From Natronospirales bacterium (lineage in GTDB: Bacteria; Pseudomonadota; Gammaproteobacteria; Natronospirales; REEB76), in the NCBI GenBank assembly GCA_021816765.1, contig JAKAXB010000002.1:124001-188000 (forward strand): 64,000 nucleotides of DNA, written 5' to 3'. This document shows positions 1-64,000 of the stretch, one piece after another. Positions within the stretch are counted from its first letter, which is position 1, and each line of letters starts with the position of its first letter. A program made the translations under genes and the position numbers. The notes below the pieces were generated by a model. It had not been told where the DNA came from and ran no database searches. It worked only from the letters and a program-made list of their open reading frames with translations.

Positions 1-2
1 AA

Positions 3-284
3 TTCACCCGGGCCGACGACGCACAACAGTTGTTGGTGAGCGGGCGCGTGACGCTGCGTTTCGTGGATAACCGCGAGCGTGCCACGGAGCTTTACCCCGC
101 CAACCCCAATGGTTCACCCCTGGGTATCGCCGGCATCACCAATACCGACGGACGCTATACGCTGCTGATGCCGCATCCGGAGCGCGTGTTTCGCACGCTG
201 CAGATGTCCTGGCACCCGCGCGGCTGGGACGAAGAATCACCGTGGTTGCGCATGTTCCGCAATGCCCGCTGCTGGGTAAGCTGA
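3..284 (+). CDS. purL: Phosphoribosylformylglycinamidine synthase, C-terminal end (partial)
   Basis: Only the last 93 residues are in the window; the frame is open to the left edge. They form the end of the glutamine amidotransferase domain of the large, single-chain PurL, which makes FGAM from FGAR, glutamine and ATP in purine synthesis. The stretch [16 protein letters not shown] and the HPERVFR motif, which carries the catalytic His and Glu of the Cys-His-Glu triad, are characteristic. The chain ends in WLRMFRNAR, as gammaproteobacterial PurL does. The catalytic Cys lies outside the window. The next gene is convergent, so purL ends its transcription unit here. Confidence 0.96.
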
Positions 285-381
285 GTTATTTCCGGGAAAA
301 AGAAAGATCAAAGGGTTGATGTCCAGCCAATCCATTGCCACTGCGGCAACCTTTGTATCGCCGTTTGCCGCAGTATTCCGC

Positions 382-420
382 CACGCCATTTCAACGTGTT
401 GCATACGTTGAAATGGCGTG
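382..420. repeat. Perfect 16-bp inverted repeat between purL and the M56 gene
   Basis: CACGCCATTTCAACGT at 382-397 and its exact reverse complement at 405-420 enclose a 7-base loop. It lies in the 226-base gap between two convergent genes. Neither side carries a T-run, so it is not a classical intrinsic terminator. It could be a bidirectional 3' stabilising hairpin or a REP-like element; an REP-type transposase is encoded at 51167-52015. No second copy was noticed in this window. Confidence 0.6.
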
Positions 421-510
421 ACATTTGTCAGTTTGTCGCCACCCTCAACCGGCCGATTCAACCGCGGTGCAATCGTGTGGGTTCCGCGTTGCGATGCGCA
501 GTCCGCCCGG

Positions 511-2154
511 TCAGCGCAAGCCCGTACACACGTGGTAGCCCAGAGGAATTGTGCACGGCCCATTGCTCTTGTCGGATGCATGGTTCAGCCGGAAAACGAA
601 CTCCTCGGACATACGCTGCGTAACCGGTACACCCGCCACGGTAACGGGCGTGAACTTCCACTTGCGGATGGCGCGCAAGGCGGCCTCTGCGAACAGCCGC
701 GAGCCGGTCACATGGTTCGCCTTTATGTTGGTCACAGCGCCTTGCGTTGTGAGTGTGAATTCCACCGTAGCCGCTCCTTCCATTCGCTGTTCCAGGGCCA
801 TGGGCGGATAAACAGGTACATATCGGGAAATCACCTCACCGCCCACGGGTTTTACTGTCGGTTTGGCAGGTTCGGTTGCTGCGATAGCGGTGCCAGGCGA
901 TAGTGCATTTGATGGTGATGGCGCTGCCAAAACGGGTAGGATTGAGAACGCGGCATGCGGCAAATCGCCGAGCTTGGGCGGCTGGTTGTAGGCGAGCCGT
1001 GCCCATGCCGTGGTATTCATTCGGGTTGGCTGTATCACGGCAGCGGCAGATATTTTCACCGGTGTGGGCTTGATTTGCTGCTTCGTGCCCAACAACGTGT
1101 ATTTCGCGGTCAAGGGTGAATGCAGTGGCGCTTTTTGAGAGATAAATTGCATCAGGCCACCGGCAAGCAGCAGACCGGCAGTCAACAGCAGCGGCGGCCA
1201 ATATGCGGCTGCATTGGATGCCGGCAGCCCCACCAGACGGTGAATCCGCTCCATGACCTGGCCGCCGTCCGCACCCAGCAGCAACGCGGTATGTGGATGG
1301 CGCATGCTTTCCAGTTCCGTCAGTGCACGTGCGTAATCAATGGCGGTGCCGTTTAGTTCCACCACGATATCATCACAGCATTGCTCGCGTTCAAGGCGGG
1401 CCTGGTGCGATACCCAGCGGACCGCTGGGTGATAAAACAGCAGCGTGTCCACCGCCACTTGCAGCAGATTCCACAGGTAGTCCTGGCGGCGGATATGGGC
1501 AAGTTCATGGGCCAGTATCAGTTCCATCTGCAACGGCGTCAGTCCGGACAGGACGCTGGGCGGAATCAATATCACGGGTTTCAGCCAGCCGATTACGCAG
1601 GGAACCGTCACACTCGTGGACACGGCCAGCCGTACCATCTTGCGGATTCCGAGCAATGTGCACAGGGATTCCACCAGTATGTGCCACTGCGGTACGGGAA
1701 TGTAATCCGCTGTTTCCCGCAGATCGCGCGCATGCCGCCAGCCGCGCCAGACGCGCAATGTCATGACCATGACACCCAGCAGCCACAGGGGGACAGTCCA
1801 GGACACCAGCGGTTGCAGCCAGATTTTCAGGTGCTCGAATGGCGAGAGCGCCGAGGAACCACCGTGACCGGCGCCGCTCATAGTCGCACCGGCGAGTGTT
1901 TGCAGCGTTCCATTCACCGCAATACCCGCAGGCGTGTCGGAAAGATGTAGGAAGGTGATGACGGGCAAGGCGGCCATCACGGCCAGTGTGCCCATGGCCA
2001 GATGGTAACGGACGGCGGGTGATTTCCCGCGCAATATATACCGCAGCGCGGCATAGATCGCACCCACCACAGCGCCTTGCCAGAGAAAATGGATCAGCGT
2101 CCAGCCCAGATGATGCATCAGGGGCGTATTGAGCAGTGTCACAGCGGTGTTCAT
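511..2154 (-). CDS. M56 (BlaR1/MecR1-like) membrane metallopeptidase with TonB C-terminal domain
   Basis: A 547-residue membrane protein. The N-terminal half has several hydrophobic segments and the M56 zinc motif in HELAHIRRQDYLWN, the hallmark of BlaR1/MecR1 antirepressors that cut a BlaI-type repressor. The C-terminus is not a penicillin-binding sensor. It is a TonB C-terminal fold (PVYPPMALEQRMEGAATVEF ... ALRAIRKWKFTP) on the periplasmic side after a Pro/Ala-rich linker. The ATG overlaps the stop of the upstream blaI-like gene by 4 bp (ATGA), so the two are translationally coupled. Such M56-TonB proteins are common in Gram-negatives; the ligand and the protease target are unknown. The inferred role is sensing an envelope signal and inactivating the neighbouring repressor. 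Confidence 0.88.
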   Translation of the reverse strand: MNTAVTLLNTPLMHHLGWTLIHFLWQGAVVGAIYAALRYILRGKSPAVRYHLAMGTLAVMAALPVITFLHLSDTPAGIAVNGTLQTLAGATMSGAGHGGSSALSPFEHLKIWLQPLVSWTVPLWLLGVMVMTLRVWRGWRHARDLRETADYIPVPQWHILVESLCTLLGIRKMVRLAVSTSVTVPCVIGWLKPVILIPPSVLSGLTPLQMELILAHELAHIRRQDYLWNLLQVAVDTLLFYHPAVRWVSHQARLEREQCCDDIVVELNGTAIDYARALTELESMRHPHTALLLGADGGQVMERIHRLVGLPASNAAAYWPPLLLTAGLLLAGGLMQFISQKAPLHSPLTAKYTLLGTKQQIKPTPVKISAAAVIQPTRMNTTAWARLAYNQPPKLGDLPHAAFSILPVLAAPSPSNALSPGTAIAATEPAKPTVKPVGGEVISRYVPVYPPMALEQRMEGAATVEFTLTTQGAVTNIKANHVTGSRLFAEAALRAIRKWKFTPVTVAGVPVTQRMSEEFVFRLNHASDKSNGPCTIPLGYHVCTGLR

Positions 2155-2549
2155 TTCCTGCGACTTTCCAGCTCATCGAGGCGGGCACGAATTTTCCCGA
2201 TCTCTTCCGCGCTGGCGGGTCTGGCAGAGCCCAGGGCCTGCATCACCAGTTCCGTCGCCGAGCCCTCGAACACGCGATGCAGCAATTTGCCCAGGATCTG
2301 GCGCTGGGTCTGGTGCTTGCTGAGCGCGGGAGCATAGATATGAGCGCGCTCGGAATCATTGCGGCTGACCAGTCCCTTTTGATACATGATCTGCAGCATG
2401 CTCAGTACTGTCGTATAGGCCAGTTTCCCGTGGCCCGACAGGGATTCATGCACCTGGCGTACCGTGCTGGGACCCATCTGCCAGAGTATGTGCAGGATTT
2501 CCAGCTCCGTTTCCGTGGGTTCGGGAAGGGGTTTTTGTGGAGGTGCCAT
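2151..2549 (-). CDS. BlaI/MecI/CopY-family transcriptional repressor
   Basis: A 132-residue winged-helix repressor. The start at 2549 was chosen because the family begins just before the sequence PTETELEILHILWQMGPSTV; an in-frame start at 2657 would run through the operator region. The segment TTVLSMLQIMYQKGLVSRND is the recognition-helix/wing region, and the C-terminal part is the usual dimerisation domain, ending LDELESRRK. It is translationally coupled to the M56 peptidase downstream. By family logic it should repress its own operon, and possibly the divergent lipoprotein gene, until cleaved by the M56 protein. A TACTAA-N4-TTAGTA palindrome upstream fits a BlaI operator. Confidence 0.88.
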   Translation of the reverse strand: MAPPQKPLPEPTETELEILHILWQMGPSTVRQVHESLSGHGKLAYTTVLSMLQIMYQKGLVSRNDSERAHIYAPALSKHQTQRQILGKLLHRVFEGSATELVMQALGSARPASAEEIGKIRARLDELESRRK

Positions 2550-2602
2550 CTTCAGGGTATTCCGATTCTGTGTGCTATGGGGTGGTGTTGCCACCACAGT
2601 CT

Positions 2603-2712
2603 GAAGTATAGTATATCCTACTAAAATCTTAGTATATTTCTCAGCATGGTCTTGCACGGCCGCGTTTCCCCAATTACACTACTGGTTAAATAGTACTTAT
2701 TTAATAGTATAG
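2603..2712. promoter_or_regulatory. Divergent AT-rich promoter/operator region of the BlaI-type system
   Basis: The palindrome TACTAAAATCTTAGTA (2619-2634) is a perfect 6-4-6 inverted repeat, flanked by TATA-like tracts. Two further AATAGTA copies lie at 2689-2695 and 2703-2709. The GC content drops sharply relative to the surroundings. The region sits between the repressor gene (minus strand) and the small lipoprotein gene (plus strand). Binding by the adjacent BlaI-type protein is inferred from position and symmetry. Confidence 0.6.
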
Positions 2713-2744
2713 TCACCGCCCAACACTCGTCAGGAGCAGCACTC

Positions 2745-3056
2745 ATGAGCAAATGGTTTTTTATCCCGGGATTGACTTTGCTGATCGCAGCCTGCGCGAC
2801 TCCCCAGCTCCCGGCAACCCCCCCGGCCACTGCGGCACCCGGAAACAAATCCCAGATGGTGGTGGTCCGGGGCACGCAGGAATCCGGCCAGAAGCTGATC
2901 TGCAGCTACAGCTATCCCCTTGGCTCCCACATCCCCCAGCGGATCTGTGAGACTCCGGAAAAGGCGGCTGCCCGACGCAAAGCCGCTCAGGAAGCCATGC
3001 AGAACATGCAACAACAGGGCACGATACAGGGACTCACCCCTGGGGGTCCCCCCTGA
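2745..3056 (+). CDS. Small lipoprotein, function unknown
   Basis: A 103-residue protein with a signal peptide and lipobox (MSKWFFIPGLTLLIAACA, acylated Cys at about 17). A Pro/Ala-rich linker leads to a short conserved core with two cysteines (LICSYSYPLGSHIPQRICET) and a charged, helical, Gln-rich tail. Similar small exported proteins with an xxCxx...RICxT core occur in Xanthomonadales-like genomes, but no function is known to me. It is transcribed divergently from the BlaI-type repressor across a shared operator region, so it is a plausible target. An intrinsic terminator follows the stop. Confidence 0.75.
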   Translation: MSKWFFIPGLTLLIAACATPQLPATPPATAAPGNKSQMVVVRGTQESGQKLICSYSYPLGSHIPQRICETPEKAAARRKAAQEAMQNMQQQGTIQGLTPGGPP

Positions 3057-3082
3057 GCCACCTGAAGAGTTCAGTTGACTCA

Positions 3083-3116
3083 AAGATGGCCGGTTACAAT
3101 ACCGGCCATCTTCATT
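3083..3116 (+). terminator. Intrinsic terminator after the small lipoprotein; its loop also reads as a -10 box
   Basis: AAGATGGCCGGT (3083-3094) and ACCGGCCATCTT (3101-3112) form a perfect 12-bp stem with a 6-base loop, followed by CATTTT. The loop sequence TACAAT is a near-consensus -10 hexamer, 33 bp before the hutU start codon, and TTGACT lies at 3075-3080. That spacing (14 bp) is short for a sigma-70 promoter. The site is read mainly as a terminator, with a possible hutU promoter embedded in it. Confidence 0.65.
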
Positions 3117-3132
3117 TTCAGAGGCCACGACA

Positions 3133-4797
3133 GTGTCCAGCAGGTTTCGCGACGTTGCACTCCATGCCACCACCGGTCCGAGGCTGTCTTGCAAGGGCTG
3201 GCAGCAGGAAGCCGCCCTCAGGATGCTGCACAACAATCTCGATCCGCAGGTGGGCGAGAATCCCAGGGAACTGGTGGTGTACGGCGGCATCGGCCGGGCG
3301 GCGCGCAACTGGGAGTGCTTCGACGCCATTGTGGCGACGCTCAAGCGCCTCGAAAACGATGAAACCCTGCTGATCCAGTCCGGCAAGCCGGTGGGCGTGT
3401 TCAAGACCCATGCCGCGGCGCCACGCGTGCTCATCGCCAATTCCAACCTGGTGGGCAAGTGGGCCACCTGGGAGCATTTCTTCGAGCTGGACCGCAAGGG
3501 CCTGATGATGTTCGGCCAGATGACGGCGGGCTCCTGGATATACATCGGTTCCCAGGGCATCGTGCAGGGTACCTACGAGACTTTTGCCGAAGCGGTGCGT
3601 CAGCACTACCAGGGGGTCGCGCAAGGCAAATGGCTTCTGACTGGCGGTCTCGGCGGCATGGGTGGTGCACAACCCCTGGCGGCGGTATTCGCGGGCCTGA
3701 GCTGTCTCGTGGTGGAAGTGGATCCGGCGCGCATAGACAAACGTCTCGCGACCGGCTACCTGGATCGCAAGGCACAATCCCTGAAGGAAGCCTGTGACAT
3801 TATCCGCGCCGCCGCCGTCAAGGGTGAAACGGTATCCGTGGGGTTGCCGGGAAATGCGGCGGAAGTTTTCCAGGAAATCCTGCAAGGTGATTTCCATCCC
3901 CATCTGGTCACGGACCAGACGTCCGCTCACGATCCGCTGAATGGTTACATCCCGGTCGGTTACTCACCGGACACCGCCGCCAAACTGCGGGACAGCGATC
4001 CTAAGAGATATGTGGAGCTTTCCAAACAATCCATGGCGCGGCAGGTACGCGCCATGCTGGGATTTCATGGGAAAGGCATTCCCACCTTCGATTACGGCAA
4101 TAACATCCGCGCCATGGCGCAGGACGCGGGTGTGGAGAATGCGTTCGACTTCAAGGGTTTCGTGCCGCTTTACATTCGGCCGTTGTTTTGCGAAGGCATG
4201 GGACCCTTCCGCTGGGTGGCGCTCTCCGGTGACCCCGAGGATATCTACAAGACCGACGCCAAGGCGAAGGAACTCTTCCCGGAGAAAAAACACCTGCACC
4301 GCTGGTTGGATATGGCAAGGCAGCGTATCCATTTCCAGGGCCTGCCGGCGCGCATTTGCTGGCTGGGATACGGGGAGCGTCACCGCTTGGGTCTCGCCTT
4401 TAACGAGATGGTGAGAAGGGGCGAGCTCCAGGCCCCCATCGTCATCGGCCGCGATCACCTGGATGCGGGTTCCGTCGCTTCACCCAATCGCGAGACCGAA
4501 GCCATGCGCGATGGCAGCGATGCCGTGGCCGACTGGCCGATCCTGAATGCACTGCTGAATACCGCCAGTGGCGCTTCCTGGGTGAGCTTCCATCATGGCG
4601 GTGGCGTGGGCATGGGCTATGCACTGCATGCCGGCGTCGTTATTGTCGCTGACGGCAGTGAACGGGCCGTGCACGCACTGGAATGCGTGCTCACCAACGA
4701 TCCCGGCAGCGGTGTCATGCGCCACGCCGATGCCGGCTACGAGAAAGCCATCCAGGTGGCGAAAGAGCGGAGTCTCGATCTGCCCATGCTGCGCTGA
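3133..4797 (+). CDS. hutU: Urocanate hydratase
   Basis: A 554-residue protein, full length for the family. It converts urocanate to 4-imidazolone-5-propionate, the second step of histidine degradation, with tightly bound NAD+. The Rossmann motif [12 protein letters not shown] lies near residue 172. The conserved Cys of [13 protein letters not shown] is residue 409, matching the active-site Cys410 of the Pseudomonas enzyme. The GTG start at 3133 follows an AGAGG ribosome-binding site at 3120-3124. It is separated by more than 8 kb from the other hut genes and directly precedes pxpABC, so the hut pathway is split over three transcription units here. No HutC-type regulator is present in the window. 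Confidence 0.97.
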
Positions 4798-4805
4798 GTA
4801 TATCC

Positions 4806-5558
4806 ATGACGGCCGCAGCGGTAATGGACCTCAATTGTGATCTTGGCGAGGGCGGCAGTGACGATGCGGCACTGCTGGTAATCGTGAGCAGCGCCAATAT
4901 CGCCTGTGGCGCGCATGCGGGCGATGCCATTACCATGCAACGCACGGTGCAAGCCGCCGTGCGCAGTGATGTGAGCATCGGCGCGCACGTGTCCTACCCT
5001 GACCGTGAGGGCTTCGGCAGGCGTGACATGAGCTTGCCGGCGGAAACGCTGACTGCAGAAGTACGGCGTCAACTTACTGTACTCAATGCCGTCACGCGCG
5101 CTGCCGGCACCCGGCTGCACTATGTCAAAGCCCATGGCGCACTGTATAACCGTATGGCGGACGATGCCGCTGTCGCCGACGCGGTGATCGCGGCCATCAG
5201 GACTTTCGATGTTTCCCTTGCATTGCTCACGCTGCCTGGCAGCCTCGCCATGGATCGCGCCCGGGCGCAGGGGCTGCGTGCATTTGGCGAAGCCTTCGTG
5301 GACCGTGCCTATACGGACACAGGGCGTTTGGCGCCACGCTCCCGGTGCGGTGCGGTGATTACCGATGCGGCAGTGGTTGCGCAACGCGCCGTGGATATTG
5401 CCGTGACCGGCAAAATAACCAGCATCGGGGGCGCGGTCATTTCCATCCATGCGCGCTCGCTGTGCGTGCATGGCGACACACCCGGCGCCGTGACTTTGGC
5501 GCGAGCCGTACGTGCGGCGCTTGAGCACGCCGGCGTTGCAGTGGCTGCATTCACGTGA
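4806..5558 (+). CDS. pxpA: 5-oxoprolinase subunit A (LamB/YcsF family)
   Basis: A 250-residue protein with the family opening MDLNCDLGEGGSDD and the conserved IACGAHAGDAITM segment. With PxpB and PxpC it forms the prokaryotic ATP-dependent 5-oxoprolinase, which opens 5-oxoproline (pyroglutamate) to glutamate. The start at 4806 lies 8 bp after hutU. A second ATG at 4824 would also keep the whole domain. pxpA ends inside the start of pxpB (4-bp overlap), so the three subunits are coupled. Read with hutU, the unit routes two nitrogen sources to glutamate. Confidence 0.94.
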   Translation: MTAAAVMDLNCDLGEGGSDDAALLVIVSSANIACGAHAGDAITMQRTVQAAVRSDVSIGAHVSYPDREGFGRRDMSLPAETLTAEVRRQLTVLNAVTRAAGTRLHYVKAHGALYNRMADDAAVADAVIAAIRTFDVSLALLTLPGSLAMDRARAQGLRAFGEAFVDRAYTDTGRLAPRSRCGAVITDAAVVAQRAVDIAVTGKITSIGGAVISIHARSLCVHGDTPGAVTLARAVRAALEHAGVAVAAFT

Positions 5559-6166
5559 ATATCCGTTACGTGGGCGACAGCGCCCTGCTGGTGGAAGTGC
5601 AGGACTTCCGTGCCGCTCAGCAGTTGCGTGCATCCATCAACCGGGAATTGCCGGTCGGCGTCCGCGAGTTGCTGCCGGGTTATAACACGTTGTTGGTGGA
5701 ATTCGATCCTCTGCAACTGGACGCGGCAGAGTTGCTGCAGCGCCTGCCGGAATCCATGCAGGACTCCCGGTTTACCGTCGTTGCACGCACGCATGATATC
5801 GAGGTGCGTTATCAAGGCGAGGATCTTGAAGATGTGGCGCGCCTGACCGGTCTCGACATCACGGAGGTTATCCGGCGTCACAGCGCCGCCACCTATACCG
5901 TGGCGTTTCTGGGCTTTGCACCCGGGTTTCCTTATCTGGTGGGCCTGGATGCAAAACTGCGCGTACCGCGTCTCCCATCACCGCGTGCCCGTGTACCCGC
6001 CGGAGCAGTGGCCATTGCCGACGAGTTCAGCGGCATTTATCCGCAGGCGACGCCGGGCGGTTGGCGTATCCTGGGGCATACCAAGGTCGTGCTGTTTGAT
6101 GCGGCGCGCGCATCCCCGGCACTGTGCATGCCGGGTGATCATGTGCATTTCCGGCCGGCATCATGA
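5555..6166 (+). CDS. pxpB: 5-oxoprolinase subunit B (KipI family)
   Basis: A 203-residue protein of the KipI/allophanate-hydrolase subunit 1 fold. The signature segment FAPGFPYLVGLDAKLRVPRL and the GGWRILGHTK motif are present. It forms the ATP-using PxpBC core of 5-oxoprolinase. The GTG start overlaps pxpA by 4 bp, and its stop overlaps pxpC by 4 bp. The Bacillus homologue KipI was first described as a kinase inhibitor, but the complete ABC set here supports the 5-oxoprolinase role. Confidence 0.94.
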   Translation: MNIRYVGDSALLVEVQDFRAAQQLRASINRELPVGVRELLPGYNTLLVEFDPLQLDAAELLQRLPESMQDSRFTVVARTHDIEVRYQGEDLEDVARLTGLDITEVIRRHSAATYTVAFLGFAPGFPYLVGLDAKLRVPRLPSPRARVPAGAVAIADEFSGIYPQATPGGWRILGHTKVVLFDAARASPALCMPGDHVHFRPAS

Positions 6167-7185
6167 TTTCCGTCATTGAACCCGGACGTTTCACCAGCAT
6201 CCAGGATGAAGGGCGCAGCGGGTTTGCCCATTTGGGCGTGCCGCATGCGGGCGCGGCCGACTGCCTCAGTCTGCGGCACGCTAATCTGCTGGTGGGCAAT
6301 CCGCAGGGGCCGGCGGCGCTGGAAATGACCCTGCATGGGCCGACGTTGCGTTTCGCCGTGGATGCGGTGATCGCCCTCACCGGCGGCCGCATGGAGGCGT
6401 ATCTGGATGACATGCCGCTGCCCATGTATCAGAGTGTGGCCGTGCACGCCGGACAAGTGCTTGCCTGTGGCCCGTTGCTGACAGGCATGCGTGGCTACCT
6501 TGCTGTCGGCGGCGGGATTTCCACCGCGCGGGTGCTGACCAGTGCTGCGACGGACACGCTTGCGGGACTGGGGCCCCCGGTCCTGCGTGCGGGTGATCGC
6601 CTTGCCCTGCAGCCGCCTGGCCGGCTGCAGGGCCGGTATCTGCGGGCACCGCCGGAATTTCCGGCGAAGGTGACGTTGCGCGTGACCACCGGGCCGCACC
6701 AGGAATGGTTCCCACCGGCGGCGCTAGGCGGTTTTTTGAGCGGCTGCTACCAGGTACGTGCCGACAGCGATCGTACCGGTATACGCCTGGCGGGTGCACC
6801 TGTCGTGGAACGAAACCAGGGTGAATTGCCTTCCCAGGGCATGTTGACCGGTGCAGTGCAGGTGCCCAATGACGGTTATCCCATCGTGCTGCTGCCTAAC
6901 CACGGTACCACCGGCGGCTACCCGGTTATCGCCGTGGTCATCAGCGCGGACCTGCCGCAGCTCGGGCAGCTGCGGCCGGGCGCGTTACTGCGTTTTCAGA
7001 CGGTGAACCGCGAGCAAGCACTGCAGGCGCTCAGATCCGTCGCGGCGAATCTGCGCGCTGCCATCGTGTGCGCTGATCCCGGTCTGCTGGAAGCGCGCGG
7101 CCTGATGGTGCTGGCCAAGGCCCATCCCGCCCTGCGCGAGGCGCGCCTGCAATTGGGGCGTCGTTGCGTGCGCCTGCGCCGCTGA
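6163..7185 (+). CDS. pxpC: 5-oxoprolinase subunit C (KipA / biotin-dependent carboxyltransferase-like)
   Basis: A 340-residue protein of the KipA/urea-amidolyase subunit 2 family. Diagnostic segments are FTSIQDEGRSGFAHLGVPHAG at the N-terminus, AALEMTLHGPTLRF, and SQGMLTGAVQVPNDGYPIVL in the second half. It completes PxpABC. The gene ends 41 bp before the start of the following lipoprotein gene on the same strand, so the operon may continue into it. Confidence 0.93.
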   Translation: MISVIEPGRFTSIQDEGRSGFAHLGVPHAGAADCLSLRHANLLVGNPQGPAALEMTLHGPTLRFAVDAVIALTGGRMEAYLDDMPLPMYQSVAVHAGQVLACGPLLTGMRGYLAVGGGISTARVLTSAATDTLAGLGPPVLRAGDRLALQPPGRLQGRYLRAPPEFPAKVTLRVTTGPHQEWFPPAALGGFLSGCYQVRADSDRTGIRLAGAPVVERNQGELPSQGMLTGAVQVPNDGYPIVLLPNHGTTGGYPVIAVVISADLPQLGQLRPGALLRFQTVNREQALQALRSVAANLRAAIVCADPGLLEARGLMVLAKAHPALREARLQLGRRCVRLRR

Positions 7186-7226
7186 TTTGGTTGAACTTTA
7201 CGGCTGGTTGCGTTTTCATAGAGACC

Positions 7227-7706
7227 ATGCGTGCGCCTGTCACCGCGTTTCTGTTCGTGAGCCTGATATGCGGGGGTCTCATGGCCTGTGCACCCTGGCC
7301 GGAACGCCCGGGAGCATTGCCTTATGCCCCGGCGCAGGCGGGTCAGGTGGCCGAGATTGTCAGGCTCGCCAGCCGGGAGCTCGGTGTGCCTTATATCTAC
7401 GGCGGTGACTCGCCGCGGGGTTTCGATTGCAGCGGTCTTGTGTACTACGTATTCCGGCGTGCCGGGATTGCGGTACCACGTACCGCCAACGAGCAACTGT
7501 ATGCCTCTCATCCGGTAAATATCCGGGATCTGCGGCCCGGCGATCTGGTGTTTTTCCAGATGGCGGGTGACGTGCAGATGCACGTGGGCATCTATGTGGG
7601 CAACGGCGAGTTCGTCCACGCGCCGCAAACCGGCGGAGTGGTGTCCTACGCACACCTGGAAGATGCCTATTGGAAAACCCGTTTCGTAGGCGGCGGGCGT
7701 TTCTGA
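7227..7706 (+). CDS. NlpC/P60-family lipoprotein (cell-wall peptidase)
   Basis: A 159-residue protein. The start at 7227 was chosen because it gives a clean lipoprotein signal (MRAPVTAFLFVSLICGGLMA then Cys). The catalytic domain carries the NlpC/P60 Cys in RGFDCSGLVYYVFRRAG and the His in MHVGIYVGNGEFVHAP. Enzymes of this family cut D-Glu/meso-DAP bonds in peptidoglycan stem peptides. The segment ELGVPYIYGGDSPRG is typical of the NlpC/MepS group. It converges with the GGDEF gene, with only 10 bp between the stops. Confidence 0.92.
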   Translation: MRAPVTAFLFVSLICGGLMACAPWPERPGALPYAPAQAGQVAEIVRLASRELGVPYIYGGDSPRGFDCSGLVYYVFRRAGIAVPRTANEQLYASHPVNIRDLRPGDLVFFQMAGDVQMHVGIYVGNGEFVHAPQTGGVVSYAHLEDAYWKTRFVGGGRF

Positions 7707-7716
7707 ACCTTGCCGG

Positions 7717-9759
7717 TCAGTCGGCGGTGAGCACCCGATTGCGGCCGCTGCGCTTGGCCTTGTAGAGCGCGATATCGGCCGCCTTGATGAGACGTTCGGC
7801 GGTGTCGCCGTGGTCCGGATAACTGGCCACGCCGGCTGAGATGGAGAGCGGGCCGAGCGGCTGGTCCGCATGGGCGAGCGCGGATGCCGCCACCGCGGCG
7901 CGTACCCGCTCAGCGCGTTCGCGGGCGATATCCACTCCGGCGCCCGGCATCAGCAGCACGAATTCTTCGCCGCCGTAACGGCAGGCGATGTCTTCAGCGC
8001 GCACCGCTTTGCGCAGTACCTCAGCCACCGAGCGCAGCACAGCGTCCCCGGCGTCGTGACCGTAGTCATCGTTGAAGCGCTTGAAGTGGTCAATATCGAG
8101 CAGGATGACGCTGGTCGGCTGTCCATGACGCTCGGCGCGGGCAAGTTCCCGTTGCAAGGTTTCCTCCAGGTAGCGGCGGTTGAACAGGCCGGTGAGCGGA
8201 TCACGGATGGACTGCTGGCGCAGCACCTCGCGCAGACGCAGGTTGCCGAGGGACAGGGCGAGCTGGTCTGCCACGGCAAAGGCGATATCACGCTGATCCA
8301 GCACCGCTTCGGGCCGCGCGGGATGCGCCGCGCGCAGGTGCAGCAAGCCGAGGGTTTCGTTCTGGCCGGTGAGCGGTACGCACAGGCTGACAGTCGGCGG
8401 GGGCTGCGGCAGGTGTGCGCAGGGCAGATCGCCCGGGTTTTCCACTGCGTAGGGGTGGCCGGCGCGCAGTGCGCGGCAGTCCTGCGGCGCGAATACGCTT
8501 TCCCCCTGGTGTTCTCCCCAGGCGGTCACTTCTTCCATGAGATTGCGGGAAGCGTTGATCAGGTAGAGCGCACCGTGAGTGCCGGGAAACAGCTCAGCAC
8601 AAAAACGTTCGGTGGCGTGATAAGCCTCATCGAGCGCAAGGCAGGTTTGCAGCGTCTCGGAAAAACCCGCAATGAGTTTGTCCTGGTGCTGGCGTTTTTG
8701 CAGCCGCTCCGCCATGCGGTTGAATGCCCGGGCGAGCTTGCCCAGTTCATCGTCGCGGTCGCCGGTCACGCGCCGGGTGTATTCGCCGCCGGCGATGGCG
8801 CCGGCGGCTTCGGTCATGTCGCGCAGCGTGCGCAGGACAATGCGCAGGAACAGCACGAGTACGCCGAGTGCCAGCGGTATCGCCAGCAGCGGGCCGCCCA
8901 AGCCGACAATTTCCGCCCCGGTGATGCTGCCGCGGTCGGCGGCCAGCAGGTTCGCAAGCTTGGTCTGCTCGCGGGTCAGGATGCGGTTGTTAAGCGCGCG
9001 TATCCGGTCCACGAGGGGTTCGCCGCTGCCGGGTGGCACCAGGGTGGTGATTGCATCGTCGGCACGACGCGCTTCTTTTGCAAGCTGACCGGCTTGTCTG
9101 AGGAGTATCGCCTCGATATTCGCGCCGGGGTGTGCCCGGTAACGGTTGAATTCTGTGTTCAGTCCCTGCCACGCGGCGCGGGTATCGTTTGGCAGGGGCA
9201 GCCGCAGCAAGCGGGCGAGGAGTTCGTGAGCGCCGTTGATATGGGTGCTCCATGCGCTGCGCGCCCCCTGCCGCCGGGCGCGGGTTGCGAGCAAGATTTC
9301 TTCGTAAACCTGCTGGGCATTCTCCGCCAGGCCCACGGGCGTCAACTGCCGCAGCCGGATACGCGGCTCCGCCACCTGTGTGAGCCATTGGTGGAACAGC
9401 GTGTCAATCTGATTGACTTCCCGGAGAGCGTCGGGAGTGCCAGCTTCCATCCGCCGCAGGCTGACGATGACGGCTGGAAAGCGATACAGAGCCGCATGAT
9501 AGGGTTGCAGAAACTGCGGCTCGCCGCTGAGAACGAATCCGCGCAGGCCGGTTTCCGCATCCAGCACCGTTTTCATGAGCAGCTCGCGTTGCTCCACCGA
9601 GGTGGTTGCTTGCAGGACTGCGCGGTTGGTGGCGAGATCGCCGTACAGCGTGTGTTCTACCAGCAGCGCCACCAGCACGGCGATGGCAAGCGGCAACGCG
9701 AGGAGCAGCGCGAGCTTCTGGCCGAGGGATAAATCGGAGGTGCGTAGCAGTCTGAGCAT
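7717..9759 (-). CDS. CHASE3-HAMP-GAF-GGDEF diguanylate cyclase
   Basis: A 680-residue membrane protein. Order of parts: transmembrane segment at about residues 14-36; periplasmic CHASE3 domain to about 285 (contains TVLDAETGLRGFVLSG); second transmembrane segment near 290-312; HAMP to about 365 (DDELGKLARAFNRMAERL); GAF-like domain to about 510; C-terminal GGDEF domain starting DPLTGLFNRRYLEETL. The active-site loop GGEEF is intact at 596-600, and a product-inhibition I-site RAED lies at 587-590, five residues before it. It should therefore make cyclic di-GMP and be feedback-controlled. The signal sensed by CHASE3 is unknown. It stands as a single gene. Confidence 0.95.
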   Translation of the reverse strand: MLRLLRTSDLSLGQKLALLLALPLAIAVLVALLVEHTLYGDLATNRAVLQATTSVEQRELLMKTVLDAETGLRGFVLSGEPQFLQPYHAALYRFPAVIVSLRRMEAGTPDALREVNQIDTLFHQWLTQVAEPRIRLRQLTPVGLAENAQQVYEEILLATRARRQGARSAWSTHINGAHELLARLLRLPLPNDTRAAWQGLNTEFNRYRAHPGANIEAILLRQAGQLAKEARRADDAITTLVPPGSGEPLVDRIRALNNRILTREQTKLANLLAADRGSITGAEIVGLGGPLLAIPLALGVLVLFLRIVLRTLRDMTEAAGAIAGGEYTRRVTGDRDDELGKLARAFNRMAERLQKRQHQDKLIAGFSETLQTCLALDEAYHATERFCAELFPGTHGALYLINASRNLMEEVTAWGEHQGESVFAPQDCRALRAGHPYAVENPGDLPCAHLPQPPPTVSLCVPLTGQNETLGLLHLRAAHPARPEAVLDQRDIAFAVADQLALSLGNLRLREVLRQQSIRDPLTGLFNRRYLEETLQRELARAERHGQPTSVILLDIDHFKRFNDDYGHDAGDAVLRSVAEVLRKAVRAEDIACRYGGEEFVLLMPGAGVDIARERAERVRAAVAASALAHADQPLGPLSISAGVASYPDHGDTAERLIKAADIALYKAKRSGRNRVLTAD

Positions 9760-9875
9760 TGTTGATTTTGTATATACTGAGAGTCACTGATACGCGAGTA
9801 TAGCCCGGGCCGTGAAAAATCCCAGGTCCGCGGAACTCCTGCCGCCCTGTCCCGGCGGTCACCCGCGATAATGCA

Positions 9876-11108
9876 ATGAAATTCTGGCGCGAGTTACACC
9901 CCACCACACTTCGGCTGTTGGCATCGCGCGCGGTGCGCAGCGTGGCCCAGGGGGCACTGGTGGCGGACTTGTCGCTGTATCTGCATGCCTTGCGCTGGAG
10001 CGGCTTGCAGATCGGCCTGACGCTGACCGCCGGCGGTCTTCTGGCGGCCGTATTTTCCCTACTCATCGGTATTGTCAGCGACCGCCTGCGACGCAAACCC
10101 TTCCTGCTGTACAACGAGGGGTTCACTGCCTTGTGCGGGCTCGCGCCGCTGGTGAGCGCCAACGTGGCGGTCCTCACGGCAGCCATCATCATCGGCGGCT
10201 TCGGCCGCGGCAGTAACGGTTCCGCCGGCCCGTTCGCGCCGGCCGAGCAAGCCTGGCTGGCGGAGGCGGTGCCTGCCCCGAAGCGTGGCTGGATATACAG
10301 CCTTAACACCGCCATGGGTTTCTTCGGCATGGCGCTGGGCGCGCTGTTGGCGGGTCTGCCGGCCCTGTGGGTGGATTCGCTCGGGCCGCGGCTGGCCTAC
10401 AGCCCGCTATTTGTCATCGTCATGCTCGGCAGCACGGTCAATCTGTGGCTGCTGTCCGGTGCGCATGAACAAAAAGACGTGGCCGGAAAACGCCGCCAGG
10501 CGGTGACCAAGAAGGATCACGTGCGGCGTTTCGAGAACCATATTCTGTGGCGGTTGTTCCAGCTCAACACGCTCAATGGTCTCTCCATCGGTCTCACCGG
10601 ACCGCTCATCGCCTACTGGTTCGCGCTCAAATTCCACATCGGTCCCGGCACCATCGCGCCCATGATGGCGGTCACCTTCGTGATCACAGGCGTCAGCGCA
10701 ATCTTCGCCGGCAGACTCACGGAGCGCCATGGCCTGGTGAGCTCGGTGATCTGGACGCGCGGCATCGGCGTGATATTGCTGGCGCTCCTGCCGCTGATGC
10801 CCTGGTTCTGGCTCGCGGCGGTGATTTACATGCTGCGGCTCGCGTCCAGCGGCGCTTCACTGGGAGCGCGCCAGGCACAGGTTGTGTCATTGATGCGCGA
10901 CCAGCGCCGCGGTCTTGCCGCCAGTGTCAACGCTGCTTCCTTCCAGGTTCCCCAATCCATCGGACCGGGCATCGCAGGCCCGTTGATTGGCGCCGGTCTG
11001 TTCGCCGCGCCGTTCTACGTGGCGGCCGCTCTGCAAGTGCTGTATGTGACCGGTTATGAGCGCGTCTTCCGCCGCTACGAGCATATCGCCGGCACGAAAA
11101 GAAAATGA
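9876..11108 (+). CDS. MFS transporter
   Basis: A 410-residue protein with about twelve hydrophobic segments. The cytoplasmic loop motif between helices 2 and 3 reads GIVSDRLRRKPFLL, which matches the major facilitator superfamily motif A. A second half-repeat shows FAGRLTERHGLVSS. The substrate cannot be told; the sequence resembles uncharacterised bacterial drug/metabolite exporters. It stands alone between the divergent GGDEF gene and the convergent DUF4382 gene, 23 bp from the latter. Confidence 0.88.
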   Translation: MKFWRELHPTTLRLLASRAVRSVAQGALVADLSLYLHALRWSGLQIGLTLTAGGLLAAVFSLLIGIVSDRLRRKPFLLYNEGFTALCGLAPLVSANVAVLTAAIIIGGFGRGSNGSAGPFAPAEQAWLAEAVPAPKRGWIYSLNTAMGFFGMALGALLAGLPALWVDSLGPRLAYSPLFVIVMLGSTVNLWLLSGAHEQKDVAGKRRQAVTKKDHVRRFENHILWRLFQLNTLNGLSIGLTGPLIAYWFALKFHIGPGTIAPMMAVTFVITGVSAIFAGRLTERHGLVSSVIWTRGIGVILLALLPLMPWFWLAAVIYMLRLASSGASLGARQAQVVSLMRDQRRGLAASVNAASFQVPQSIGPGIAGPLIGAGLFAAPFYVAAALQVLYVTGYERVFRRYEHIAGTKRK

Positions 11109-11131
11109 TTTACGCGGGCGCAGGTGCCGGC

Positions 11132-12043
11132 CTAATGCAGGTTGACAAGTATGGTCTGGCCGGCAACCGCGGGTGCAGCACCGACTGAGGTGAAGCTGAT
11201 GGTGTTGGCAACCGCCGGGTTGTCCTGCGCTGCCTCGCAGGTGAAGGCCAGGGTATAGGTGCCGGCCGGTAGGAACGCAGCGGTGAAATCATAGTTGCCG
11301 GTGGTGTTATTCAGTGTTACCGCCGATTCCGTCACCGGCTGGGTAGCCGGCGGGGCGGAGTTGTTGAGATCAACGGGATTGGCATTGGCACCCGCAAACA
11401 CATACACCGCCGGGGTGCAACCGCGGGTGATCAGCGGTGGCGAAACCGTGCCGATGATATTGCCGGAGGCGGTGGCGCCAACCATGCGCCCCTCGGGTTG
11501 CAGTTCATAGGCGGTGGAGCCGGGGGCGGGTGGCAGCACGGATTTACGCGCATCAAACTCGATTACTTCGCTGCTATTGCTGCCGGCGCTGATGACGAAG
11601 GGCGTATTGATATTCAGGGAAGTGAGCATGGAACATGGCAAACCGCAGGTGAGAGTATTAGGCGGTATGTAAGGTATCAGGGCATGTTGGCTGCCATCAT
11701 CCAGGACGATGTAGGAATCCGTACCGCTGCCGTCGGCGCTGATAGTGAGCAGCAAACCCCGGTATTGACCGGCCGGCAGGCTCCAGTCGGTGATAAGCGG
11801 CGTGCTGAGGCCCTGCTGCACCTGCAGCAAGTCAATCTGCTGGGGCTGCGGGAAGTTGTAGACGATGGGGTTGCCGGTCACGGGCACGGCCTCGACGGCA
11901 GTGATTTCCACCACCACACTGGTGGCGCCATCCACGGGCGCGTCGGTAATGGAAAGCCCAAGCGAGCCGTTGCCGCTGCCGCCGCAGCCGGCGAGCACGG
12001 CGATGACCGGCAGGATCAGGAGTTTGAGCACATGCCTTGTCAT
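11132..12043 (-). CDS. DUF4382-domain lipoprotein (copy 1)
   Basis: A 303-residue exported lipoprotein. The start at 12043 gives the signal peptide MTRHVLKLLILPVIAVLAGC with the lipid-modified Cys at 20, followed by a Gly/Ser linker. The next block, LGLSITDAPVDGATSVVVEI, is the opening of the DUF4382 domain, a beta-rich extracytoplasmic domain of unknown role. A C-terminal beta-sandwich-like part (GIVS-type repeat, YDFTAAFLPAGTYTLAFTCE) resembles carboxypeptidase-regulatory-like folds. It is a tandem paralogue of the gene at 12143-13018, with the same domain order and a near-identical ending. Confidence 0.85.
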   Translation of the reverse strand: MTRHVLKLLILPVIAVLAGCGGSGNGSLGLSITDAPVDGATSVVVEITAVEAVPVTGNPIVYNFPQPQQIDLLQVQQGLSTPLITDWSLPAGQYRGLLLTISADGSGTDSYIVLDDGSQHALIPYIPPNTLTCGLPCSMLTSLNINTPFVISAGSNSSEVIEFDARKSVLPPAPGSTAYELQPEGRMVGATASGNIIGTVSPPLITRGCTPAVYVFAGANANPVDLNNSAPPATQPVTESAVTLNNTTGNYDFTAAFLPAGTYTLAFTCEAAQDNPAVANTISFTSVGAAPAVAGQTILVNLH

Positions 12044-12142
12044 AGCACACACCTCCACGATCAGGGCGGTCCCGCGGCTCACCCGGTGTTTCCATTTTAA
12101 CGCGCTACGCGGAAGACAGGTTACTGTGGGAATTGGCAGACC

Positions 12143-13018
12143 TCAATTCAGGTTGACAAAAGAGGTTTGACCCGCTGCCACCGTGGTGGTCAGGACGGAG
12201 GTAAAACTGATGTTGTCGGTTTGGGTCGGGTTATCCTGGGCCGCCTGACAGGTGAAGGCCACGGTGTACAAACCTGGCGGCAGCCAGCCTACGGTGAAAT
12301 TGTATTGCGCGGTGGTGCTGTTAATGCCCACCAGGGCGCTGCTGATGGGTTGTACCGTGCCCGGGGGTGCGTTGATATTCACATCCGTAGGCGTCACCTT
12401 GCCGCTGTACACATACACGGCACCCGAACAGCCGGAAGTGACCAGCGTGTTTGCCACCGAACCCGAGATGCTGCCCGCTTCGGCATTGCTCACGACGCGC
12501 AGTGATGGTTGCAAAATATACTGCCCCGGATTGGTGGGGTCCGGAATGATGGATTTGCGCAGATCCAGGTCAATGGTGTAATTGGCCGTGCCGTTCTGGG
12601 TAAGGTAGAAATTCACCGGCAGCGTGAAGGCGGTAGGGGCGCCGCTGGGTATGACCAGCGGGTAGGTGTTGCCGCCTATAAACGTGATGTTTGAATCTGT
12701 TGTTCCCGGCGCTGCGGCGAAGTGCAGGGTAATGGAGCTGTAGTGGCCGGCTGACACATCGGCGCCCAGCAGGAATTGCGACAGCCCGCCCTGGAGCTGG
12801 TAAAAATTAAGCGTAGTTGCGGGGGCCTGGAAATATGAGGTTCCGGCATCGCCTGTAATATCTATTTCCGTCAGGGAAATATTGACGCTGCTCGCCGCGT
12901 CTATGGGTGCATCGGCCAGATAAATATTGACGCTCGAGGTACTGCCGCCGCCACCGCAACTGGTGAGCAACAGCAACGCGCACAGCGCTGCGGCGCATTG
13001 GGCAATCAGTCTGAGCAT
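12143..13018 (-). CDS. DUF4382-domain lipoprotein (copy 2)
   Basis: A 291-residue paralogue of the downstream gene. The start at 13018 gives MLRLIAQCAAALCALLLLTS then the lipobox Cys and a Gly-rich linker. The DUF4382 block NIYLADAPIDAASSVNISLT is followed by a beta-sandwich ending in YNFTVGWLPPGLYTVAFTCQ, which aligns with YDFTAAFLPAGTYTLAFTCE in copy 1. The ~100-bp spacing and shared strand suggest a two-gene unit arising by duplication. Function is unknown; surface or periplasmic localisation is inferred from the signal. Confidence 0.85.
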   Translation of the reverse strand: MLRLIAQCAAALCALLLLTSCGGGGSTSSVNIYLADAPIDAASSVNISLTEIDITGDAGTSYFQAPATTLNFYQLQGGLSQFLLGADVSAGHYSSITLHFAAAPGTTDSNITFIGGNTYPLVIPSGAPTAFTLPVNFYLTQNGTANYTIDLDLRKSIIPDPTNPGQYILQPSLRVVSNAEAGSISGSVANTLVTSGCSGAVYVYSGKVTPTDVNINAPPGTVQPISSALVGINSTTAQYNFTVGWLPPGLYTVAFTCQAAQDNPTQTDNISFTSVLTTTVAAGQTSFVNLN

Positions 13019-13383
13019 GGGTACTCCGGGTCGAGGGTGAGGCATAGCGGCCGGGGAAATGACTCTGTATAGCCAGGCAAGTTTACCGCGTCAGGCCTGC
13101 GACTCCTAGAGGAATGGTGCGCGGGCGTGGCAGATGACACAAAAAAAGAGGGGCCTCTCGTCAAAGGGGGAAAACGAGAGGCCCCGGACTCCCCCACGTT
13201 GCGTGAGGGCGTCATAACCGTGGATTTTCATCGAAGGCTCAAAGCCAGTCTCCAGAATCCGGTCCGGATACCACATAATTATAGTCAAAAACCGGCGGGC
13301 ATATCGGTTGCATGGCCCGTATTGGGAGACGGCTGTTTACGCGCCTCCCCCGGATTGCACCCGCCGCCCGCTCGCTTCGCGAC
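13019..13383. other. 365-base gap between the DUF4382 gene and hutH
   Basis: No convincing gene. It contains the hutHI terminator (13141-13185) and probably the promoter of the DUF4382 pair near its left end. Short open frames here lack support. Confidence 0.6.
13141..13185 (-). terminator. Intrinsic terminator of the hutIH operon
   Basis: GGGGCCTCTCGT (13150-13161) and ACGAGAGGCCCC (13174-13185) form a perfect 12-bp stem. Read on the minus strand it is followed by a run of T (complement of the A-tract at 13141-13147). It lies about 200 bp beyond the hutH stop, so the mRNA has a long 3' end. Confidence 0.85.
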
Positions 13384-14907
13384 TTATAACAAAGCTGCGG
13401 TATCGGCAGCCAGGCAGGCGGCCAGGGCACCGGCAGCGAGTTCCCGGGCAGTCCGCTTGATGTCTGCGTCCAGACGCCGGTCGCCGATGTGGGGTGCGGC
13501 GTGTTTGCGCAGCAGGGCATGGATGGCTTCCAGTTCCACGGTGGTCTTGAGCGGGCGCTGGGTGTCGATGGCGGCAGCGGCGGCCAGCGCCTCCACGGCC
13601 AGGATGTGGTGCACATTGTCAAGGATGGTGAGCAACTTGAGCCCCGCCCAGGGGGCCATGCTCACGTGATCTTCCTGACCTGCGGAGGTGGGGATGGTAT
13701 CGGCGGAGGCGGGGTGCGCCAGAGTCTTGTTTTCCGAGGCCAGCGCCGCAGCGGTCACATGCGCGATCATGAAGCCTGATTCCACGCCGGGCTCCCTGGC
13801 CAGAAACATTTCCAGCCGCGGATTGGTTCTTTTGAGCAGCAGATCGGTGCGCCGTTCGGAAATGTTGCCGAGTTCAGTGGCGGCGATGGCCATAAAGTCC
13901 GCCACAAAAGCCAGCGGCTCCGCGTGGAAGTTGCCGCCCGAAAGCACGTCCTCTCCGAAAATCAGCGGGTTATCGGACACGCTGTTGCATTCGCGGCCCA
14001 GCACCTCCGCCGCGTGCGCCAGCGTGTCCCACACGGCGCCATACACCTGCGGCATGCAGCGCAGTGCATAGGGGTCCTGTACCCGGTCGCAGCCTTGGTG
14101 GGATTGCCATATCTCGCTGCCGGTCAGCAGGCTGCGGAACAGTTCCGCCACCCGGATCTGTCCCGGCAGATTGCGTACCGTGTGAATGCGTGCGTCAAAC
14201 GGGCTGTAGCTGCCGGCCAGAGATTCCACCGTCAACGCGCCGATGACGATGGATGACAGCAATGCAGTGCGTGCTTGCAGCAGACCCTCAATGGCGAGAG
14301 CCGCGCTTACCTGGGTGCCGTTGAGCAGCGCCAGTCCTTCCTTGGCCTCGAGCCGCACCGGCTTTACACCGGCAGCCGTGAGTACCTCCTCGCCTTGCAG
14401 CAGCTTGCCGCCGTGCAGGGCTTCCCCCTCACCGATCAACGCCAAGGCGAGGTGCGCCAGGGGTGCGAGATCGCCGGAGGCGCCCACGGAACCCTTGGCG
14501 GGAATCACCGGCAGTACATCATGGTTGAGCAGCGTGAGCAGCGTTTCCACCACCAGCGGACGGATGCCGGAATTGCCGATGGCCAGGCTATTGGTCTTGA
14601 GCAGCATGATGCGGCGAGTGATGGCTGCCGGCAGCGCTTCGCCCACGCCGCAGGCATGGCTGCGCACCAGGTTATATTGCAACTGGATGAGTTGGTCGCG
14701 GGGGATGTGCTGGCGGGCGAGGGCGCCGAAGCCGGTATTGATGCCGTAGCACACCCGCTGCGTGTCAATGACACGGCGCACCGTATCCACACTCGCCTGC
14801 ATCTTGCGGCGCGCACTGTCGGCAAGTTGCACCTGCGGGTGCGCGGTCTCGAATTCGGCCAGCGCCTTGAGGGTGAGGTCAACGCCGGTGAGGCTCAAGC
14901 GGGTCAT
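13384..14907 (-). CDS. hutH: Histidine ammonia-lyase
   Basis: A 507-residue enzyme that deaminates histidine to urocanate, the first step of the hut pathway. The autocatalytic MIO cofactor triad Ala143-Ser144-Gly145 lies in KGSVGASGDLAPLAHLAL. The segment CYGINTGFGALA near residue 53, which carries the catalytic Tyr, is intact. QEDHVSMAPWAG near the C-terminus is also typical. Its ATG overlaps the hutI stop by 4 bp, so the two are translated as a coupled pair. An intrinsic terminator lies about 200 bp downstream. Confidence 0.97.
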   Translation of the reverse strand: MTRLSLTGVDLTLKALAEFETAHPQVQLADSARRKMQASVDTVRRVIDTQRVCYGINTGFGALARQHIPRDQLIQLQYNLVRSHACGVGEALPAAITRRIMLLKTNSLAIGNSGIRPLVVETLLTLLNHDVLPVIPAKGSVGASGDLAPLAHLALALIGEGEALHGGKLLQGEEVLTAAGVKPVRLEAKEGLALLNGTQVSAALAIEGLLQARTALLSSIVIGALTVESLAGSYSPFDARIHTVRNLPGQIRVAELFRSLLTGSEIWQSHQGCDRVQDPYALRCMPQVYGAVWDTLAHAAEVLGRECNSVSDNPLIFGEDVLSGGNFHAEPLAFVADFMAIAATELGNISERRTDLLLKRTNPRLEMFLAREPGVESGFMIAHVTAAALASENKTLAHPASADTIPTSAGQEDHVSMAPWAGLKLLTILDNVHHILAVEALAAAAAIDTQRPLKTTVELEAIHALLRKHAAPHIGDRRLDADIKRTARELAAGALAACLAADTAALL

Positions 14908-16088
14908 GTTTTTTTCCCCTTGAAAAATACAGCGGCGGGCTTCAAACCGCCCATCTGGTACAGCAGAAACTCCGGTGCCGGTACACCCCAGACAGTGAAA
15001 TCCGCATGCCGGCCCGGCGCGAGGCTGCCTATTTTATCCGCCCGCCCCAGGGCGGCGGCGGCGTTACGCGTCACGCCCAGCAGAATTTCCGCTGCTGTGA
15101 GGCCGAAGGTGATGGCGCCCATGTGCATCACGGTCAGCAGGCTCACTATCGGCGAGGAACCGGGATTCAGGTCCGTGGCCACCGCCATGGGCACTTGATG
15201 GCGGCGGAACCATTCCACCGGCGGCTTGCGGGTTTCCCTCAGGAAATAAAACGCCCCCGGTAGCAGTACCGCCACGGTTCCGGCCCGATGCATGGCCAGG
15301 ACATCCTCTTCACTCGCATGTTCCAGATGATCGCAGGAGAGGGCGCCATGCGCCGCCGCCGCGATGGTGGCGCCGATATTGGAAAGCTGGTCGGTATGCG
15401 CGCGTGCATTCAGGCCGGCTTTTTTCGCCTGCATGAACAGCCGGCGCAGGTCCTCCACGTCAAAGGCGATATTTTCCGCGAAAATATCCACGCTTTCCGC
15501 CAGCTTTTCATTTACCACCACCGGTAGCATCTTTTCGATAACCTCGGCGAGATAATCCCCGCGATTGCTCCCCCGTGGTATGGCATGGGCACCCAGGAAT
15601 GTCGCCACGATGTCCATGTCAATGTGGCGGCGCAGCTGACGGATGGCGCGTAACATCTTGAGCTCGTTTTCCATATCGAGACCGTAACCACTTTTTATTT
15701 CCACCGTGGTGACGCCTTCGCCGCGCAAGGTTTTGAGACGCGGCAGGGTTTCCTCCACCAGTTGCTGCTCGCTGGCGATGCGTACCGCCTGTACGGTGGT
15801 ATGGATACCGCCGCCGGTATGGGCGATCTGCTCATAGGTCATGCCTCTGAGCCTCAGGTTGTGCTCCGCCATGCGATTGCCGGCATACAGCGCATGCGTG
15901 TGACAGTCCACGAAACCCGGCAGCACGATGCGCCCCGCGGCATCAAAGGTTTCTTTTGCGGGGGTATTCGCCGGCACACCGAGGGCGGCGATGCGGCCTT
16001 CGCTCACTGCCAGGGTGCGCACCGGCGCTTCGCCGGCGTCCTGCACCATGGGGAACAGGCGGGCATTCTTGAGCAGCAGATCGTACAC
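14904..16088 (-). CDS. hutI: Imidazolonepropionase
   Basis: A 394-residue amidohydrolase that opens 4-imidazolone-5-propionate to N-formimidoyl-glutamate, the third hut step. The metal-binding start motif is GFVDCHTHALYAGNR. The family segments FLGAHAIPRG, DHLEHASEEDV and ATDLNPGSSP follow. The gene heads the hutI-hutH pair and is divergent from hutF across only 45 bp, so the two units must share a promoter/operator region. Confidence 0.97.
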   Translation of the reverse strand: MYDLLLKNARLFPMVQDAGEAPVRTLAVSEGRIAALGVPANTPAKETFDAAGRIVLPGFVDCHTHALYAGNRMAEHNLRLRGMTYEQIAHTGGGIHTTVQAVRIASEQQLVEETLPRLKTLRGEGVTTVEIKSGYGLDMENELKMLRAIRQLRRHIDMDIVATFLGAHAIPRGSNRGDYLAEVIEKMLPVVVNEKLAESVDIFAENIAFDVEDLRRLFMQAKKAGLNARAHTDQLSNIGATIAAAAHGALSCDHLEHASEEDVLAMHRAGTVAVLLPGAFYFLRETRKPPVEWFRRHQVPMAVATDLNPGSSPIVSLLTVMHMGAITFGLTAAEILLGVTRNAAAALGRADKIGSLAPGRHADFTVWGVPAPEFLLYQMGGLKPAAVFFKGKKT

Positions 16089-16133
16089 GGGCTCTCCCTA
16101 TGCGGTGGGGCGTGAATTTGAGAGCATAAGGGT

Positions 16134-17465
16134 ATGCATACACGCCTCACTTTTAAATACGTGCTGACGCCGGACGGCCTGCGCCATAATCAGACGCTGG
16201 TTGTCGGTGCCGGCGGCCTGATTGAGACGCTGGAACCGGGCGGCGGCGAGGTGGACGGTTTTTTCGCCATCCCCGGCATGCCCAATGCCCACAGCCATGC
16301 TTTCCAGCGGGCCTTGTCCGGTTTTGGCGAACAGCCGCGCGGCGAGGATTCCTTCTGGAGCTGGCGCGAAGCCATGTACCGGCTTGCCAACCGCCTGACG
16401 CCGGAAGACATGTTCATCATCGCCCGCAAGGCATTCCTGGAAATGTTGCGCAGCGGGTTCACCAGCGTCGCTGAGTTTCATTATGTGCATCATATGCCAG
16501 ACGGCCGCCCCGGTCCGCAAATGGGGCAGGCGGTCATCGAGGCGGCGCGGGCGGCGGGTATCCATCTGCTGCTGCTGCCGGTGTTCTACCAGACAGGCGG
16601 TTTCAATGTGCCTGCCCGCGACGAGCAGCGGCGCTTTGTGCATCACAGTGTGGAAGATTACTGCGGCTTGCTGCAGGAACTGCATGGTGCAAGACTTGGT
16701 ATCGCACCGCATTCGTTGCGTGCGGTATCGCTGCAGGTGTTGTTGCAGCTGATAAAAAACGTCGAGAGTCCGTCTCGCGGCGCATGGCCCATTCATATAC
16801 ACGTGAGTGAACAGCGGCGCGAGGTGGAGGAGTGTCGGGCGGCATTCGGCACCACACCCATTGATCTGCTGGCGCGCAGCGTGGAGCTGGATCACCGCTG
16901 GAGCCTGGTACATGCCACCCACGCCACCCAGGCTGAGCGGCGCACGATTATCAACCGCGATGCCACGGTGGTGCTGTGTCCCGTCACGGAAGCCTACCTC
17001 GGCGATGGTTTGTTTGCGGCGGATGAATTCACGCGCCAGGGTGGTCGTTTTGCCATCGGCTCGGACAGCAATTGCCGTATTGATGCGGTGGAGGAACTGC
17101 GCTGGCTGGAGTACGGGCAGCGCCTGCGCAGCCAGCAACGCGCGCGTCTTGCCGGTCCGCGGGGTCTCGGCGCAACGCTCTGGCAGCAGGCCTGCACCGG
17201 CGGTGCGGCGGCCTTGGCTGAACCGGTGGGCGCCATTGCGCCAGGTCACCGAGCCGATCTCGTGGTGCTGGATCAGCATGCCCCGCCCTGGCTCGGTCAT
17301 GACGTGGACACGCTCCTGGATGCTTTCATTATCGGCGGCAGCCGGCATGATATCGCGCAGGTGTATGTCGGTGGCAGATGCATGGTGGATCACGGCGTGG
17401 CAAAAGATGCAGATACGAGCGCCCGCGAATTTGCACGCGTCGTCATGCACCTCACCAGGCGATAG
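16134..17465 (+). CDS. hutF: Formimidoylglutamate deiminase
   Basis: A 443-residue amidohydrolase that removes ammonia from N-formimidoyl-L-glutamate to give N-formyl-L-glutamate. Its presence together with HutG marks the five-step route rather than the HutG-formimidoylglutamase route. Motifs: GMPNAHSHAFQRALSGFGEQ, IHIHVSEQRREVEECRAAFG, VHATHATQAE and GSDSNCRIDAVEELRWLEYG. The ATG lies inside the 10-bp palindrome GTATGCATAC. The next gene, hutG, starts 3 bp after its stop. Confidence 0.96.
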   Translation: MHTRLTFKYVLTPDGLRHNQTLVVGAGGLIETLEPGGGEVDGFFAIPGMPNAHSHAFQRALSGFGEQPRGEDSFWSWREAMYRLANRLTPEDMFIIARKAFLEMLRSGFTSVAEFHYVHHMPDGRPGPQMGQAVIEAARAAGIHLLLLPVFYQTGGFNVPARDEQRRFVHHSVEDYCGLLQELHGARLGIAPHSLRAVSLQVLLQLIKNVESPSRGAWPIHIHVSEQRREVEECRAAFGTTPIDLLARSVELDHRWSLVHATHATQAERRTIINRDATVVLCPVTEAYLGDGLFAADEFTRQGGRFAIGSDSNCRIDAVEELRWLEYGQRLRSQQRARLAGPRGLGATLWQQACTGGAAALAEPVGAIAPGHRADLVVLDQHAPPWLGHDVDTLLDAFIIGGSRHDIAQVYVGGRCMVDHGVAKDADTSAREFARVVMHLTRR

Positions 17466-17467
17466 CC

Positions 17468-18283
17468 ATGGAGCATAAACCTTATGCGGTGCGTGAACCG
17501 TCCACGGCGGAAATGCCGGTGCTGGTGAGCATCCCGCACACCGGCACGCATGTGCCCGAGCCCGTCGCCGCGGACTTCGCCTCGGATTACATCCGCGGCC
17601 TGCCCATGACCGACTGGCATCTGCATCACTTGTACGATTTTCTTCCGGCGCTGGGCATCACCACCATTTATGCCACGTACAGCCGTTTCGTGGCGGACCT
17701 GAATCGCCCGCCCGATGACCGGCCGCTGTATCCCGGCCGCTTTGAAACCGGATGCGTGGCGCTCAGGACTTTCTGGGGTGAGCAGATTTACCGCGTCCCG
17801 CCCCCGCCGGAAGAGATTCACCGGCGGCGTGAACTCGTGCACGCGCCCTATCACGCCAAACTGCTGGAACTCATCCATGCCAAAATAAAGCGGTTCGGTC
17901 GTGTGGTGCTGCTCGATGCCCACAGCGTCGCTTCCCGCGCCAACCTGCTGCATGGCGAACTTACGGGCCACATCTATCTGGGTGACCGCGACGGCAAGAG
18001 TTGCGCACCCTGGCTCTTGGCTACGGTGGAACGGGAGTTCCGGCGCTCCGGGCTTGAAGTCACGCGCAACCATCCCTACAAGGGCGGCTACATCACCGAA
18101 CACTACGGCAAGATGGATAAAGTCGAGGCCCTGCAGATCGAAATGTGCGAGCGGGTGTACATGGATGAGAACCATCCGGCGGGCGCCTTGAGTCATCCCG
18201 GTTTCAACCAGGCCAGAACCCGCATCCGTGCAGTCATGGAAGCCGTCTGTGCCGAAACGGCGCGGCAACAGGCAAGTTGGTGA
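17468..18283 (+). CDS. hutG: N-formylglutamate amidohydrolase
   Basis: A 271-residue enzyme that splits N-formylglutamate into glutamate and formate, the last hut step. The family opening VLVSIPHTGTHVPE and the segments TDWHLHHLYDF, FVADLNRPPDDRPLYPGR and LLDAHSVAS are all present. The start at 17468 follows hutF by 2 bp. With HutF it completes the route: histidine, urocanate, imidazolonepropionate, formimidoylglutamate, formylglutamate, glutamate. Confidence 0.95.
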   Translation: MEHKPYAVREPSTAEMPVLVSIPHTGTHVPEPVAADFASDYIRGLPMTDWHLHHLYDFLPALGITTIYATYSRFVADLNRPPDDRPLYPGRFETGCVALRTFWGEQIYRVPPPPEEIHRRRELVHAPYHAKLLELIHAKIKRFGRVVLLDAHSVASRANLLHGELTGHIYLGDRDGKSCAPWLLATVEREFRRSGLEVTRNHPYKGGYITEHYGKMDKVEALQIEMCERVYMDENHPAGALSHPGFNQARTRIRAVMEAVCAETARQQASW

Positions 18284-18364
18284 AAGCAGGTTGATTTCCG
18301 CAAAATCGCCCATATCTTGCTGAGTCAGACCTATCCTCAATACAGATTCGACGGGAGTGAGTTC

Positions 18365-19222
18365 ATGACCATGCAGGCGCGCACGGTGGCGGGAATCATC
18401 GAGCCCCAGCGGGTTTCTGACGGCGCGGGCGTCAAACTCAAGCGCAGCATCGGCACCGCCACGCTGGATTATCTGGATCCCTTCCTGCTGTTTGATCATT
18501 TCGGTTCCGACAATCCCGACGATTACATCGCCGGCTTTCCCATGCACCCGCACCGCGGCATCGAGACCGTGACCTACATGCATGCAGGCGTGGTGCAGCA
18601 TTGTGATTCACTGGGCCATGCGGGCAGCATCGCCGCGGGCGATGTGCAATGGATGACGGCGGGCCGTGGAATTATGCACGAGGAAATGCCGCAACGGCAT
18701 GGCGGTCACTTGTCCGGCTTCCAGCTGTGGATCAATCTGCCGGCCCGACTCAAATTGACCCGGCCCCGTTACCAGGAATTCGCCGCGCGGCAGATTCCCG
18801 AAGTCAGCCATGACAACGGCGTGACGATTCGGGTTATCGCCGGCATAGTCAATGGCGTGCAGGGAGCCGTGAACGGAATCGCGGCGGACCCCACCTATCT
18901 TGATGTTTCCGTTCCCGCAAACGGCGTCTTCAGTCAGCCGATTCCGCGCGGACATACGGCTTTCGCCTATGTGTATGCGGGCGAAGGGCAGTTCGGTGTG
19001 CAAGCCGGAACCGCGGGAACGGCGGTACCCGAGCCCAGGCTGGTCATCTTTGCGGATGGTGATGCGGTGGAAATCCGCGCCTCGCAGGCCGGCGTGCGGT
19101 TTTTGCTGATTTCCGGTTTGCCGTTGCATGAGCCGGTGGCACGCTACGGGCCGTTCGTGATGAATACAACGGAGGAAATCCAGCAGGCGCTGGCGGATCT
19201 GCGCAATGGGACTTTTGTGTGA
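18365..19222 (+). CDS. Pirin-family protein
   Basis: A 285-residue bicupin. The N-terminal cupin has the metal motif FPMHPHRGIETVTYMHAG, with the His residues of the iron site, followed by WMTAGRGIMHEEMP. This group includes YhhW-type quercetinases as well as pirins of unknown function. The start at 18365 follows a GGGAGTGAG ribosome-binding site; an ATG at 18371 is a second option. The protein is cytoplasmic. It is probably not part of the hut operon, since it is 80 bp downstream with its own ribosome site. Confidence 0.9.
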   Translation: MTMQARTVAGIIEPQRVSDGAGVKLKRSIGTATLDYLDPFLLFDHFGSDNPDDYIAGFPMHPHRGIETVTYMHAGVVQHCDSLGHAGSIAAGDVQWMTAGRGIMHEEMPQRHGGHLSGFQLWINLPARLKLTRPRYQEFAARQIPEVSHDNGVTIRVIAGIVNGVQGAVNGIAADPTYLDVSVPANGVFSQPIPRGHTAFAYVYAGEGQFGVQAGTAGTAVPEPRLVIFADGDAVEIRASQAGVRFLLISGLPLHEPVARYGPFVMNTTEEIQQALADLRNGTFV

Positions 19223-19248
19223 GACGTTGGTTCCAGGCCGGAAAAACA

Positions 19249-19278
19249 CGGGCGGTATGCCTGGTGGTGCACCGCCCG
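19249..19278 (-). terminator. Intrinsic terminator of the methyltransferase-like gene
   Basis: CGGGCGGT (19249-19256) pairs with ACCGCCCG (19271-19278). On the minus strand the stem is followed by TGTTTTT. It lies 22 bp past the stop of the gene at 19301-20143 and may also stop the convergent pirin transcript. Confidence 0.7.
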
Positions 19279-19300
19279 AGATTTCCGGGAACGGCAGATT

Positions 19301-20143
19301 TCAGGGTTTGATGAATTTCAGTGTCATGCGATCGGATTCGCCAATGGCGAGCATTTTTACGTGCTCGCTGACCGGGCCTGCCAGGTCCGGCGGCAGGCGA
19401 TGCACATTGATGTTTTCAGGATCCTTGGGATTGGCGTTGATTTCCGACACGCCCGTCAGCCGGAAGCCGGTCTTGAGCCCCAGTTCGATCACATAGTCCT
19501 CCGGCAGCCGGTGCAGTTTCCTGGAGCTTTCCACGGCGTTGGCGAAGGGTTTGGCACGATGTTCCGTCACACCGAACACGCCGCCCGGCTTGAGCACGGC
19601 ATAGGCCGCCTTGAATACCTTGGCGAGTGTTGCCGGGCTCTGATTCATCCAGTCATGCAGGTTGCGGAAAGTGAGCACCATGTCGGCAGAATCATCCGCG
19701 CCCAGATTGATCTGTCCCGGCGGCGCGAAGGGAATGATTTTCTCGATATGCCCGTAGACCGCCGGATCGGTTTTGAGTTTTTCCATGTAGGCGGATGCCA
19801 TGCGGCGCATGAATTCGCTGTGGCTGTCCACCGGCGTGGCCGCCTCGATGAGGTGACCGTGATCGTACAGGAAGGGCGCGAGGATTTCCGTGAACCAGCC
19901 GCCACCAGGCTCCAGCTCAATCACGGTCATATCCGGCTTGATGCCGAAGAATTCCAGGGTCCGGATGGGATGGCGGTACCGGTCGCGCGCTTTGTGGGCG
20001 GGCGAACGCCAGCTGCCGTTCACGGCTTCGTGGAGCAGCGTATTGGTGCTGGACGAAGCGGCGATAGGACCGGCACTCGCGCTGGCAGCGATCAGCAGCA
20101 TGCCGGCAACCGGGGGGAAAAGCATGTGGGCCCGGTGAAACAT
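19301..20143 (-). CDS. Predicted exported class I methyltransferase-like protein (COG4798 type)
   Basis: A 280-residue protein with an N-terminal signal sequence (hydrophobic stretch, then ASASAGP), so it is probably periplasmic. The core has a Rossmann-type SAM motif, TVIELEPGGGWFTEILAPFL. The segments DMVLTFRNLHDWMN and VLKPGGVFGVTEHRA resemble methyltransferase motifs II-III. This group of exported methyltransferase-like proteins has no known substrate. Whether it binds SAM outside the cytoplasm is an open question. It is a single gene with its own terminator. Confidence 0.8.
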   Translation of the reverse strand: MFHRAHMLFPPVAGMLLIAASASAGPIAASSSTNTLLHEAVNGSWRSPAHKARDRYRHPIRTLEFFGIKPDMTVIELEPGGGWFTEILAPFLYDHGHLIEAATPVDSHSEFMRRMASAYMEKLKTDPAVYGHIEKIIPFAPPGQINLGADDSADMVLTFRNLHDWMNQSPATLAKVFKAAYAVLKPGGVFGVTEHRAKPFANAVESSRKLHRLPEDYVIELGLKTGFRLTGVSEINANPKDPENINVHRLPPDLAGPVSEHVKMLAIGESDRMTLKFIKP

Positions 20144-20284
20144 GGTTCGACCCTCCTGACTTTGAGTGTTTAAGAGTACCGCTAAAAGGGATTCGGGACT
20201 CGGATTATGGGCAGGATGTGGTTAAAATGTGCGCCTTTCTTGCGGACGCCCGCTTTCCAACACCCTTCCTCCCGGTTAGAACGC

Positions 20285-21019
20285 ATGGGCCACGACAGGT
20301 TCACCTTTGTTCTGCAATCGAGCCACATGGCCACGCCGCGTGTGCGCCAGTTCAATTTCCGGCGCGAGGATAACAGCGTGCTCAGTTACACGCCGGGCCA
20401 GTTCATCACCCTGCATCTGCCCTGGCAGGGCATGGAGTTGCGCCGCAGTTACAGCGTGGCCACCATTCCCGGTACGGTTAACGAGGTGCAATTCGCCGTT
20501 ACCTACGTGGAAGGCGGGCGTGCCACGAAACTGTTGTATGACATGACACCCGGCACGCGGGTAGAGGCCACCGGGCCCTTCGGACGGTTCGTGCTGCGCG
20601 ATGATCCGCCGGGCCGGTATTTATTGGTAGCCACCGGCACGGGCATATCACCCTACCGCGCCATGCTGCCTCAGTTGCGCGAGCGCTTGGACGGCAGGCA
20701 ACATGAAGCGGTCTTGCTGCTCGGCGTGCGTGGTCCGGATGAACTGCTTTTCGGAGAGGATTTCCTGAACCTTGCGCGCGACCACCAGGCCTTCCGTTTC
20801 ATTGCCAGCTACAGTCGGCACCTGCCCGAGCCGCCGGGAGTCCACGAGCGCAAAGGCTATGTGCAGGATCACCTCATGGAACTCAATCCGGACCCGAAGC
20901 GCGATATCGTGTACCTGTGCGGTAATCCAGGCATGATTGATGCAGCGGTGGAGAGTCTCAAGACCGTCGGCTTTGACAACCATAATATGCGCCGCGAGAA
21001 ATACGTTTCCTCCAACTGA
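20285..21019 (+). CDS. Ferredoxin--NADP reductase-type flavoprotein
   Basis: A 244-residue FAD/NAD(P)-binding oxidoreductase. The FAD motif is RRSYSVATIPG (RxYS), the nucleotide part shows LLVATGTGISPYRAML, and the NADP end motif is YLCGNPGMIDAAVE. The C-terminus MRREKYVSSN is the usual FNR ending. The start at 20285 is preferred over 20207 because the family begins shortly before RFTFVLQSS. It should move electrons between NADP(H) and a ferredoxin/flavodoxin. It is a single gene. Confidence 0.9.
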   Translation: MGHDRFTFVLQSSHMATPRVRQFNFRREDNSVLSYTPGQFITLHLPWQGMELRRSYSVATIPGTVNEVQFAVTYVEGGRATKLLYDMTPGTRVEATGPFGRFVLRDDPPGRYLLVATGTGISPYRAMLPQLRERLDGRQHEAVLLLGVRGPDELLFGEDFLNLARDHQAFRFIASYSRHLPEPPGVHERKGYVQDHLMELNPDPKRDIVYLCGNPGMIDAAVESLKTVGFDNHNMRREKYVSSN

Positions 21020-21334
21020 GCGGGGTTTCCGCCGGTTTTCCGTATCGCCGGTGTCACCTCCAAACCGCACGTCACTGGCGATCCCGATGAACCCGTGAAC
21101 CGGGTCGCCGGGCGCATGGCCGGGCAGGGTATATATTGCATGCCCATTCTCAATCCCGGGTCCAATGTGCTTGCGGGCCGGTTGACCAGCCGGGGCGCGA
21201 TGCGGGCGCGCGCAAAAATGCTCAGTGAAGAACATATGCGTTCGCGCGTCATCTCTCTCTGCATATGTTTCGCCGGAGGGTCGGTGCAACACAGTCGGGC
21301 CGGTATGCTTGCAGAACCAGATGACCCGCCGGGA
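21020..21334. other. 315-base gap without a recognisable gene
   Basis: It lies between the flavoprotein gene and the convergent S41 protease gene. Short open frames exist on both strands but none has a family signature. Nothing structural stands out beyond high GC. Confidence 0.5.
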
Positions 21335-22426
21335 TCAACTTGCCGGCTCAGTTTGCGGCGTCAATTCCCTGGAGGCATGCAGTTTTGCTTCAAGCACCCT
21401 GATCGCCGCCTCCAGTACCGGATCGGCGCCGTGCCGGAAATCCTGCGGCGTGGTTTTCACCGGCACATCCGGCGGAATGCCGTTCCATTCGATGACACGC
21501 TTGCTGGCAGTGTAATCAATCCAGGTGGGCACGCTGTAACGCCAGCCCGCGCCCAGATCGAAAAAATGCGGATCGCCGGAGCCGCCACCGGTGGTCGCGC
21601 CGATGGTGGTCACGTTCGGCAGGGTTTGCATGGCGGCGATGAAGCTCTCATTGCTGCTGAAGCAGTCCGGGCCGATCAGCAGTGCCACCGGCTTGCTGAA
21701 TTGCCACGAACCGCGCGGTTTCAAATAGCGCGGCTTCAGGGGCGTGAGATCGCTGTGCAGCGGGCCGTTGCGGAACTGAAGATATTCGGTGAGGTGTTTC
21801 TGCGTGGTGAAGCGGCCGGCCACGGCGTAGGCCAGCTTGTCGTCACCGCCGCCGTTCATGCGCACATCGAGGATGAGCGCCGGGCTGCGGCGGTACCTGT
21901 TGAGCAGGTAATCGAAGTTGCTCACTGAAAAACCGGCGTGGGTCCATGCGGCGATCACGATATAGGGAATGCCGTCCACCGTACCGGTGCCCCATTTCGC
22001 GCCGTACCATGTCAGGTTTCTCACGTTTTTCTTGAGTGATGCGAAATTCCAGTTTGGCCTGTCGAATCTGGGCGGCTCATAGGTGTGTATCCAGCGGCCG
22101 GAAGGCGTGACCAATACCGCGTGGACATCCTTGAGCGGGGCCAGCATGCGCTTGAGCAGCGCCAGAAATTGGGCATCATTCCTTACCTTGGCCACCTGCG
22201 GCCGGTAGTGGGCGTATTCCGCGTTCCAGTGGATGTGCTTGTAATCGAAATAGGGGTAATAGCGATTATAGTTTCGCCACAGTCGCTCGAATTTCCGGGC
22301 GTACAACGTCTGCGGGGCGGGGTGGTGATACGCCGGTTGCGGGACACAGCCGGCGAGGAACGCAAGCAGCAGGGCGCAGATCCCGATGCGGCCCCAGGAA
22401 CGCGGAGTGCTTGTGCTTTTCAGCAT
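21335..22426 (-). CDS. S41-family (C-terminal processing-like) protease, lipoprotein
   Basis: A 363-residue protein with a lipoprotein signal (GICALLLAFLAGC, lipid Cys at about 27). The S41 core is visible: ALILDVRMNGGGDDKLAYAVAGRF, then the catalytic serine in DCFSSNESFIAAMQ, and ATTGGGSGDP. No PDZ domain is obvious; the N-terminal about 100 residues are helical and Tyr/Arg-rich (RLWRNYNRYYPYFDYK), as in Tricorn-like S41 proteins. It should be anchored in the envelope. The substrate is unknown. Confidence 0.88.
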   Translation of the reverse strand: MLKSTSTPRSWGRIGICALLLAFLAGCVPQPAYHHPAPQTLYARKFERLWRNYNRYYPYFDYKHIHWNAEYAHYRPQVAKVRNDAQFLALLKRMLAPLKDVHAVLVTPSGRWIHTYEPPRFDRPNWNFASLKKNVRNLTWYGAKWGTGTVDGIPYIVIAAWTHAGFSVSNFDYLLNRYRRSPALILDVRMNGGGDDKLAYAVAGRFTTQKHLTEYLQFRNGPLHSDLTPLKPRYLKPRGSWQFSKPVALLIGPDCFSSNESFIAAMQTLPNVTTIGATTGGGSGDPHFFDLGAGWRYSVPTWIDYTASKRVIEWNGIPPDVPVKTTPQDFRHGADPVLEAAIRVLEAKLHASRELTPQTEPAS

Positions 22427-22567
22427 GCTGCTTTCCCTGCTCGTATGAATCGGCGTCAGTGGTTATCCGCTTAGGCCATCAGGGGGCACACAAAGTTCAT
22501 CCCGGCGCCGCGTCCCAGGATGGTGCTCCTTGCACCAGAGCAGGAACGGCCTCCAGCCGCGATTCCG

Positions 22568-24235
22568 TCATTCCTTCAGTCGCCTGTACTTGATGCGGTG
22601 CGGCTGGTCCGCGTCGGCGCCCAGACGGCGCTTGCGGTCAGCTTCGTAGTCAGCGTAATTGCCCTCGAACCACATCACTTTTGAATCGCCCTCGAAAGCG
22701 AGCATGTGGGTGGCGATGCGGTCCAGGAACCAGCGGTCGTGGGAGATGACCACGGCGCAGCCGGGGAACGCCAGCAGCGCCTCTTCCAGAGCCCGCAGGG
22801 TTTCCACATCCAGGTCGTTGGTGGGTTCATCCAGCAGCAGCACGTTGCCGCCGCTCTTCAAAACCTTTGCAAGATGCACGCGGTTGCGCTCGCCGCCGGA
22901 GAGATCGCGCACGCGTTTCTGCTGGTCCGGCCCCTTGAAGTTGAAACGGCCCACGTAGGCGCGCGAGGGTGTCTGATAGTTGCCGACGGTAAGGATATCC
23001 TGGCCGTTGGAGATCTCTTCCCAGACGCTTTTATTGTCGCTGAGCGTGTCACGGCTCTGGTCCACGTAGGCAAGTTTCACGGTATTGCCGATACGCAGTT
23101 CACCCGCATCCGGGTTCACCTGGCCCATGATCATGCGGAACAGCGTGGATTTGCCGGCACCGTTGGGACCGATGACGCCGACGATGCCGCCGGGCGGCAG
23201 GTTGAAGTCGAGGCCATCAATGAGCAGCGTGTCACCGAAACCCTTGCGCAAGCCTTTCGCTTCCACCACCTGATCACCGAGGCGCGGACCGGGCGGGATG
23301 TAGAGTTCCTGAGTCTCGTTGCGTTTCTGGAATTCCGTTGAGGACAGTTCCTCGAAACGCTGCACGCGTGCCTTGCTCTTGGCCCGGCGGCCTTTTGGAT
23401 TGGTGCGCACCCATTCCAGTTCCTGTTTCATGGCTTTGAGGTGTGCGGTTTCCTGTTTCTCCTCCCTCTCTAGGCGGTTTTCCTTCTGTTCCAGCCACGA
23501 GGAATAATTTCCCTGCCAGGGGATGCCGTGGCCGCGGTCCAGTTCCAGGATCCAGCCGGCCACGTTGTCGAGAAAATAGCGGTCATGGGTGACGGCCACT
23601 ACCGTGCCGGTATATTCCTGCAGATAGCGTTCCAGCCAGGCGACGGATTCAGCGTCGAGATGGTTGCTAGGCTCATCCAGCAGCAGCATGTCGGGTTTGG
23701 AAAGCAACAGCCGGCAGAGCCCTACGCGACGGCGCTCACCGCCGGAAAGCTTTATCACATCCGCGTCCCAGGGTGGCAGACGCAGGGCTTCGGCGGCCAC
23801 TTCCAGTACATGATCCAGGTTGGTGGCGCCAGCCGCCTGCAAGATGTTCTCCAAGCGTGCCTGTTCGGCGGCGAGCTTGTCGAAATCCGCGTCCGCTTCC
23901 GCGTAGGCGGCATACACCTTTTCCAGTTGCTTCCTGGCGTCCTTGATCTCGCCCAGGCCGTCCTCCACGTTGCCGCGCACATCTTTCTTGGAATCCAGTT
24001 GCGGTTCCTGCGGCAGATAACCGATCCTGATGCCGGCCAGCGGTCGCGCCTCGCCGTGGATGTCCGTGTCCACACCCGCCATGATGCGCAGCAGCGTGGA
24101 TTTCCCCGAGCCGTTCAGGCCCAGCACGCCGATCTTGGCGCCGGGAAAGAAGGACAGTGAGATGTCACGCAGGATTTCGCGCTTGGGGGGCACCACTTTG
24201 CCTACCCGGTTCATGGTGTAGATGTATTGCGCCAT
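22568..24235 (-). CDS. ettA: Energy-dependent translational throttle protein EttA (ABC-F ATPase)
   Basis: A 555-residue soluble protein with two ABC ATPase domains and no membrane segments. The opening MAQYIYTMNRVGKVVPPKRE is nearly that of E. coli EttA, which sets the start at 24235. Walker A motifs are GLNGSGKST and GPNGAGKST; ABC signatures are LSGGERRRVGL and LSGGERNRVHL. The inter-domain P-site-interaction motif region carries the Arg/Lys-rich stretch TNPKGRRAKSKARVQRFEEL. EttA binds the ribosomal E site and holds initiating ribosomes when ATP is low. Confidence 0.97.
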   Translation of the reverse strand: MAQYIYTMNRVGKVVPPKREILRDISLSFFPGAKIGVLGLNGSGKSTLLRIMAGVDTDIHGEARPLAGIRIGYLPQEPQLDSKKDVRGNVEDGLGEIKDARKQLEKVYAAYAEADADFDKLAAEQARLENILQAAGATNLDHVLEVAAEALRLPPWDADVIKLSGGERRRVGLCRLLLSKPDMLLLDEPSNHLDAESVAWLERYLQEYTGTVVAVTHDRYFLDNVAGWILELDRGHGIPWQGNYSSWLEQKENRLEREEKQETAHLKAMKQELEWVRTNPKGRRAKSKARVQRFEELSSTEFQKRNETQELYIPPGPRLGDQVVEAKGLRKGFGDTLLIDGLDFNLPPGGIVGVIGPNGAGKSTLFRMIMGQVNPDAGELRIGNTVKLAYVDQSRDTLSDNKSVWEEISNGQDILTVGNYQTPSRAYVGRFNFKGPDQQKRVRDLSGGERNRVHLAKVLKSGGNVLLLDEPTNDLDVETLRALEEALLAFPGCAVVISHDRWFLDRIATHMLAFEGDSKVMWFEGNYADYEADRKRRLGADADQPHRIKYRRLKE

Positions 24236-24313
24236 GGGTACGGTCAACTCAGAAGGGAGCGGAATTATCCGGGAAAGTGACAGCCGCTGCCAGCCGCCAC
24301 CCCGCAGGATTTT

Positions 24314-25234
24314 TCAACCCGAGCCCTTGGTCTTGGTGTAACCCGTGCGCGCATGCCGTTCGGTGAAGGCGATGATCTCGCCGGCGATATCTACTTTGGT
24401 GGCAGCTTCGATACCTTCGAGACCTGGTGAGGAATTGACCTCCAGGACCAGGGGACCCTGGCTGGAGCGGATGATGTCCACACCGGCTACGTTAAGCCCC
24501 ATGATTTTCGCAGCCTTGATGGCCATGGCGCGTTCCGTGGGCGTGATGCGCATCGCCACGGCGGTGCCGCCGCGGTGCAGATTGGCGCGGAATTCGCCTT
24601 TGCGGGCCTGGCGTTTCATGGCAGCCACCACCATGCCGCCGATGACAAAACAGCGGATATCGGTACCGCGGGATTCCTTGATGAATTGTTGCACCAGGAA
24701 ATGCGCATCCAGGCCGCGGAAGGCGTCAATGACGCTCTCCGCCGCGTGCCGGGTCTCGGCCAGCACCACGCCCTGGCCCTGGGCGCCTTCCGTGAGTTTG
24801 ATGATGAGCGGCACATCGCCGACGATGGCCAGCAGGTCGTCGGTATCGTCCGGCGCATGGGCGAAGCCGGTCACCGGCATGCCGATACCCCTGCGCGCCA
24901 GCAGTTGCAGCGAGCGCAGCTTGTCCCGCGCGCGGCTGATGGCCACCGATTCATTCAGGGAGAACACGCCGATCATCTCGAACTGGCGCAGCACGGCGGT
25001 GGCGTAGAACGTCACCGATGCGCCGATGCGCGGGATGACCGCGTCAAAATCTTCCAGCCGGCGGCCCTTGAAATGGATTTCCGGGTTGTGGGCGGAGATG
25101 TTCATGTAGCAGCGCAGCGGATCAATCACGTACATGTCATGACCGTGCTTGAGGCCCGCCTCCACCAGCCGCTTGGTGGAATACAGGCGCGTGTTGCGCG
25201 ACAGGATGGCGATTTTCAGGCGTTTCTTTTTCAT
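24314..25234 (-). CDS. rimK: Ribosomal protein S6--L-glutamate ligase RimK
   Basis: A 306-residue ATP-grasp ligase, full length. It adds glutamates to the C-terminus of ribosomal protein S6. The opening [20 protein letters not shown] is diagnostic, and the ATP-grasp signatures [19 protein letters not shown] and [15 protein letters not shown] are intact. The upstream gene on the same strand encodes RimB, its known partner that trims the glutamate tail, with an 17-bp gap between the two. No rimA was seen. Confidence 0.95.
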
Positions 25235-25251
25235 GGTGATGTCTTTGACAG

Positions 25252-25737
25252 TCAGGTTTCTTCGTCGTTGTCCTCGTCGCTGTCATCCGGCCAGCGGCGG
25301 CCGGTTACATACGATGCATCGGGATTCACCAGCAATCTTTCCCGCATGGCGATGCGGCCGATGAGCAGGCGGAAGCGCATGGTGTCCCGATCCGTGAGTG
25401 TAAGTTCAATGGGCCAGGTCATATCGCCGATATTCACCGGCGTGACGATTACCAGGCGTCGTTCGCGATGACCGCCGGAATCCGTAACCCAGCGCTCGTC
25501 CATGACTTGCGCTTCGCAATAGATTTCCGGTTTCGATTGCCGTTGCACCGGGTGCACGCCAAAGCGCACCATGCGTATGTTTCCCTTGGCGAATGTCATG
25601 AGCGCGAAGGCATGCAGGGCGGAAGTGCGCGCGCCGGTATCTATTTTGGCCTTGATGCGCGCGATACCGAGTTGCGGCAGAGCGGCCCATTCGCGCCAAC
25701 CCACCTGGATTTTTTTTATTTTCGCCGTGTCTTTCAT
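25252..25737 (-). CDS. rimB: RimB-type retropepsin-like protease (ATP-dependent zinc protease family)
   Basis: A 161-residue protein of the PF05618 family. The aspartic-protease-like motif is [14 protein letters not shown], and the C-terminal [20 protein letters not shown] is conserved in the family. The start at 25737 was chosen because the domain begins at [17 protein letters not shown]. In Pseudomonas, the RimK partner RimB is a small protease with this fold that removes glutamates from RpsF. The adjacency to rimK supports the same role. Confidence 0.88.
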
Positions 25738-25813
25738 GCCCTGACGCACTTTAAGTGGCGCAGGTTGCCATAATATCACCGCCACAAGGCCGGTCCGCCG
25801 GGAGTGCAAGAGG

Positions 25814-26767
25814 ATGCCGAAAACCGCGAAACATGTAGGGGTTTGCCAGGATCCGGCCCAGGCCCGCTACGGCTTCGGTGAGGGCCATCCCTTCGGTGCG
25901 GACCGTTTTGCCGCGTTCTGGAATGAAGCCTGTAATCGGGGACTGGATAAACAGGTATTGCCGCTCGCGGCCCGTGCCGCGACGCGCGCGGAACTGGAAT
26001 CTTTTCACAGTGCCCGCTACCTGGATTACGTAACGGAAAAATCCGTGAGCGGCGGTTATCTGGACGACGGTGACACGCCTGCCGTGCCCGGCATTCTTGA
26101 AGCGGCGGGGTGGGTGGTTGGTGCGACCTTGAACGCGGCGGCGGGTGTGATGAAGGGCGCGTATCGGCGTGCCTTCGTGCCCATCGCCGGGCTGCACCAC
26201 GCCGGGCGCGATCATGCCGCCGGTTTCTGCGTGCTCAATGACATCGGCGTGGCGGTGGAGTATCTGCGGCGTGAACATGGTGTGCAACGCATCGCCTACG
26301 TGGACATTGATGCCCACCATGGCGACGGTGTGTTCTATGGTTTCGAAAGTGATCCGGATCTGCTGTTTGCAGATCTGCACGAGGACGGCCGTTTTCTGTA
26401 TCCCGGCACTGGCCGTGCGGATGAAGCCGGTCAGGGTGCTGCAGCGGGTACCAAGCTCAACATTCCGCTGCCACCCGGCGCCGGCGACGGAGAATTCCAT
26501 GCCGCCTGGCAACGGGTGGAACAGTATCTGCACGCGCAGTGCCCGCAATTCATCCTGTTCCAATGCGGCGCCGACAGCCTTGCCGGCGATCCCATTACCC
26601 ATTTGCGCTATACACCCGCAGCCCATGCCCATGCGGCGGCGCGTCTGTGCGCCATGGCCGAGGAGCATTGTGCAGGCCGCATCGTCGGCCTGGGCGGCGG
26701 CGGTTACAACCGGCGCAATCTGGCACAGGCCTGGAGCGGCGTAGTGGAGGCATTTCTGACCGTCTGA
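25814..26767 (+). CDS. Histone deacetylase superfamily protein (AcuC/HDAC-like)
   Basis: A 317-residue zinc hydrolase. Family motifs are intact: [20 protein letters not shown] (catalytic His pair), [16 protein letters not shown] (zinc Asp and His), [10 protein letters not shown] (second zinc Asp) and GGGGYN. Bacterial members remove acetyl groups from proteins (AcuC, acting on acetyl-CoA synthetase) or polyamines. The substrate here is not set by context. It is divergent from rimB with 76 bp between the starts, and glyA follows on the same strand. Confidence 0.92.
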
Positions 26768-26826
26768 GAGTGCTGGGGTACAATTGGCGCGCCTCAAACG
26801 CACCCGTCCCACCCTTGGAGCCGCTG

Positions 26827-28095
26827 ATGTTCAGCCAGAATATGACCATTGCCGGGTTCGATGACGAACTCTATGATGCACTGCGCTCGGAGCGGAAGCG
26901 TCAAGAAGACAACATCGAGCTCATCGCATCCGAGAATTATGTCAGCCCTCGGGTGCTGGCCGCCCAGGGTTCGGTGCTCACCAACAAATACGCGGAAGGT
27001 TATCCCGGCAAGCGCTACTACGGCGGTTGTGAATTCGTGGACGTGGCGGAACGGCTTGCCATCGAGCGCGCCAGGAAATTGTTCAACGCCGCTTACGCCA
27101 ACGTGCAACCCCACTCCGGCTCCCAGGCCAATGCCGCCGTGTACTACGCCCTCATGCAACCGGGCGACAGCCTGTTGGGCATGTCGCTCGCCCACGGCGG
27201 ACATCTGACCCACGGCGCCAAGGTCAATTTTTCCGGCAAGCATTTCAACGTGCATCAGTACGGTATTGATACCGCCACCGGCCTGATTGATTACAACCAG
27301 GTGGAAAAACTCGCCCACGAACACCAGCCCAAAGTCATCGTCGCCGGTTTCTCCGCCTATTCACGCCGCATTGACTGGCAGAAATTCCGCGATATCGCCG
27401 ATGCGGTGGACGCCTATCTGGTGGTGGACATGGCCCACGTCGCCGGTTTGGTGGCAGCGGGCATTTACCCCGATCCGGTCAACATCGCGGATGTGACTAC
27501 CACCACCACCCACAAGACCTTGCGCGGCCCGCGCGGCGGCCTGATCCTGGCGCGCGCCAATGAGGAGATCGAAAAGAAACTCAACTCGCTGGTATTCCCC
27601 GGCACCCAGGGCGGACCGTTGATGCATGTGATCGCGGCGAAAGCGGTGGCGCTGCTGGAAGCCCTGCAGCCGGAGTTCAAGACCTACCAGCAGCAGATCC
27701 TCGACAACGCCCGTGCCATGGCGGATGCGCTCATCCAGCGCGGCTACCACATCGTCTCCGGCGGCACCGACAATCATCTGTTTCTCATCGACCTCATCGC
27801 CAAGAACATCACCGGCAAGGAGGCGGATGCGGCACTGCACCAAGCCAATATCACCGTCAACAAGAACGCCGTGCCCAATGATCCGCGTCCCCCCATGGTC
27901 ACCAGCGGGCTGCGCATCGGCACCCCCGCGGCCACCACCCGCGGCCTCAGGGAAACTGAAATCCGTGAGCTGGCTGGCTGGATGGCGGATATTCTCGATA
28001 ACCTCGGCAACGAGAAAACCATCGCACGCATCAAGGATCAAGTGTTGGCCCTGTGCCGGAAATTTCCTGTTTATTCTTCTGAGCTCCAGTTCTGA
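26827..28095 (+). CDS. glyA: Serine hydroxymethyltransferase
   Basis: A 422-residue PLP enzyme that interconverts serine and glycine, loading methylene-tetrahydrofolate. The PLP lysine lies in [20 protein letters not shown]. The opening [20 protein letters not shown] is diagnostic. The ATG at 26827 fixes the start; longer in-frame extensions run into the deacetylase gene. A TACAAT box at 26779-26784 is a possible -10 element. glyA heads the glyA-nrdR-rib gene block typical of Gammaproteobacteria. Confidence 0.98.
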
Positions 28096-28127
28096 TTGCG
28101 TCCTGAACAACCGGGCGGGAGCAAAGC

Positions 28128-28640
28128 ATGCATTGTCCCTTCTGCAATCACGAGAATACCAAAGTGATTGACTCACGCCTCGCCGGCGAGGGCGCGCAAG
28201 TGCGCCGCCGCCGCGAGTGCGAGAAATGCGGCGAGCGTTTCACCACCTTTGAGGGCGCCGAACTGGTGATGCCACGCATCGTCAAGAACAACGGTACGCG
28301 CGAACCCTTCGACGAGCACAAACTGCGTGCCGGCATGATGCGCGCGCTGGAGAAGCGTCCGGTGAGCACCGAGGCCATCGAGGCCGCCATCGTGCGTATC
28401 GTTCACAAGCTGCGGGTAACCGGGGAGCGTGAAATCCGTTCGCTGCAAGTGGGCGAGCGCGTCATGGAGGAGCTCAAGGCCCTGGACGAGGTGGCCTACG
28501 TGCGTTTCGCTTCCGTATATCACAGTTTTCAGGACGTGAATGAGTTTCGCGAGGAAGTGGAGCGTCTCAAGGACGAAGTGGCGCGCGAGGCGCTCAAACG
28601 CGAACAGATGCCGTTGTTGCCGGACGAAGAGAAGAAGTGA
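28128..28640 (+). CDS. nrdR: Transcriptional repressor NrdR
   Basis: A 170-residue protein with an N-terminal zinc ribbon ([18 protein letters not shown] ... CEKCGERF, four Cys) and an ATP-cone domain ([20 protein letters not shown]). NrdR binds (d)ATP and represses the ribonucleotide reductase operons at NrdR boxes. No nrd genes are in the window. The position between glyA and ribD is the conserved gammaproteobacterial one. Confidence 0.98.
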
Positions 28641-28733
28641 GGGGTGGGGGTGAGGCGTTCGCCCCAGCAATGTTTTCCTCGCTTCCTCACACCTCACCAG
28701 GCTGCAGAACGGCCGGCCTCACTGGAGCACGAA

Positions 28734-29825
28734 ATGGGCTTTTCCACTGAAGACCACGCCTTCATGACCGAAGCCCTGCGGCTCGCGGAGCAGGGTCTTT
28801 ACACCACCGATCCCAATCCTCGCGTCGGTTGCGTGCTGGTCAAGGACGGCAAGATCATCGGCCGCGGTTTCCATCATAAGGCCGGCGAAGCGCATGCGGA
28901 GGTGAAGGCGCTGGAGCGGGCCGGTGAACAGGCACGTGGCGCCGGCGTGTACGTGACGCTGGAACCGTGCGCACATTTCGGCCGCACGCCGCCCTGCGCA
29001 GATGCGCTGATCGAAGCCGGTGTCGCGCGCGTAGTCGCGGCCATGCAGGACCCCAATCCCAAGGTGGCCGGCAAAGGTTTCGGGAAGCTCGGCACCGCGC
29101 ACATCGCCACCGCCAGCGGACTCTTGGAAGCCCAGGCCAGGCAGCTCAATCCGGGTTTCATCAGCCGCATGACACGCGGCCGGCCGTGGGTGAGAAGCAA
29201 GCTCGGCGTAAGTCTCGATGGCCGCACGGCGCTCGGCTCCGGCGAGAGCAAATGGATCACGGGCGAAGCGGCGCGGCAGGATGTGCAGCACTGGCGCGCC
29301 CGCAGTTCCGCAATTCTCACCGGCATCGGCACCGTGCTTAGTGATGATCCCTCGCTGAGCGTGCGTCTTGAGGGCAATTGGCGTCAGCCCATGCGGGTGG
29401 TGGTGGATGCGCAGTTGCGCATGCCGGCCACGGCGAAGCTCTTCCAGGCACCGGGGCGCGTGCATATCGCCGCGCTGGAAACCGGCGGGGAGCGGCACAA
29501 GGCAGTCACGGCGGCGGGTGCCACGGTGATGGTGCTGCCGGCCGTGGAGGGGCGCGTTGACCTTGTGGCCCTGATGGAGCGTCTCGCCGGGATGGAATGC
29601 AATGAGATACTGGTGGAAGCCGGGGCTACCTTGAACGGTGCCTTGCTCAAAGCGGGGCTGCTGGATGAACTCCTTATCTATATGGCGCCGCAACTGCTGG
29701 GCGACACGGCCCGCGGCATGTTCAGCTTGCCGCCGCTGGCGAATATGGCTCGGCGGCTGCAACTGCAACTGAGCGATGTGCGCATGGTGGGCGGAGATAT
29801 CCGCATCATGGCGAGGCTGAGGTAA
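28734..29825 (+). CDS. ribD: Bifunctional riboflavin biosynthesis deaminase/reductase RibD
   Basis: A 363-residue protein. The N-terminal deaminase domain holds the zinc site (GEAHAEVKALERAG and PCAHFGRTPPCADAL); the C-terminal reductase domain starts near residue 150 (GRPWVRSKLGVSLDGRTAL). It carries out two consecutive steps of riboflavin synthesis after GTP cyclohydrolase II. The start at 28734 excludes a poorly supported N-terminal extension. The stop is 2 bp before ribE. No FMN riboswitch was seen upstream. Confidence 0.97.
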   Translation: MGFSTEDHAFMTEALRLAEQGLYTTDPNPRVGCVLVKDGKIIGRGFHHKAGEAHAEVKALERAGEQARGAGVYVTLEPCAHFGRTPPCADALIEAGVARVVAAMQDPNPKVAGKGFGKLGTAHIATASGLLEAQARQLNPGFISRMTRGRPWVRSKLGVSLDGRTALGSGESKWITGEAARQDVQHWRARSSAILTGIGTVLSDDPSLSVRLEGNWRQPMRVVVDAQLRMPATAKLFQAPGRVHIAALETGGERHKAVTAAGATVMVLPAVEGRVDLVALMERLAGMECNEILVEAGATLNGALLKAGLLDELLIYMAPQLLGDTARGMFSLPPLANMARRLQLQLSDVRMVGGDIRIMARLR

Positions 29826-29827
29826 GC

Positions 29828-30433
29828 ATGTTCACGGGCATCGTGCAGGCGGTTGGAAAGATACGCACCTGTGAAGCGCGCGGCGGTGACCTGCGCCTGC
29901 AGATTGACACGCACACCCTGGACCTGGGGAACGTGAAGATCGGTGATAGCATCGCCGTAAACGGCTGCTGCCTCACCGCCATCGGAAAATCGCCGCACGG
30001 TTTCGCCGCAGACGTTTCCGGGGAAACCCTGTCCCTCACCACGCTGGGCGAGCTTGCCGCCGGTTCACCGGTGAATCTGGAAACTGCCTTGACACTCGCC
30101 GCGCCTCTGGGCGGCCATTTGGTGAGCGGTCATGTGGATGGCGTGGGCGTGGTCAGCAGCCGTGTGGAGGAAGCCCGCTCGGTGCGCTTCAGTTTCGAGG
30201 TACCCTCGGAACTCGCCCGCTACCTCGCCCGCAAGGGCTCCATCGGCGTGGACGGTGTCAGCCTGACGGTGAACTCCGTACACGGCGGCCGCTTCGAGGT
30301 GAATGTCATCCCCCACACCCTGGAACACACCGTGATGGGCGGCTACCGCATCGGCGACCGTGTCAATCTGGAAGTGGACCTAATGGCGCGCTATCTTGAA
30401 CGCCTGCTGGCTGCTCAGGCAGTTTCCAATTGA
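29828..30433 (+). CDS. ribE: Riboflavin synthase alpha subunit
   Basis: A 201-residue protein with the two-fold lumazine-binding repeat: MFTGIVQAVGKI begins the first half and GHLVSGHVDGVGVVSSR the second. It dismutates two 6,7-dimethyl-8-ribityllumazine molecules into riboflavin. The start is 2 bp after the ribD stop, which implies coupled translation. The partner that makes the lumazine substrate, RibH, lies about 2.6 kb downstream, beyond an inserted segment. Confidence 0.96.
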   Translation: MFTGIVQAVGKIRTCEARGGDLRLQIDTHTLDLGNVKIGDSIAVNGCCLTAIGKSPHGFAADVSGETLSLTTLGELAAGSPVNLETALTLAAPLGGHLVSGHVDGVGVVSSRVEEARSVRFSFEVPSELARYLARKGSIGVDGVSLTVNSVHGGRFEVNVIPHTLEHTVMGGYRIGDRVNLEVDLMARYLERLLAAQAVSN

Positions 30434-30464
30434 ATCAGGCCAGCGTTCCGGCCGGAGAGTAATT

Positions 30465-31601
<1,137 letters not shown>

Positions 31602-31665
31602 CATTCTCGTTGCCACCGGCGGAGCGTGATAGCGGACGTGAGTCAAGCATTTACATGAACGGGCG

Positions 31666-31752
31666 TACGATCCCAATCACCCGTATGCGGTGGACAGCGT
31701 GACCGACAGTGCCGGGTCGGTGGTGTACAGCGCGAGCTACGACGCGGACGAC
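31666..31752 (+). pseudogene. Remnant of an RHS/YD-repeat protein
   Basis: In one frame the sequence reads YDPNHPYAVDSVTDSAGSVV then YSASYDAD, a good match to the YD repeat unit of RHS-type proteins. Just before it, in another frame, ATGAACGGGCG encodes MNG, echoing the MNGRxYDP motif of RHS cores. Nothing on either side extends it. It is read as a fragment of a larger, lost gene. Confidence 0.5.
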
Positions 31753-31955
31753 CCTTGGAAGTCCCAGACGTGGGATGGCGACATGACCACGCGCAACGGT
31801 TTCCCCCTGGACGGTGGACGATGTGCGGGGATGCACAAGTGCCGCGGGACCCTTGGAAGTCCCCGGAGGGGGAGGAGGCAGGATGCCGGGAACGGTCATC
31901 CTCACCGATTGATATCCGGACCAAATCGAACTTGGGAACGCACACCTTATTTTCT

Positions 31956-31999
31956 TTGACAGGGCCAGACAAAAATAACAGGTACGGTAAAATACCGTA
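31956..31999 (+). promoter_or_regulatory. Putative tacA promoter/operator
   Basis: TTGACA (31956-31961) is a candidate -35 box. The perfect palindrome TACGGTA-AAA-TACCGTA (31983-31999) lies 53 bp before the tacA start. This fits autoregulation by an RHH/DUF1778 antitoxin. A clear -10 box could not be assigned. Confidence 0.5.
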
Positions 32000-32051
32000 T
32001 TGCAGTAATGTTGATACCAGAACCTTTGACTGAATGTCAGGAGCGCAAGTT

Positions 32052-32312
32052 ATGACCGCCACCACCCGTTTCGATCTCAAGCTCCAGAACGATGAGAAGG
32101 AGCTCTTTTCCCAAGCCGCCGCCCTCATGGGCACGGCCACGGCCGGCTTTGTGCGTGCGGCAGCCAAGGAAAAAGCGCGGGCCCTGCTGAAGCAGGAGAC
32201 ACGGGCGGTCATATCGGCGCAAGACTTCGCCAAGTTCAGTACCGCTTTAGACAAGGCCTTCGCTACCAACGAAGCGCTGAAGGGTGCGCGTCAGTCGGTG
32301 CACCGTGCTTGA
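32052..32312 (+). CDS. tacA: DUF1778 (TacA-like) antitoxin
   Basis: An 86-residue protein. The N-terminal ribbon-helix-helix segment is TTRFDLKLQNDEKELFSQAA, followed by helical sequence rich in Ala/Lys and the toxin-neutralising C-terminal tail FAKFSTALDKAFATNEALKG, which is typical of DUF1778 antitoxins. The start at 32052 follows an AGGAG site at 32039-32043. It pairs with the GNAT gene that starts at its stop codon. The partner is frameshifted, so this antitoxin is probably an orphan now. Confidence 0.85.
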   Translation: MTATTRFDLKLQNDEKELFSQAAALMGTATAGFVRAAAKEKARALLKQETRAVISAQDFAKFSTALDKAFATNEALKGARQSVHRA

Positions 32313-32790
32313 GGAACAAAGGCTCGATTCCAAGGTTCACGACTGCAAGGCGTTTGACTGCGGCACGCCAGGTACTCAACGAGTACCTGGCGCATTTCGC
32401 AACGCAACACCACCGCGGGGGCATATCACAGATTTACGTTCTGGTAGATTCCGGCGTGCCTTCCGTGATTCTCGGCTACTACACGCTGAGTGCAGCACAA
32501 GTAGATACGGCGCAGATTTCGGAAGCGGATCGCAAGCATTTGCCGCGATTCCCGGTACCATGCTTTCGGATGGGACGATTCGTGATCCAAGGACAATAAG
32601 GGCAAGCGGCTCGGCAAGCTACTCATGGGCTTGGGAGTGGACCGTTGTCTGCATGCCAAAGCAAGGAATCGCCGCCTATGCCCTGATTGTCGATGCGAAA
32701 GATGAGAAGGCCAAGTCATTCTACGAGCACTACGGGTTTACCGCTTGTATTGACCGGCCTATGCTGTTGTATCTGCCGCTGGGGTTTTAG
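32305..32790 (+). pseudogene. tacT: Frameshifted TacT-type GNAT acetyltransferase toxin
   Basis: The expected toxin can be reassembled from three frames. The N-terminal KVHDCKAFDCGTP is in the frame of 32305. Then VLNEYLAHFATQHHRGG to FPVPCFRMGR is in the frame of 32309. NKGKRLGKLLMGLGVDRCLH follows in the third frame. Finally AAYALIVDAKDEKAKSFYEH to LLYLPLGF is back in the first frame. Shifts therefore fall near 32371, 32584 and 32664. TacT toxins acetylate aminoacyl-tRNA. The acetyl-CoA loop (xGxGxxL, here GKRLGKLL) lies in the piece between two shifts, so no full-length active toxin can be made. Sequence errors could mimic this, but three in one gene favours decay. Confidence 0.85.
32366..32392. 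repeat. Perfect 12-bp palindrome at the first tacT frameshift
   Basis: CGCCAGGTACTC (32366-32377) and GAGTACCTGGCG (32381-32392) flank a 3-base loop (AAC). It overlaps the codons of QVLNEYLA and the point where the reading frame changes. Confidence 0.85.
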
Positions 32791-32992
32791 TGTCCCCTTC
32801 GGGGATGGTGGAAACCTCTCAGCCGATCCCACCGTCCCCAACCGGCTCGACGGCCAGAGCTTCGATACTGCCTGTTGACAAGACCGGCCTATCTCCACGG
32901 TTGCAACCGCTTTCCCCGGCGTGAGGCTGGCGGCGGAACTTGGCCGTCTCGGTTAGAATGGATCCTTCGACCCCCGGCTTCGTTTCCACACC

Positions 32993-33463
32993 ATGACAGA
33001 CCATCCCGGAATTCTTGAAGGCGAGCGTGATGCCGCCGGTCTGCGCATTGCTGTAGTTGCAGCGCGATTCAACGGGTTCGTGGTGGACAAGCTCGTGGCA
33101 GGCGCGCTGGCAGCCCTTGCGTCCGCGGGTGCCCGTGCCGAGAACATCAGCCTGCTGCGGGTCCCGGGGGCCTTCGAGATTCCGACCGCCGCGCGCGCCG
33201 CTGCGGAGCGCTACGATGCGGTGGTCGCCCTGGGCGCCGTGATTCGCGGCGAGACGCCGCATTTCGACTACGTGGCGGGCGAGTGCATCCGGGGGCTGAT
33301 GCAGGTGATGCTCGACACCGGCATGCCGGTGGCCTGCGGTGTGCTGACTTGCGACACGGCTGAACAGGCGCTGGCGCGCGCCGGCGGCAAGGCCGGCAAC
33401 AAGGGCGCCGATGCGGCCCTGGCGGCGCTCGAGATGGCCAATCTGCTGCGGAAGGTGGGCTGA
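32993..33463 (+). CDS. ribH: 6,7-dimethyl-8-ribityllumazine synthase
   Basis: A 156-residue protein, the usual size. It condenses the pyrimidine from RibD with the four-carbon unit from RibBX. Motifs: VVAARFNGFVVDKLVAGAL, RVPGAFEIPTAA, GAVIRGETPHFDYVAGE and NKGADAALAALEMANLL. It restarts the conserved rib/nusB block after the inserted segment. The stop is 3 bp before nusB. Confidence 0.97.
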   Translation: MTDHPGILEGERDAAGLRIAVVAARFNGFVVDKLVAGALAALASAGARAENISLLRVPGAFEIPTAARAAAERYDAVVALGAVIRGETPHFDYVAGECIRGLMQVMLDTGMPVACGVLTCDTAEQALARAGGKAGNKGADAALAALEMANLLRKVG

Positions 33464-33466
33464 ATC

Positions 33467-33913
33467 ATGGGTAAAAGCTCCCAACACGGGGCGCGGGCGC
33501 GTGCCCACGCGCGGCGGCTTGCTCTGCAGGGTCTGTACCAATGGCAGCTCAGCGGCGCGTCCGCGGGCGATATCATCACGCAGTTGTATGCCAGTCAGAA
33601 CGTCAAAACTACCGATACCGGCTATTTCGAGGAACTGTTGCGCCGGGCCATTGCGGACAGCAATGACCTGGACACGGCGTTTTCCCCGCATTTGGATCGT
33701 CCGCTGACACAACTGGATCCCATCGAACGCGCCATATTGTTGTTGAGCACCTATGAACTGAAAGCGCGCCCCGATGTGCCGCATCGGGTGGTTCTCAACG
33801 AGGCGGTGGAACTGGCCAAGTCATTTGGCGCGGAACAAAGTCACAAGTACATCAATGCGGTGCTGGACAAGACCGCGGCGGAACTGCGCAAGGCGGAGCG
33901 CAGTGCGGGTTGA
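33467..33913 (+). CDS. nusB: Transcription antitermination factor NusB
   Basis: A 148-residue all-helical RNA-binding protein of the NusB family. It shows RAHARRLALQGLYQWQLSG at the N-terminus, LDPIERAILLLSTYEL in the middle and VVLNEAVELAKSFGAEQSHKYINAVLDK, a strongly conserved signature, near the end. With NusE it binds boxA and supports rRNA operon antitermination. It is 3 bp downstream of ribH and is almost certainly cotranscribed with it. Confidence 0.97.
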   Translation: MGKSSQHGARARAHARRLALQGLYQWQLSGASAGDIITQLYASQNVKTTDTGYFEELLRRAIADSNDLDTAFSPHLDRPLTQLDPIERAILLLSTYELKARPDVPHRVVLNEAVELAKSFGAEQSHKYINAVLDKTAAELRKAERSAG

Positions 33914-33976
33914 TGTCGCGCCTTCTTACCCTTCACTCCCCCGGGGAGAGACATTAAGAGAAGGAGTCGTTGATCC

Positions 33977-34930
33977 GTGGACGAGTTCGAACTGATCCGT
34001 CGCTTCTTTTCCGCACAGCCGGTGCAACGGGAGGATGTGTTGCTCGGCATCGGCGATGACGCGGCACTGCTGCATGTGCCCGCGGCGCAGGAGCTGGTGG
34101 TTTCCACGGATACGCTGGTGGCCGGCATGCATTTCCCCGTTAATCTGTCCGCGGAGGCGGTCGGGCATCGGGCCCTGGCGGTGAATCTGAGTGATCTCGC
34201 CGCCATGGGCGCCGCACCCGCCTGGGCATTGCTGGCGCTGACACTGCCGGAGGTGGATGAAAAATGGCTGGAAGGTTTTGCGCGGGGATTCTTTCAGCTC
34301 GCGCGGCGTTTCAATGTGGCGCTGGTGGGTGGCAACCTGGCTCGCGGAGCATTGAACATCACCCTGAGCGTGCATGGGTTCGTGCCCACTGGCGAGGCGC
34401 TCACCCGCAGCGGTGCGCATGCCGGGGATCATGTGTTTGTCACCGGCTGTCTGGGTGATGCCGCGGCGGGACTGGAACGCCTGCGGGCAGGCGTGGATGC
34501 CGCTGATGCCGACAGCGGCGTGCGGCGTTTCTGTTTCCCCGAACCGCGTATCACCGCGGGGCTGGCGTTGCGCGGCATTGCCAGCGCGGCCATTGATGTG
34601 TCCGATGGTTTTGCCGCCGACTTGGGCCATATTCTGCAAGCGAGCGGCGTCGGCGCGCGCATTGCAGTGGCGTCGCTGCCGCTGTCACCCGCGCTGTTGC
34701 GGCATGTGCCGCGCGAGGAGGCCGAGCGGCTGGCCCTCAGCGGCGGGGATGATTACGAATTGTGTTTCACCGTGCCACCGGAACGCATGCAACGGTTCGA
34801 GTCCCGCAAGGGAATGCTGGATTGCCCCGTAACCCGCCTGGGTGAAATCATCCCGGAGAAGACCTTGCGCTGCATGCGCACGGACGCCACGGAATGGCCA
34901 TTGAATACCGCGGGCTATAAGCATTTTTAA
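33977..34930 (+). CDS. thiL: Thiamine-monophosphate kinase
   Basis: A 317-residue AIR-synthase-fold kinase that makes thiamine diphosphate from the monophosphate. Motifs: GIGDDAALLHVPAAQELVVS, NLSDLAAMGAAPAWALLALT, GGNLARGALNITLSVHGFV, and AIDVSDGFAADLGHI, all conserved. A GTG start at 33977 follows AAGGAG. A 63-bp gap from nusB keeps it in the same block. No TPP riboswitch was seen. Confidence 0.96.
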   Translation: MDEFELIRRFFSAQPVQREDVLLGIGDDAALLHVPAAQELVVSTDTLVAGMHFPVNLSAEAVGHRALAVNLSDLAAMGAAPAWALLALTLPEVDEKWLEGFARGFFQLARRFNVALVGGNLARGALNITLSVHGFVPTGEALTRSGAHAGDHVFVTGCLGDAAAGLERLRAGVDAADADSGVRRFCFPEPRITAGLALRGIASAAIDVSDGFAADLGHILQASGVGARIAVASLPLSPALLRHVPREEAERLALSGGDDYELCFTVPPERMQRFESRKGMLDCPVTRLGEIIPEKTLRCMRTDATEWPLNTAGYKHF

Positions 34931-34940
34931 CGGGAACCCC

Positions 34941-35441
34941 ATGCCGCACCGCCTGACTGCCCGTGACGTATTCACCAACCCGGTGCATTTCCTCGCCTAC
35001 GGTTTTGGCTCCGGGCTTTCTCCCTGGGCGCCGGGTACTGCCGGCACCCTGGCGGGCGTGCCGTTATATCTGTTGCTGATGTTTGGCGAGCGCTGGATCG
35101 GGGTAGGGGGGTACCTGGGCATCACCTTGTTGCTGTTCATCGCCGGCATTTTTATCTGTGGTTACACCGCCGCGCGGCTGGGGGTGGAGGATCCCGGCGC
35201 GGTGAACTGGGATGAAGCGGTGGGTTACCTCGTCACCATGGCATTCGCCCCGTTTGGTATACCGTGGATCATCCTGGGATTCGTGCTGTTCCGCTTCTTT
35301 GACATTCTCAAACCCTGGCCCATCCGCTGGTTCGACCGCAATGTCAAAGGCGGGCTGGGCATCATGCTGGATGATGTGGTGGCGGCCGTCTTTTCGGCCA
35401 TTGCCCTTTATATAATTGTGCAGGTTGCGCAAAAAATTTGA
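34941..35441 (+). CDS. pgpA: Phosphatidylglycerophosphatase A
   Basis: A 166-residue membrane enzyme that dephosphorylates phosphatidylglycerol-phosphate in anionic phospholipid synthesis. Signatures: FGSGLSPWAPGTAGTLAGVP at the N-terminus, VNWDEAVGYLVTM and FRFFDILKPWPIRWFDR, the last being the classic PgpA block. Hydrophobic helices separate the motifs. It closes the rib-nusB-thiL block as in most Gammaproteobacteria. Confidence 0.96.
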   Translation: MPHRLTARDVFTNPVHFLAYGFGSGLSPWAPGTAGTLAGVPLYLLLMFGERWIGVGGYLGITLLLFIAGIFICGYTAARLGVEDPGAVNWDEAVGYLVTMAFAPFGIPWIILGFVLFRFFDILKPWPIRWFDRNVKGGLGIMLDDVVAAVFSAIALYIIVQVAQKI

Positions 35442-35504
35442 AATATGCTGGACTTGGGTCTGCGGGGGTTGTAAAAAGTCCCCACCCCGGTAAACGGATC
35501 GCCC

Positions 35505-36809
35505 ATGAACGCCCCCGCCAAGCTTGGCAAGTTTGTCGTCACCCGGGAGCTCGGCCGCGGTGCCACCGGCACGGTGTATCTCTGCCACGATTCCTTCATG
35601 GGCAAGGACGTGGCTATCAAACTGTATAGCGTCACTGGCGATGCTCCCGAGCAGGAAGCACGCACCCGCCGCAAACTGTTCTTCAACGAAGCCTACCTCG
35701 TCGGCAAGATGAATCATCCCAACATCCTGCCGATCTACGATGCCGGCGAGGACGGGGATCATTGTTACGTGGTCATGGAATATGTGCGCGGCGCTCAGCC
35801 GCTCACGATCTTTTGCCGCTCCGACAACCTGCTGCCGGTGCGCAAGGTGGTGGAAGTCATTTTCAAATGTGCCAAGGCACTGGATTACGCCCACCGCAAG
35901 GGGCTTGTGCACCGCGATATCAAGCCCGGCAACATACTCATGACCGCTGACGGCGATGTACGCATCGTGGATTTCGGTGTGGCACATATGGCGGGCAACG
36001 AGGAGGGACAGCTCAAGGGCCTGGTGGGCTCGCCTAGCTACATGGCACCGGAGCAGATGCGCCAGCAGCCTTCCACCGTGCAGACGGACCTGTACTCCCT
36101 GGGTGTGGTGATGTACGAGCTGCTCACGGGCAAGCGGCCGTTTTATGGCGACAACATGTCGCGGCTGGTGCACCAGATCATCTACGCCACACCGCCACCG
36201 GTGCATCGGCTGCGGCCCGATGTGCCGGCAGTGCTGGAAGACACCGTGCACAAGGCGCTGGAGAAGGATCCGGCACGGCGTTACAAGACCGGCCTGGAAT
36301 TCGCCACCGATCTGACCCGTGCCGTGCGTACTCTCGACAAGCTGTCCGAGGAGATGGCAGAGCAGGAGCGCTTCAATATTCTGCGCCGCCTGCATTTCTT
36401 CCAGGACTTTACTTATCCGGAGATTTACGAAGTGCTGCATGCGAGCCGCTGGCAGAGTTATGGTGCCGGCGAGCATATCGTGGTGGAAGGCGAGATAGAC
36501 GACTGCTACATCATTATCGTATTCGGCGATGCCGAAGTGCGGCGCGGCGACCGGCTGGTCGGCATGTTGCATGAAGGGGATTGTTTCGGCGAGGCTCCAT
36601 ACCTGGAGCAGGGCCGCAGCACGGCGAGCATCCTGGCTGAAACCACAGTCAGCGTACTGCGTGTGAGTTCGACGCTCATTGACCAGGTTTCATTGCAGTG
36701 TCAGCTGCGTTTTCACAAGGTATTTCTCAAAACACTCATCGAGCGCCTTACCCGCGGCGAACGTCAGGACGACATGAAACAGAAAGTGGAGACGCCCGCC
36801 GGCACATGA
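35505..36809 (+). CDS. Ser/Thr protein kinase with C-terminal cyclic-nucleotide-binding domain
   Basis: A 434-residue cytoplasmic protein. A complete eukaryotic-like kinase domain fills residues 8 to about 290: Gly-rich loop LGRGATGTVY, Lys39 in DVAIKLYS, catalytic Asp138 in HRDIKPGN, metal Asp156 in VDFG, then GSPSYMAPEQM and DLYSLGVVMYELLTGKRPF. The tail (about 300-425) is a CNB fold with a phosphate-binding-cassette-like FGEAPYLEQGRSTAS (from residue 361), keeping the Glu and Arg that bind cyclic nucleotide. No transmembrane segment or PASTA repeat. The order kinase-then-CNB is opposite to PKG. Cyclic-nucleotide control is inferred. No substrate is evident. Confidence 0.93.
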   Translation: MNAPAKLGKFVVTRELGRGATGTVYLCHDSFMGKDVAIKLYSVTGDAPEQEARTRRKLFFNEAYLVGKMNHPNILPIYDAGEDGDHCYVVMEYVRGAQPLTIFCRSDNLLPVRKVVEVIFKCAKALDYAHRKGLVHRDIKPGNILMTADGDVRIVDFGVAHMAGNEEGQLKGLVGSPSYMAPEQMRQQPSTVQTDLYSLGVVMYELLTGKRPFYGDNMSRLVHQIIYATPPPVHRLRPDVPAVLEDTVHKALEKDPARRYKTGLEFATDLTRAVRTLDKLSEEMAEQERFNILRRLHFFQDFTYPEIYEVLHASRWQSYGAGEHIVVEGEIDDCYIIIVFGDAEVRRGDRLVGMLHEGDCFGEAPYLEQGRSTASILAETTVSVLRVSSTLIDQVSLQCQLRFHKVFLKTLIERLTRGERQDDMKQKVETPAGT

Positions 36810-36822
36810 TCCGGTATTCCGT

Positions 36823-37662
36823 TCAGCCGGCGTGCAGATCTTTGTCCCGTTCCACCATGGCATAGGCCGAGTGGTTGTGGATGGACTCGAAGTTCTCCGA
36901 TTCCACGGAGTAGGCGCGGACGCGTTCATCGGCGTTGAATTTCACGGCGATGTCGCGCACCATGTCCTCCACAAATTTTGGGTTGTCGTAAGCGCGCTCG
37001 GTGACGTATTTTTCGTCAGGACGTTTCAGCAGACCATAGAGTTCGCAGGATGCTTCCTGTTCTACCACGTCAATCAGTTCTTCCAGCCATATAAAGCCAC
37101 GCGTCCGGCAATCCACCGTCACGTGGGAACGCTGGTTATGGGCACCGTAGTCGGAGATTTTCTTGGAGCAGGGACAAAGGCTGGTCACCGGTACCACGAT
37201 TTTGATACGCAGGCAGTTCTGATTGTCCTTGCGCTGGCCGACGAATGTGACATCGTAATCCAGCATGCTTTGCACGCCGGACACCGGCGCTTTCTTGGAA
37301 ATGAAGTAGGGGAAGCGCATCTCGATGTGACCGGAACGGGCGCCGAGGCGCTCGGTTATTTCAGCCAGCATTCCCTTGAATGATTCCACGGTGATCTCGC
37401 GCTCATATTGATTGAGGATTTCCACGAAGCGCGACATGTGTGTGCCCTTGAAATTATGCGGCAGGTCCACGTACATGCTGAAGGTCGCCACGGTGTGCTG
37501 TTCGCCGCCGGAACGGTCCCGCACCCGGATAGGGTGGCGTATGTCCTTGATACCCACCTTGTTGATGGGGATGCGGCGCAGATCCGTGCTGGCCTGCACA
37601 TCGGCGATAGGGAGGACCTCGGCCTTGGCCGGACGGCTGGGTGTCATGCTGAAATTTTCCAT
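36823..37662 (-). CDS. folE2: GTP cyclohydrolase I, type IB
   Basis: A 279-residue protein of the FolE2/COG1469 family, unrelated in sequence to FolE. It makes dihydroneopterin triphosphate for folate or queuosine from GTP. Conserved parts: [40 protein letters not shown] (contains the active-site Cys) and [12 protein letters not shown]. The start at 37662 was preferred to longer frames; MTPSRPAK at 37647 is another option. Type IB enzymes often work when zinc is short, but no Zur box was identified. The gene is convergent with the kinase gene. Confidence 0.94.
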
Positions 37663-37809
37663 TTGACCTGCCTCGACGAGTGGGGTGCAACCGGCGAATA
37701 TATTGGGGCACAACCGGGATTTTCCACCGGAGACCGCGGGATGCGGCATACGGGTTGCCGCTGAGGTTGTCCGGCTAGGATACTCAGGGGTTGGAAAAAG
37801 TCCACCCGC

Positions 37810-39714
37810 TCAGTGGTGGGCGGCGCGTGGCTGGCGCCTGGTTTGCGGCTGTTGTGCGGCGAGCCAGGCCGTCACGGATTGCTGAACACCCGGGGCGTCC
37901 AAGCCGGCACTTTTGAGACATTCATCCCGGGAGCCGTGTTCCACAAAACGGTCGGGAATGCCCAGGTTAAGCATGGGCTTGTATATGCCGTGGACGACAA
38001 GGAATTCATTCACTGCGCCGCCGGCACCGCCGGCGATGGCGTTGTCCTCAAGGGTGATCAGGCAGTCATGGCTGGCGGCGAGTTCCAGGATCAGCTTCCC
38101 ATCCAGCGGTTTTACAAAGCGCATGTTGACCAGCGTCGCATCCAGTGCTTCGGCAGTGACGCGTGCCGTTTCCACCATCGCGCCGAAAGCGAGCAGGGCA
38201 AGCTTCTTGCCGCGACGGCGCACTTCTGCCTTGCCGATGGACAGGGCCTGCATGTGCTTTTCAATCTTGATACCGGGGCCACGGCCGCGCGGATAGCGTA
38301 CCGCTGCCGGCTGATTCAGCGTCATGCCCGTGTAAAGCATCTGCCGGCATTCGTTTTCATCCGCTGGCGCCATCAACACCAGATTCGGCAGACAGCGCAT
38401 GTAGGTGAAATCGTAGCTACCCGCATGGGTGGGACCATCGGGTCCCACGAGGCCGGCACGGTCAATCGCAAATAGTACCGGCAGATTCTGCAATGCCACA
38501 TCGTGCACCAATTGGTCATAAGCGCGCTGCAGGAAGGTGGAATAAATCGCAACCACCGGCTTCAAGCCCCCGCAGGCGAAGCCCGCGGCCAGAGTCACCG
38601 CATGCTGTTCGGCGATACCCACGTCGAAGTAGCGTTCCGGGAAGCGCTGCTCGAATTCCACCAGTCCCGAGCCCTCGCGCATGGCTGGCGTGATGGCCAC
38701 AAGCCGCGGTTCCTGCTGCGCCATGTCGCAAAGCCATTGACCGAATACATCAGAATAGGTTGGATTCACGCCCGGTTTTTCCTTGATCTCGCCCGTAGCC
38801 GGATCAAAGGCGGACGGCCCGTGCCATTTGATCGGATCCTTTTCCGCCGGTTCGTAGCCTTTGCCCTTGCGCGTCACCACATGCAGGAATTGCGGTCCCT
38901 TGAGAACGCGCATGTTGCGCAAGGTTTTGACCAGCGTGTCCACGTCGTGACCGTCTATGGGGCCGATGTAATTGAAGCCGAGTTCTTCGAACAGTGTGCC
39001 GGGTGCCACCATGCCCTTCATGAATTCCTCGGAACGTCTTGCCAGTTCGCGCACCGGCGGCATGATGGAGAGCGCTTTCTTGCCGCCCTCGCGGATATGC
39101 GAGTACACGCGTCCGGAAAGCACTTTTGCAAAATAATTAGATAACGCGCCCACATTGCCGGAGATGGACATATCGTTATCGTTGAGCACCACCAGCAGGT
39201 CTGCGTTCAGGCTGCCGGCATGATTGAGCGCCTCGAAGGCTATACCGGCGGTCATGGCGCCGTCTCCGATGAGCGCCACCGCACGGCGATCCTCGCCTTT
39301 CTGTTTTGCGGCGAGTGCCATACCAAGGGCGGCGCTGATGCTGGTGCTGGAGTGCCCCACACCGAAGGTATCGAACTCGCTTTCATCGCGCTTCGGGAAC
39401 GGTGCAAGCCCATGCCACCTGCGGATGGTATGCAGCCGGTCCCGGCGACCAGTGAGCACCTTGTGCGGATAGGCCTGATGGCCCACGTCCCACACCAGTC
39501 GGTCACGGGGTGTATTGAAAACATAGTGCAGCGCAACCGTGAGCTCCACCACGCCAAGCCCGGCGGCGAAATGGCCGCCCACGTTGCTTACGGTCTGAAT
39601 CAGGAAGGCGCGCAGTTCATCCGTAACCTGCTTGAGGTCGGATTCAGGGAGCGCGCGCAGGTCTTCGGGGGAATTGATGCGTGTGAGCAGGGGAAATGCG
39701 GCAAGATCGGTCAT
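37810..39714 (-). CDS. dxs: 1-deoxy-D-xylulose-5-phosphate synthase
   Basis: A 634-residue thiamine-diphosphate enzyme, the first step of the MEP isoprenoid pathway. Motifs: [55 protein letters not shown] (ThDP/Mg site) with [18 protein letters not shown], and [17 protein letters not shown] (catalytic Glu). It forms the xseB-ispA-dxs arrangement, dxs being last, about 100 bp after ispA. Confidence 0.98.
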
Positions 39715-39821
39715 GGGGGCTCACTGTGGGTAAAGCTTATTATCCGAGCTTTATACCGTCTTCTTCAAGCAAGGATTCCGTCGGGAAGAACTGTCAAAAA
39801 CGGGGAACTGAATATCCTCCT

Positions 39822-40712
39822 TTATCGTACGCGCGTGACAATGTAATCAGACAGCCACGTCAAAGGCTCGGCAGCGTCACCGAAAGGTGCGAGCGCCTCA
39901 AGCGCACTGTGGTGCAGATCGAGGGCGTGCTGGCGGGATTCCGCAAGGCCCAGCACGCTCGGGTAGGTGGGCTTATGCAGTGAAGCATCGGCACCGGCCT
40001 GCTTGCCGAGGGTTTCGGTTTTGCCTTCCACATCGAGTATGTCGTCACGGATCTGAAAGGCCAGACCGGCGCATTTTCCATAGCGGTCCAGCGCCGCGCG
40101 TTTTTCCACCGTCAGCCCCTGCGCACTCTGGACAGCAAGCAGCACGCTGGCGCGAATCAGCGCACCGGTCTTGCGGATATGCATGAGCTCCAGTTCCTCG
40201 AGGCTCAGGGACTGGCCGGCGGCAGCCAGGTCCATTGCCTGGCCACCGGCCATGCCGGCGGAGCCGCTGGCCACCGCCACCGTACGGATCATCTCCACGC
40301 GGGTGGCCGGCAGCGCAACGATGCTTTTGTCCTCCGCCAGAATCTGGAACGCCAACACCTGCAGCGCGTCGCCGGCGAGGATGGCGGTGGCTTCGTCAAA
40401 GGCTTTGTGACAAGTGGGCCGACCGCGGCGCAAGTCGTCGTTATCCATGGCCGGCAGATCATCGTGGATGAGGGAATAGGCATGGATAATTTCCATCGCC
40501 GCTGCCGGGCCATCCAGCCGTTCGGCCGGCACACCCAGCACCTCGCCGGTGGCGTAGATCAGCAGGGGTCGAAGACGCTTGCCGCCGCCCAGCACCGCGT
40601 AGCGCATGGCGGCATGCAGCCGGTGGGGTGGCTTGTCAGAGAGGGGCAACCAGTGGTCCAGAACCGATTGGATGCGTCCTGCATACTCCGGCACCCGCTC
40701 CCGGAAGGGCAT
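39822..40712 (-). CDS. ispA: Polyprenyl (farnesyl) diphosphate synthase
   Basis: A 296-residue all-helical prenyltransferase. The first aspartate-rich motif is HDDLPAMDNDDLRRG and the second is FQIRDDILDVEGKTE; GGKRLRPLLIYATGE near residue 46 is also conserved. It joins C5 units from the MEP pathway, so it sits functionally downstream of Dxs in the same operon. The ATG is 3 bp after the xseB stop. Confidence 0.96.
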   Translation of the reverse strand: MPFRERVPEYAGRIQSVLDHWLPLSDKPPHRLHAAMRYAVLGGGKRLRPLLIYATGEVLGVPAERLDGPAAAMEIIHAYSLIHDDLPAMDNDDLRRGRPTCHKAFDEATAILAGDALQVLAFQILAEDKSIVALPATRVEMIRTVAVASGSAGMAGGQAMDLAAAGQSLSLEELELMHIRKTGALIRASVLLAVQSAQGLTVEKRAALDRYGKCAGLAFQIRDDILDVEGKTETLGKQAGADASLHKPTYPSVLGLAESRQHALDLHHSALEALAPFGDAAEPLTWLSDYIVTRVR

Positions 40713-40715
40713 GGA

Positions 40716-40961
40716 CTATTCGTCCTTGGCGTCGAACGGGGTGAGTCTGGCCTGGCCGTCCTTTTCCACCAGCATTTCCACCTTGAGTTCGGCCTGCTTC
40801 AGGGCCGTCTGGCATCGGCGGGTGAGGGCGATGCCGCGTTCGAAATGCTTCAGAGCCGCGTCCAGGTTGAGGTCGCCTTTTTCCAGTGTGGCGACGATGC
40901 TCTCGAGTTCCTTGAGGGCGGCTTCAAAATCCGGGGCCTCGGCTTTGCTGGACTTGGCCAC
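40716..40961 (-). CDS. xseB: Exodeoxyribonuclease VII small subunit
   Basis: An 81-residue protein, the normal size, whose core is DFEAALKELESIVATLEKGD and ALKHFERGIALTRRCQTAL. The GTG start at 40961 follows AAGGAG; a longer in-frame start at 41069 would add unconserved residues. It joins XseA (not in the window) in a nuclease that cuts single-stranded DNA. It is the first gene of the xseB-ispA-dxs operon. Confidence 0.95.
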   Translation of the reverse strand: MAKSSKAEAPDFEAALKELESIVATLEKGDLNLDAALKHFERGIALTRRCQTALKQAELKVEMLVEKDGQARLTPFDAKDE

Positions 40962-41288
40962 GGTTGTCTCCTTGCGGACAGGCCCTTCCGGCCTGTTTCC
41001 GCTAGCGGGATGCAGCGGCAGTTTCAATGCAGTATCAACGCCCGGGAAATGCAGAAATTGCATTTTCACATTTTGAGCTGGAAAAGTGTCACGCCGACCT
41101 TACACAGGCGCTCACCCGCTGCACGTTACACGCCGCGGGTATGCCGGTCAACGCGAGACTTTGTGAGAGACTGAGAGTTGACATCATCCGCAGTGGGGGC
41201 TAGATTGAAGCCATGACTTAGACTAAGTCTAACCAAGGTTGAGCGCCGCCCGGCGCATGATTCCGCTACGCACATTTGGAGGAAATTT
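40962..41288. promoter_or_regulatory. Divergent regulatory region between xseB and the rubrerythrin operon
   Basis: A 327-base gap with no gene. A strong sigma-70-like promoter reads toward the rubrerythrin gene: TTGACA at 41178-41183, a 17-base spacer and TAGATT at 41201-41206. The perfect palindrome TTAGACT-A-AGTCTAA (41218-41232) falls just past the predicted start site (about 41213). GGAGGAAA at 41279 is the ribosome site. The xseB side shows no clear promoter. Confidence 0.7.
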
Positions 41289-41711
41289 ATGAGCAAGCTT
41301 AAAGGCACCAAGACCGAGGAGAATCTCAAGTACGCCTTCTCGGGTGAGTCCCAGGCCAACCGCCGTTACCTGTACTTCGCCGCGAAGGCGGACGTGGAAG
41401 GTTACAACGACGTATCCGCCGTATTCCGCTCCACCGCGGAAGGCGAGACCGGGCATGCCCACGGCCATCTGGAGTACCTCGAAGCGGTGGGCGATCCGGC
41501 CACCGGTCTGCCCATCGGCCCGACCGCCAGCAACCTCAAGGCGGCCATCGCCGGCGAAACCCACGAGTACACGGATATGTATCCCGGCATGGCCAAGGTC
41601 GCCCGCGAGGAAGGCTTTACGGAAATCGCCGACTGGTTCGAGACTCTCGCCAAGGCGGAGCGTTCCCACGCCAACCGTTTCACCAAGGCGCTGGACGGCC
41701 TCGGCAAGTAA
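41289..41711 (+). CDS. rbr: Rubrerythrin-family protein (single-domain, no rubredoxin tail)
   Basis: A 140-residue ferritin-like diiron protein. Repeated Glu/His motifs include [53 protein letters not shown] and [15 protein letters not shown]. These provide the carboxylates and histidines of the diiron site. The C-terminal rubredoxin domain of classical rubrerythrins is missing, as in sulerythrin-type proteins; electrons must come from another protein. Rubrerythrins reduce hydrogen peroxide. It is first in a four-gene unit behind a strong promoter with a palindrome, which suggests peroxide- or iron-controlled expression. Confidence 0.95.
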
Positions 41712-41732
41712 AGCTCCCGAGGAAATGAAATG

Positions 41733-41755
41733 GCGGGGGCGCGCGGCGCCCCCGC
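41733..41755 (+). other. Strong GC hairpin between rubrerythrin and the Fe-S gene
   Basis: GCGGGGGCGC (41733-41742) and GCGCCCCCGC (41746-41755) form a perfect 10-bp stem with a 3-base loop. No T-run follows, so it is probably a transcript-stabilising or partial-termination structure that would give more rubrerythrin than downstream products. Confidence 0.6.
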
Positions 41756-41780
41756 ACATAATCCGCAGAAGGAAAGCAGC

Positions 41781-43127
41781 ATGGCAAACCGCGGTGCAGC
41801 GCGGGGCGAGGGCGGTCTTGAAGCCCCAACCCGCCATCCCATCCACTGGCAGAACCCGGACTTCGGCGACGAGGAATCCCTCTTCCAGGAGCTGCACAGG
41901 GTATTCGACATTTGTCACGGATGCCGCCGCTGCTTCAGCCTGTGCAACTCCTTTCCCACGCTCTTCGATGCCATCGACAATTCCAAAACCATGGAACTCG
42001 ATGCCGTGGATCGCAAGGTCTATTGGCAGGTGGTGGACCATTGCTACCTGTGCGACATGTGTTATATGACCAAATGTCCGTACGTGCCGCCGCATCCCTG
42101 GAACGTGGATTTCCCGCATTTGATGCTGCGCGCCAAGGCCCTCAAGTTCAAAAACCAGGGTGCCGGTTTCCGCGACAGGATACTTTCATCGCCTGACAAG
42201 CTCGGCAAGCTCGCCGGCATCCCGGTCGTGGTGCAGACCGTGAACGCGCTGAACCACAACGGTGTGGCCCGCAAACTCATGGACAAAACCCTCGGCATTC
42301 ATCCCGATGCGGTGGTTCCGGAATTTCACAGCGACAGCGCGCGCAAGCGTCTGAAGACCCACACACCGCTCGCGGTGCATGCGGAGCCCGCGGAGGGCAC
42401 GCGGGGCAAAGTGGCGATCTTCTTCACCTGCTACGGCAACCACAACCAGCCGGAACTGGCCGGGGATCTGCTGGCGGTGTTCGAGCACAACGGCATCCCG
42501 GTACGGCTGACCCCCCGGGAGCGCTGCTGCGGCATGCCCAAGCTGGAGCTGGGTGACCTGGAGAGCATCAGAAAATCCAAGGAAGAGAACATCCCCATAC
42601 TGGCAAAACTGGTGGACGAGGGATATGACATCGTCGCCCCCATCCCATCCTGTGTGCTCATGTTCAAGCAGGAATTGCCGCTCATGTTCCCGGATGATGA
42701 GCAGGTGAAAAAAGTTCGGGACAACATCTACGATCCGTTTGAATACCTGATGTTGCGCCACAAGGCGGGCAAGCTCAAGACGGAATTCAAGCAATCCCTG
42801 GGCAAAGTGTCCTACCACGTTCCCTGCCACCAGCGCGTGCAGAACATCGGCCTGAAAACCAGGGAGACACTGGAGCTGGTGCCGGATACGCAGGTGGAGG
42901 TCATCGAGCGCTGCTCCGGTCACAACGGCACCTACGCAGTGAAAAGCGAGTTCCACGCGATCTCCATGAAGATCGGCCAGCCGGTAATGGAGCGGGTGGC
43001 TGGCTCCGGTTGTAACCACTACACCAGCGACTGCCCCATGGCGGCGGAGCAGATCCAGAATGGCCTGCCGGACCGTCGCGAACCGGAATCACCCATGAGA
43101 TTGCTGAGAATGGCCTACGGTCTGTAA
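41781..43127 (+). CDS. GlpC/heterodisulfide-reductase-like iron-sulfur protein
   Basis: A 448-residue soluble protein. Two 4Fe-4S motifs lie near the N-terminus: [11 protein letters not shown] and [14 protein letters not shown]. Two CCG-type modules follow: [13 protein letters not shown] ... [12 protein letters not shown], and [13 protein letters not shown] ... [10 protein letters not shown], in which the second CC pair reads CS. This layout is that of GlpC and HdrD-type electron-transfer subunits. Next to a rubrerythrin lacking its rubredoxin domain, it is the best candidate reductant. The start at 41781 follows AGAAGGAAAG. No flavoprotein or glpAB genes are nearby, so the glycerol role is unlikely. 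Confidence 0.9.
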
Positions 43128-43198
43128 GGCCGCTACTTTATTCCTCGTCCCGGTAATGGGGATGGAAAAATAGGCAAAGTGCTTTACTCTGCGAAGTT

Positions 43199-43219
43199 AT
43201 TCTGTGTCTGATTCAGAAT
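43199..43219 (+). promoter_or_regulatory. Inverted repeat ATTCTG-N9-CAGAAT before the EncFtn-like gene
   Basis: ATTCTG (43199-43204) and CAGAAT (43214-43219) are exact inverted repeats with a 9-base centre. It ends 17 bp before the start codon, overlapping the leader. The intergenic gap (43128-43236) is the only one of that size in the unit, so an internal promoter is possible. The regulator is unknown. Confidence 0.4.
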
Positions 43220-43236
43220 GAATGGAGGAATGAACC

Positions 43237-43527
43237 ATGGCAAGCGCGGGCTATCACGAACCGATTGAGGAACTGTCCGACGAAGTCCGCGACTTTCACC
43301 GGGCGGTGGTGTCCCTGATGGAGGAACTGGAAGCGGTGGACTGGTACAACCAGCGGGTGTATGCCTGCAAGGACAGGGAACTGACCGCCATCCTGGCGCA
43401 TAACCGCGACGAGGAGATGGAGCACGCCTCCATGGTGCTGGAATGGATCCGCCGACACAGTCCGCGCTTTGATCATGAACTGAAGGAGTATCTCTTCAGC
43501 AAGGGTTCCATTACCGACCACGAATAG
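43237..43527 (+). CDS. Encapsulated-ferritin-like (EncFtn) protein
   Basis: A 96-residue protein, two helices in a ferritin-like half-bundle. The block VVSLMEELEAVDWYNQRV and ILAHNRDEEMEHASMVLEWI matches the Rhodospirillum rubrum encapsulated ferritin, from memory of that sequence. Glu30, Trp36, Tyr37, Glu60 and His63 line up with its ferroxidase residues (Glu32, Trp38, Tyr39, Glu62, His65). The chain stops at SKGSITDHE; the C-terminal encapsulin-targeting tail of R. rubrum EncFtn is absent, and no encapsulin gene is in the window. It should oxidise Fe(II) as a decamer-like ring but would not be delivered to a shell. It sits between an Fe-S protein and DUF3501. Confidence 0.85.
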   Translation: MASAGYHEPIEELSDEVRDFHRAVVSLMEELEAVDWYNQRVYACKDRELTAILAHNRDEEMEHASMVLEWIRRHSPRFDHELKEYLFSKGSITDHE

Positions 43528-43545
43528 CCTGAAAAGGATTGCCGC

Positions 43546-44130
43546 ATGAAAAAGATCGAGTGCACGGATTTATTGAGTCTTGAGGAGTACGCGCAGAAGC
43601 GTGCCGCCTTCCGCGAGCAGATCATGCAGCACAAAAAAGCGCGCGCTCTGCCCATCGGCCCCAACGTGACGCTGCTGTTCGAGGACAATCTGACCATGCA
43701 GTACCAGATTCAGGAGATGCTGCGCGCCGAGCGTATTTTCGAGCCCGCCGGTATCCAGGAGGAACTGGACGCCTACAACCCGCTGATCCCGGACGGCAGC
43801 AACTGGAAGGCCACCATGCTTATCGAGTTCGAGGGCATCGCGGAGCGCCAGCAGGCACTTGCCCGCTTCATCGGCATCGAAGACAAGGTGTGGGTGCAGG
43901 TTGCAGGCCGGGACAAGGTGTACGCGGTTGCAGACGAGGATATGGAACGTGAGAACGCCGACAAGACTTCCTCGGTGCATTTCCTGCGCTTCGAGCTCAC
44001 GCCGCCGATGGTGCAGTCGCTCAAGGGCGGCGCCGCGCTCGGTTCCGGCGTGAATCACCCCAATTACGCGCACAAGACCGCGCCGGTACCGGACAGCCTG
44101 CGTGCCGCGCTGCTCGCCGATCTCGCCTGA
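43546..44130 (+). CDS. DUF3501 family protein
   Basis: A 194-residue soluble protein with the DUF3501 signature sequence: RALPIGPNVTLLFEDNLTMQ, then QIQEMLRAERIFEPAGIQEE and LIPDGSNWKATMLIEF. No catalytic motif is recognised and no function is known to me. In other proteobacteria DUF3501 genes lie beside rubrerythrin and GlpC-like Fe-S genes, as they do here, pointing to a shared oxidant or metal-related job. The start is 18 bp after the EncFtn-like gene. Confidence 0.88.
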   Translation: MKKIECTDLLSLEEYAQKRAAFREQIMQHKKARALPIGPNVTLLFEDNLTMQYQIQEMLRAERIFEPAGIQEELDAYNPLIPDGSNWKATMLIEFEGIAERQQALARFIGIEDKVWVQVAGRDKVYAVADEDMERENADKTSSVHFLRFELTPPMVQSLKGGAALGSGVNHPNYAHKTAPVPDSLRAALLADLA

Positions 44131-46107
<1,977 letters not shown>

Positions 46108-46238
46108 GCGTAGTAGCGCGGTTGGCGGGCCATATGACCTGCTTGTGATGATCATTCCTGCTGCACAATAATGATTTCAAAAAACGTCCAAGCGCGGGTG
46201 CGGCTATCCGTGTTCAACATTACGACACGCAGAACCCG

Positions 46239-47867
46239 TTATCCGCTCAATTTTCGCTGCGTATCAACATGGCGCGCCGGCGGACTCCTTCCGAGAATCA
46301 TATCGGCGGTTTTCTCGGCGATCATGATTACCGGTGCGTTGGTGTTTCCGCCGACAATAGTCGGCATGACGGACGCGTCCACTACCCGCAGCCCCTCCAG
46401 GCCGTGAATACGGAGCGCGCTGTCAACGACTGCCATCTCATCGCCGCCCATTTTGCAGGTACCGACGGGGTGATACACCGTGTCCGCCCGCTGGCGGATG
46501 ATATTGCGGATATCCTTATCGGTTCTGATCGCGCCCGTATGGATATCCCTGCCGCGATAGGCGGTAAGCGCCGGTGCTTCCATGATCTCCCGCATCAACT
46601 TGAAGCCGTGCACCATGCCATCGAGGTCCTCTTCCTCGCCGAAGAAGTTCGGATCAATAAGTGGAGCCGCCAGAGGATCGACGCTGCGCAGGCCCACGCA
46701 TCCCCTGCTTTTCGGCCGCAATAGGCACACATGGCAGCTGTAACCGTGCCCGAGGTGCAGCTTCCGGGCGTGATTGTCCACGATGCCGGTCACGAAATGC
46801 AGCTGGAAATCCGGCGCCGCGGAGCCCGGATCGCTCTTGAGAAAGCCGCCCGCCTCGGCGTAATTGCTGGTCAACATGCCTGTGCGGTGCTTTCGGTACT
46901 CACCAATCGCCTTCAGCATTCGCAGGCCGCCGATAAAGGACAGGCCAAAGAGATCCTTGGATTTCGACCTGTAGCAGGTAACATAATCTATGTGATCCTG
47001 CAGATTGTTTCCCACGCCCGGCAGCGAGTGGAGTATCGGTATGCCGTGCTTGGCCAGTGCCTCGCGCGGCCCGATTCCGGATAACATCAGCAGTTGGGGT
47101 GATTGCAGCGCGCCCGCGCTGAGGATCACCTCTTTCCCCGCCTTGATCTCTGCGCTCCCATCGCGTCCGCGGTAGACGATGCCTACGGCCCGTTTTCTCT
47201 CGAGGAGAATGCGCGTCGCGCGCGCCTCCGTGATCACAGTCAAATTAGGGCGACCGAGCGCTGGGGTCAAAAACGCCTGGGCGGCACTCCACCGCTCGCC
47301 GTTCTTCTGGGTCACCTGGTAGAGTCCAACGCCTTCCTGCCGCGCGCCATTGAAGTCCAGGTTCCTGGAATACCCGGCCTGTTCAGCGGCTTTCAGGAAG
47401 GCCTCGTCAATAAGATTCGGGGAGCGCAGATCGGCGACGTTCAGCGGGCCCCCGACGCCGTGGAACTCATCCTCACCGCGCTCCTGGTTTTCAGAACGCT
47501 TGAAGTAGGGAAGGACCTCGCTGTAGGACCAGCCGTCGTTGCCGAGCGCGGCCCAGTGATCGTAGTCGGAACGATGACCACGCATATAAATCATGGCGTT
47601 TATGGAGCTGCTGCCGCCCAGGGTCTTGCCGCGTGGCTGATAGCCGCGGCGGTTATTGAGTCCCGGCTGTGGCTCGGTGAGAAACGCCCAATTCACATGC
47701 CGCGTCGGCAGGATTACGGCGATGCCGGCCGGAACGTGAATGAACGTACTCCGATCGGGCTTGCCCGCCTCGATCAGGCACACCTTGATGGCGGGATCAG
47801 CCGAGAGGCGATCGGCGAGTACACAACCCGCCGATCCGGCACCGACGATGATGTAGTCATACTGCAT
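46239..47867 (-). CDS. GMC-family alcohol dehydrogenase (AlkJ/choline dehydrogenase-like)
   Basis: A 542-residue flavoprotein. The FAD fingerprint MQYDYIIVGAGSAGCVLADR starts the protein, setting the start at 47867. GMC signatures GKTLGGSSSINAMIYMRGH and the C-terminal GNTNAPVIMIAEKTADMIL with the catalytic His in YHPVGTCKMGG are intact. In the alk operon context it would oxidise the fatty alcohol made by AlkB to the aldehyde. BetA-like choline oxidation is the alternative. It is the last gene of alkB-rubredoxin-aldH-GMC. Confidence 0.9.
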   Translation of the reverse strand: MQYDYIIVGAGSAGCVLADRLSADPAIKVCLIEAGKPDRSTFIHVPAGIAVILPTRHVNWAFLTEPQPGLNNRRGYQPRGKTLGGSSSINAMIYMRGHRSDYDHWAALGNDGWSYSEVLPYFKRSENQERGEDEFHGVGGPLNVADLRSPNLIDEAFLKAAEQAGYSRNLDFNGARQEGVGLYQVTQKNGERWSAAQAFLTPALGRPNLTVITEARATRILLERKRAVGIVYRGRDGSAEIKAGKEVILSAGALQSPQLLMLSGIGPREALAKHGIPILHSLPGVGNNLQDHIDYVTCYRSKSKDLFGLSFIGGLRMLKAIGEYRKHRTGMLTSNYAEAGGFLKSDPGSAAPDFQLHFVTGIVDNHARKLHLGHGYSCHVCLLRPKSRGCVGLRSVDPLAAPLIDPNFFGEEEDLDGMVHGFKLMREIMEAPALTAYRGRDIHTGAIRTDKDIRNIIRQRADTVYHPVGTCKMGGDEMAVVDSALRIHGLEGLRVVDASVMPTIVGGNTNAPVIMIAEKTADMILGRSPPARHVDTQRKLSG

Positions 47868-47932
47868 GGCTTGCCCCACTGTTGCGGTTCCGTTTCTGGT
47901 TTTGCACCGGCCACCGCGGTATCTTGAAAAGT

Positions 47933-49384
47933 TCAGGCGAAAAACCGCGATGTCAGCCGGATAAGCGACTTGACCCACGGCGTATAGGGCGGGTACAGCC
48001 AGTGCGTGATGCTGAACCGGTCGGCGAGAACCGCCCGTTCATGCGAAAATGCCCTGAAACCGAAGAATCCGTGCGCATTGCCGAGACCGCTGTTGTTAAT
48101 GCCCCCGAACGGCAGGTTACCGTGCAGAAACTGTACGACGCTGTGATTGATGCAACTGCCACCGGCGGAAGTACTGCCGAGCACCTTCTCGATGCGGCCG
48201 CGATCCCTCCCGAAGACATAGAGTGCGAGCGGTTTGGGCCGCGCACCGATGGCACGCACCACCGCGTCTAGGTCGGCAAACGGCAAAATGGGCAGCAACG
48301 GTCCGAAAATCTCCTCCTGCATCATCGCGGCGTCCGCGGGCACCCCCGTCAGGACAGTCGGTGCAATATAACGGTCTTCGGCATGAGTCGCGCCGCCCGT
48401 CACGATCTTCGCCCCCCGGCGCGTGGCGTCGGCGAGCAGGCCGCAGAGGCGTTGGAAATGACGTTCGTTGACGATGCGACAGTAGTCGTGATTCTCCCGC
48501 TGCGTTTGCTCGTCGCGGCCAAAAACGCGCCGGATATGCTCCACGGTCTTGCCGATGAACGCCTCGCGAATCCGCTCGTGTACATAGACATGGTCCGGGG
48601 CAATGCAGGTCTGGCCGGCATTCGTGAACTTTCCCCACACCAGGTTATGCACCGTGCTGTCCAGGTCGGCGCTCTCGTCAACGATGGCTGGCGACTTGCC
48701 GCCCAGTTCCAGCGTCACGGAAGACAGATGCTCCGCGGCCGCCCGCATCACGATCCGGCCGATTGCGGGGTTGCCGGTGAAAAAGATGTGATTGAAGGGC
48801 AGCTCCAGAAGCATGCGGGCCACCTCGGCATCGCCCTCAAAGACGGCAACTTCCTCCGCAGGATAAAGCTCTTCCACAATCTGCCTGATCAACCTGGAAC
48901 AGTGCGGCGTCAGCTCGGAAGGCTTGATGATGACGGTGTTGCCCGCCGCGATGGCCGAGACGAGAGGACCAAAGGTCAGATTGAAGGGGTAGTTCCACGG
49001 TGAAATAATCAGACAGACGCCTTTGGGCTCGTAGCGGATCTGCGCCTTGGTGCCAAGCATGGCCAGTGTGGGCCGCACCGAAACCGGCCTCATCCATTTG
49101 CCGAGATGCCGTCGAGCGTGGGTGATCTCGTGAAGCACGGGGAAAATTTCGCTGAGTTCGACTTCCGGGGCGGGCTTGCCGAAATCGGCCGCCGCCGCCT
49201 GCTGAATGTCAGTTCTGTGCGCTGCCAGCGCCTGGCGCAGTTTCTGCAGCCTGGCAAGGCGCTCCGCCGTAGTGGTGGCGCGAAACGTCGGCGCAAAGAC
49301 CTGCTGCCGCCGGAAGACATCCTGCAAGGCGTCGGCAGTGGCGCCGGGATGAAGCGAAGTGTTTTTTGTCCATTCACTGTGCAT
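47933..49384 (-). CDS. Aldehyde dehydrogenase (class 3-like)
   Basis: A 483-residue NAD(P)-dependent enzyme. The catalytic Cys is in NAGQTCIAPDHVYVH and the general-base Glu in VTLELGGKSPAIVDES. SPWNYPFNLTFGPLVSAIAA is the nucleotide-binding start. The closest relatives are ALDH3/coniferyl-aldehyde and fatty-aldehyde dehydrogenases. In this operon it would turn the fatty aldehyde into the acid (AlkH role). It is 31 bp downstream of the rubredoxin gene. Confidence 0.92.
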   Translation of the reverse strand: MHSEWTKNTSLHPGATADALQDVFRRQQVFAPTFRATTTAERLARLQKLRQALAAHRTDIQQAAAADFGKPAPEVELSEIFPVLHEITHARRHLGKWMRPVSVRPTLAMLGTKAQIRYEPKGVCLIISPWNYPFNLTFGPLVSAIAAGNTVIIKPSELTPHCSRLIRQIVEELYPAEEVAVFEGDAEVARMLLELPFNHIFFTGNPAIGRIVMRAAAEHLSSVTLELGGKSPAIVDESADLDSTVHNLVWGKFTNAGQTCIAPDHVYVHERIREAFIGKTVEHIRRVFGRDEQTQRENHDYCRIVNERHFQRLCGLLADATRRGAKIVTGGATHAEDRYIAPTVLTGVPADAAMMQEEIFGPLLPILPFADLDAVVRAIGARPKPLALYVFGRDRGRIEKVLGSTSAGGSCINHSVVQFLHGNLPFGGINNSGLGNAHGFFGFRAFSHERAVLADRFSITHWLYPPYTPWVKSLIRLTSRFFA

Positions 49385-49415
49385 GGTTTTCTAGCCTATT
49401 GTGCGCCAAGACAGC

Positions 49416-49613
49416 TCAGGCTTTCCCGCGTGGATGTTGGACATCGTCGTCATCCAAAACGACAAAATCAGCCTTGTCCCGCACTGCGCAATCGGGGCAG
49501 GACCAGACTTCTGGAACGGCGCTCCACAGCGTGCCGCGAGACAACCCTTCATGCGGGTTTCCCCTGCTTTCGTCATAAACATACCCGCAATTGGGGCATT
49601 GATAGCGGCTCAC
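49416..49613 (-). CDS. Rubredoxin (AlkG-type)
   Basis: A 65-residue single-domain rubredoxin. The two knuckles are YQCPNCGYVYDE and WSCPDCAVRDKADF, four Cys for one iron. It carries electrons to the AlkB diiron site. The gene lies between alkB and the aldehyde dehydrogenase. No rubredoxin reductase is in the operon; the flavoprotein at 20285-21019 is not an obvious match. The tail after the second knuckle is short and charged (VVLDDDDVQHPRGKA). Confidence 0.96.
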   Translation of the reverse strand: MSRYQCPNCGYVYDESRGNPHEGLSRGTLWSAVPEVWSCPDCAVRDKADFVVLDDDDVQHPRGKA

Positions 49614-49735
49614 CGCGGTTTCTCCTTAATTGATTCCTGTCTCGGCGTATATAAAATTTCCACCGGGGTGTGGTGTACAGCATGCCGCACCCTCTTGCTT
49701 TCGGTTTGTGGGCCGGGGTTGACCAGGGGATTGGT

Positions 49736-50917
49736 TCACCCGTTGCGTGCGTAGCGTCTGAGAATGCGGTCTCTCTTACGGGGATCCATGTTGAGTCTCG
49801 TCACATCGCCGCCGTAAATCTTAAGGGTCAGTGGATCCATAACGCGGCGCCACAGTGGCGGAATCACCGCCAAGATGAACATGGCCGGATAGCCGCTCGG
49901 CAGCGCCGGCAGATCGTTGAAGTCGCGCAGCGATTGATAGCGCCTGGTGGGCCACGCATGGTGATCGGAGTGGCGCTGCAAATGAAATAGAATCAGGTTG
50001 GACATGACATGGTTGCTGTTCCATGAGTGCTGCGGTTGGCAGCGCTCATAGCGGCCATCGGGCATCTTCTGGCGCAACAAACCGTAGTGCTCGACGTAAT
50101 TCGCACTGGTGAGCTGCCACCATCCGAAGGCAACTGCAATGACGAGAAAGGGGATAATGATCTTGCCGAACAACACGATCAGCACCGCATACATGGGAAC
50201 GGTGACGGCAAGTGGCTGCAGCATCTCGTTCTCCCAGTTCCAGGGACCCTTGCCCCGACGGGCGAGCCGCTCCTTCTCCGAGGCCCAGGCCCGACGCACA
50301 GCACCCGGTATCTCGCGCAGCGCGGCAAACAAGTAGATATTTTCGCCAAACCGCGCGCTCGCCGGATCCTCTGGCGTCGCCACATGCTTGTGGTGGCCTT
50401 TGTTGTGCTCAATGTAGAAGTGGCCGTACCCGACTACCGCCAGCACCAGCTTGGCAAGCCACCGCTCGACCCCGGTTTTCTTGTGTCCCAGCTCATGCCC
50501 GGTATTGATCGCCAGACCGTTGATAATGCCGACCGACAGCGCCAGCCCGAGATAGCTTACCCAGCTCAGATGGCCTGTGCCCACGACCCAGGCCGCGGTG
50601 AGGAACGTCACGTAATGTAGCGGTACCGTAATGTAAGTCAGATAACGGTAGTAGCGATCCTCTTCAAGAGCCGGCACGGCGGCTTCCGGTGGATTGCTGG
50701 AATCGCTGCCCAGCATCAAATCCAGGGCAGGAATGATCAGGTACCACAGAATCATCGTTGACCAGTTGAAGACTGCGAGCCCGGTGACGTTGGCGAGGTA
50801 CAAGCCGATGATCGGTAGGAGGGGCCATACGACGGATAGCAACCAGAGATAACGCTTTTTATCCCGGTACGCTGCGCCGGATCCGTACACGCCGTTTCCA
50901 GTCGTCATTGTGTTCAT
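49736..50917 (-). CDS. alkB: Alkane 1-monooxygenase
   Basis: A 393-residue integral membrane diiron hydroxylase. Histidine boxes: HELGH (141-145), HNKGHH (171-176) and LQRHSDHH near residue 318, plus the AlkB-specific NYVEHYGLLRQ. Six hydrophobic segments surround them. It hydroxylates the terminal carbon of n-alkanes in the inner membrane, using rubredoxin electrons and O2. It heads the operon. No AlkS/LuxR-type regulator is seen nearby. Chain-length specificity cannot be told. Confidence 0.96.
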   Translation of the reverse strand: MNTMTTGNGVYGSGAAYRDKKRYLWLLSVVWPLLPIIGLYLANVTGLAVFNWSTMILWYLIIPALDLMLGSDSSNPPEAAVPALEEDRYYRYLTYITVPLHYVTFLTAAWVVGTGHLSWVSYLGLALSVGIINGLAINTGHELGHKKTGVERWLAKLVLAVVGYGHFYIEHNKGHHKHVATPEDPASARFGENIYLFAALREIPGAVRRAWASEKERLARRGKGPWNWENEMLQPLAVTVPMYAVLIVLFGKIIIPFLVIAVAFGWWQLTSANYVEHYGLLRQKMPDGRYERCQPQHSWNSNHVMSNLILFHLQRHSDHHAWPTRRYQSLRDFNDLPALPSGYPAMFILAVIPPLWRRVMDPLTLKIYGGDVTRLNMDPRKRDRILRRYARNG

Positions 50918-51121
50918 AAGCTAAGCGCCTCCGCCATCATTCTCACCGCGCTGATGGGGAATGCGAGGTCTCGTCCGGACCAGCACCCAAATTTCGCTGG
51001 TTGTGCGCACACACTCCCCTGTCCGGGTATCTTGCGCCTCTGTCTTTTAGAGATTTCAAGGACAAGTCTCCTCCAAACAGGAATAGGGATCAAGTCTGGT
51101 GCCTGCTGCAGCCAAAGAAAA

Positions 51122-52034
51122 GGGGTCAGGTCTTGAAACATTAGTATCTAATGCTAAGCTTAGGCGATGGCCCGTCCGTTGCGCATCGAATACCCGGGTG
51201 CCTGGTACCACGTTACCGCGCGGGGTAACGCCCGGCAGCGTATATATACTGATGCCAAAGACTTCCAGGCGTTCCTGGAGCTGCTGGGCAAGCTGAGCGA
51301 TCGCTATCACTGGCGGTGCCACGCCTACTGTCTGATGAGCAATCACTATCACCTGCTGCTGGAAACCCCCGACGCCAACCTGTCGGTGGGGATGCGGCAG
51401 TTGAACGGCATTTATACCCAAGCCTTCAATCGCCGGCACCGGAAAGTCGGGCATCTGTTCCAGGGGCGCTATCACGCGATCTTGGTGGATAAAGACCGCT
51501 ACTGGTTGGAGCTGGCGCGCTACATCGTTCTGAATCCGGTGCGGGCCAGGATGGTCAAAGAAGCGCAGGCCTACCCCTGGAGCAGTTACCGGGCCACGGC
51601 CGGAAGCGGCGCAGGCCCGGCCTGGCTGCAGATGGAGTTGCTGCTCGCCCAATTTCATCGGCAGCGCCGCACCGCTCAAAAGCGTTACCGGCAGTTTGTC
51701 CGGGAGGGGCGAGGAGTGACGGGGCCGTGGAGCCAGTTGCGGGGCCAGGTATTTCTGGGGGACGAAGCCTTTGTGCGGCGCGTGCGCACGCGTCGCCCCG
51801 GCAAAGACCTGAAAGAAATTCCCCGCCGCCAACGTTACGCGGGGCGCCCCGATCTCAAGGTGCTGTTTAAGGAGGCGGAAACCTTGACGAAAACTCAGCG
51901 TGACGTGCGGATCCGGCGTGCCCATCATGCGCATGGCTATACGTTGACGGCCATCGGCAAGGCATTGAATTTACACTATACCACCGTGAGCAAAGTGATC
52001 AATCCTGCAAACTGATATTTCAAGACCTGACCCC
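51122..52034. mobile_element. REP-type/IS200-like element bounded by perfect 17-bp inverted repeats
   Basis: GGGGTCAGGTCTTGAAA at 51122-51138 and its exact reverse complement at 52018-52034 enclose the Y1 transposase gene. The similarity continues inward with a few mismatches (CATTAGT against TATCAGT). No direct target duplication was evident, as expected for Y1 transposition. A tandem 16-bp repeat lies just outside the right end. Confidence 0.75.
51167..52015 (+). CDS. REP-associated tyrosine (Y1/IS200-like) transposase
   Basis: A 282-residue protein. The Y1 domain shows the start MARPLRIEYPGAWYHVTARG, the HUH metal motif in LMSNHYHLLLETPD, and the tyrosine helix RYWLELARYIVLNPVRARMV. The C-terminal part ends in a helix-turn-helix (AHGYTLTAIGKALNLHYTTVS). 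RAYTs mobilise or maintain REP palindromes, usually as single domesticated copies. This one is enclosed by matching 17-bp inverted repeats, more like an autonomous element. It lies next to alkB and upstream of a toxin-antitoxin pair. Confidence 0.93.
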   Translation: MARPLRIEYPGAWYHVTARGNARQRIYTDAKDFQAFLELLGKLSDRYHWRCHAYCLMSNHYHLLLETPDANLSVGMRQLNGIYTQAFNRRHRKVGHLFQGRYHAILVDKDRYWLELARYIVLNPVRARMVKEAQAYPWSSYRATAGSGAGPAWLQMELLLAQFHRQRRTAQKRYRQFVREGRGVTGPWSQLRGQVFLGDEAFVRRVRTRRPGKDLKEIPRRQRYAGRPDLKVLFKEAETLTKTQRDVRIRRAHHAHGYTLTAIGKALNLHYTTVSKVINPAN

Positions 52035-52059
52035 ATATGACCGTGACCCCATATGACCG
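52028..52059 (+). repeat. Tandem duplication of a 16-bp unit at the right end of the Y1 element
   Basis: TGACCCCATATGACCG occurs twice head to tail at 52028-52043 and 52044-52059. The first copy overlaps the right inverted repeat of the transposase element. Confidence 0.9.
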
Positions 52060-52224
52060 AGTATAGATGTGACGATTTGCAACACGCCAAGGAAGGATGG
52101 ACTATATGTCTGAGCACATTGATTGGGGACGCACCCCGGTTTTTATACTGATCTGTCCTTGCTTTTTGTTGGACCACCCACCTTGAGCAAAAACCGGCCA
52201 CCGCATTGCTGCTCTGCAGTTCAG

Positions 52225-52243
52225 GTGTTACCATAGTGTTACC
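52225..52243 (+). promoter_or_regulatory. Putative operator of the ParDE-like pair
   Basis: GTGTTACC is repeated at 52225-52232 and 52236-52243, one helical turn (11 bp) apart, just before the antitoxin gene. Ribbon-helix-helix antitoxins bind such phased repeats. It is inferred from position only. Confidence 0.4.
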
Positions 52244-52252
52244 CATGTTGGA

Positions 52253-52543
52253 ATGATGCTCATGACTGCAACCACGACACTCAAACTGCCCGATAAGTTG
52301 AAAGTACGTATTACCCGTCTGGCCAAGGAGACTGGCCGTTCAGCGCACAGCCTGATGGTGGAGGCCTTGGAGCGGGAGGTGGCACGGGAGGAGCGAATGC
52401 GCGAGTTTGTGCGCGAGGCGCTGGCCGCAGATAGCGGTGTCGAGAAAGGTGCGGGAGTCTATCGTACCGAGGATGTGCATGCCTGGCTGGAGCGTCTGGT
52501 CCGCAACCCGAAAGCCGCGCGTCCCAAGACGTGGCGCAGGTAG
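52253..52543 (+). CDS. Ribbon-helix-helix antitoxin (ParD/CopG-like)
   Basis: A 96-residue protein. The RHH segment TTLKLPDKLKVRITRLAKET plus SAHSLMVEALEREV forms the DNA-binding dimer; the C-terminal, charged tail would wrap the toxin. Starts at 52253, 52256 and 52262 are possible. The gene overlaps the toxin gene by 13 bp, typical of an RHH antitoxin with a RelE/ParE toxin. Confidence 0.88.
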   Translation: MMLMTATTTLKLPDKLKVRITRLAKETGRSAHSLMVEALEREVAREERMREFVREALAADSGVEKGAGVYRTEDVHAWLERLVRNPKAARPKTWRR

Positions 52544-52824
52544 TCTACACAAGGAACGCGCTCGCTAATCTGGAGCGGACATTTGCATTTCTGGCGGAGC
52601 ACGATCCTGCCGCCGCCGCAGATGCGGCGGTTGCTATTGCTAAAGCTGTTGAGATTCTTGCCGATCACCCGTTGATCGGTCGGCGCGTCGCAGGCGAGAT
52701 TCGCGAGTTGGTCATCTCCTACGGCAAGTCCGGCTATATTGCGCTCTACCGCTTCCTGCCTGAACTGGGCCTGATTCGCCTGCTGGCGATCCGGCACCAG
52801 CACGAGCTGGATTTCCTTGGCTAA
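52531..52824 (+). CDS. RelE/ParE-family toxin
   Basis: A 97-residue protein with the ParE/RelE fold: VVYTRNALANLERTFAFLAE at the N-terminus, ILADHPLIGRRVAGEIRELV in the middle and LIRLLAIRHQHELDF near the end. The GTG start at 52531 overlaps the antitoxin stop. It matches the type II ParE toxin subgroup, which poisons DNA gyrase. The frame is intact, so the pair may be functional, unlike the TacAT relic at 32 kb. Confidence 0.9.
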   Translation: MAQVVYTRNALANLERTFAFLAEHDPAAAADAAVAIAKAVEILADHPLIGRRVAGEIRELVISYGKSGYIALYRFLPELGLIRLLAIRHQHELDFLG

Positions 52825-52872
52825 GATTTGCGGTCATCTTCGAGCAGACTGGCCGTCGCGGTAATCCTGTGC

Positions 52873-54528
52873 TCAAGGCGGGCTGGTGGGATGCTGCTGC
52901 TTCGTTTGGAATCGTTCCCATCCCGGAATTTCAGCGCGCAGCAGCCGCAAGATGTTTGCATGCACGCGTCGGCGGAATGCGCTGCCGGGATTTACCGTCG
53001 GCGCGGCGACGGCGAGGTTGGTGACACGGCGCGTCAGGGTCAGGGGCACGGGTTGCGGCGGCAGCACATAGACATCGGTGCGGTCGGCGATGCCCTGGTT
53101 ATTAGTCTGCACGTAGAAGGGCACGAAAGCCTGGCCGATGACGCCGAGGGCCTGGTAATCCCCGAGGAACAGTCCTTCGGAGTTGGGGGCCAGGTCCAGA
53201 TCGAAGGGCCCGGAGATGTGCTGTTCGCTCCAGTGCACGCTGTCGCTGGAGGATGTGAACCAGTAATCCGTCAGCAGCATGGACGGATCGGCGGTGTTGT
53301 TGCGGAAATCGAAATAGCTGACGCCGACGGTGCCGTCGGCAAGCAGGGCGACACTGGGGGTGAAGGCCGGTACCGACGGCACGGAGTTGATTTGCACCGG
53401 CGCGGACCAGGTCTGGCCGTCATCACTGGATTGGGAGAAGGCGATGCCGTCGCGCTGGCCGTTGCTGAAGCGCGCGTCCTGCCACACGATCGCGACTTTG
53501 CCGCCGGGCCCCGCTGCCATCTGCGGCAGCCCGCCGCCGTCGCGCACCGGGGCGCCGGTGTTGGGATCGCGGGTGCCGACCGACAGGTCTTGCGCCACCG
53601 TAATCGGCGCGGACCAGGTGGCGCCCTGGTCGGCCGAGTGGATGACTTTGATGAAGGCCGTGGCGGAGTTGCTGTTGGTGCCGTCCATCTCCTCGAAGGC
53701 ATCCACGAGGGTGCCGTCCGGCAGGCCCACGATCTCGTTGCCGATGGTCTGGTTGTTCACGCCCGGATCGTAGATGGGCGCGGCGGCCTGCCAGGTCTGG
53801 CCGCCGTCGGTGGTGCGCGCGAAATACGCGGGCCCGCGGCCGCTGGTATCGAGGCGGTCCCAGACCGCATACACGTAATTCGCATTATTGGGATCGGCGG
53901 TGATGCTTTCCTTGTCATTGAAGGCGTTGGCGCCGTCCAGGATGAGGGTCACCGGATTGCTCCAGGTGGCGCCGCCGTCGGTGGAGCGGCTTACCAGTAC
54001 GCTGCTCAGGGAGCCCGCCGCCATGGCGTTACCGGTGAAGGAAATCGAAATCACATAGGCCACGCCGTTGGGCGAGAACGTCACCCAGGGATCGGAGGCG
54101 CGGGCGTAATCGCCGCCGTCGGCGCTGGTGCCGCCGCCGCAGACGGAGAAGTTGATGGGCTGCTCGGACCAGGTCTTGCCGTTGTCCAGGCTGCGCCCCA
54201 CTACCAGTCCGTGGGCGCCGCCGTCGGACCAGCGGTCCTGCTGCCAGATACCGATGAGGTTGGCGGGATTGATGGGGTTCACCGCCACGTACGGTTCCAC
54301 TTCGGCGTTTTCATAATTGACGCTGCCGGGCATGCCACCGCCGCAATTGGCGGGGTAGGGCGACGGGTCGGATACCCGCACCAGCGGTGCACCCGGCGGA
54401 GACAGAGATACGGGCGGCGGCGGGGAGGTCGCAGACGATGAGCTGGAGCCTCCACCGCATCCGGCCAGTAACAGGCTCGCAACCAGGATGGCCGGATACA
54501 GGCGCTTATGCTGATTTTTCTTCGCCAT
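52873..54528 (-). CDS. BNR/Asp-box repeat lipoprotein (sialidase-like fold)
   Basis: A 551-residue lipoprotein. The start at 54528 gives MAKKNQHKRLYPAILVASLL, then LAGC and a Ser/Pro linker. The body is a beta-propeller with Asp-box (SxDxGxTW) repeats: SLDNGKTWS, STDGGATWS, TTDGGQTWQ, SADQGATWS and SSDDGQTWS. This is the sialidase-superfamily fold, but the sialidase Arg triad and FRIP motif were not recognised, so enzyme activity is doubtful. It probably sits on the outer surface. Function unknown. Confidence 0.85.
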   Translation of the reverse strand: MAKKNQHKRLYPAILVASLLLAGCGGGSSSSSATSPPPPVSLSPPGAPLVRVSDPSPYPANCGGGMPGSVNYENAEVEPYVAVNPINPANLIGIWQQDRWSDGGAHGLVVGRSLDNGKTWSEQPINFSVCGGGTSADGGDYARASDPWVTFSPNGVAYVISISFTGNAMAAGSLSSVLVSRSTDGGATWSNPVTLILDGANAFNDKESITADPNNANYVYAVWDRLDTSGRGPAYFARTTDGGQTWQAAAPIYDPGVNNQTIGNEIVGLPDGTLVDAFEEMDGTNSNSATAFIKVIHSADQGATWSAPITVAQDLSVGTRDPNTGAPVRDGGGLPQMAAGPGGKVAIVWQDARFSNGQRDGIAFSQSSDDGQTWSAPVQINSVPSVPAFTPSVALLADGTVGVSYFDFRNNTADPSMLLTDYWFTSSSDSVHWSEQHISGPFDLDLAPNSEGLFLGDYQALGVIGQAFVPFYVQTNNQGIADRTDVYVLPPQPVPLTLTRRVTNLAVAAPTVNPGSAFRRRVHANILRLLRAEIPGWERFQTKQQHPTSPP

Positions 54529-54644
54529 GAGGTGAACCCCGGTGTGGATAGGGCACGCATGCCAGTTATAGCATTTTCCCGCGGGTTTACCGGTACCGCG
54601 TGCTGTTTTCACAAATGATGCAGATGTGGAGTGTGCCGGGCGGA

Positions 54645-54672
54645 AAAACGGCGGACTCCGGCCCGCCGTTTT
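54645..54672 (-). terminator. Intrinsic terminator of the M13 peptidase gene
   Basis: AAAACGGCGG (54645-54654) and CCGCCGTTTT (54663-54672) form a perfect 10-bp stem with an 8-base loop. Read on the minus strand it ends in a T-run and lies 24 bp past the peptidase stop. Confidence 0.8.
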
Positions 54673-54696
54673 ATCCTGCCGTTTTGAAAATACCCA

Positions 54697-56742
54697 TTAC
54701 CAGATCACGCAACGGTCCTTGTGGATCATGGGACTCTTTTTCGGCACATGGAACGCCGCCTGGAATTGCGGCAGGTTGGCGAGCGTTCCATTCACGCGGT
54801 ACTGAGCCGGCGGATGCGGATCCACGGTGACCAGCCGGCGCGCTTCCTCGGGACGTATGTTGGTCGCCCAGAAATGGGCGAACCCAAGGAAGAACTGCTG
54901 GTCCGGCGTGAAACCGTCAATGGTGGGCGCATCCTTGTAATAGGGCGAGGCATGGAAAGCGCGCCAGGCGAGCTTCAGCCCGCCCAGGTCCGCAATGGCT
55001 TCACCGGTCACCAGTTTGCCCTGCACATGCAGGTCGCGGTCCACGGTGTAACCGGAGAACTGCCTGACGATGCATTTGACATTCTTGTCGAAGTGCAGAC
55101 GGTCCAGCAAGGTCCACCAGTTCTTCAGATTTCCGTAACCGTCGAACTGGCTGCCCTGGTCGTCGAAACCGTGGGTCATTTCGTGACCCATCACCGCGCC
55201 GATGGCGCCGTAGTTCACCGCCATGGGCGCATTCGGATCAAAGAACGGCGGTTGCAGGATGCCGGCCGGGAAATTGATGTTGTTCATGGACGGGTCGTAG
55301 TAGGCATTCACCGTCTGCGGTGTCATGTACCACTCGTTTCTGTCCACCGGTTTGCCGATCTTGCTGAGTTCCCGCCGGTTCTCGAATTCGTTGGCGCGTA
55401 TGACGTTGAGCACGTAGGGGCCGCGATTGATCTCGAGGGCGGAGTAATCGCGCCACTTGCCCGGATAGCCGATACGCTCGCCCATGAGATCCAGTTTTTT
55501 GATAGCCGCCTTGCGGGTCCTGGGACTCATCCAGGAGATGGTTTCAAGATCGCTTTTCAGCGCGGCACGGATGCTGTGCAGGATGATGAGCGCTTCCGCC
55601 TTGGAAGACGGCGGGAATTTTTTCTCGACGTAGAGTTTTCCGACCGCGAAGCCCAGGGCATTGTCTTCCGCTCGCACCACACGCTGCCAGCGCGGCAAAA
55701 GTTTTTTGGCGCCCGTGAGCTCCGACTGCATGCGGAAATTTTCATCCACGAACGGCTTGGAGAGGTACGGTGCAAATGCGTCAATCAACTGCCAGCGGAG
55801 ATAGGTCTTCCAGCTGCTGAGCGGCACACTCTTCAGGTTCCAGCTCATGGCGCGGAAGAATTTCGGCATGGCGAGATTGAGGCTTTTGATTTGCGAATAA
55901 CCCACGTTGGCGAGATAGGTCTGCCAGGAGAAGCCCGGCGTCTCTTTGTCGAGCCTGGCCAAGTCCATGACGTGGTACACGGCACGCGGATTACGCTGTT
56001 CCACGTCGGACATGGAGGCCTTGGCAAGTTGTGTTTCGATGTACATAACAGTCCCGGCTTCCCAGGCCGCCGCATCCTTTCTGTCACCCAGCAGTGTGAA
56101 TGTGCGCGCGATATGCTGCACGTATTCCTTGCGGATCTTGGCGAACTTTGCGCCTTTCTTCCGGTAGTAATCCCGGTCCGGCAGGCCCAGACCGCCCTGG
56201 CTGGCCACACCAATGACCTCGCTGCTGTTTTTGAAATCCTGCATCTGGCCGAAGTTGAACAGTGCGTTCACCCCGATCATCTGCAGGTGAGCGATGTCGG
56301 CCTGCAACTGCGCGAGATTGGTGATTTCGTTTATGCGTTTGAACTCCGCTGCCAATGGCGCGACGCCGGCCGCATTGACAGCCGCCGTATCCATGCCGCT
56401 GTAGTAGAAATCACCGATCTTCTGTGCATCGCTACCGGGTTGGACCCGGGTATTCTTGGCGGCGTTTTCCAGCAGTTGATGGATAAACTTCTGGTTCTGC
56501 CTGTAGAGGATGCTGAACTGGCCCCAGCTGGAGTAGGCGGGTGGGATGGGGTTCTGCCGCAGCCAGTCACCGTTGGCAAATTCGTAGAAATTCCGCGCCG
56601 GGTTCACATTCCTGTCGAGCCAGTTGAGATGCAGGCTTTGCACTGCCGGGGTGACGCTCGGACCCGTGGGTTCAGTGGCGGCGAGTACCCAGAGTGGGGC
56701 TGCGTACAGGACTCCCATGAGAAGGTAGCGGGTCAGTTGCAT
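54697..56742 (-). CDS. pepO: M13 (neprilysin/PepO-like) zinc metallopeptidase
   Basis: A 681-residue exported peptidase. The start at 56742 gives a signal peptide (MQLTRYLLMGVLYAAPLWVL then AATE). The zinc site is VMGHEMTHGFDDQGSQFDG (His520, His524), with the third ligand in GEAIADLGGLKLAW. The C-terminal CxxW motif, CVIW, is present. M13 enzymes cut short peptides in the periplasm. It is divergent from the M61 peptidase gene across a 418-base gap. An intrinsic terminator follows. Confidence 0.95.
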   Translation of the reverse strand: MQLTRYLLMGVLYAAPLWVLAATEPTGPSVTPAVQSLHLNWLDRNVNPARNFYEFANGDWLRQNPIPPAYSSWGQFSILYRQNQKFIHQLLENAAKNTRVQPGSDAQKIGDFYYSGMDTAAVNAAGVAPLAAEFKRINEITNLAQLQADIAHLQMIGVNALFNFGQMQDFKNSSEVIGVASQGGLGLPDRDYYRKKGAKFAKIRKEYVQHIARTFTLLGDRKDAAAWEAGTVMYIETQLAKASMSDVEQRNPRAVYHVMDLARLDKETPGFSWQTYLANVGYSQIKSLNLAMPKFFRAMSWNLKSVPLSSWKTYLRWQLIDAFAPYLSKPFVDENFRMQSELTGAKKLLPRWQRVVRAEDNALGFAVGKLYVEKKFPPSSKAEALIILHSIRAALKSDLETISWMSPRTRKAAIKKLDLMGERIGYPGKWRDYSALEINRGPYVLNVIRANEFENRRELSKIGKPVDRNEWYMTPQTVNAYYDPSMNNINFPAGILQPPFFDPNAPMAVNYGAIGAVMGHEMTHGFDDQGSQFDGYGNLKNWWTLLDRLHFDKNVKCIVRQFSGYTVDRDLHVQGKLVTGEAIADLGGLKLAWRAFHASPYYKDAPTIDGFTPDQQFFLGFAHFWATNIRPEEARRLVTVDPHPPAQYRVNGTLANLPQFQAAFHVPKKSPMIHKDRCVIW

Positions 56743-57160
56743 AAAGCCTCCATTCCTGTATGTATAGTTACGAGCGAAGTATTTTGCTTGGCCGCCAGAT
56801 TTGCGGCCTTTGTCTATTAGGATATTCACGTAGCCTGAAGCGTGTGGATAATGCCGGCCGGGTAACAGCCAGCCAGTATGTTTAACCCCAAGAAATCGGA
56901 TACTAACATAGCGTGTCTCCGGTACAGCCGGAAAGACTGGCTGGCAGTCGGCATTTTTCCATGGGGCTAACTGATTGAAAAACCGGGAAAACCGGAAATT
57001 GCATTTTCGGTTTTCGAGTTGCCTGACGCCGGAAACGGCCTTTTCCAACATTCCCTGGAGCGATGCTGCCGCTTTAAGTAAACTGCCCCCTCTCATAATG
57101 GTGGCGTTAAAGCACAGGTTGTTTTGTCACCGATCAGGTACGATACGAAGGAGTGGGTCC
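56743..57160. promoter_or_regulatory. Divergent region between the M13 and M61 peptidase genes
   Basis: A 418-base gap with no convincing gene. A stem-loop lies at 56987-57015: GAAAACCG ... CGGTTTTC, extending to a 12-bp stem with one mismatch and a loop TTGCA. A second hairpin GGCCGCCA ... GGCGGCC-type pairing lies near 56800. A GAAGGAGT ribosome site at 57148 serves the M61 gene. Promoters for both directions must lie here. Confidence 0.45.
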
Positions 57161-59080
57161 ATGAAAATAGCGATGTCTTGTGCAGCGGCGACGCTGACTA
57201 CCGTCCTGGCGGTTGGATGGGGTGGTCCGGTCGCCGCCGCGGACAGTACTCGTTCCTATCTCGGGCCGGTCACCCTCAACGTGGATCTGCGCGACGCGCC
57301 CCGCAAGATTTTCCGCACCCGCGAGAGCATCCCGGTCAGTCCGGGGCCGCTCACCCTTTACTACCCCAAGTGGATTCCCGGCGAGCACGCTCCGAGCGGC
57401 CCGCTGCAGAATATGGCCGGTCTCATTTTTACCGCCAAGGGGCAAACGCTCCCCTGGCGTCGTGACTTGGTGAACATGTACGCCATCCATCTGGACATTC
57501 CGCAGGGAGTGCATGTGCTGGATGTGGCATTCGATTTCCTCTCGCCCACCAGCGGCGGCGAATTCGGCCAGAGCGTGTCGGCTACGCCTAATATCGTTGA
57601 TTTGGAGTGGAATCAGGTGCTGCTGTATCCCGCGGGCTATGCCTCCAAGGCCATCACCTTCAGTACCAGTGTGAAGCTGCCGGCCGGCTGGCAATATGCC
57701 ACGGCGCTGGAACCCCACAACGGCCGTGGCGGCGAAATTCATTTCCAGCCGGTGACGCTCAATAATCTGGTGGATTCACCGCTCATCGCCGGCGAATATT
57801 TCCGCCAGGTGAATCTGGCTCCGGGCGCCAAGGTGCCGGTGTACCTGGATATCGTGGCAGACGGGCCCGAGGATCTCGCCATCACACCGAAGCAGGTGCA
57901 GCATTACCGCGATCTGGTGCAGCAGGAATACAGGATGTTTGGCGCGCATCATTACGCTTCCTATCATTTCCTGTTCACCTTGTCGGACAGCACCGGCCAT
58001 TTCGGCCTGGAACATCACCAGTCCAGCGACGACCGTATCTTCGCCAATTACTTCACCAATCCGGGTACCTATCTTGTAACGGCGGGGCTGCTGCCCCACG
58101 AATACACCCATTCCTGGAACGGCAAGTTTCGCCGCCCCTACGATCTGTGGACGCCGGATTTCAATTCGGTACCGGAAAGGGATGATCTGCTGTGGGTGTA
58201 TGAAGGTCTGACGGAATACTGGGGCGAGGTGATGACCGCGCGCAGCGGATTGTGGACCCGGGAGGATTATCGTCAGGCGCTGGCGCTGACGGCCGCCACC
58301 ATGGACCATATGCCGGGGCGCACCTGGCGGCCGTTGCAGGATACCGCCGACGAGGCCTCGATCCTGTATTACGTTCCGGGCGCCTGGCACAACTGGCGCC
58401 GCAGCGCCGGTGATTTCTATGCGGAAGGCACATTGCTGTGGCTGGATGTGGATACCAAGATCCGCGAACTCAGCCATGACCGCCGCTCACTCAACGATTT
58501 TGCGCGCCAATTTTTCGGTATCAATAATGGTAGTTGCGTGACGGTGACCTATCATTTCGATGACGTGGTCAACGCCCTCAACAAAGTACAGCCTTACGAT
58601 TGGGCCGGGTTTCTCCAGCACATCCTCGATACCAGGCAGTATCACGCGCCGCTCAACGGCATCACCCGCGGTGGCTGGAAGCTGGTGTACACCGGTCAGC
58701 CTTCCCGGTTCATCCAGGCAAGCGAGAAACTGCGCAAGCAGCTGTATGCGATGTTCTCCATCGGCCTGCAGGTCAGCACCGCCCGGCGTGACAGGGGTAC
58801 GATTCAGGATGTCCTCTGGAACGGACCGGCCTTCAAGGCGGGTCTCGGTCCCGGCATGAAAATTATTGCGGTCAACGACCGGGCCTTCACGCCGGAAGTG
58901 TTCCGCGAAGCGATTCTCGAAGCCAGGGAATCGACCGCGCCGGTTCGTCTGCTGGTGAAGAATCTGGACTACTACAGGACCTATGCTGTGGATTATCACG
59001 GCGGATTGCAGTACCCGCATTTGCAGCGGGTAAAAACCCGGCCGGACTATCTGGACCAGATCATCTCGCCGCTGAAATGA
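57161..59080 (+). CDS. M61-family (glycyl aminopeptidase-like) metallopeptidase with PDZ domain
   Basis: A 639-residue exported protein. The start at 57161 follows GAAGGAGT and gives a signal peptide (ending GPVAAAD). An N-terminal beta-rich domain precedes the zinc site LLPHEYTHSWNGKFRRP (His313, His317), with the third ligand in VYEGLTEYWGEVM. A PDZ domain near residues 535-620 carries KAGLGPGMKIIAVNDRAF. M61 enzymes release N-terminal Gly/Ala. It may share peptide-scavenging duties with the divergent M13 peptidase. Confidence 0.95.
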   Translation: MKIAMSCAAATLTTVLAVGWGGPVAAADSTRSYLGPVTLNVDLRDAPRKIFRTRESIPVSPGPLTLYYPKWIPGEHAPSGPLQNMAGLIFTAKGQTLPWRRDLVNMYAIHLDIPQGVHVLDVAFDFLSPTSGGEFGQSVSATPNIVDLEWNQVLLYPAGYASKAITFSTSVKLPAGWQYATALEPHNGRGGEIHFQPVTLNNLVDSPLIAGEYFRQVNLAPGAKVPVYLDIVADGPEDLAITPKQVQHYRDLVQQEYRMFGAHHYASYHFLFTLSDSTGHFGLEHHQSSDDRIFANYFTNPGTYLVTAGLLPHEYTHSWNGKFRRPYDLWTPDFNSVPERDDLLWVYEGLTEYWGEVMTARSGLWTREDYRQALALTAATMDHMPGRTWRPLQDTADEASILYYVPGAWHNWRRSAGDFYAEGTLLWLDVDTKIRELSHDRRSLNDFARQFFGINNGSCVTVTYHFDDVVNALNKVQPYDWAGFLQHILDTRQYHAPLNGITRGGWKLVYTGQPSRFIQASEKLRKQLYAMFSIGLQVSTARRDRGTIQDVLWNGPAFKAGLGPGMKIIAVNDRAFTPEVFREAILEARESTAPVRLLVKNLDYYRTYAVDYHGGLQYPHLQRVKTRPDYLDQIISPLK

Positions 59081-59885
59081 GCGGCAGGTCATACAGACAG
59101 GGCCGGCCCCGCTTGTTTCAGCGCTGCGCCTCTCCGGTCAGGGGCGGAATCGCCGGTTGAATCGCCGCCACTGCCGTCGGGTTTTCTGAGCCGGACAAGT
59201 GCCCCGGGTGTTGATCGGCGTCTGCGGGAACAAACGCCGAGCCATGTGGTCAGATAGATCAAACAACGGGGTTAATCCCGGTTATCCGACCGCGGGGCGC
59301 AAACATCCGGGCCCGCCGCCCCAACCTCGTGCACATGAGTTGCCGGCTCGTATGGGACGCACGAATTCTGATCCTGTGATACGCACGTAACAAACAACTG
59401 GCAGCCTGAGGATATTGCTTCAATACTGTGGAATACGCTCCAGGCAACCCGTGAAGGACCACCTTGATGATAAGCAAACAGACCGTGGAGCTGCACCGGC
59501 CCGGCCGGAGCTTGTGGCTCGATCGCGGCAGGCATGCGCACAGCACGTCTCCCGATATCGTGAAAACCCTACGTTTTACGGAAGCAAGCGCCGGCACCGG
59601 GGATGCGGATGCCAGGGATATACTCTGTGTGGAACCGCTCATTGCGCCGTTTGCCCTCAATCAATACAGTGCCTGGAGAAACGTTGCAGGCGTTCGCGAT
59701 CCAAGGCAAGTCGGAAAAACGATGTCGTTTGACGGTGATGCCACGGCCGGCATCGCCTGCTGTGAAGCGCCGGATATGGCCATCGGCTCACTTGGGAAGG
59801 AACCGCAGCGCGTGGCTACGACGGCGTTGGCAAAATCCCGGCGCGATCCGCCGACTACCGTAAGCAGGGAAACTGGAGCATCGTC
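59081..59885. other. 805-base stretch before the glucose operon without a recognised gene
   Basis: An open frame of 141 codons at 59464-59889 ends on the start of the next gene, but its product has no family signature. It carries an echo of LWLD and little else, and it reads like shadow coding. An alternative is a long 5' leader or a decayed gene. Nothing like a tRNA or riboswitch was recognised. Confidence 0.4.
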
Positions 59886-62180
59886 ATGAGCATGCTGAGC
59901 AAACAGGCGGTCTGGCAGGCGCTCGAAACTCATTACCATGGGCTTGCGGGGCGGCATCTGCGCGAACTGTTTGCCGGGGATCCCGCCCGTGCCGAGCGCA
60001 TGCTTGTCGAGGCCGCCGGCTGGCGGCTGGATTATTCCAAACACCGCATCACCGATGAAACGCTGCAACTGTTGTTCAAACTGGCACGGCAGATCGGTCT
60101 GGAAGCCCGCCGCGATGCCATGTTCCGCGGCGAGTCGGTCAATGTCACCGAGCAGCGGGCGGCGCTGCACACCGCCTTGCGTGCGCCGGCGGACGCGGAA
60201 ATTCCGGCAGACGGGCAGAATGTGGTGCCGCAGGTGCAGGCGATGCTGACGCGCATGGCGGAATCGGCCCGCGCGCTGCGTGAGGGTCGCTGGCACGGCT
60301 ACAGCGGGCGACCCATACGTAACATCATTAATATAGGTATCGGCGGCTCTGATCTGGGCCCGGTCATGGCCTACGAGGCGCTGCGCCACTACAGCGACCG
60401 GCGATTCACTTTCCGTTTTGTCTCGAACGTGGATTACACCGATTTCGCAGAGGCCGTTCGCGGGCTGCGACCCGATGAGACGCTGTTTATCGTGGCCTCC
60501 AAAACTTTTACCACCATCGAGACCATGACCAACGCTGAAAGTGCACGCCGCTGGCTGCTGGCCGCCGCCGGTGACGAGCAGGCCGTGGCACGGCATTTTG
60601 TGGCTGTGTCCACCAATCGCGAAGCGGTCGCCGCCTTCGGCATTGCGCCTGAGCACAGGTATGGCTTCTGGGACTGGGTGGGCGGGCGCTACTCCATGGA
60701 TTCGGCCATCGGACTTTCCACCATGATGGCTATCGGCCCGGAAGCCTTCGCCGAGATGCTTGGCGGCTTCCACAGCATGGACCGGCATTTCCGCACCGCA
60801 CCGCTGGAGGGCAACCTGCCGGTCATCATGGGATTGCTTGCGGTCTGGTATGCGGATTTCTTCGGCGCCGAAACCGTCGCGGTGCTGCCCTACGAACAGC
60901 ACCTCAAGCGTTTCCCGGCGTATCTGCAGCAGCTCACCATGGAGTCCAATGGCAAGCATGTGACGCTGGCCGGTGAAACGGTGGATTATGCGACGGGTCC
61001 GGTTTATTGGGGCGAGCCCGGCACCAACGGGCAACACTCCTTCTATCAGTTGATGCATCAGGGCACCCACCTCATCCCCTGCGATTTCATCGCGTTTGCC
61101 GCCGCGCTCAACCCCTGCGGGCGGCACCATGACTTGCTGCTCGCGAATATGCTGGCCCAGGCCGAGGCGCTCGCCTTCGGCAAGACGGCGGAGACAGTGC
61201 GTGCCGAAGGCGTGGCGGAGGCGCTGGTGCCGCATCGGGTGCTCGAGGGCAACCGGCCTTCCAGCCTGCTGTTGGCCGAGCGGCTGACACCCGCCGCTCT
61301 CGGCGGCCTGGTGGCGCTGTACGAACACAACGTATTCACTCAAGCCGCCATCTGGGATATCAATCCGTTTGACCAATGGGGTGTGGAATTGGGCAAGCAG
61401 CTTGCGCGGCGCATTGCGCGCGAGATTGAGCAGCCCAAGACACCCCTGGAACACGATTGTTCAACGAATGCAGGGATCACCTGGTACCGCGCACGACGGC
61501 GCGCCGGCCGGCGCGAGCCATCCCGTCGCCGCATCCTGGTACTGGATGTCGGCGGCAGCCACGTCAAGGCTCTGGCCTCCGGAAAGAAACGCGAGGTCAA
61601 GATCGTCTCCGGCCCCAAACTCACGCCCGCAGCCATGGTGCACAAGCTGCACCAGGCCACGTCTGCCTGGCACTACGATGCCGTGAGTATCGGCTTTCCC
61701 GGTCCGGTCATCCACGACCGTATCGCGCGGGAGCCGCCCAACCTCGGCCGGGGCTGGGTGGGCTTCGATTTTTCACAAGCCTTTGGTTGCCCGGTACGCA
61801 TCGTCAACGATGCCGCCATGCAGGCTCTCGGCAGTTACGCGGGCGGGCGCATGCTTTTTCTGGGGCTGGGTACCGGTCTCGGCTCGGCGATGGTGGTCAA
61901 CGGGGATATTGAACCGATGGAGCTCGCCCATTTGCCGTACAAGAAGTCCACCTATGAGGACTACGTGGGCGAGCGCGGTCTCAAGCGGCTCGGCAAAAGC
62001 AAGTGGCGCAAGCACGTGTTTGAGGTGATCGAATTGCTGCGTGCGGCGCTGCAACCCGATTACGTGATGCTGGGTGGCGGCAATGTGCACAAATTTTCAA
62101 AGCTGCCGGAAGGTGTGCGTCGCGGTGACAACCGCAATGCCTTCACCGGCGGTTTCCGGCTGTGGGAGGGTGAGGTATGA
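59886..62180 (+). CDS. pgi: Glucose-6-phosphate isomerase fused to a ROK-family (polyphosphate-glucokinase-like) kinase
   Basis: A 764-residue single open frame. Residues 1 to about 535 are a complete Pgi: [71 protein letters not shown] and a typical end [17 protein letters not shown] basic linker leads to a ROK kinase from about 549: [16 protein letters not shown] (ATP site), [35 protein letters not shown] (catalytic Asp), [20 protein letters not shown] and ELAHLPY. The ROK half resembles polyphosphate/ATP glucokinases. One protein could therefore take glucose to fructose-6-P. gnd overlaps its stop by 4 bp. Confidence 0.93.
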
Positions 62181-63244
62181 GTGCGGTGAAGGCGAGCACG
62201 GGTCCGCATGACCTGCAACTGGGCTTCATCGGCCTCGGTCGCATGGGACTCAATATGGTGCAGCGGCTTGCCGACGCCGGCATCTCCTGCGTGGTGTATG
62301 ACACCCATGCTGAGGCACGGCAGGAGGCCGTGAAACACGGCGCGGTGGGGGCAGCCTCGCTTTCCGATCTGACCGCCAAATTGCCCGCCCCCCGCGCTGT
62401 CTGGTTCATGATCCCGACGGCGGCGGTGGATGCGGTACTCAAGGAACTTGTGCCGCATCTTACCCCGGGCGACGTGGTGATTGATGGCGGCAACTCCCAT
62501 TACCACGCGGACCTGCGCCGTGCCGCCGAGTTGGGCAAGCGCGGAGTGCAGTATCTCGATGTGGGCGTCAGCGGGGGTGTCTGGGGACGTGAACGCGGTT
62601 ATTGTCAGATGATCGGCGGCCCGCAGGCGGCCTACCGACGTCTGGAGCCCGTGTTCGCGGCGCTCGCCCCGGGTCATGCGGCCGCGCCGCGCACACCGGG
62701 AAAATCCGGCAACCCGACGCCCGCCGAGCAAGGATATCTGTATTGCGGACCGAATGGTGCAGGGCATTTCGTCAAGATGGTCCACAACGGCATCGAATAT
62801 GGCGTGATGGAAGCCTACGCCGAGGGGCTCAATGTGCTGCACCATGCCGATGTCGGCAGCCGGGAGCCGCAGCGTACGGATGCGGAAACGACTCCGCTGG
62901 AACATCCTGAGCGCTACCAATATACGTTCGCGCTTGCCGATATTGCCGAGGTCTGGCGCCGGGGCAGTGTGATTGGTTCCTGGCTGCTCGATCTCACGGC
63001 AGCTGAACTTGCACGGGATGCCCAACTGGATGCCTTCGAGGGACGGGTGTCGGACTCCGGCGAGGGCCGCTGGACTGCGCTGGCGGCCATCGAGGAAGGT
63101 GTCCCCGTTCCGGTATTGAGCACGGCACTCTATGCGCGCCTTGACTCGCGCGGCCATGGACTGTTCGCCGACAAGGTGCTCTCGGCCATGCGCAACGCAT
63201 TTGGCGGGCACGATGAGATCAAGCCCGACAGTGCGAAGGATTGA
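62177..63244 (+). CDS. gnd: 6-phosphogluconate dehydrogenase (decarboxylating), short type
   Basis: A 355-residue enzyme, shorter than E. coli Gnd (468), as in the NAD-type short family. The Rossmann motif is [37 protein letters not shown] and [18 protein letters not shown] are next; catalytic Lys and His-Asn lie in [20 protein letters not shown]. It converts 6-phosphogluconate to ribulose-5-phosphate. It overlaps the fusion gene by 4 bp and is 4 bp from zwf, so the three are coupled. Cofactor preference (NAD or NADP) cannot be fixed here. Confidence 0.95.
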
Positions 63245-63248
63245 CACC

Positions 63249-64000
63249 ATGGCAGCGACGACACTGGTTATTCTCGGGGCCAGCGGCGATCTTACCCAGC
63301 GCCTGCTCATGCCGGCGCTCTACCGGTTGCACCGTCTCAATCTCATTCCCGGGCTGCAAATCCTCGGCTATGCCAAGGAAAGCTGGGATCGGGAACGCTT
63401 CGAACGGCATATCCAGAAAGGCCTGCAGGCCTTCGCGCCGGATTTCAAGCCGGCGGAGTGGAAGCGCTTCAGCGGTTGTCTGGATTATGTGGCCGGTGAT
63501 CTCAGCGCCAGCCAACTCGTTGCCCTCAAGGGCCGGTTGACTCCGGCCGCACTCTTTTATCTGGCGCTGCCTCCGCCATTGTTCGGTACCGCCGCACTGG
63601 CGCTGGGCGAGGCGGGATTCGCGCACAGTGCCCGGGGCTGGAGGCGTCTGGTGGTGGAGAAACCCTTTGGCACGGACTTGGCGTCGGCCGAGGCGCTGCG
63701 CACCCAGATTCACCGCTGCTGGGATGAGAAACAGGTGCTGCGCATCGATCATTTCCTGGGTAAGGAAACCACCCAGAATCTGATGGTCTTCCGCTTTGCC
63801 AACCGCTTTCTGGAACCGGTGTGGAACACCAAACATGTCGCGCAGGTGCAAATCAGTTTCGCTGAAACCCTGGGGGTTGAGCATCGCGCCGCCTACTACG
63901 AACACGCCGGGGCGCTGCGCGACATGCTGCAGAACCACCTGATGCAGCTCTTCAGTCTGACGGCCATGGAACCCCTCTCCACCTGGGATGCCGACCTGTT
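63249..64000 (+). CDS. zwf: Glucose-6-phosphate 1-dehydrogenase (partial, cut by the window end)
   Basis: The first 250 residues or so are visible. The nucleotide-binding start is LVILGASGDLTQRLLMPALY; the substrate site is RIDHFLGKETTQNLMVFRFA, with the catalytic His expected further on; VVEKPFGTDLASAEALR is the conserved link. It makes 6-phosphogluconolactone with NADP+, feeding Gnd. The gene starts 4 bp after gnd. Order pgi-rok, gnd, zwf. Confidence 0.96.
   Translation, partial: MAATTLVILGASGDLTQRLLMPALYRLHRLNLIPGLQILGYAKESWDRERFERHIQKGLQAFAPDFKPAEWKRFSGCLDYVAGDLSASQLVALKGRLTPAALFYLALPPPLFGTAALALGEAGFAHSARGWRRLVVEKPFGTDLASAEALRTQIHRCWDEKQVLRIDHFLGKETTQNLMVFRFANRFLEPVWNTKHVAQVQISFAETLGVEHRAAYYEHAGALRDMLQNHLMQLFSLTAMEPLSTWDADL

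Follow-up and report, generated by a model that had tools for sequence, protein, structure and literature searches.

The window, the 64,000-nucleotide stretch of DNA analysed here, encodes a 96-residue encapsulated-ferritin-like protein (EncFtn; 43237..43527, + strand) without a targeting tail, and its gene stands among those of a rubrerythrin cluster. We think it reasonably likely that this tail-less EncFtn is a free cytoplasmic di-iron ferroxidase that works with rubrerythrin in iron and peroxide defence. Tail-less proteins of this type were named s-FLP in a 2024 review, where they are defined by a length of about 95 residues, the lack of a long disordered C-terminus, and the lack of an apparent targeting peptide (PMC11202242); the window EncFtn, with 96 residues and no targeting motif, belongs to this class. 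As the class has already been published, the lack of a tail and a shell is not new in itself; the element that we did not find described in the literature is the setting, with EncFtn between the RFO and DUF3501 genes of a known aerobic-type rubrerythrin cluster.

The EncFtn open reading frame is intact, begins with ATG, and has the sequence GGAGGA 5' of its start. The protein scored above the curated cut-offs of both family profiles, Pfam EncFtn-like PF22277 (E = 3.4e-42; 142.6 bits versus a cut-off of 27) and NCBIfam TIGR04535 (131.2 bits versus 125). Its top solved relative was NE0167 of N. europaea (3K6C; E = 1.3e-40), followed by R. rubrum EncFtn (5DA5; E = 7.4e-33). The metal-site residues of the R. 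rubrum protein are E32, E62, H65, and Y39, with an entry site at E31/E34 (PMC5012862); by alignment these correspond to E30, E60, H63, and Y37 and to the pair E29/E32 of the window protein, which thus retains both the ferroxidase and the entry-site residues. The first-pass annotation had named E30, W36, Y37, E60, and H63 as ferroxidase residues, and the alignment confirmed the presence of all five; the choice of Trp36 holds for this protein but not family-wide, since NE0167 has Leu there. Among 105 tail-less sequences E29, E30, E32, W36, Y37, H55, E59, E60, and E62 were invariant, and position 63 was His in 104 and Tyr in the remaining one. Values of dN/dS against six relatives were approximately 0.08-0.12, and the gene is therefore under strong constraint. 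An AlphaFold single-chain model (pLDDT 85.1) predicted helices at residues 15-43, 47-74, and 76-86, that is, two antiparallel helices plus a short C-terminal helix, and the closest folds were 3K6C and 5DA5 (TM 0.82).

The genes around EncFtn lie on a single strand in the order RBR-RFO-EncFtn-DUF3501, with EncFtn third. RBR (41289..41711, +) is an aerobic-type rubrerythrin of 140 residues (PF02915, 2.2e-30) that has no rubredoxin domain and whose solved relatives are rubrerythrin 9ONM (4.7e-78) and sulerythrin (2.2e-52). RFO (41730..43127, +) is a GlpC-like Fe-S oxidoreductase (PF02754, 3.3e-12) for which the GlpC models remained below cut-off; in one compared genome, G360 (L186), RFO is split across two reading frames. 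The DUF3501 gene (43546..44130, +) encodes a protein of 194 residues (PF12007, 1.5e-72) with a solved homologue, 3FJV. The aerobic-type rubrerythrin system is characterised by a rubrerythrin that lacks the rubredoxin domain and is encoded together with RFO and DUF3501, as is the case here; the trio, RFO included, was described by Cardenas et al. 2016 (PMC5114695) and is also known as a set of mitochondria-targeted proteins in Andalucia (PMC7050145). The string 'encapsul' is absent from PMC5114695, and literature searches likewise gave no connection between the trio and EncFtn. When the fold of DUF3501 was compared with the PDB, the orphan 3FJV was the only convincing neighbour, and with that sole match the assignment of a function to DUF3501 from its fold was rejected. 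We also rejected a tie of EncFtn to the downstream topoisomerase-subunit gene, which is found beside clusters without EncFtn as well and reflects lineage gene order.

In the 31 rubrerythrin clusters compared, EncFtn occupied the RFO/DUF3501 interval in 13, followed DUF3501 in 2, and was absent in 16. The link with RFO, rubrerythrin, and DUF3501 raised in the first-pass annotation was thus borne out as a recurrent gene order. On the best tree of RFO and DUF3501 this state changed 6 times, with at least 4 changes forced by well supported branches; the RFO-EncFtn-DUF3501 order requires several gains or losses. Most members of the window's family have EncFtn in the cluster; it is absent from one well supported branch of three genomes of the same genus in which the cluster is otherwise intact, an absence best read as one loss. 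Co-occurrence of EncFtn and DUF3501 was modest (13/19 versus 13/37; p = 0.025). The rubrerythrin cluster was the commonest shared real neighbour set of the 80 nearest tail-less relatives, yet it accounted for only 8 of them, and the link is therefore recurrent but not general; the other 72 lay outside the cluster in varied neighbourhoods, which counts against our preferred explanation. Because same-genus genomes and most tail-less relatives lack the pairing, EncFtn is an optional part of the cluster.

The alternative that we rate highest is that EncFtn is a free ferroxidase functionally unrelated to the rubrerythrin cluster and shares its locus by chance or neutrally. It would accommodate both the varied neighbourhoods of most tail-less relatives and the same-genus clusters without EncFtn, but we regard it as unlikely, because no other real neighbour set was shared as often, because the position recurs over several changes on the tree with EncFtn only about 16-35 bp from RFO at five loci (L003, L029, L057, L061, and L135), and because in genome G362 (L137) a rubrerythrin-like gene stands directly 5' of a tail-less EncFtn with neither RFO nor DUF3501 beside it and no DUF3501 match in the genome, so that rubrerythrin and EncFtn can be paired where the remaining cluster genes are missing. 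In the window itself the gap before EncFtn is 109 bp and a weak terminator-like hairpin (43118-43132) follows RFO, so separate transcription of EncFtn is possible.

A second alternative, which takes up a suggestion of the first-pass annotation, is that EncFtn is an iron donor that loads the cofactors of RFO, rubrerythrin, or DUF3501 by direct transfer. That its neighbours are iron proteins or are co-encoded with them, and that DUF3501 is well conserved, would suit such a role; we nevertheless hold it to be quite improbable, given that DUF3501 has no fold neighbour besides 3FJV and that more than half of the clusters compared manage without EncFtn, which is thus not generally needed for maturation of the partners.

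A sigma-70-type promoter-like site, TTGACA-17-TAGATT (41178..41206, +), matches the consensus at 10 of 12 positions, and just 3' of its -10 element, overlapping the promoter region, is a predicted operator with a 7-1-7 palindrome (41218..41232, no strand assigned; TTAGACTNAGTCTAA / TTAGACTAAGTCTAA). It is the sole such site in the 2.58 Mb genome when up to one mismatch is allowed. The palindrome occurred upstream of RBR in most clusters of class-level relatives whether or not EncFtn was present, and is therefore a feature of the entire rubrerythrin cluster; it is missing at L003 of Sedimenticola selenatireducens, at L029, and at L061, although the clusters there hold EncFtn, and this counts against our preferred explanation. 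The exact palindrome was not found in a literature search. Sites of the Fur family typically have this 7-1-7 layout. In the window's genome Fur (L203) is accompanied by another Fur-family gene, L204, for which the best models were IrrA and Irr, both below cut-off (121.7 of 150 and 119.7 of 170). An Irr-like gene was present in 19 of the 22 genomes with the palindrome versus 2 of the 7 with the cluster only (Fisher p = 0.008, uncorrected for relatedness), a count that omits G103, which has a three-mismatch site, and G362, which is without the full cluster. In G372 the Irr-like gene (L197:4493-4927, - strand) lies directly after DUF3501 in convergent orientation; the operator sequence in that genome is TTAGAATAATTCTAA. 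We predict from these sequence comparisons that the palindrome is the site of an Irr/PerR-like Fur-family repressor. Two other candidate control sites were tried and rejected: a Fur box upstream of EncFtn at stand-alone loci showed no excess (mean 9.54 matches of 19 versus 9.48 in shuffles), and the rubrerythrin operator was found upstream of EncFtn in only 1 of the 80 nearest relatives, with three mismatches.

The C-terminus of the window EncFtn, ...LFSKGSITDHE, extends nine residues beyond the conserved LF and contains no GSL-type targeting peptide of the kind found in encapsulin cargo. All 105 tail-less sequences were 94-102 residues long, a uniformity that rules out a truncation artefact in the window, and none had a targeting-peptide-like motif beyond residue 80, whereas tailed EncFtn proteins do have one. 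His occurred within the last six residues in 96 of the 105, often as ...PIAHE; this recurrent terminal His hints that the tail-less proteins share a short, conserved C-terminus particular to them and are not merely truncated. The window's genome contains one copy of EncFtn. A search of the whole genome (2.58 Mb, 99.12% complete) with the Family 1 encapsulin profile PF04454 gave no match, while control genomes did give matches; the Family 2 profile PF19307 gave none, and its controls were likewise silent. Both earlier observations, that the chain stops at residue 96 without a docking tail and that no encapsulin gene lies in the window, therefore stood, and for Family 1 the second extended to the rest of the genome, where the first-pass annotation had proposed to look. 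Among the 50 genomes that encode tail-less relatives, 48 yielded no encapsulin (the completeness of these 50 is not given), and PF04454 was absent from 54 of the 56 genomes of a taxonomic set.

In the two exceptions among the 50 genomes, encapsulin adjoins a second, tailed EncFtn whose tail contains GSLGIGSLRG or LTLGSLKAG. Overall, each of the six encapsulin-adjacent EncFtn genes (L090, L091, L129, L132, L180, and L181) encodes a C-terminal targeting-like tail, and three encapsulin genomes (G332, G334, and G377) also hold a tail-less EncFtn at another site. The same pairing of encapsulin and tailed EncFtn was seen in G377 and G389 and also at L090 and L091. G377 has both kinds, a tailed EncFtn beside encapsulin on contig C5 and a tail-less one in an RBR-RFO-EncFtn-DUF3501 cluster on C18. 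On the EncFtn tree, otherwise poorly resolved, every tailed protein fell outside a large tail-less group (support 91). The review that named the s-FLP class states, with reference to Giessen and Silver 2017, that it was formerly put among the non-encapsulated proteins, and treats its encapsulation as an open question (PMC11202242); the presence and absence of tails and shells weigh against encapsulation of the class. That the window EncFtn is ordinary encapsulin cargo, with an undefined docking sequence in its short C-terminus and a shell that is elsewhere, of another family, or missed, draws on that open question, on a genome completeness short of 100%, and on a Family 2 search silent even in controls, but is very improbable given the absence of PF04454 from this genome and from 48 of 50 relatives' genomes, the tailed EncFtn that adjoins encapsulin in G332, G334, and G377 while the tail-less copy lies elsewhere, and the missing motif in every tail-less sequence. 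The free-standing EncFtn of the first-pass annotation is, by the same evidence, well supported.

In the arrangement that we favour, a free EncFtn working with rubrerythrin, rubrerythrin would remove H2O2 and EncFtn would oxidise and buffer Fe2+ that would otherwise fuel Fenton chemistry. The oxidant for EncFtn would be O2 or H2O2, a preference left open in PMC7762939. RFO would be the likeliest electron source for rubrerythrin, and might also re-reduce the di-iron site of EncFtn. The RBR, RFO, EncFtn, and DUF3501 genes may be co-transcribed; a putative Irr/PerR-like Fur-family protein would repress them at TTAGACTNAGTCTAA, and repression would lift as iron/haem or peroxide rises. A catalytic or buffering role fits better than storage, because a decamer of EncFtn on its own takes up no more than 10-15 Fe and precipitates result (PMC5012862). 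EncFtn has been described as requiring the encapsulin shell for iron handling because open rings cannot retain mineral (PMC5012862, PMC7762939), and a shell-less EncFtn is unlikely to be an iron store. Besides rubrerythrin, the other Ferritin-family match in the window's genome has a reading frame broken at several points, and EncFtn may therefore be the sole intact ferritin-type ferroxidase there; the broken frame (L198, approximately 1333-1900; G000:C11:46044) is Dps/bacterioferritin-like with frame changes and a stop, and is either a pseudogene or an assembly error.

More tentatively, and with somewhat more doubt than confidence, we suggest that the tail-less EncFtn proteins make up a separate and widespread branch that is independent of shells and serves not to store iron but to detoxify Fe2+ and peroxide catalytically, and that in this lineage EncFtn has become the fourth part of an aerobic rubrerythrin system with a dedicated Irr/PerR-like repressor and electrons from RFO. 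Many bacteria have an EncFtn with a fully conserved iron site and no known shell, and the cluster offers a direct test of the role of free EncFtn: whether it is co-expressed with rubrerythrin, how it responds to iron and peroxide, and whether RFO supplies it with electrons. The cluster also suggests a candidate regulator for a gene system that includes the unexplained DUF3501.

NE0167 is the known protein most like the window EncFtn, with about 72% identity, a length of 95-96 residues, the two-helix fold, and no targeting peptide; it differs in the Leu at the position of Trp36, and the window gene differs in lying inside a rubrerythrin-RFO-DUF3501 cluster. No function of NE0167 was reported in the literature examined. 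Its structure, 3K6C, was reported as a decamer (PMC11202242), and the window EncFtn probably assembles into a similar decameric ring. R. rubrum EncFtn (Rru_A0973, 5DA5) shares the ferroxidase and entry-site residues, the fold, and 62-63% identity over the aligned core, but it serves as encapsulin cargo and has a long targeting tail at its C-terminus, whereas the window EncFtn has neither a tail nor a Family 1 encapsulin. In alphaproteobacteria Irr represses bfr and rubrerythrin-like genes from a box at the start site (PMC3413700); the window cluster resembles the Irr-controlled bfr and mbfA or rubrerythrin-like genes in having a palindromic box near the start site and an Irr-like gene in the genome, and differs in that L204 scores below the curated Irr cut-offs. 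Finally, like the described aerobic-type rubrerythrin system (PMC5114695), the window cluster has RBR, RFO, and DUF3501 all on one strand; unlike that system, it has a fourth gene, EncFtn, between RFO and DUF3501.
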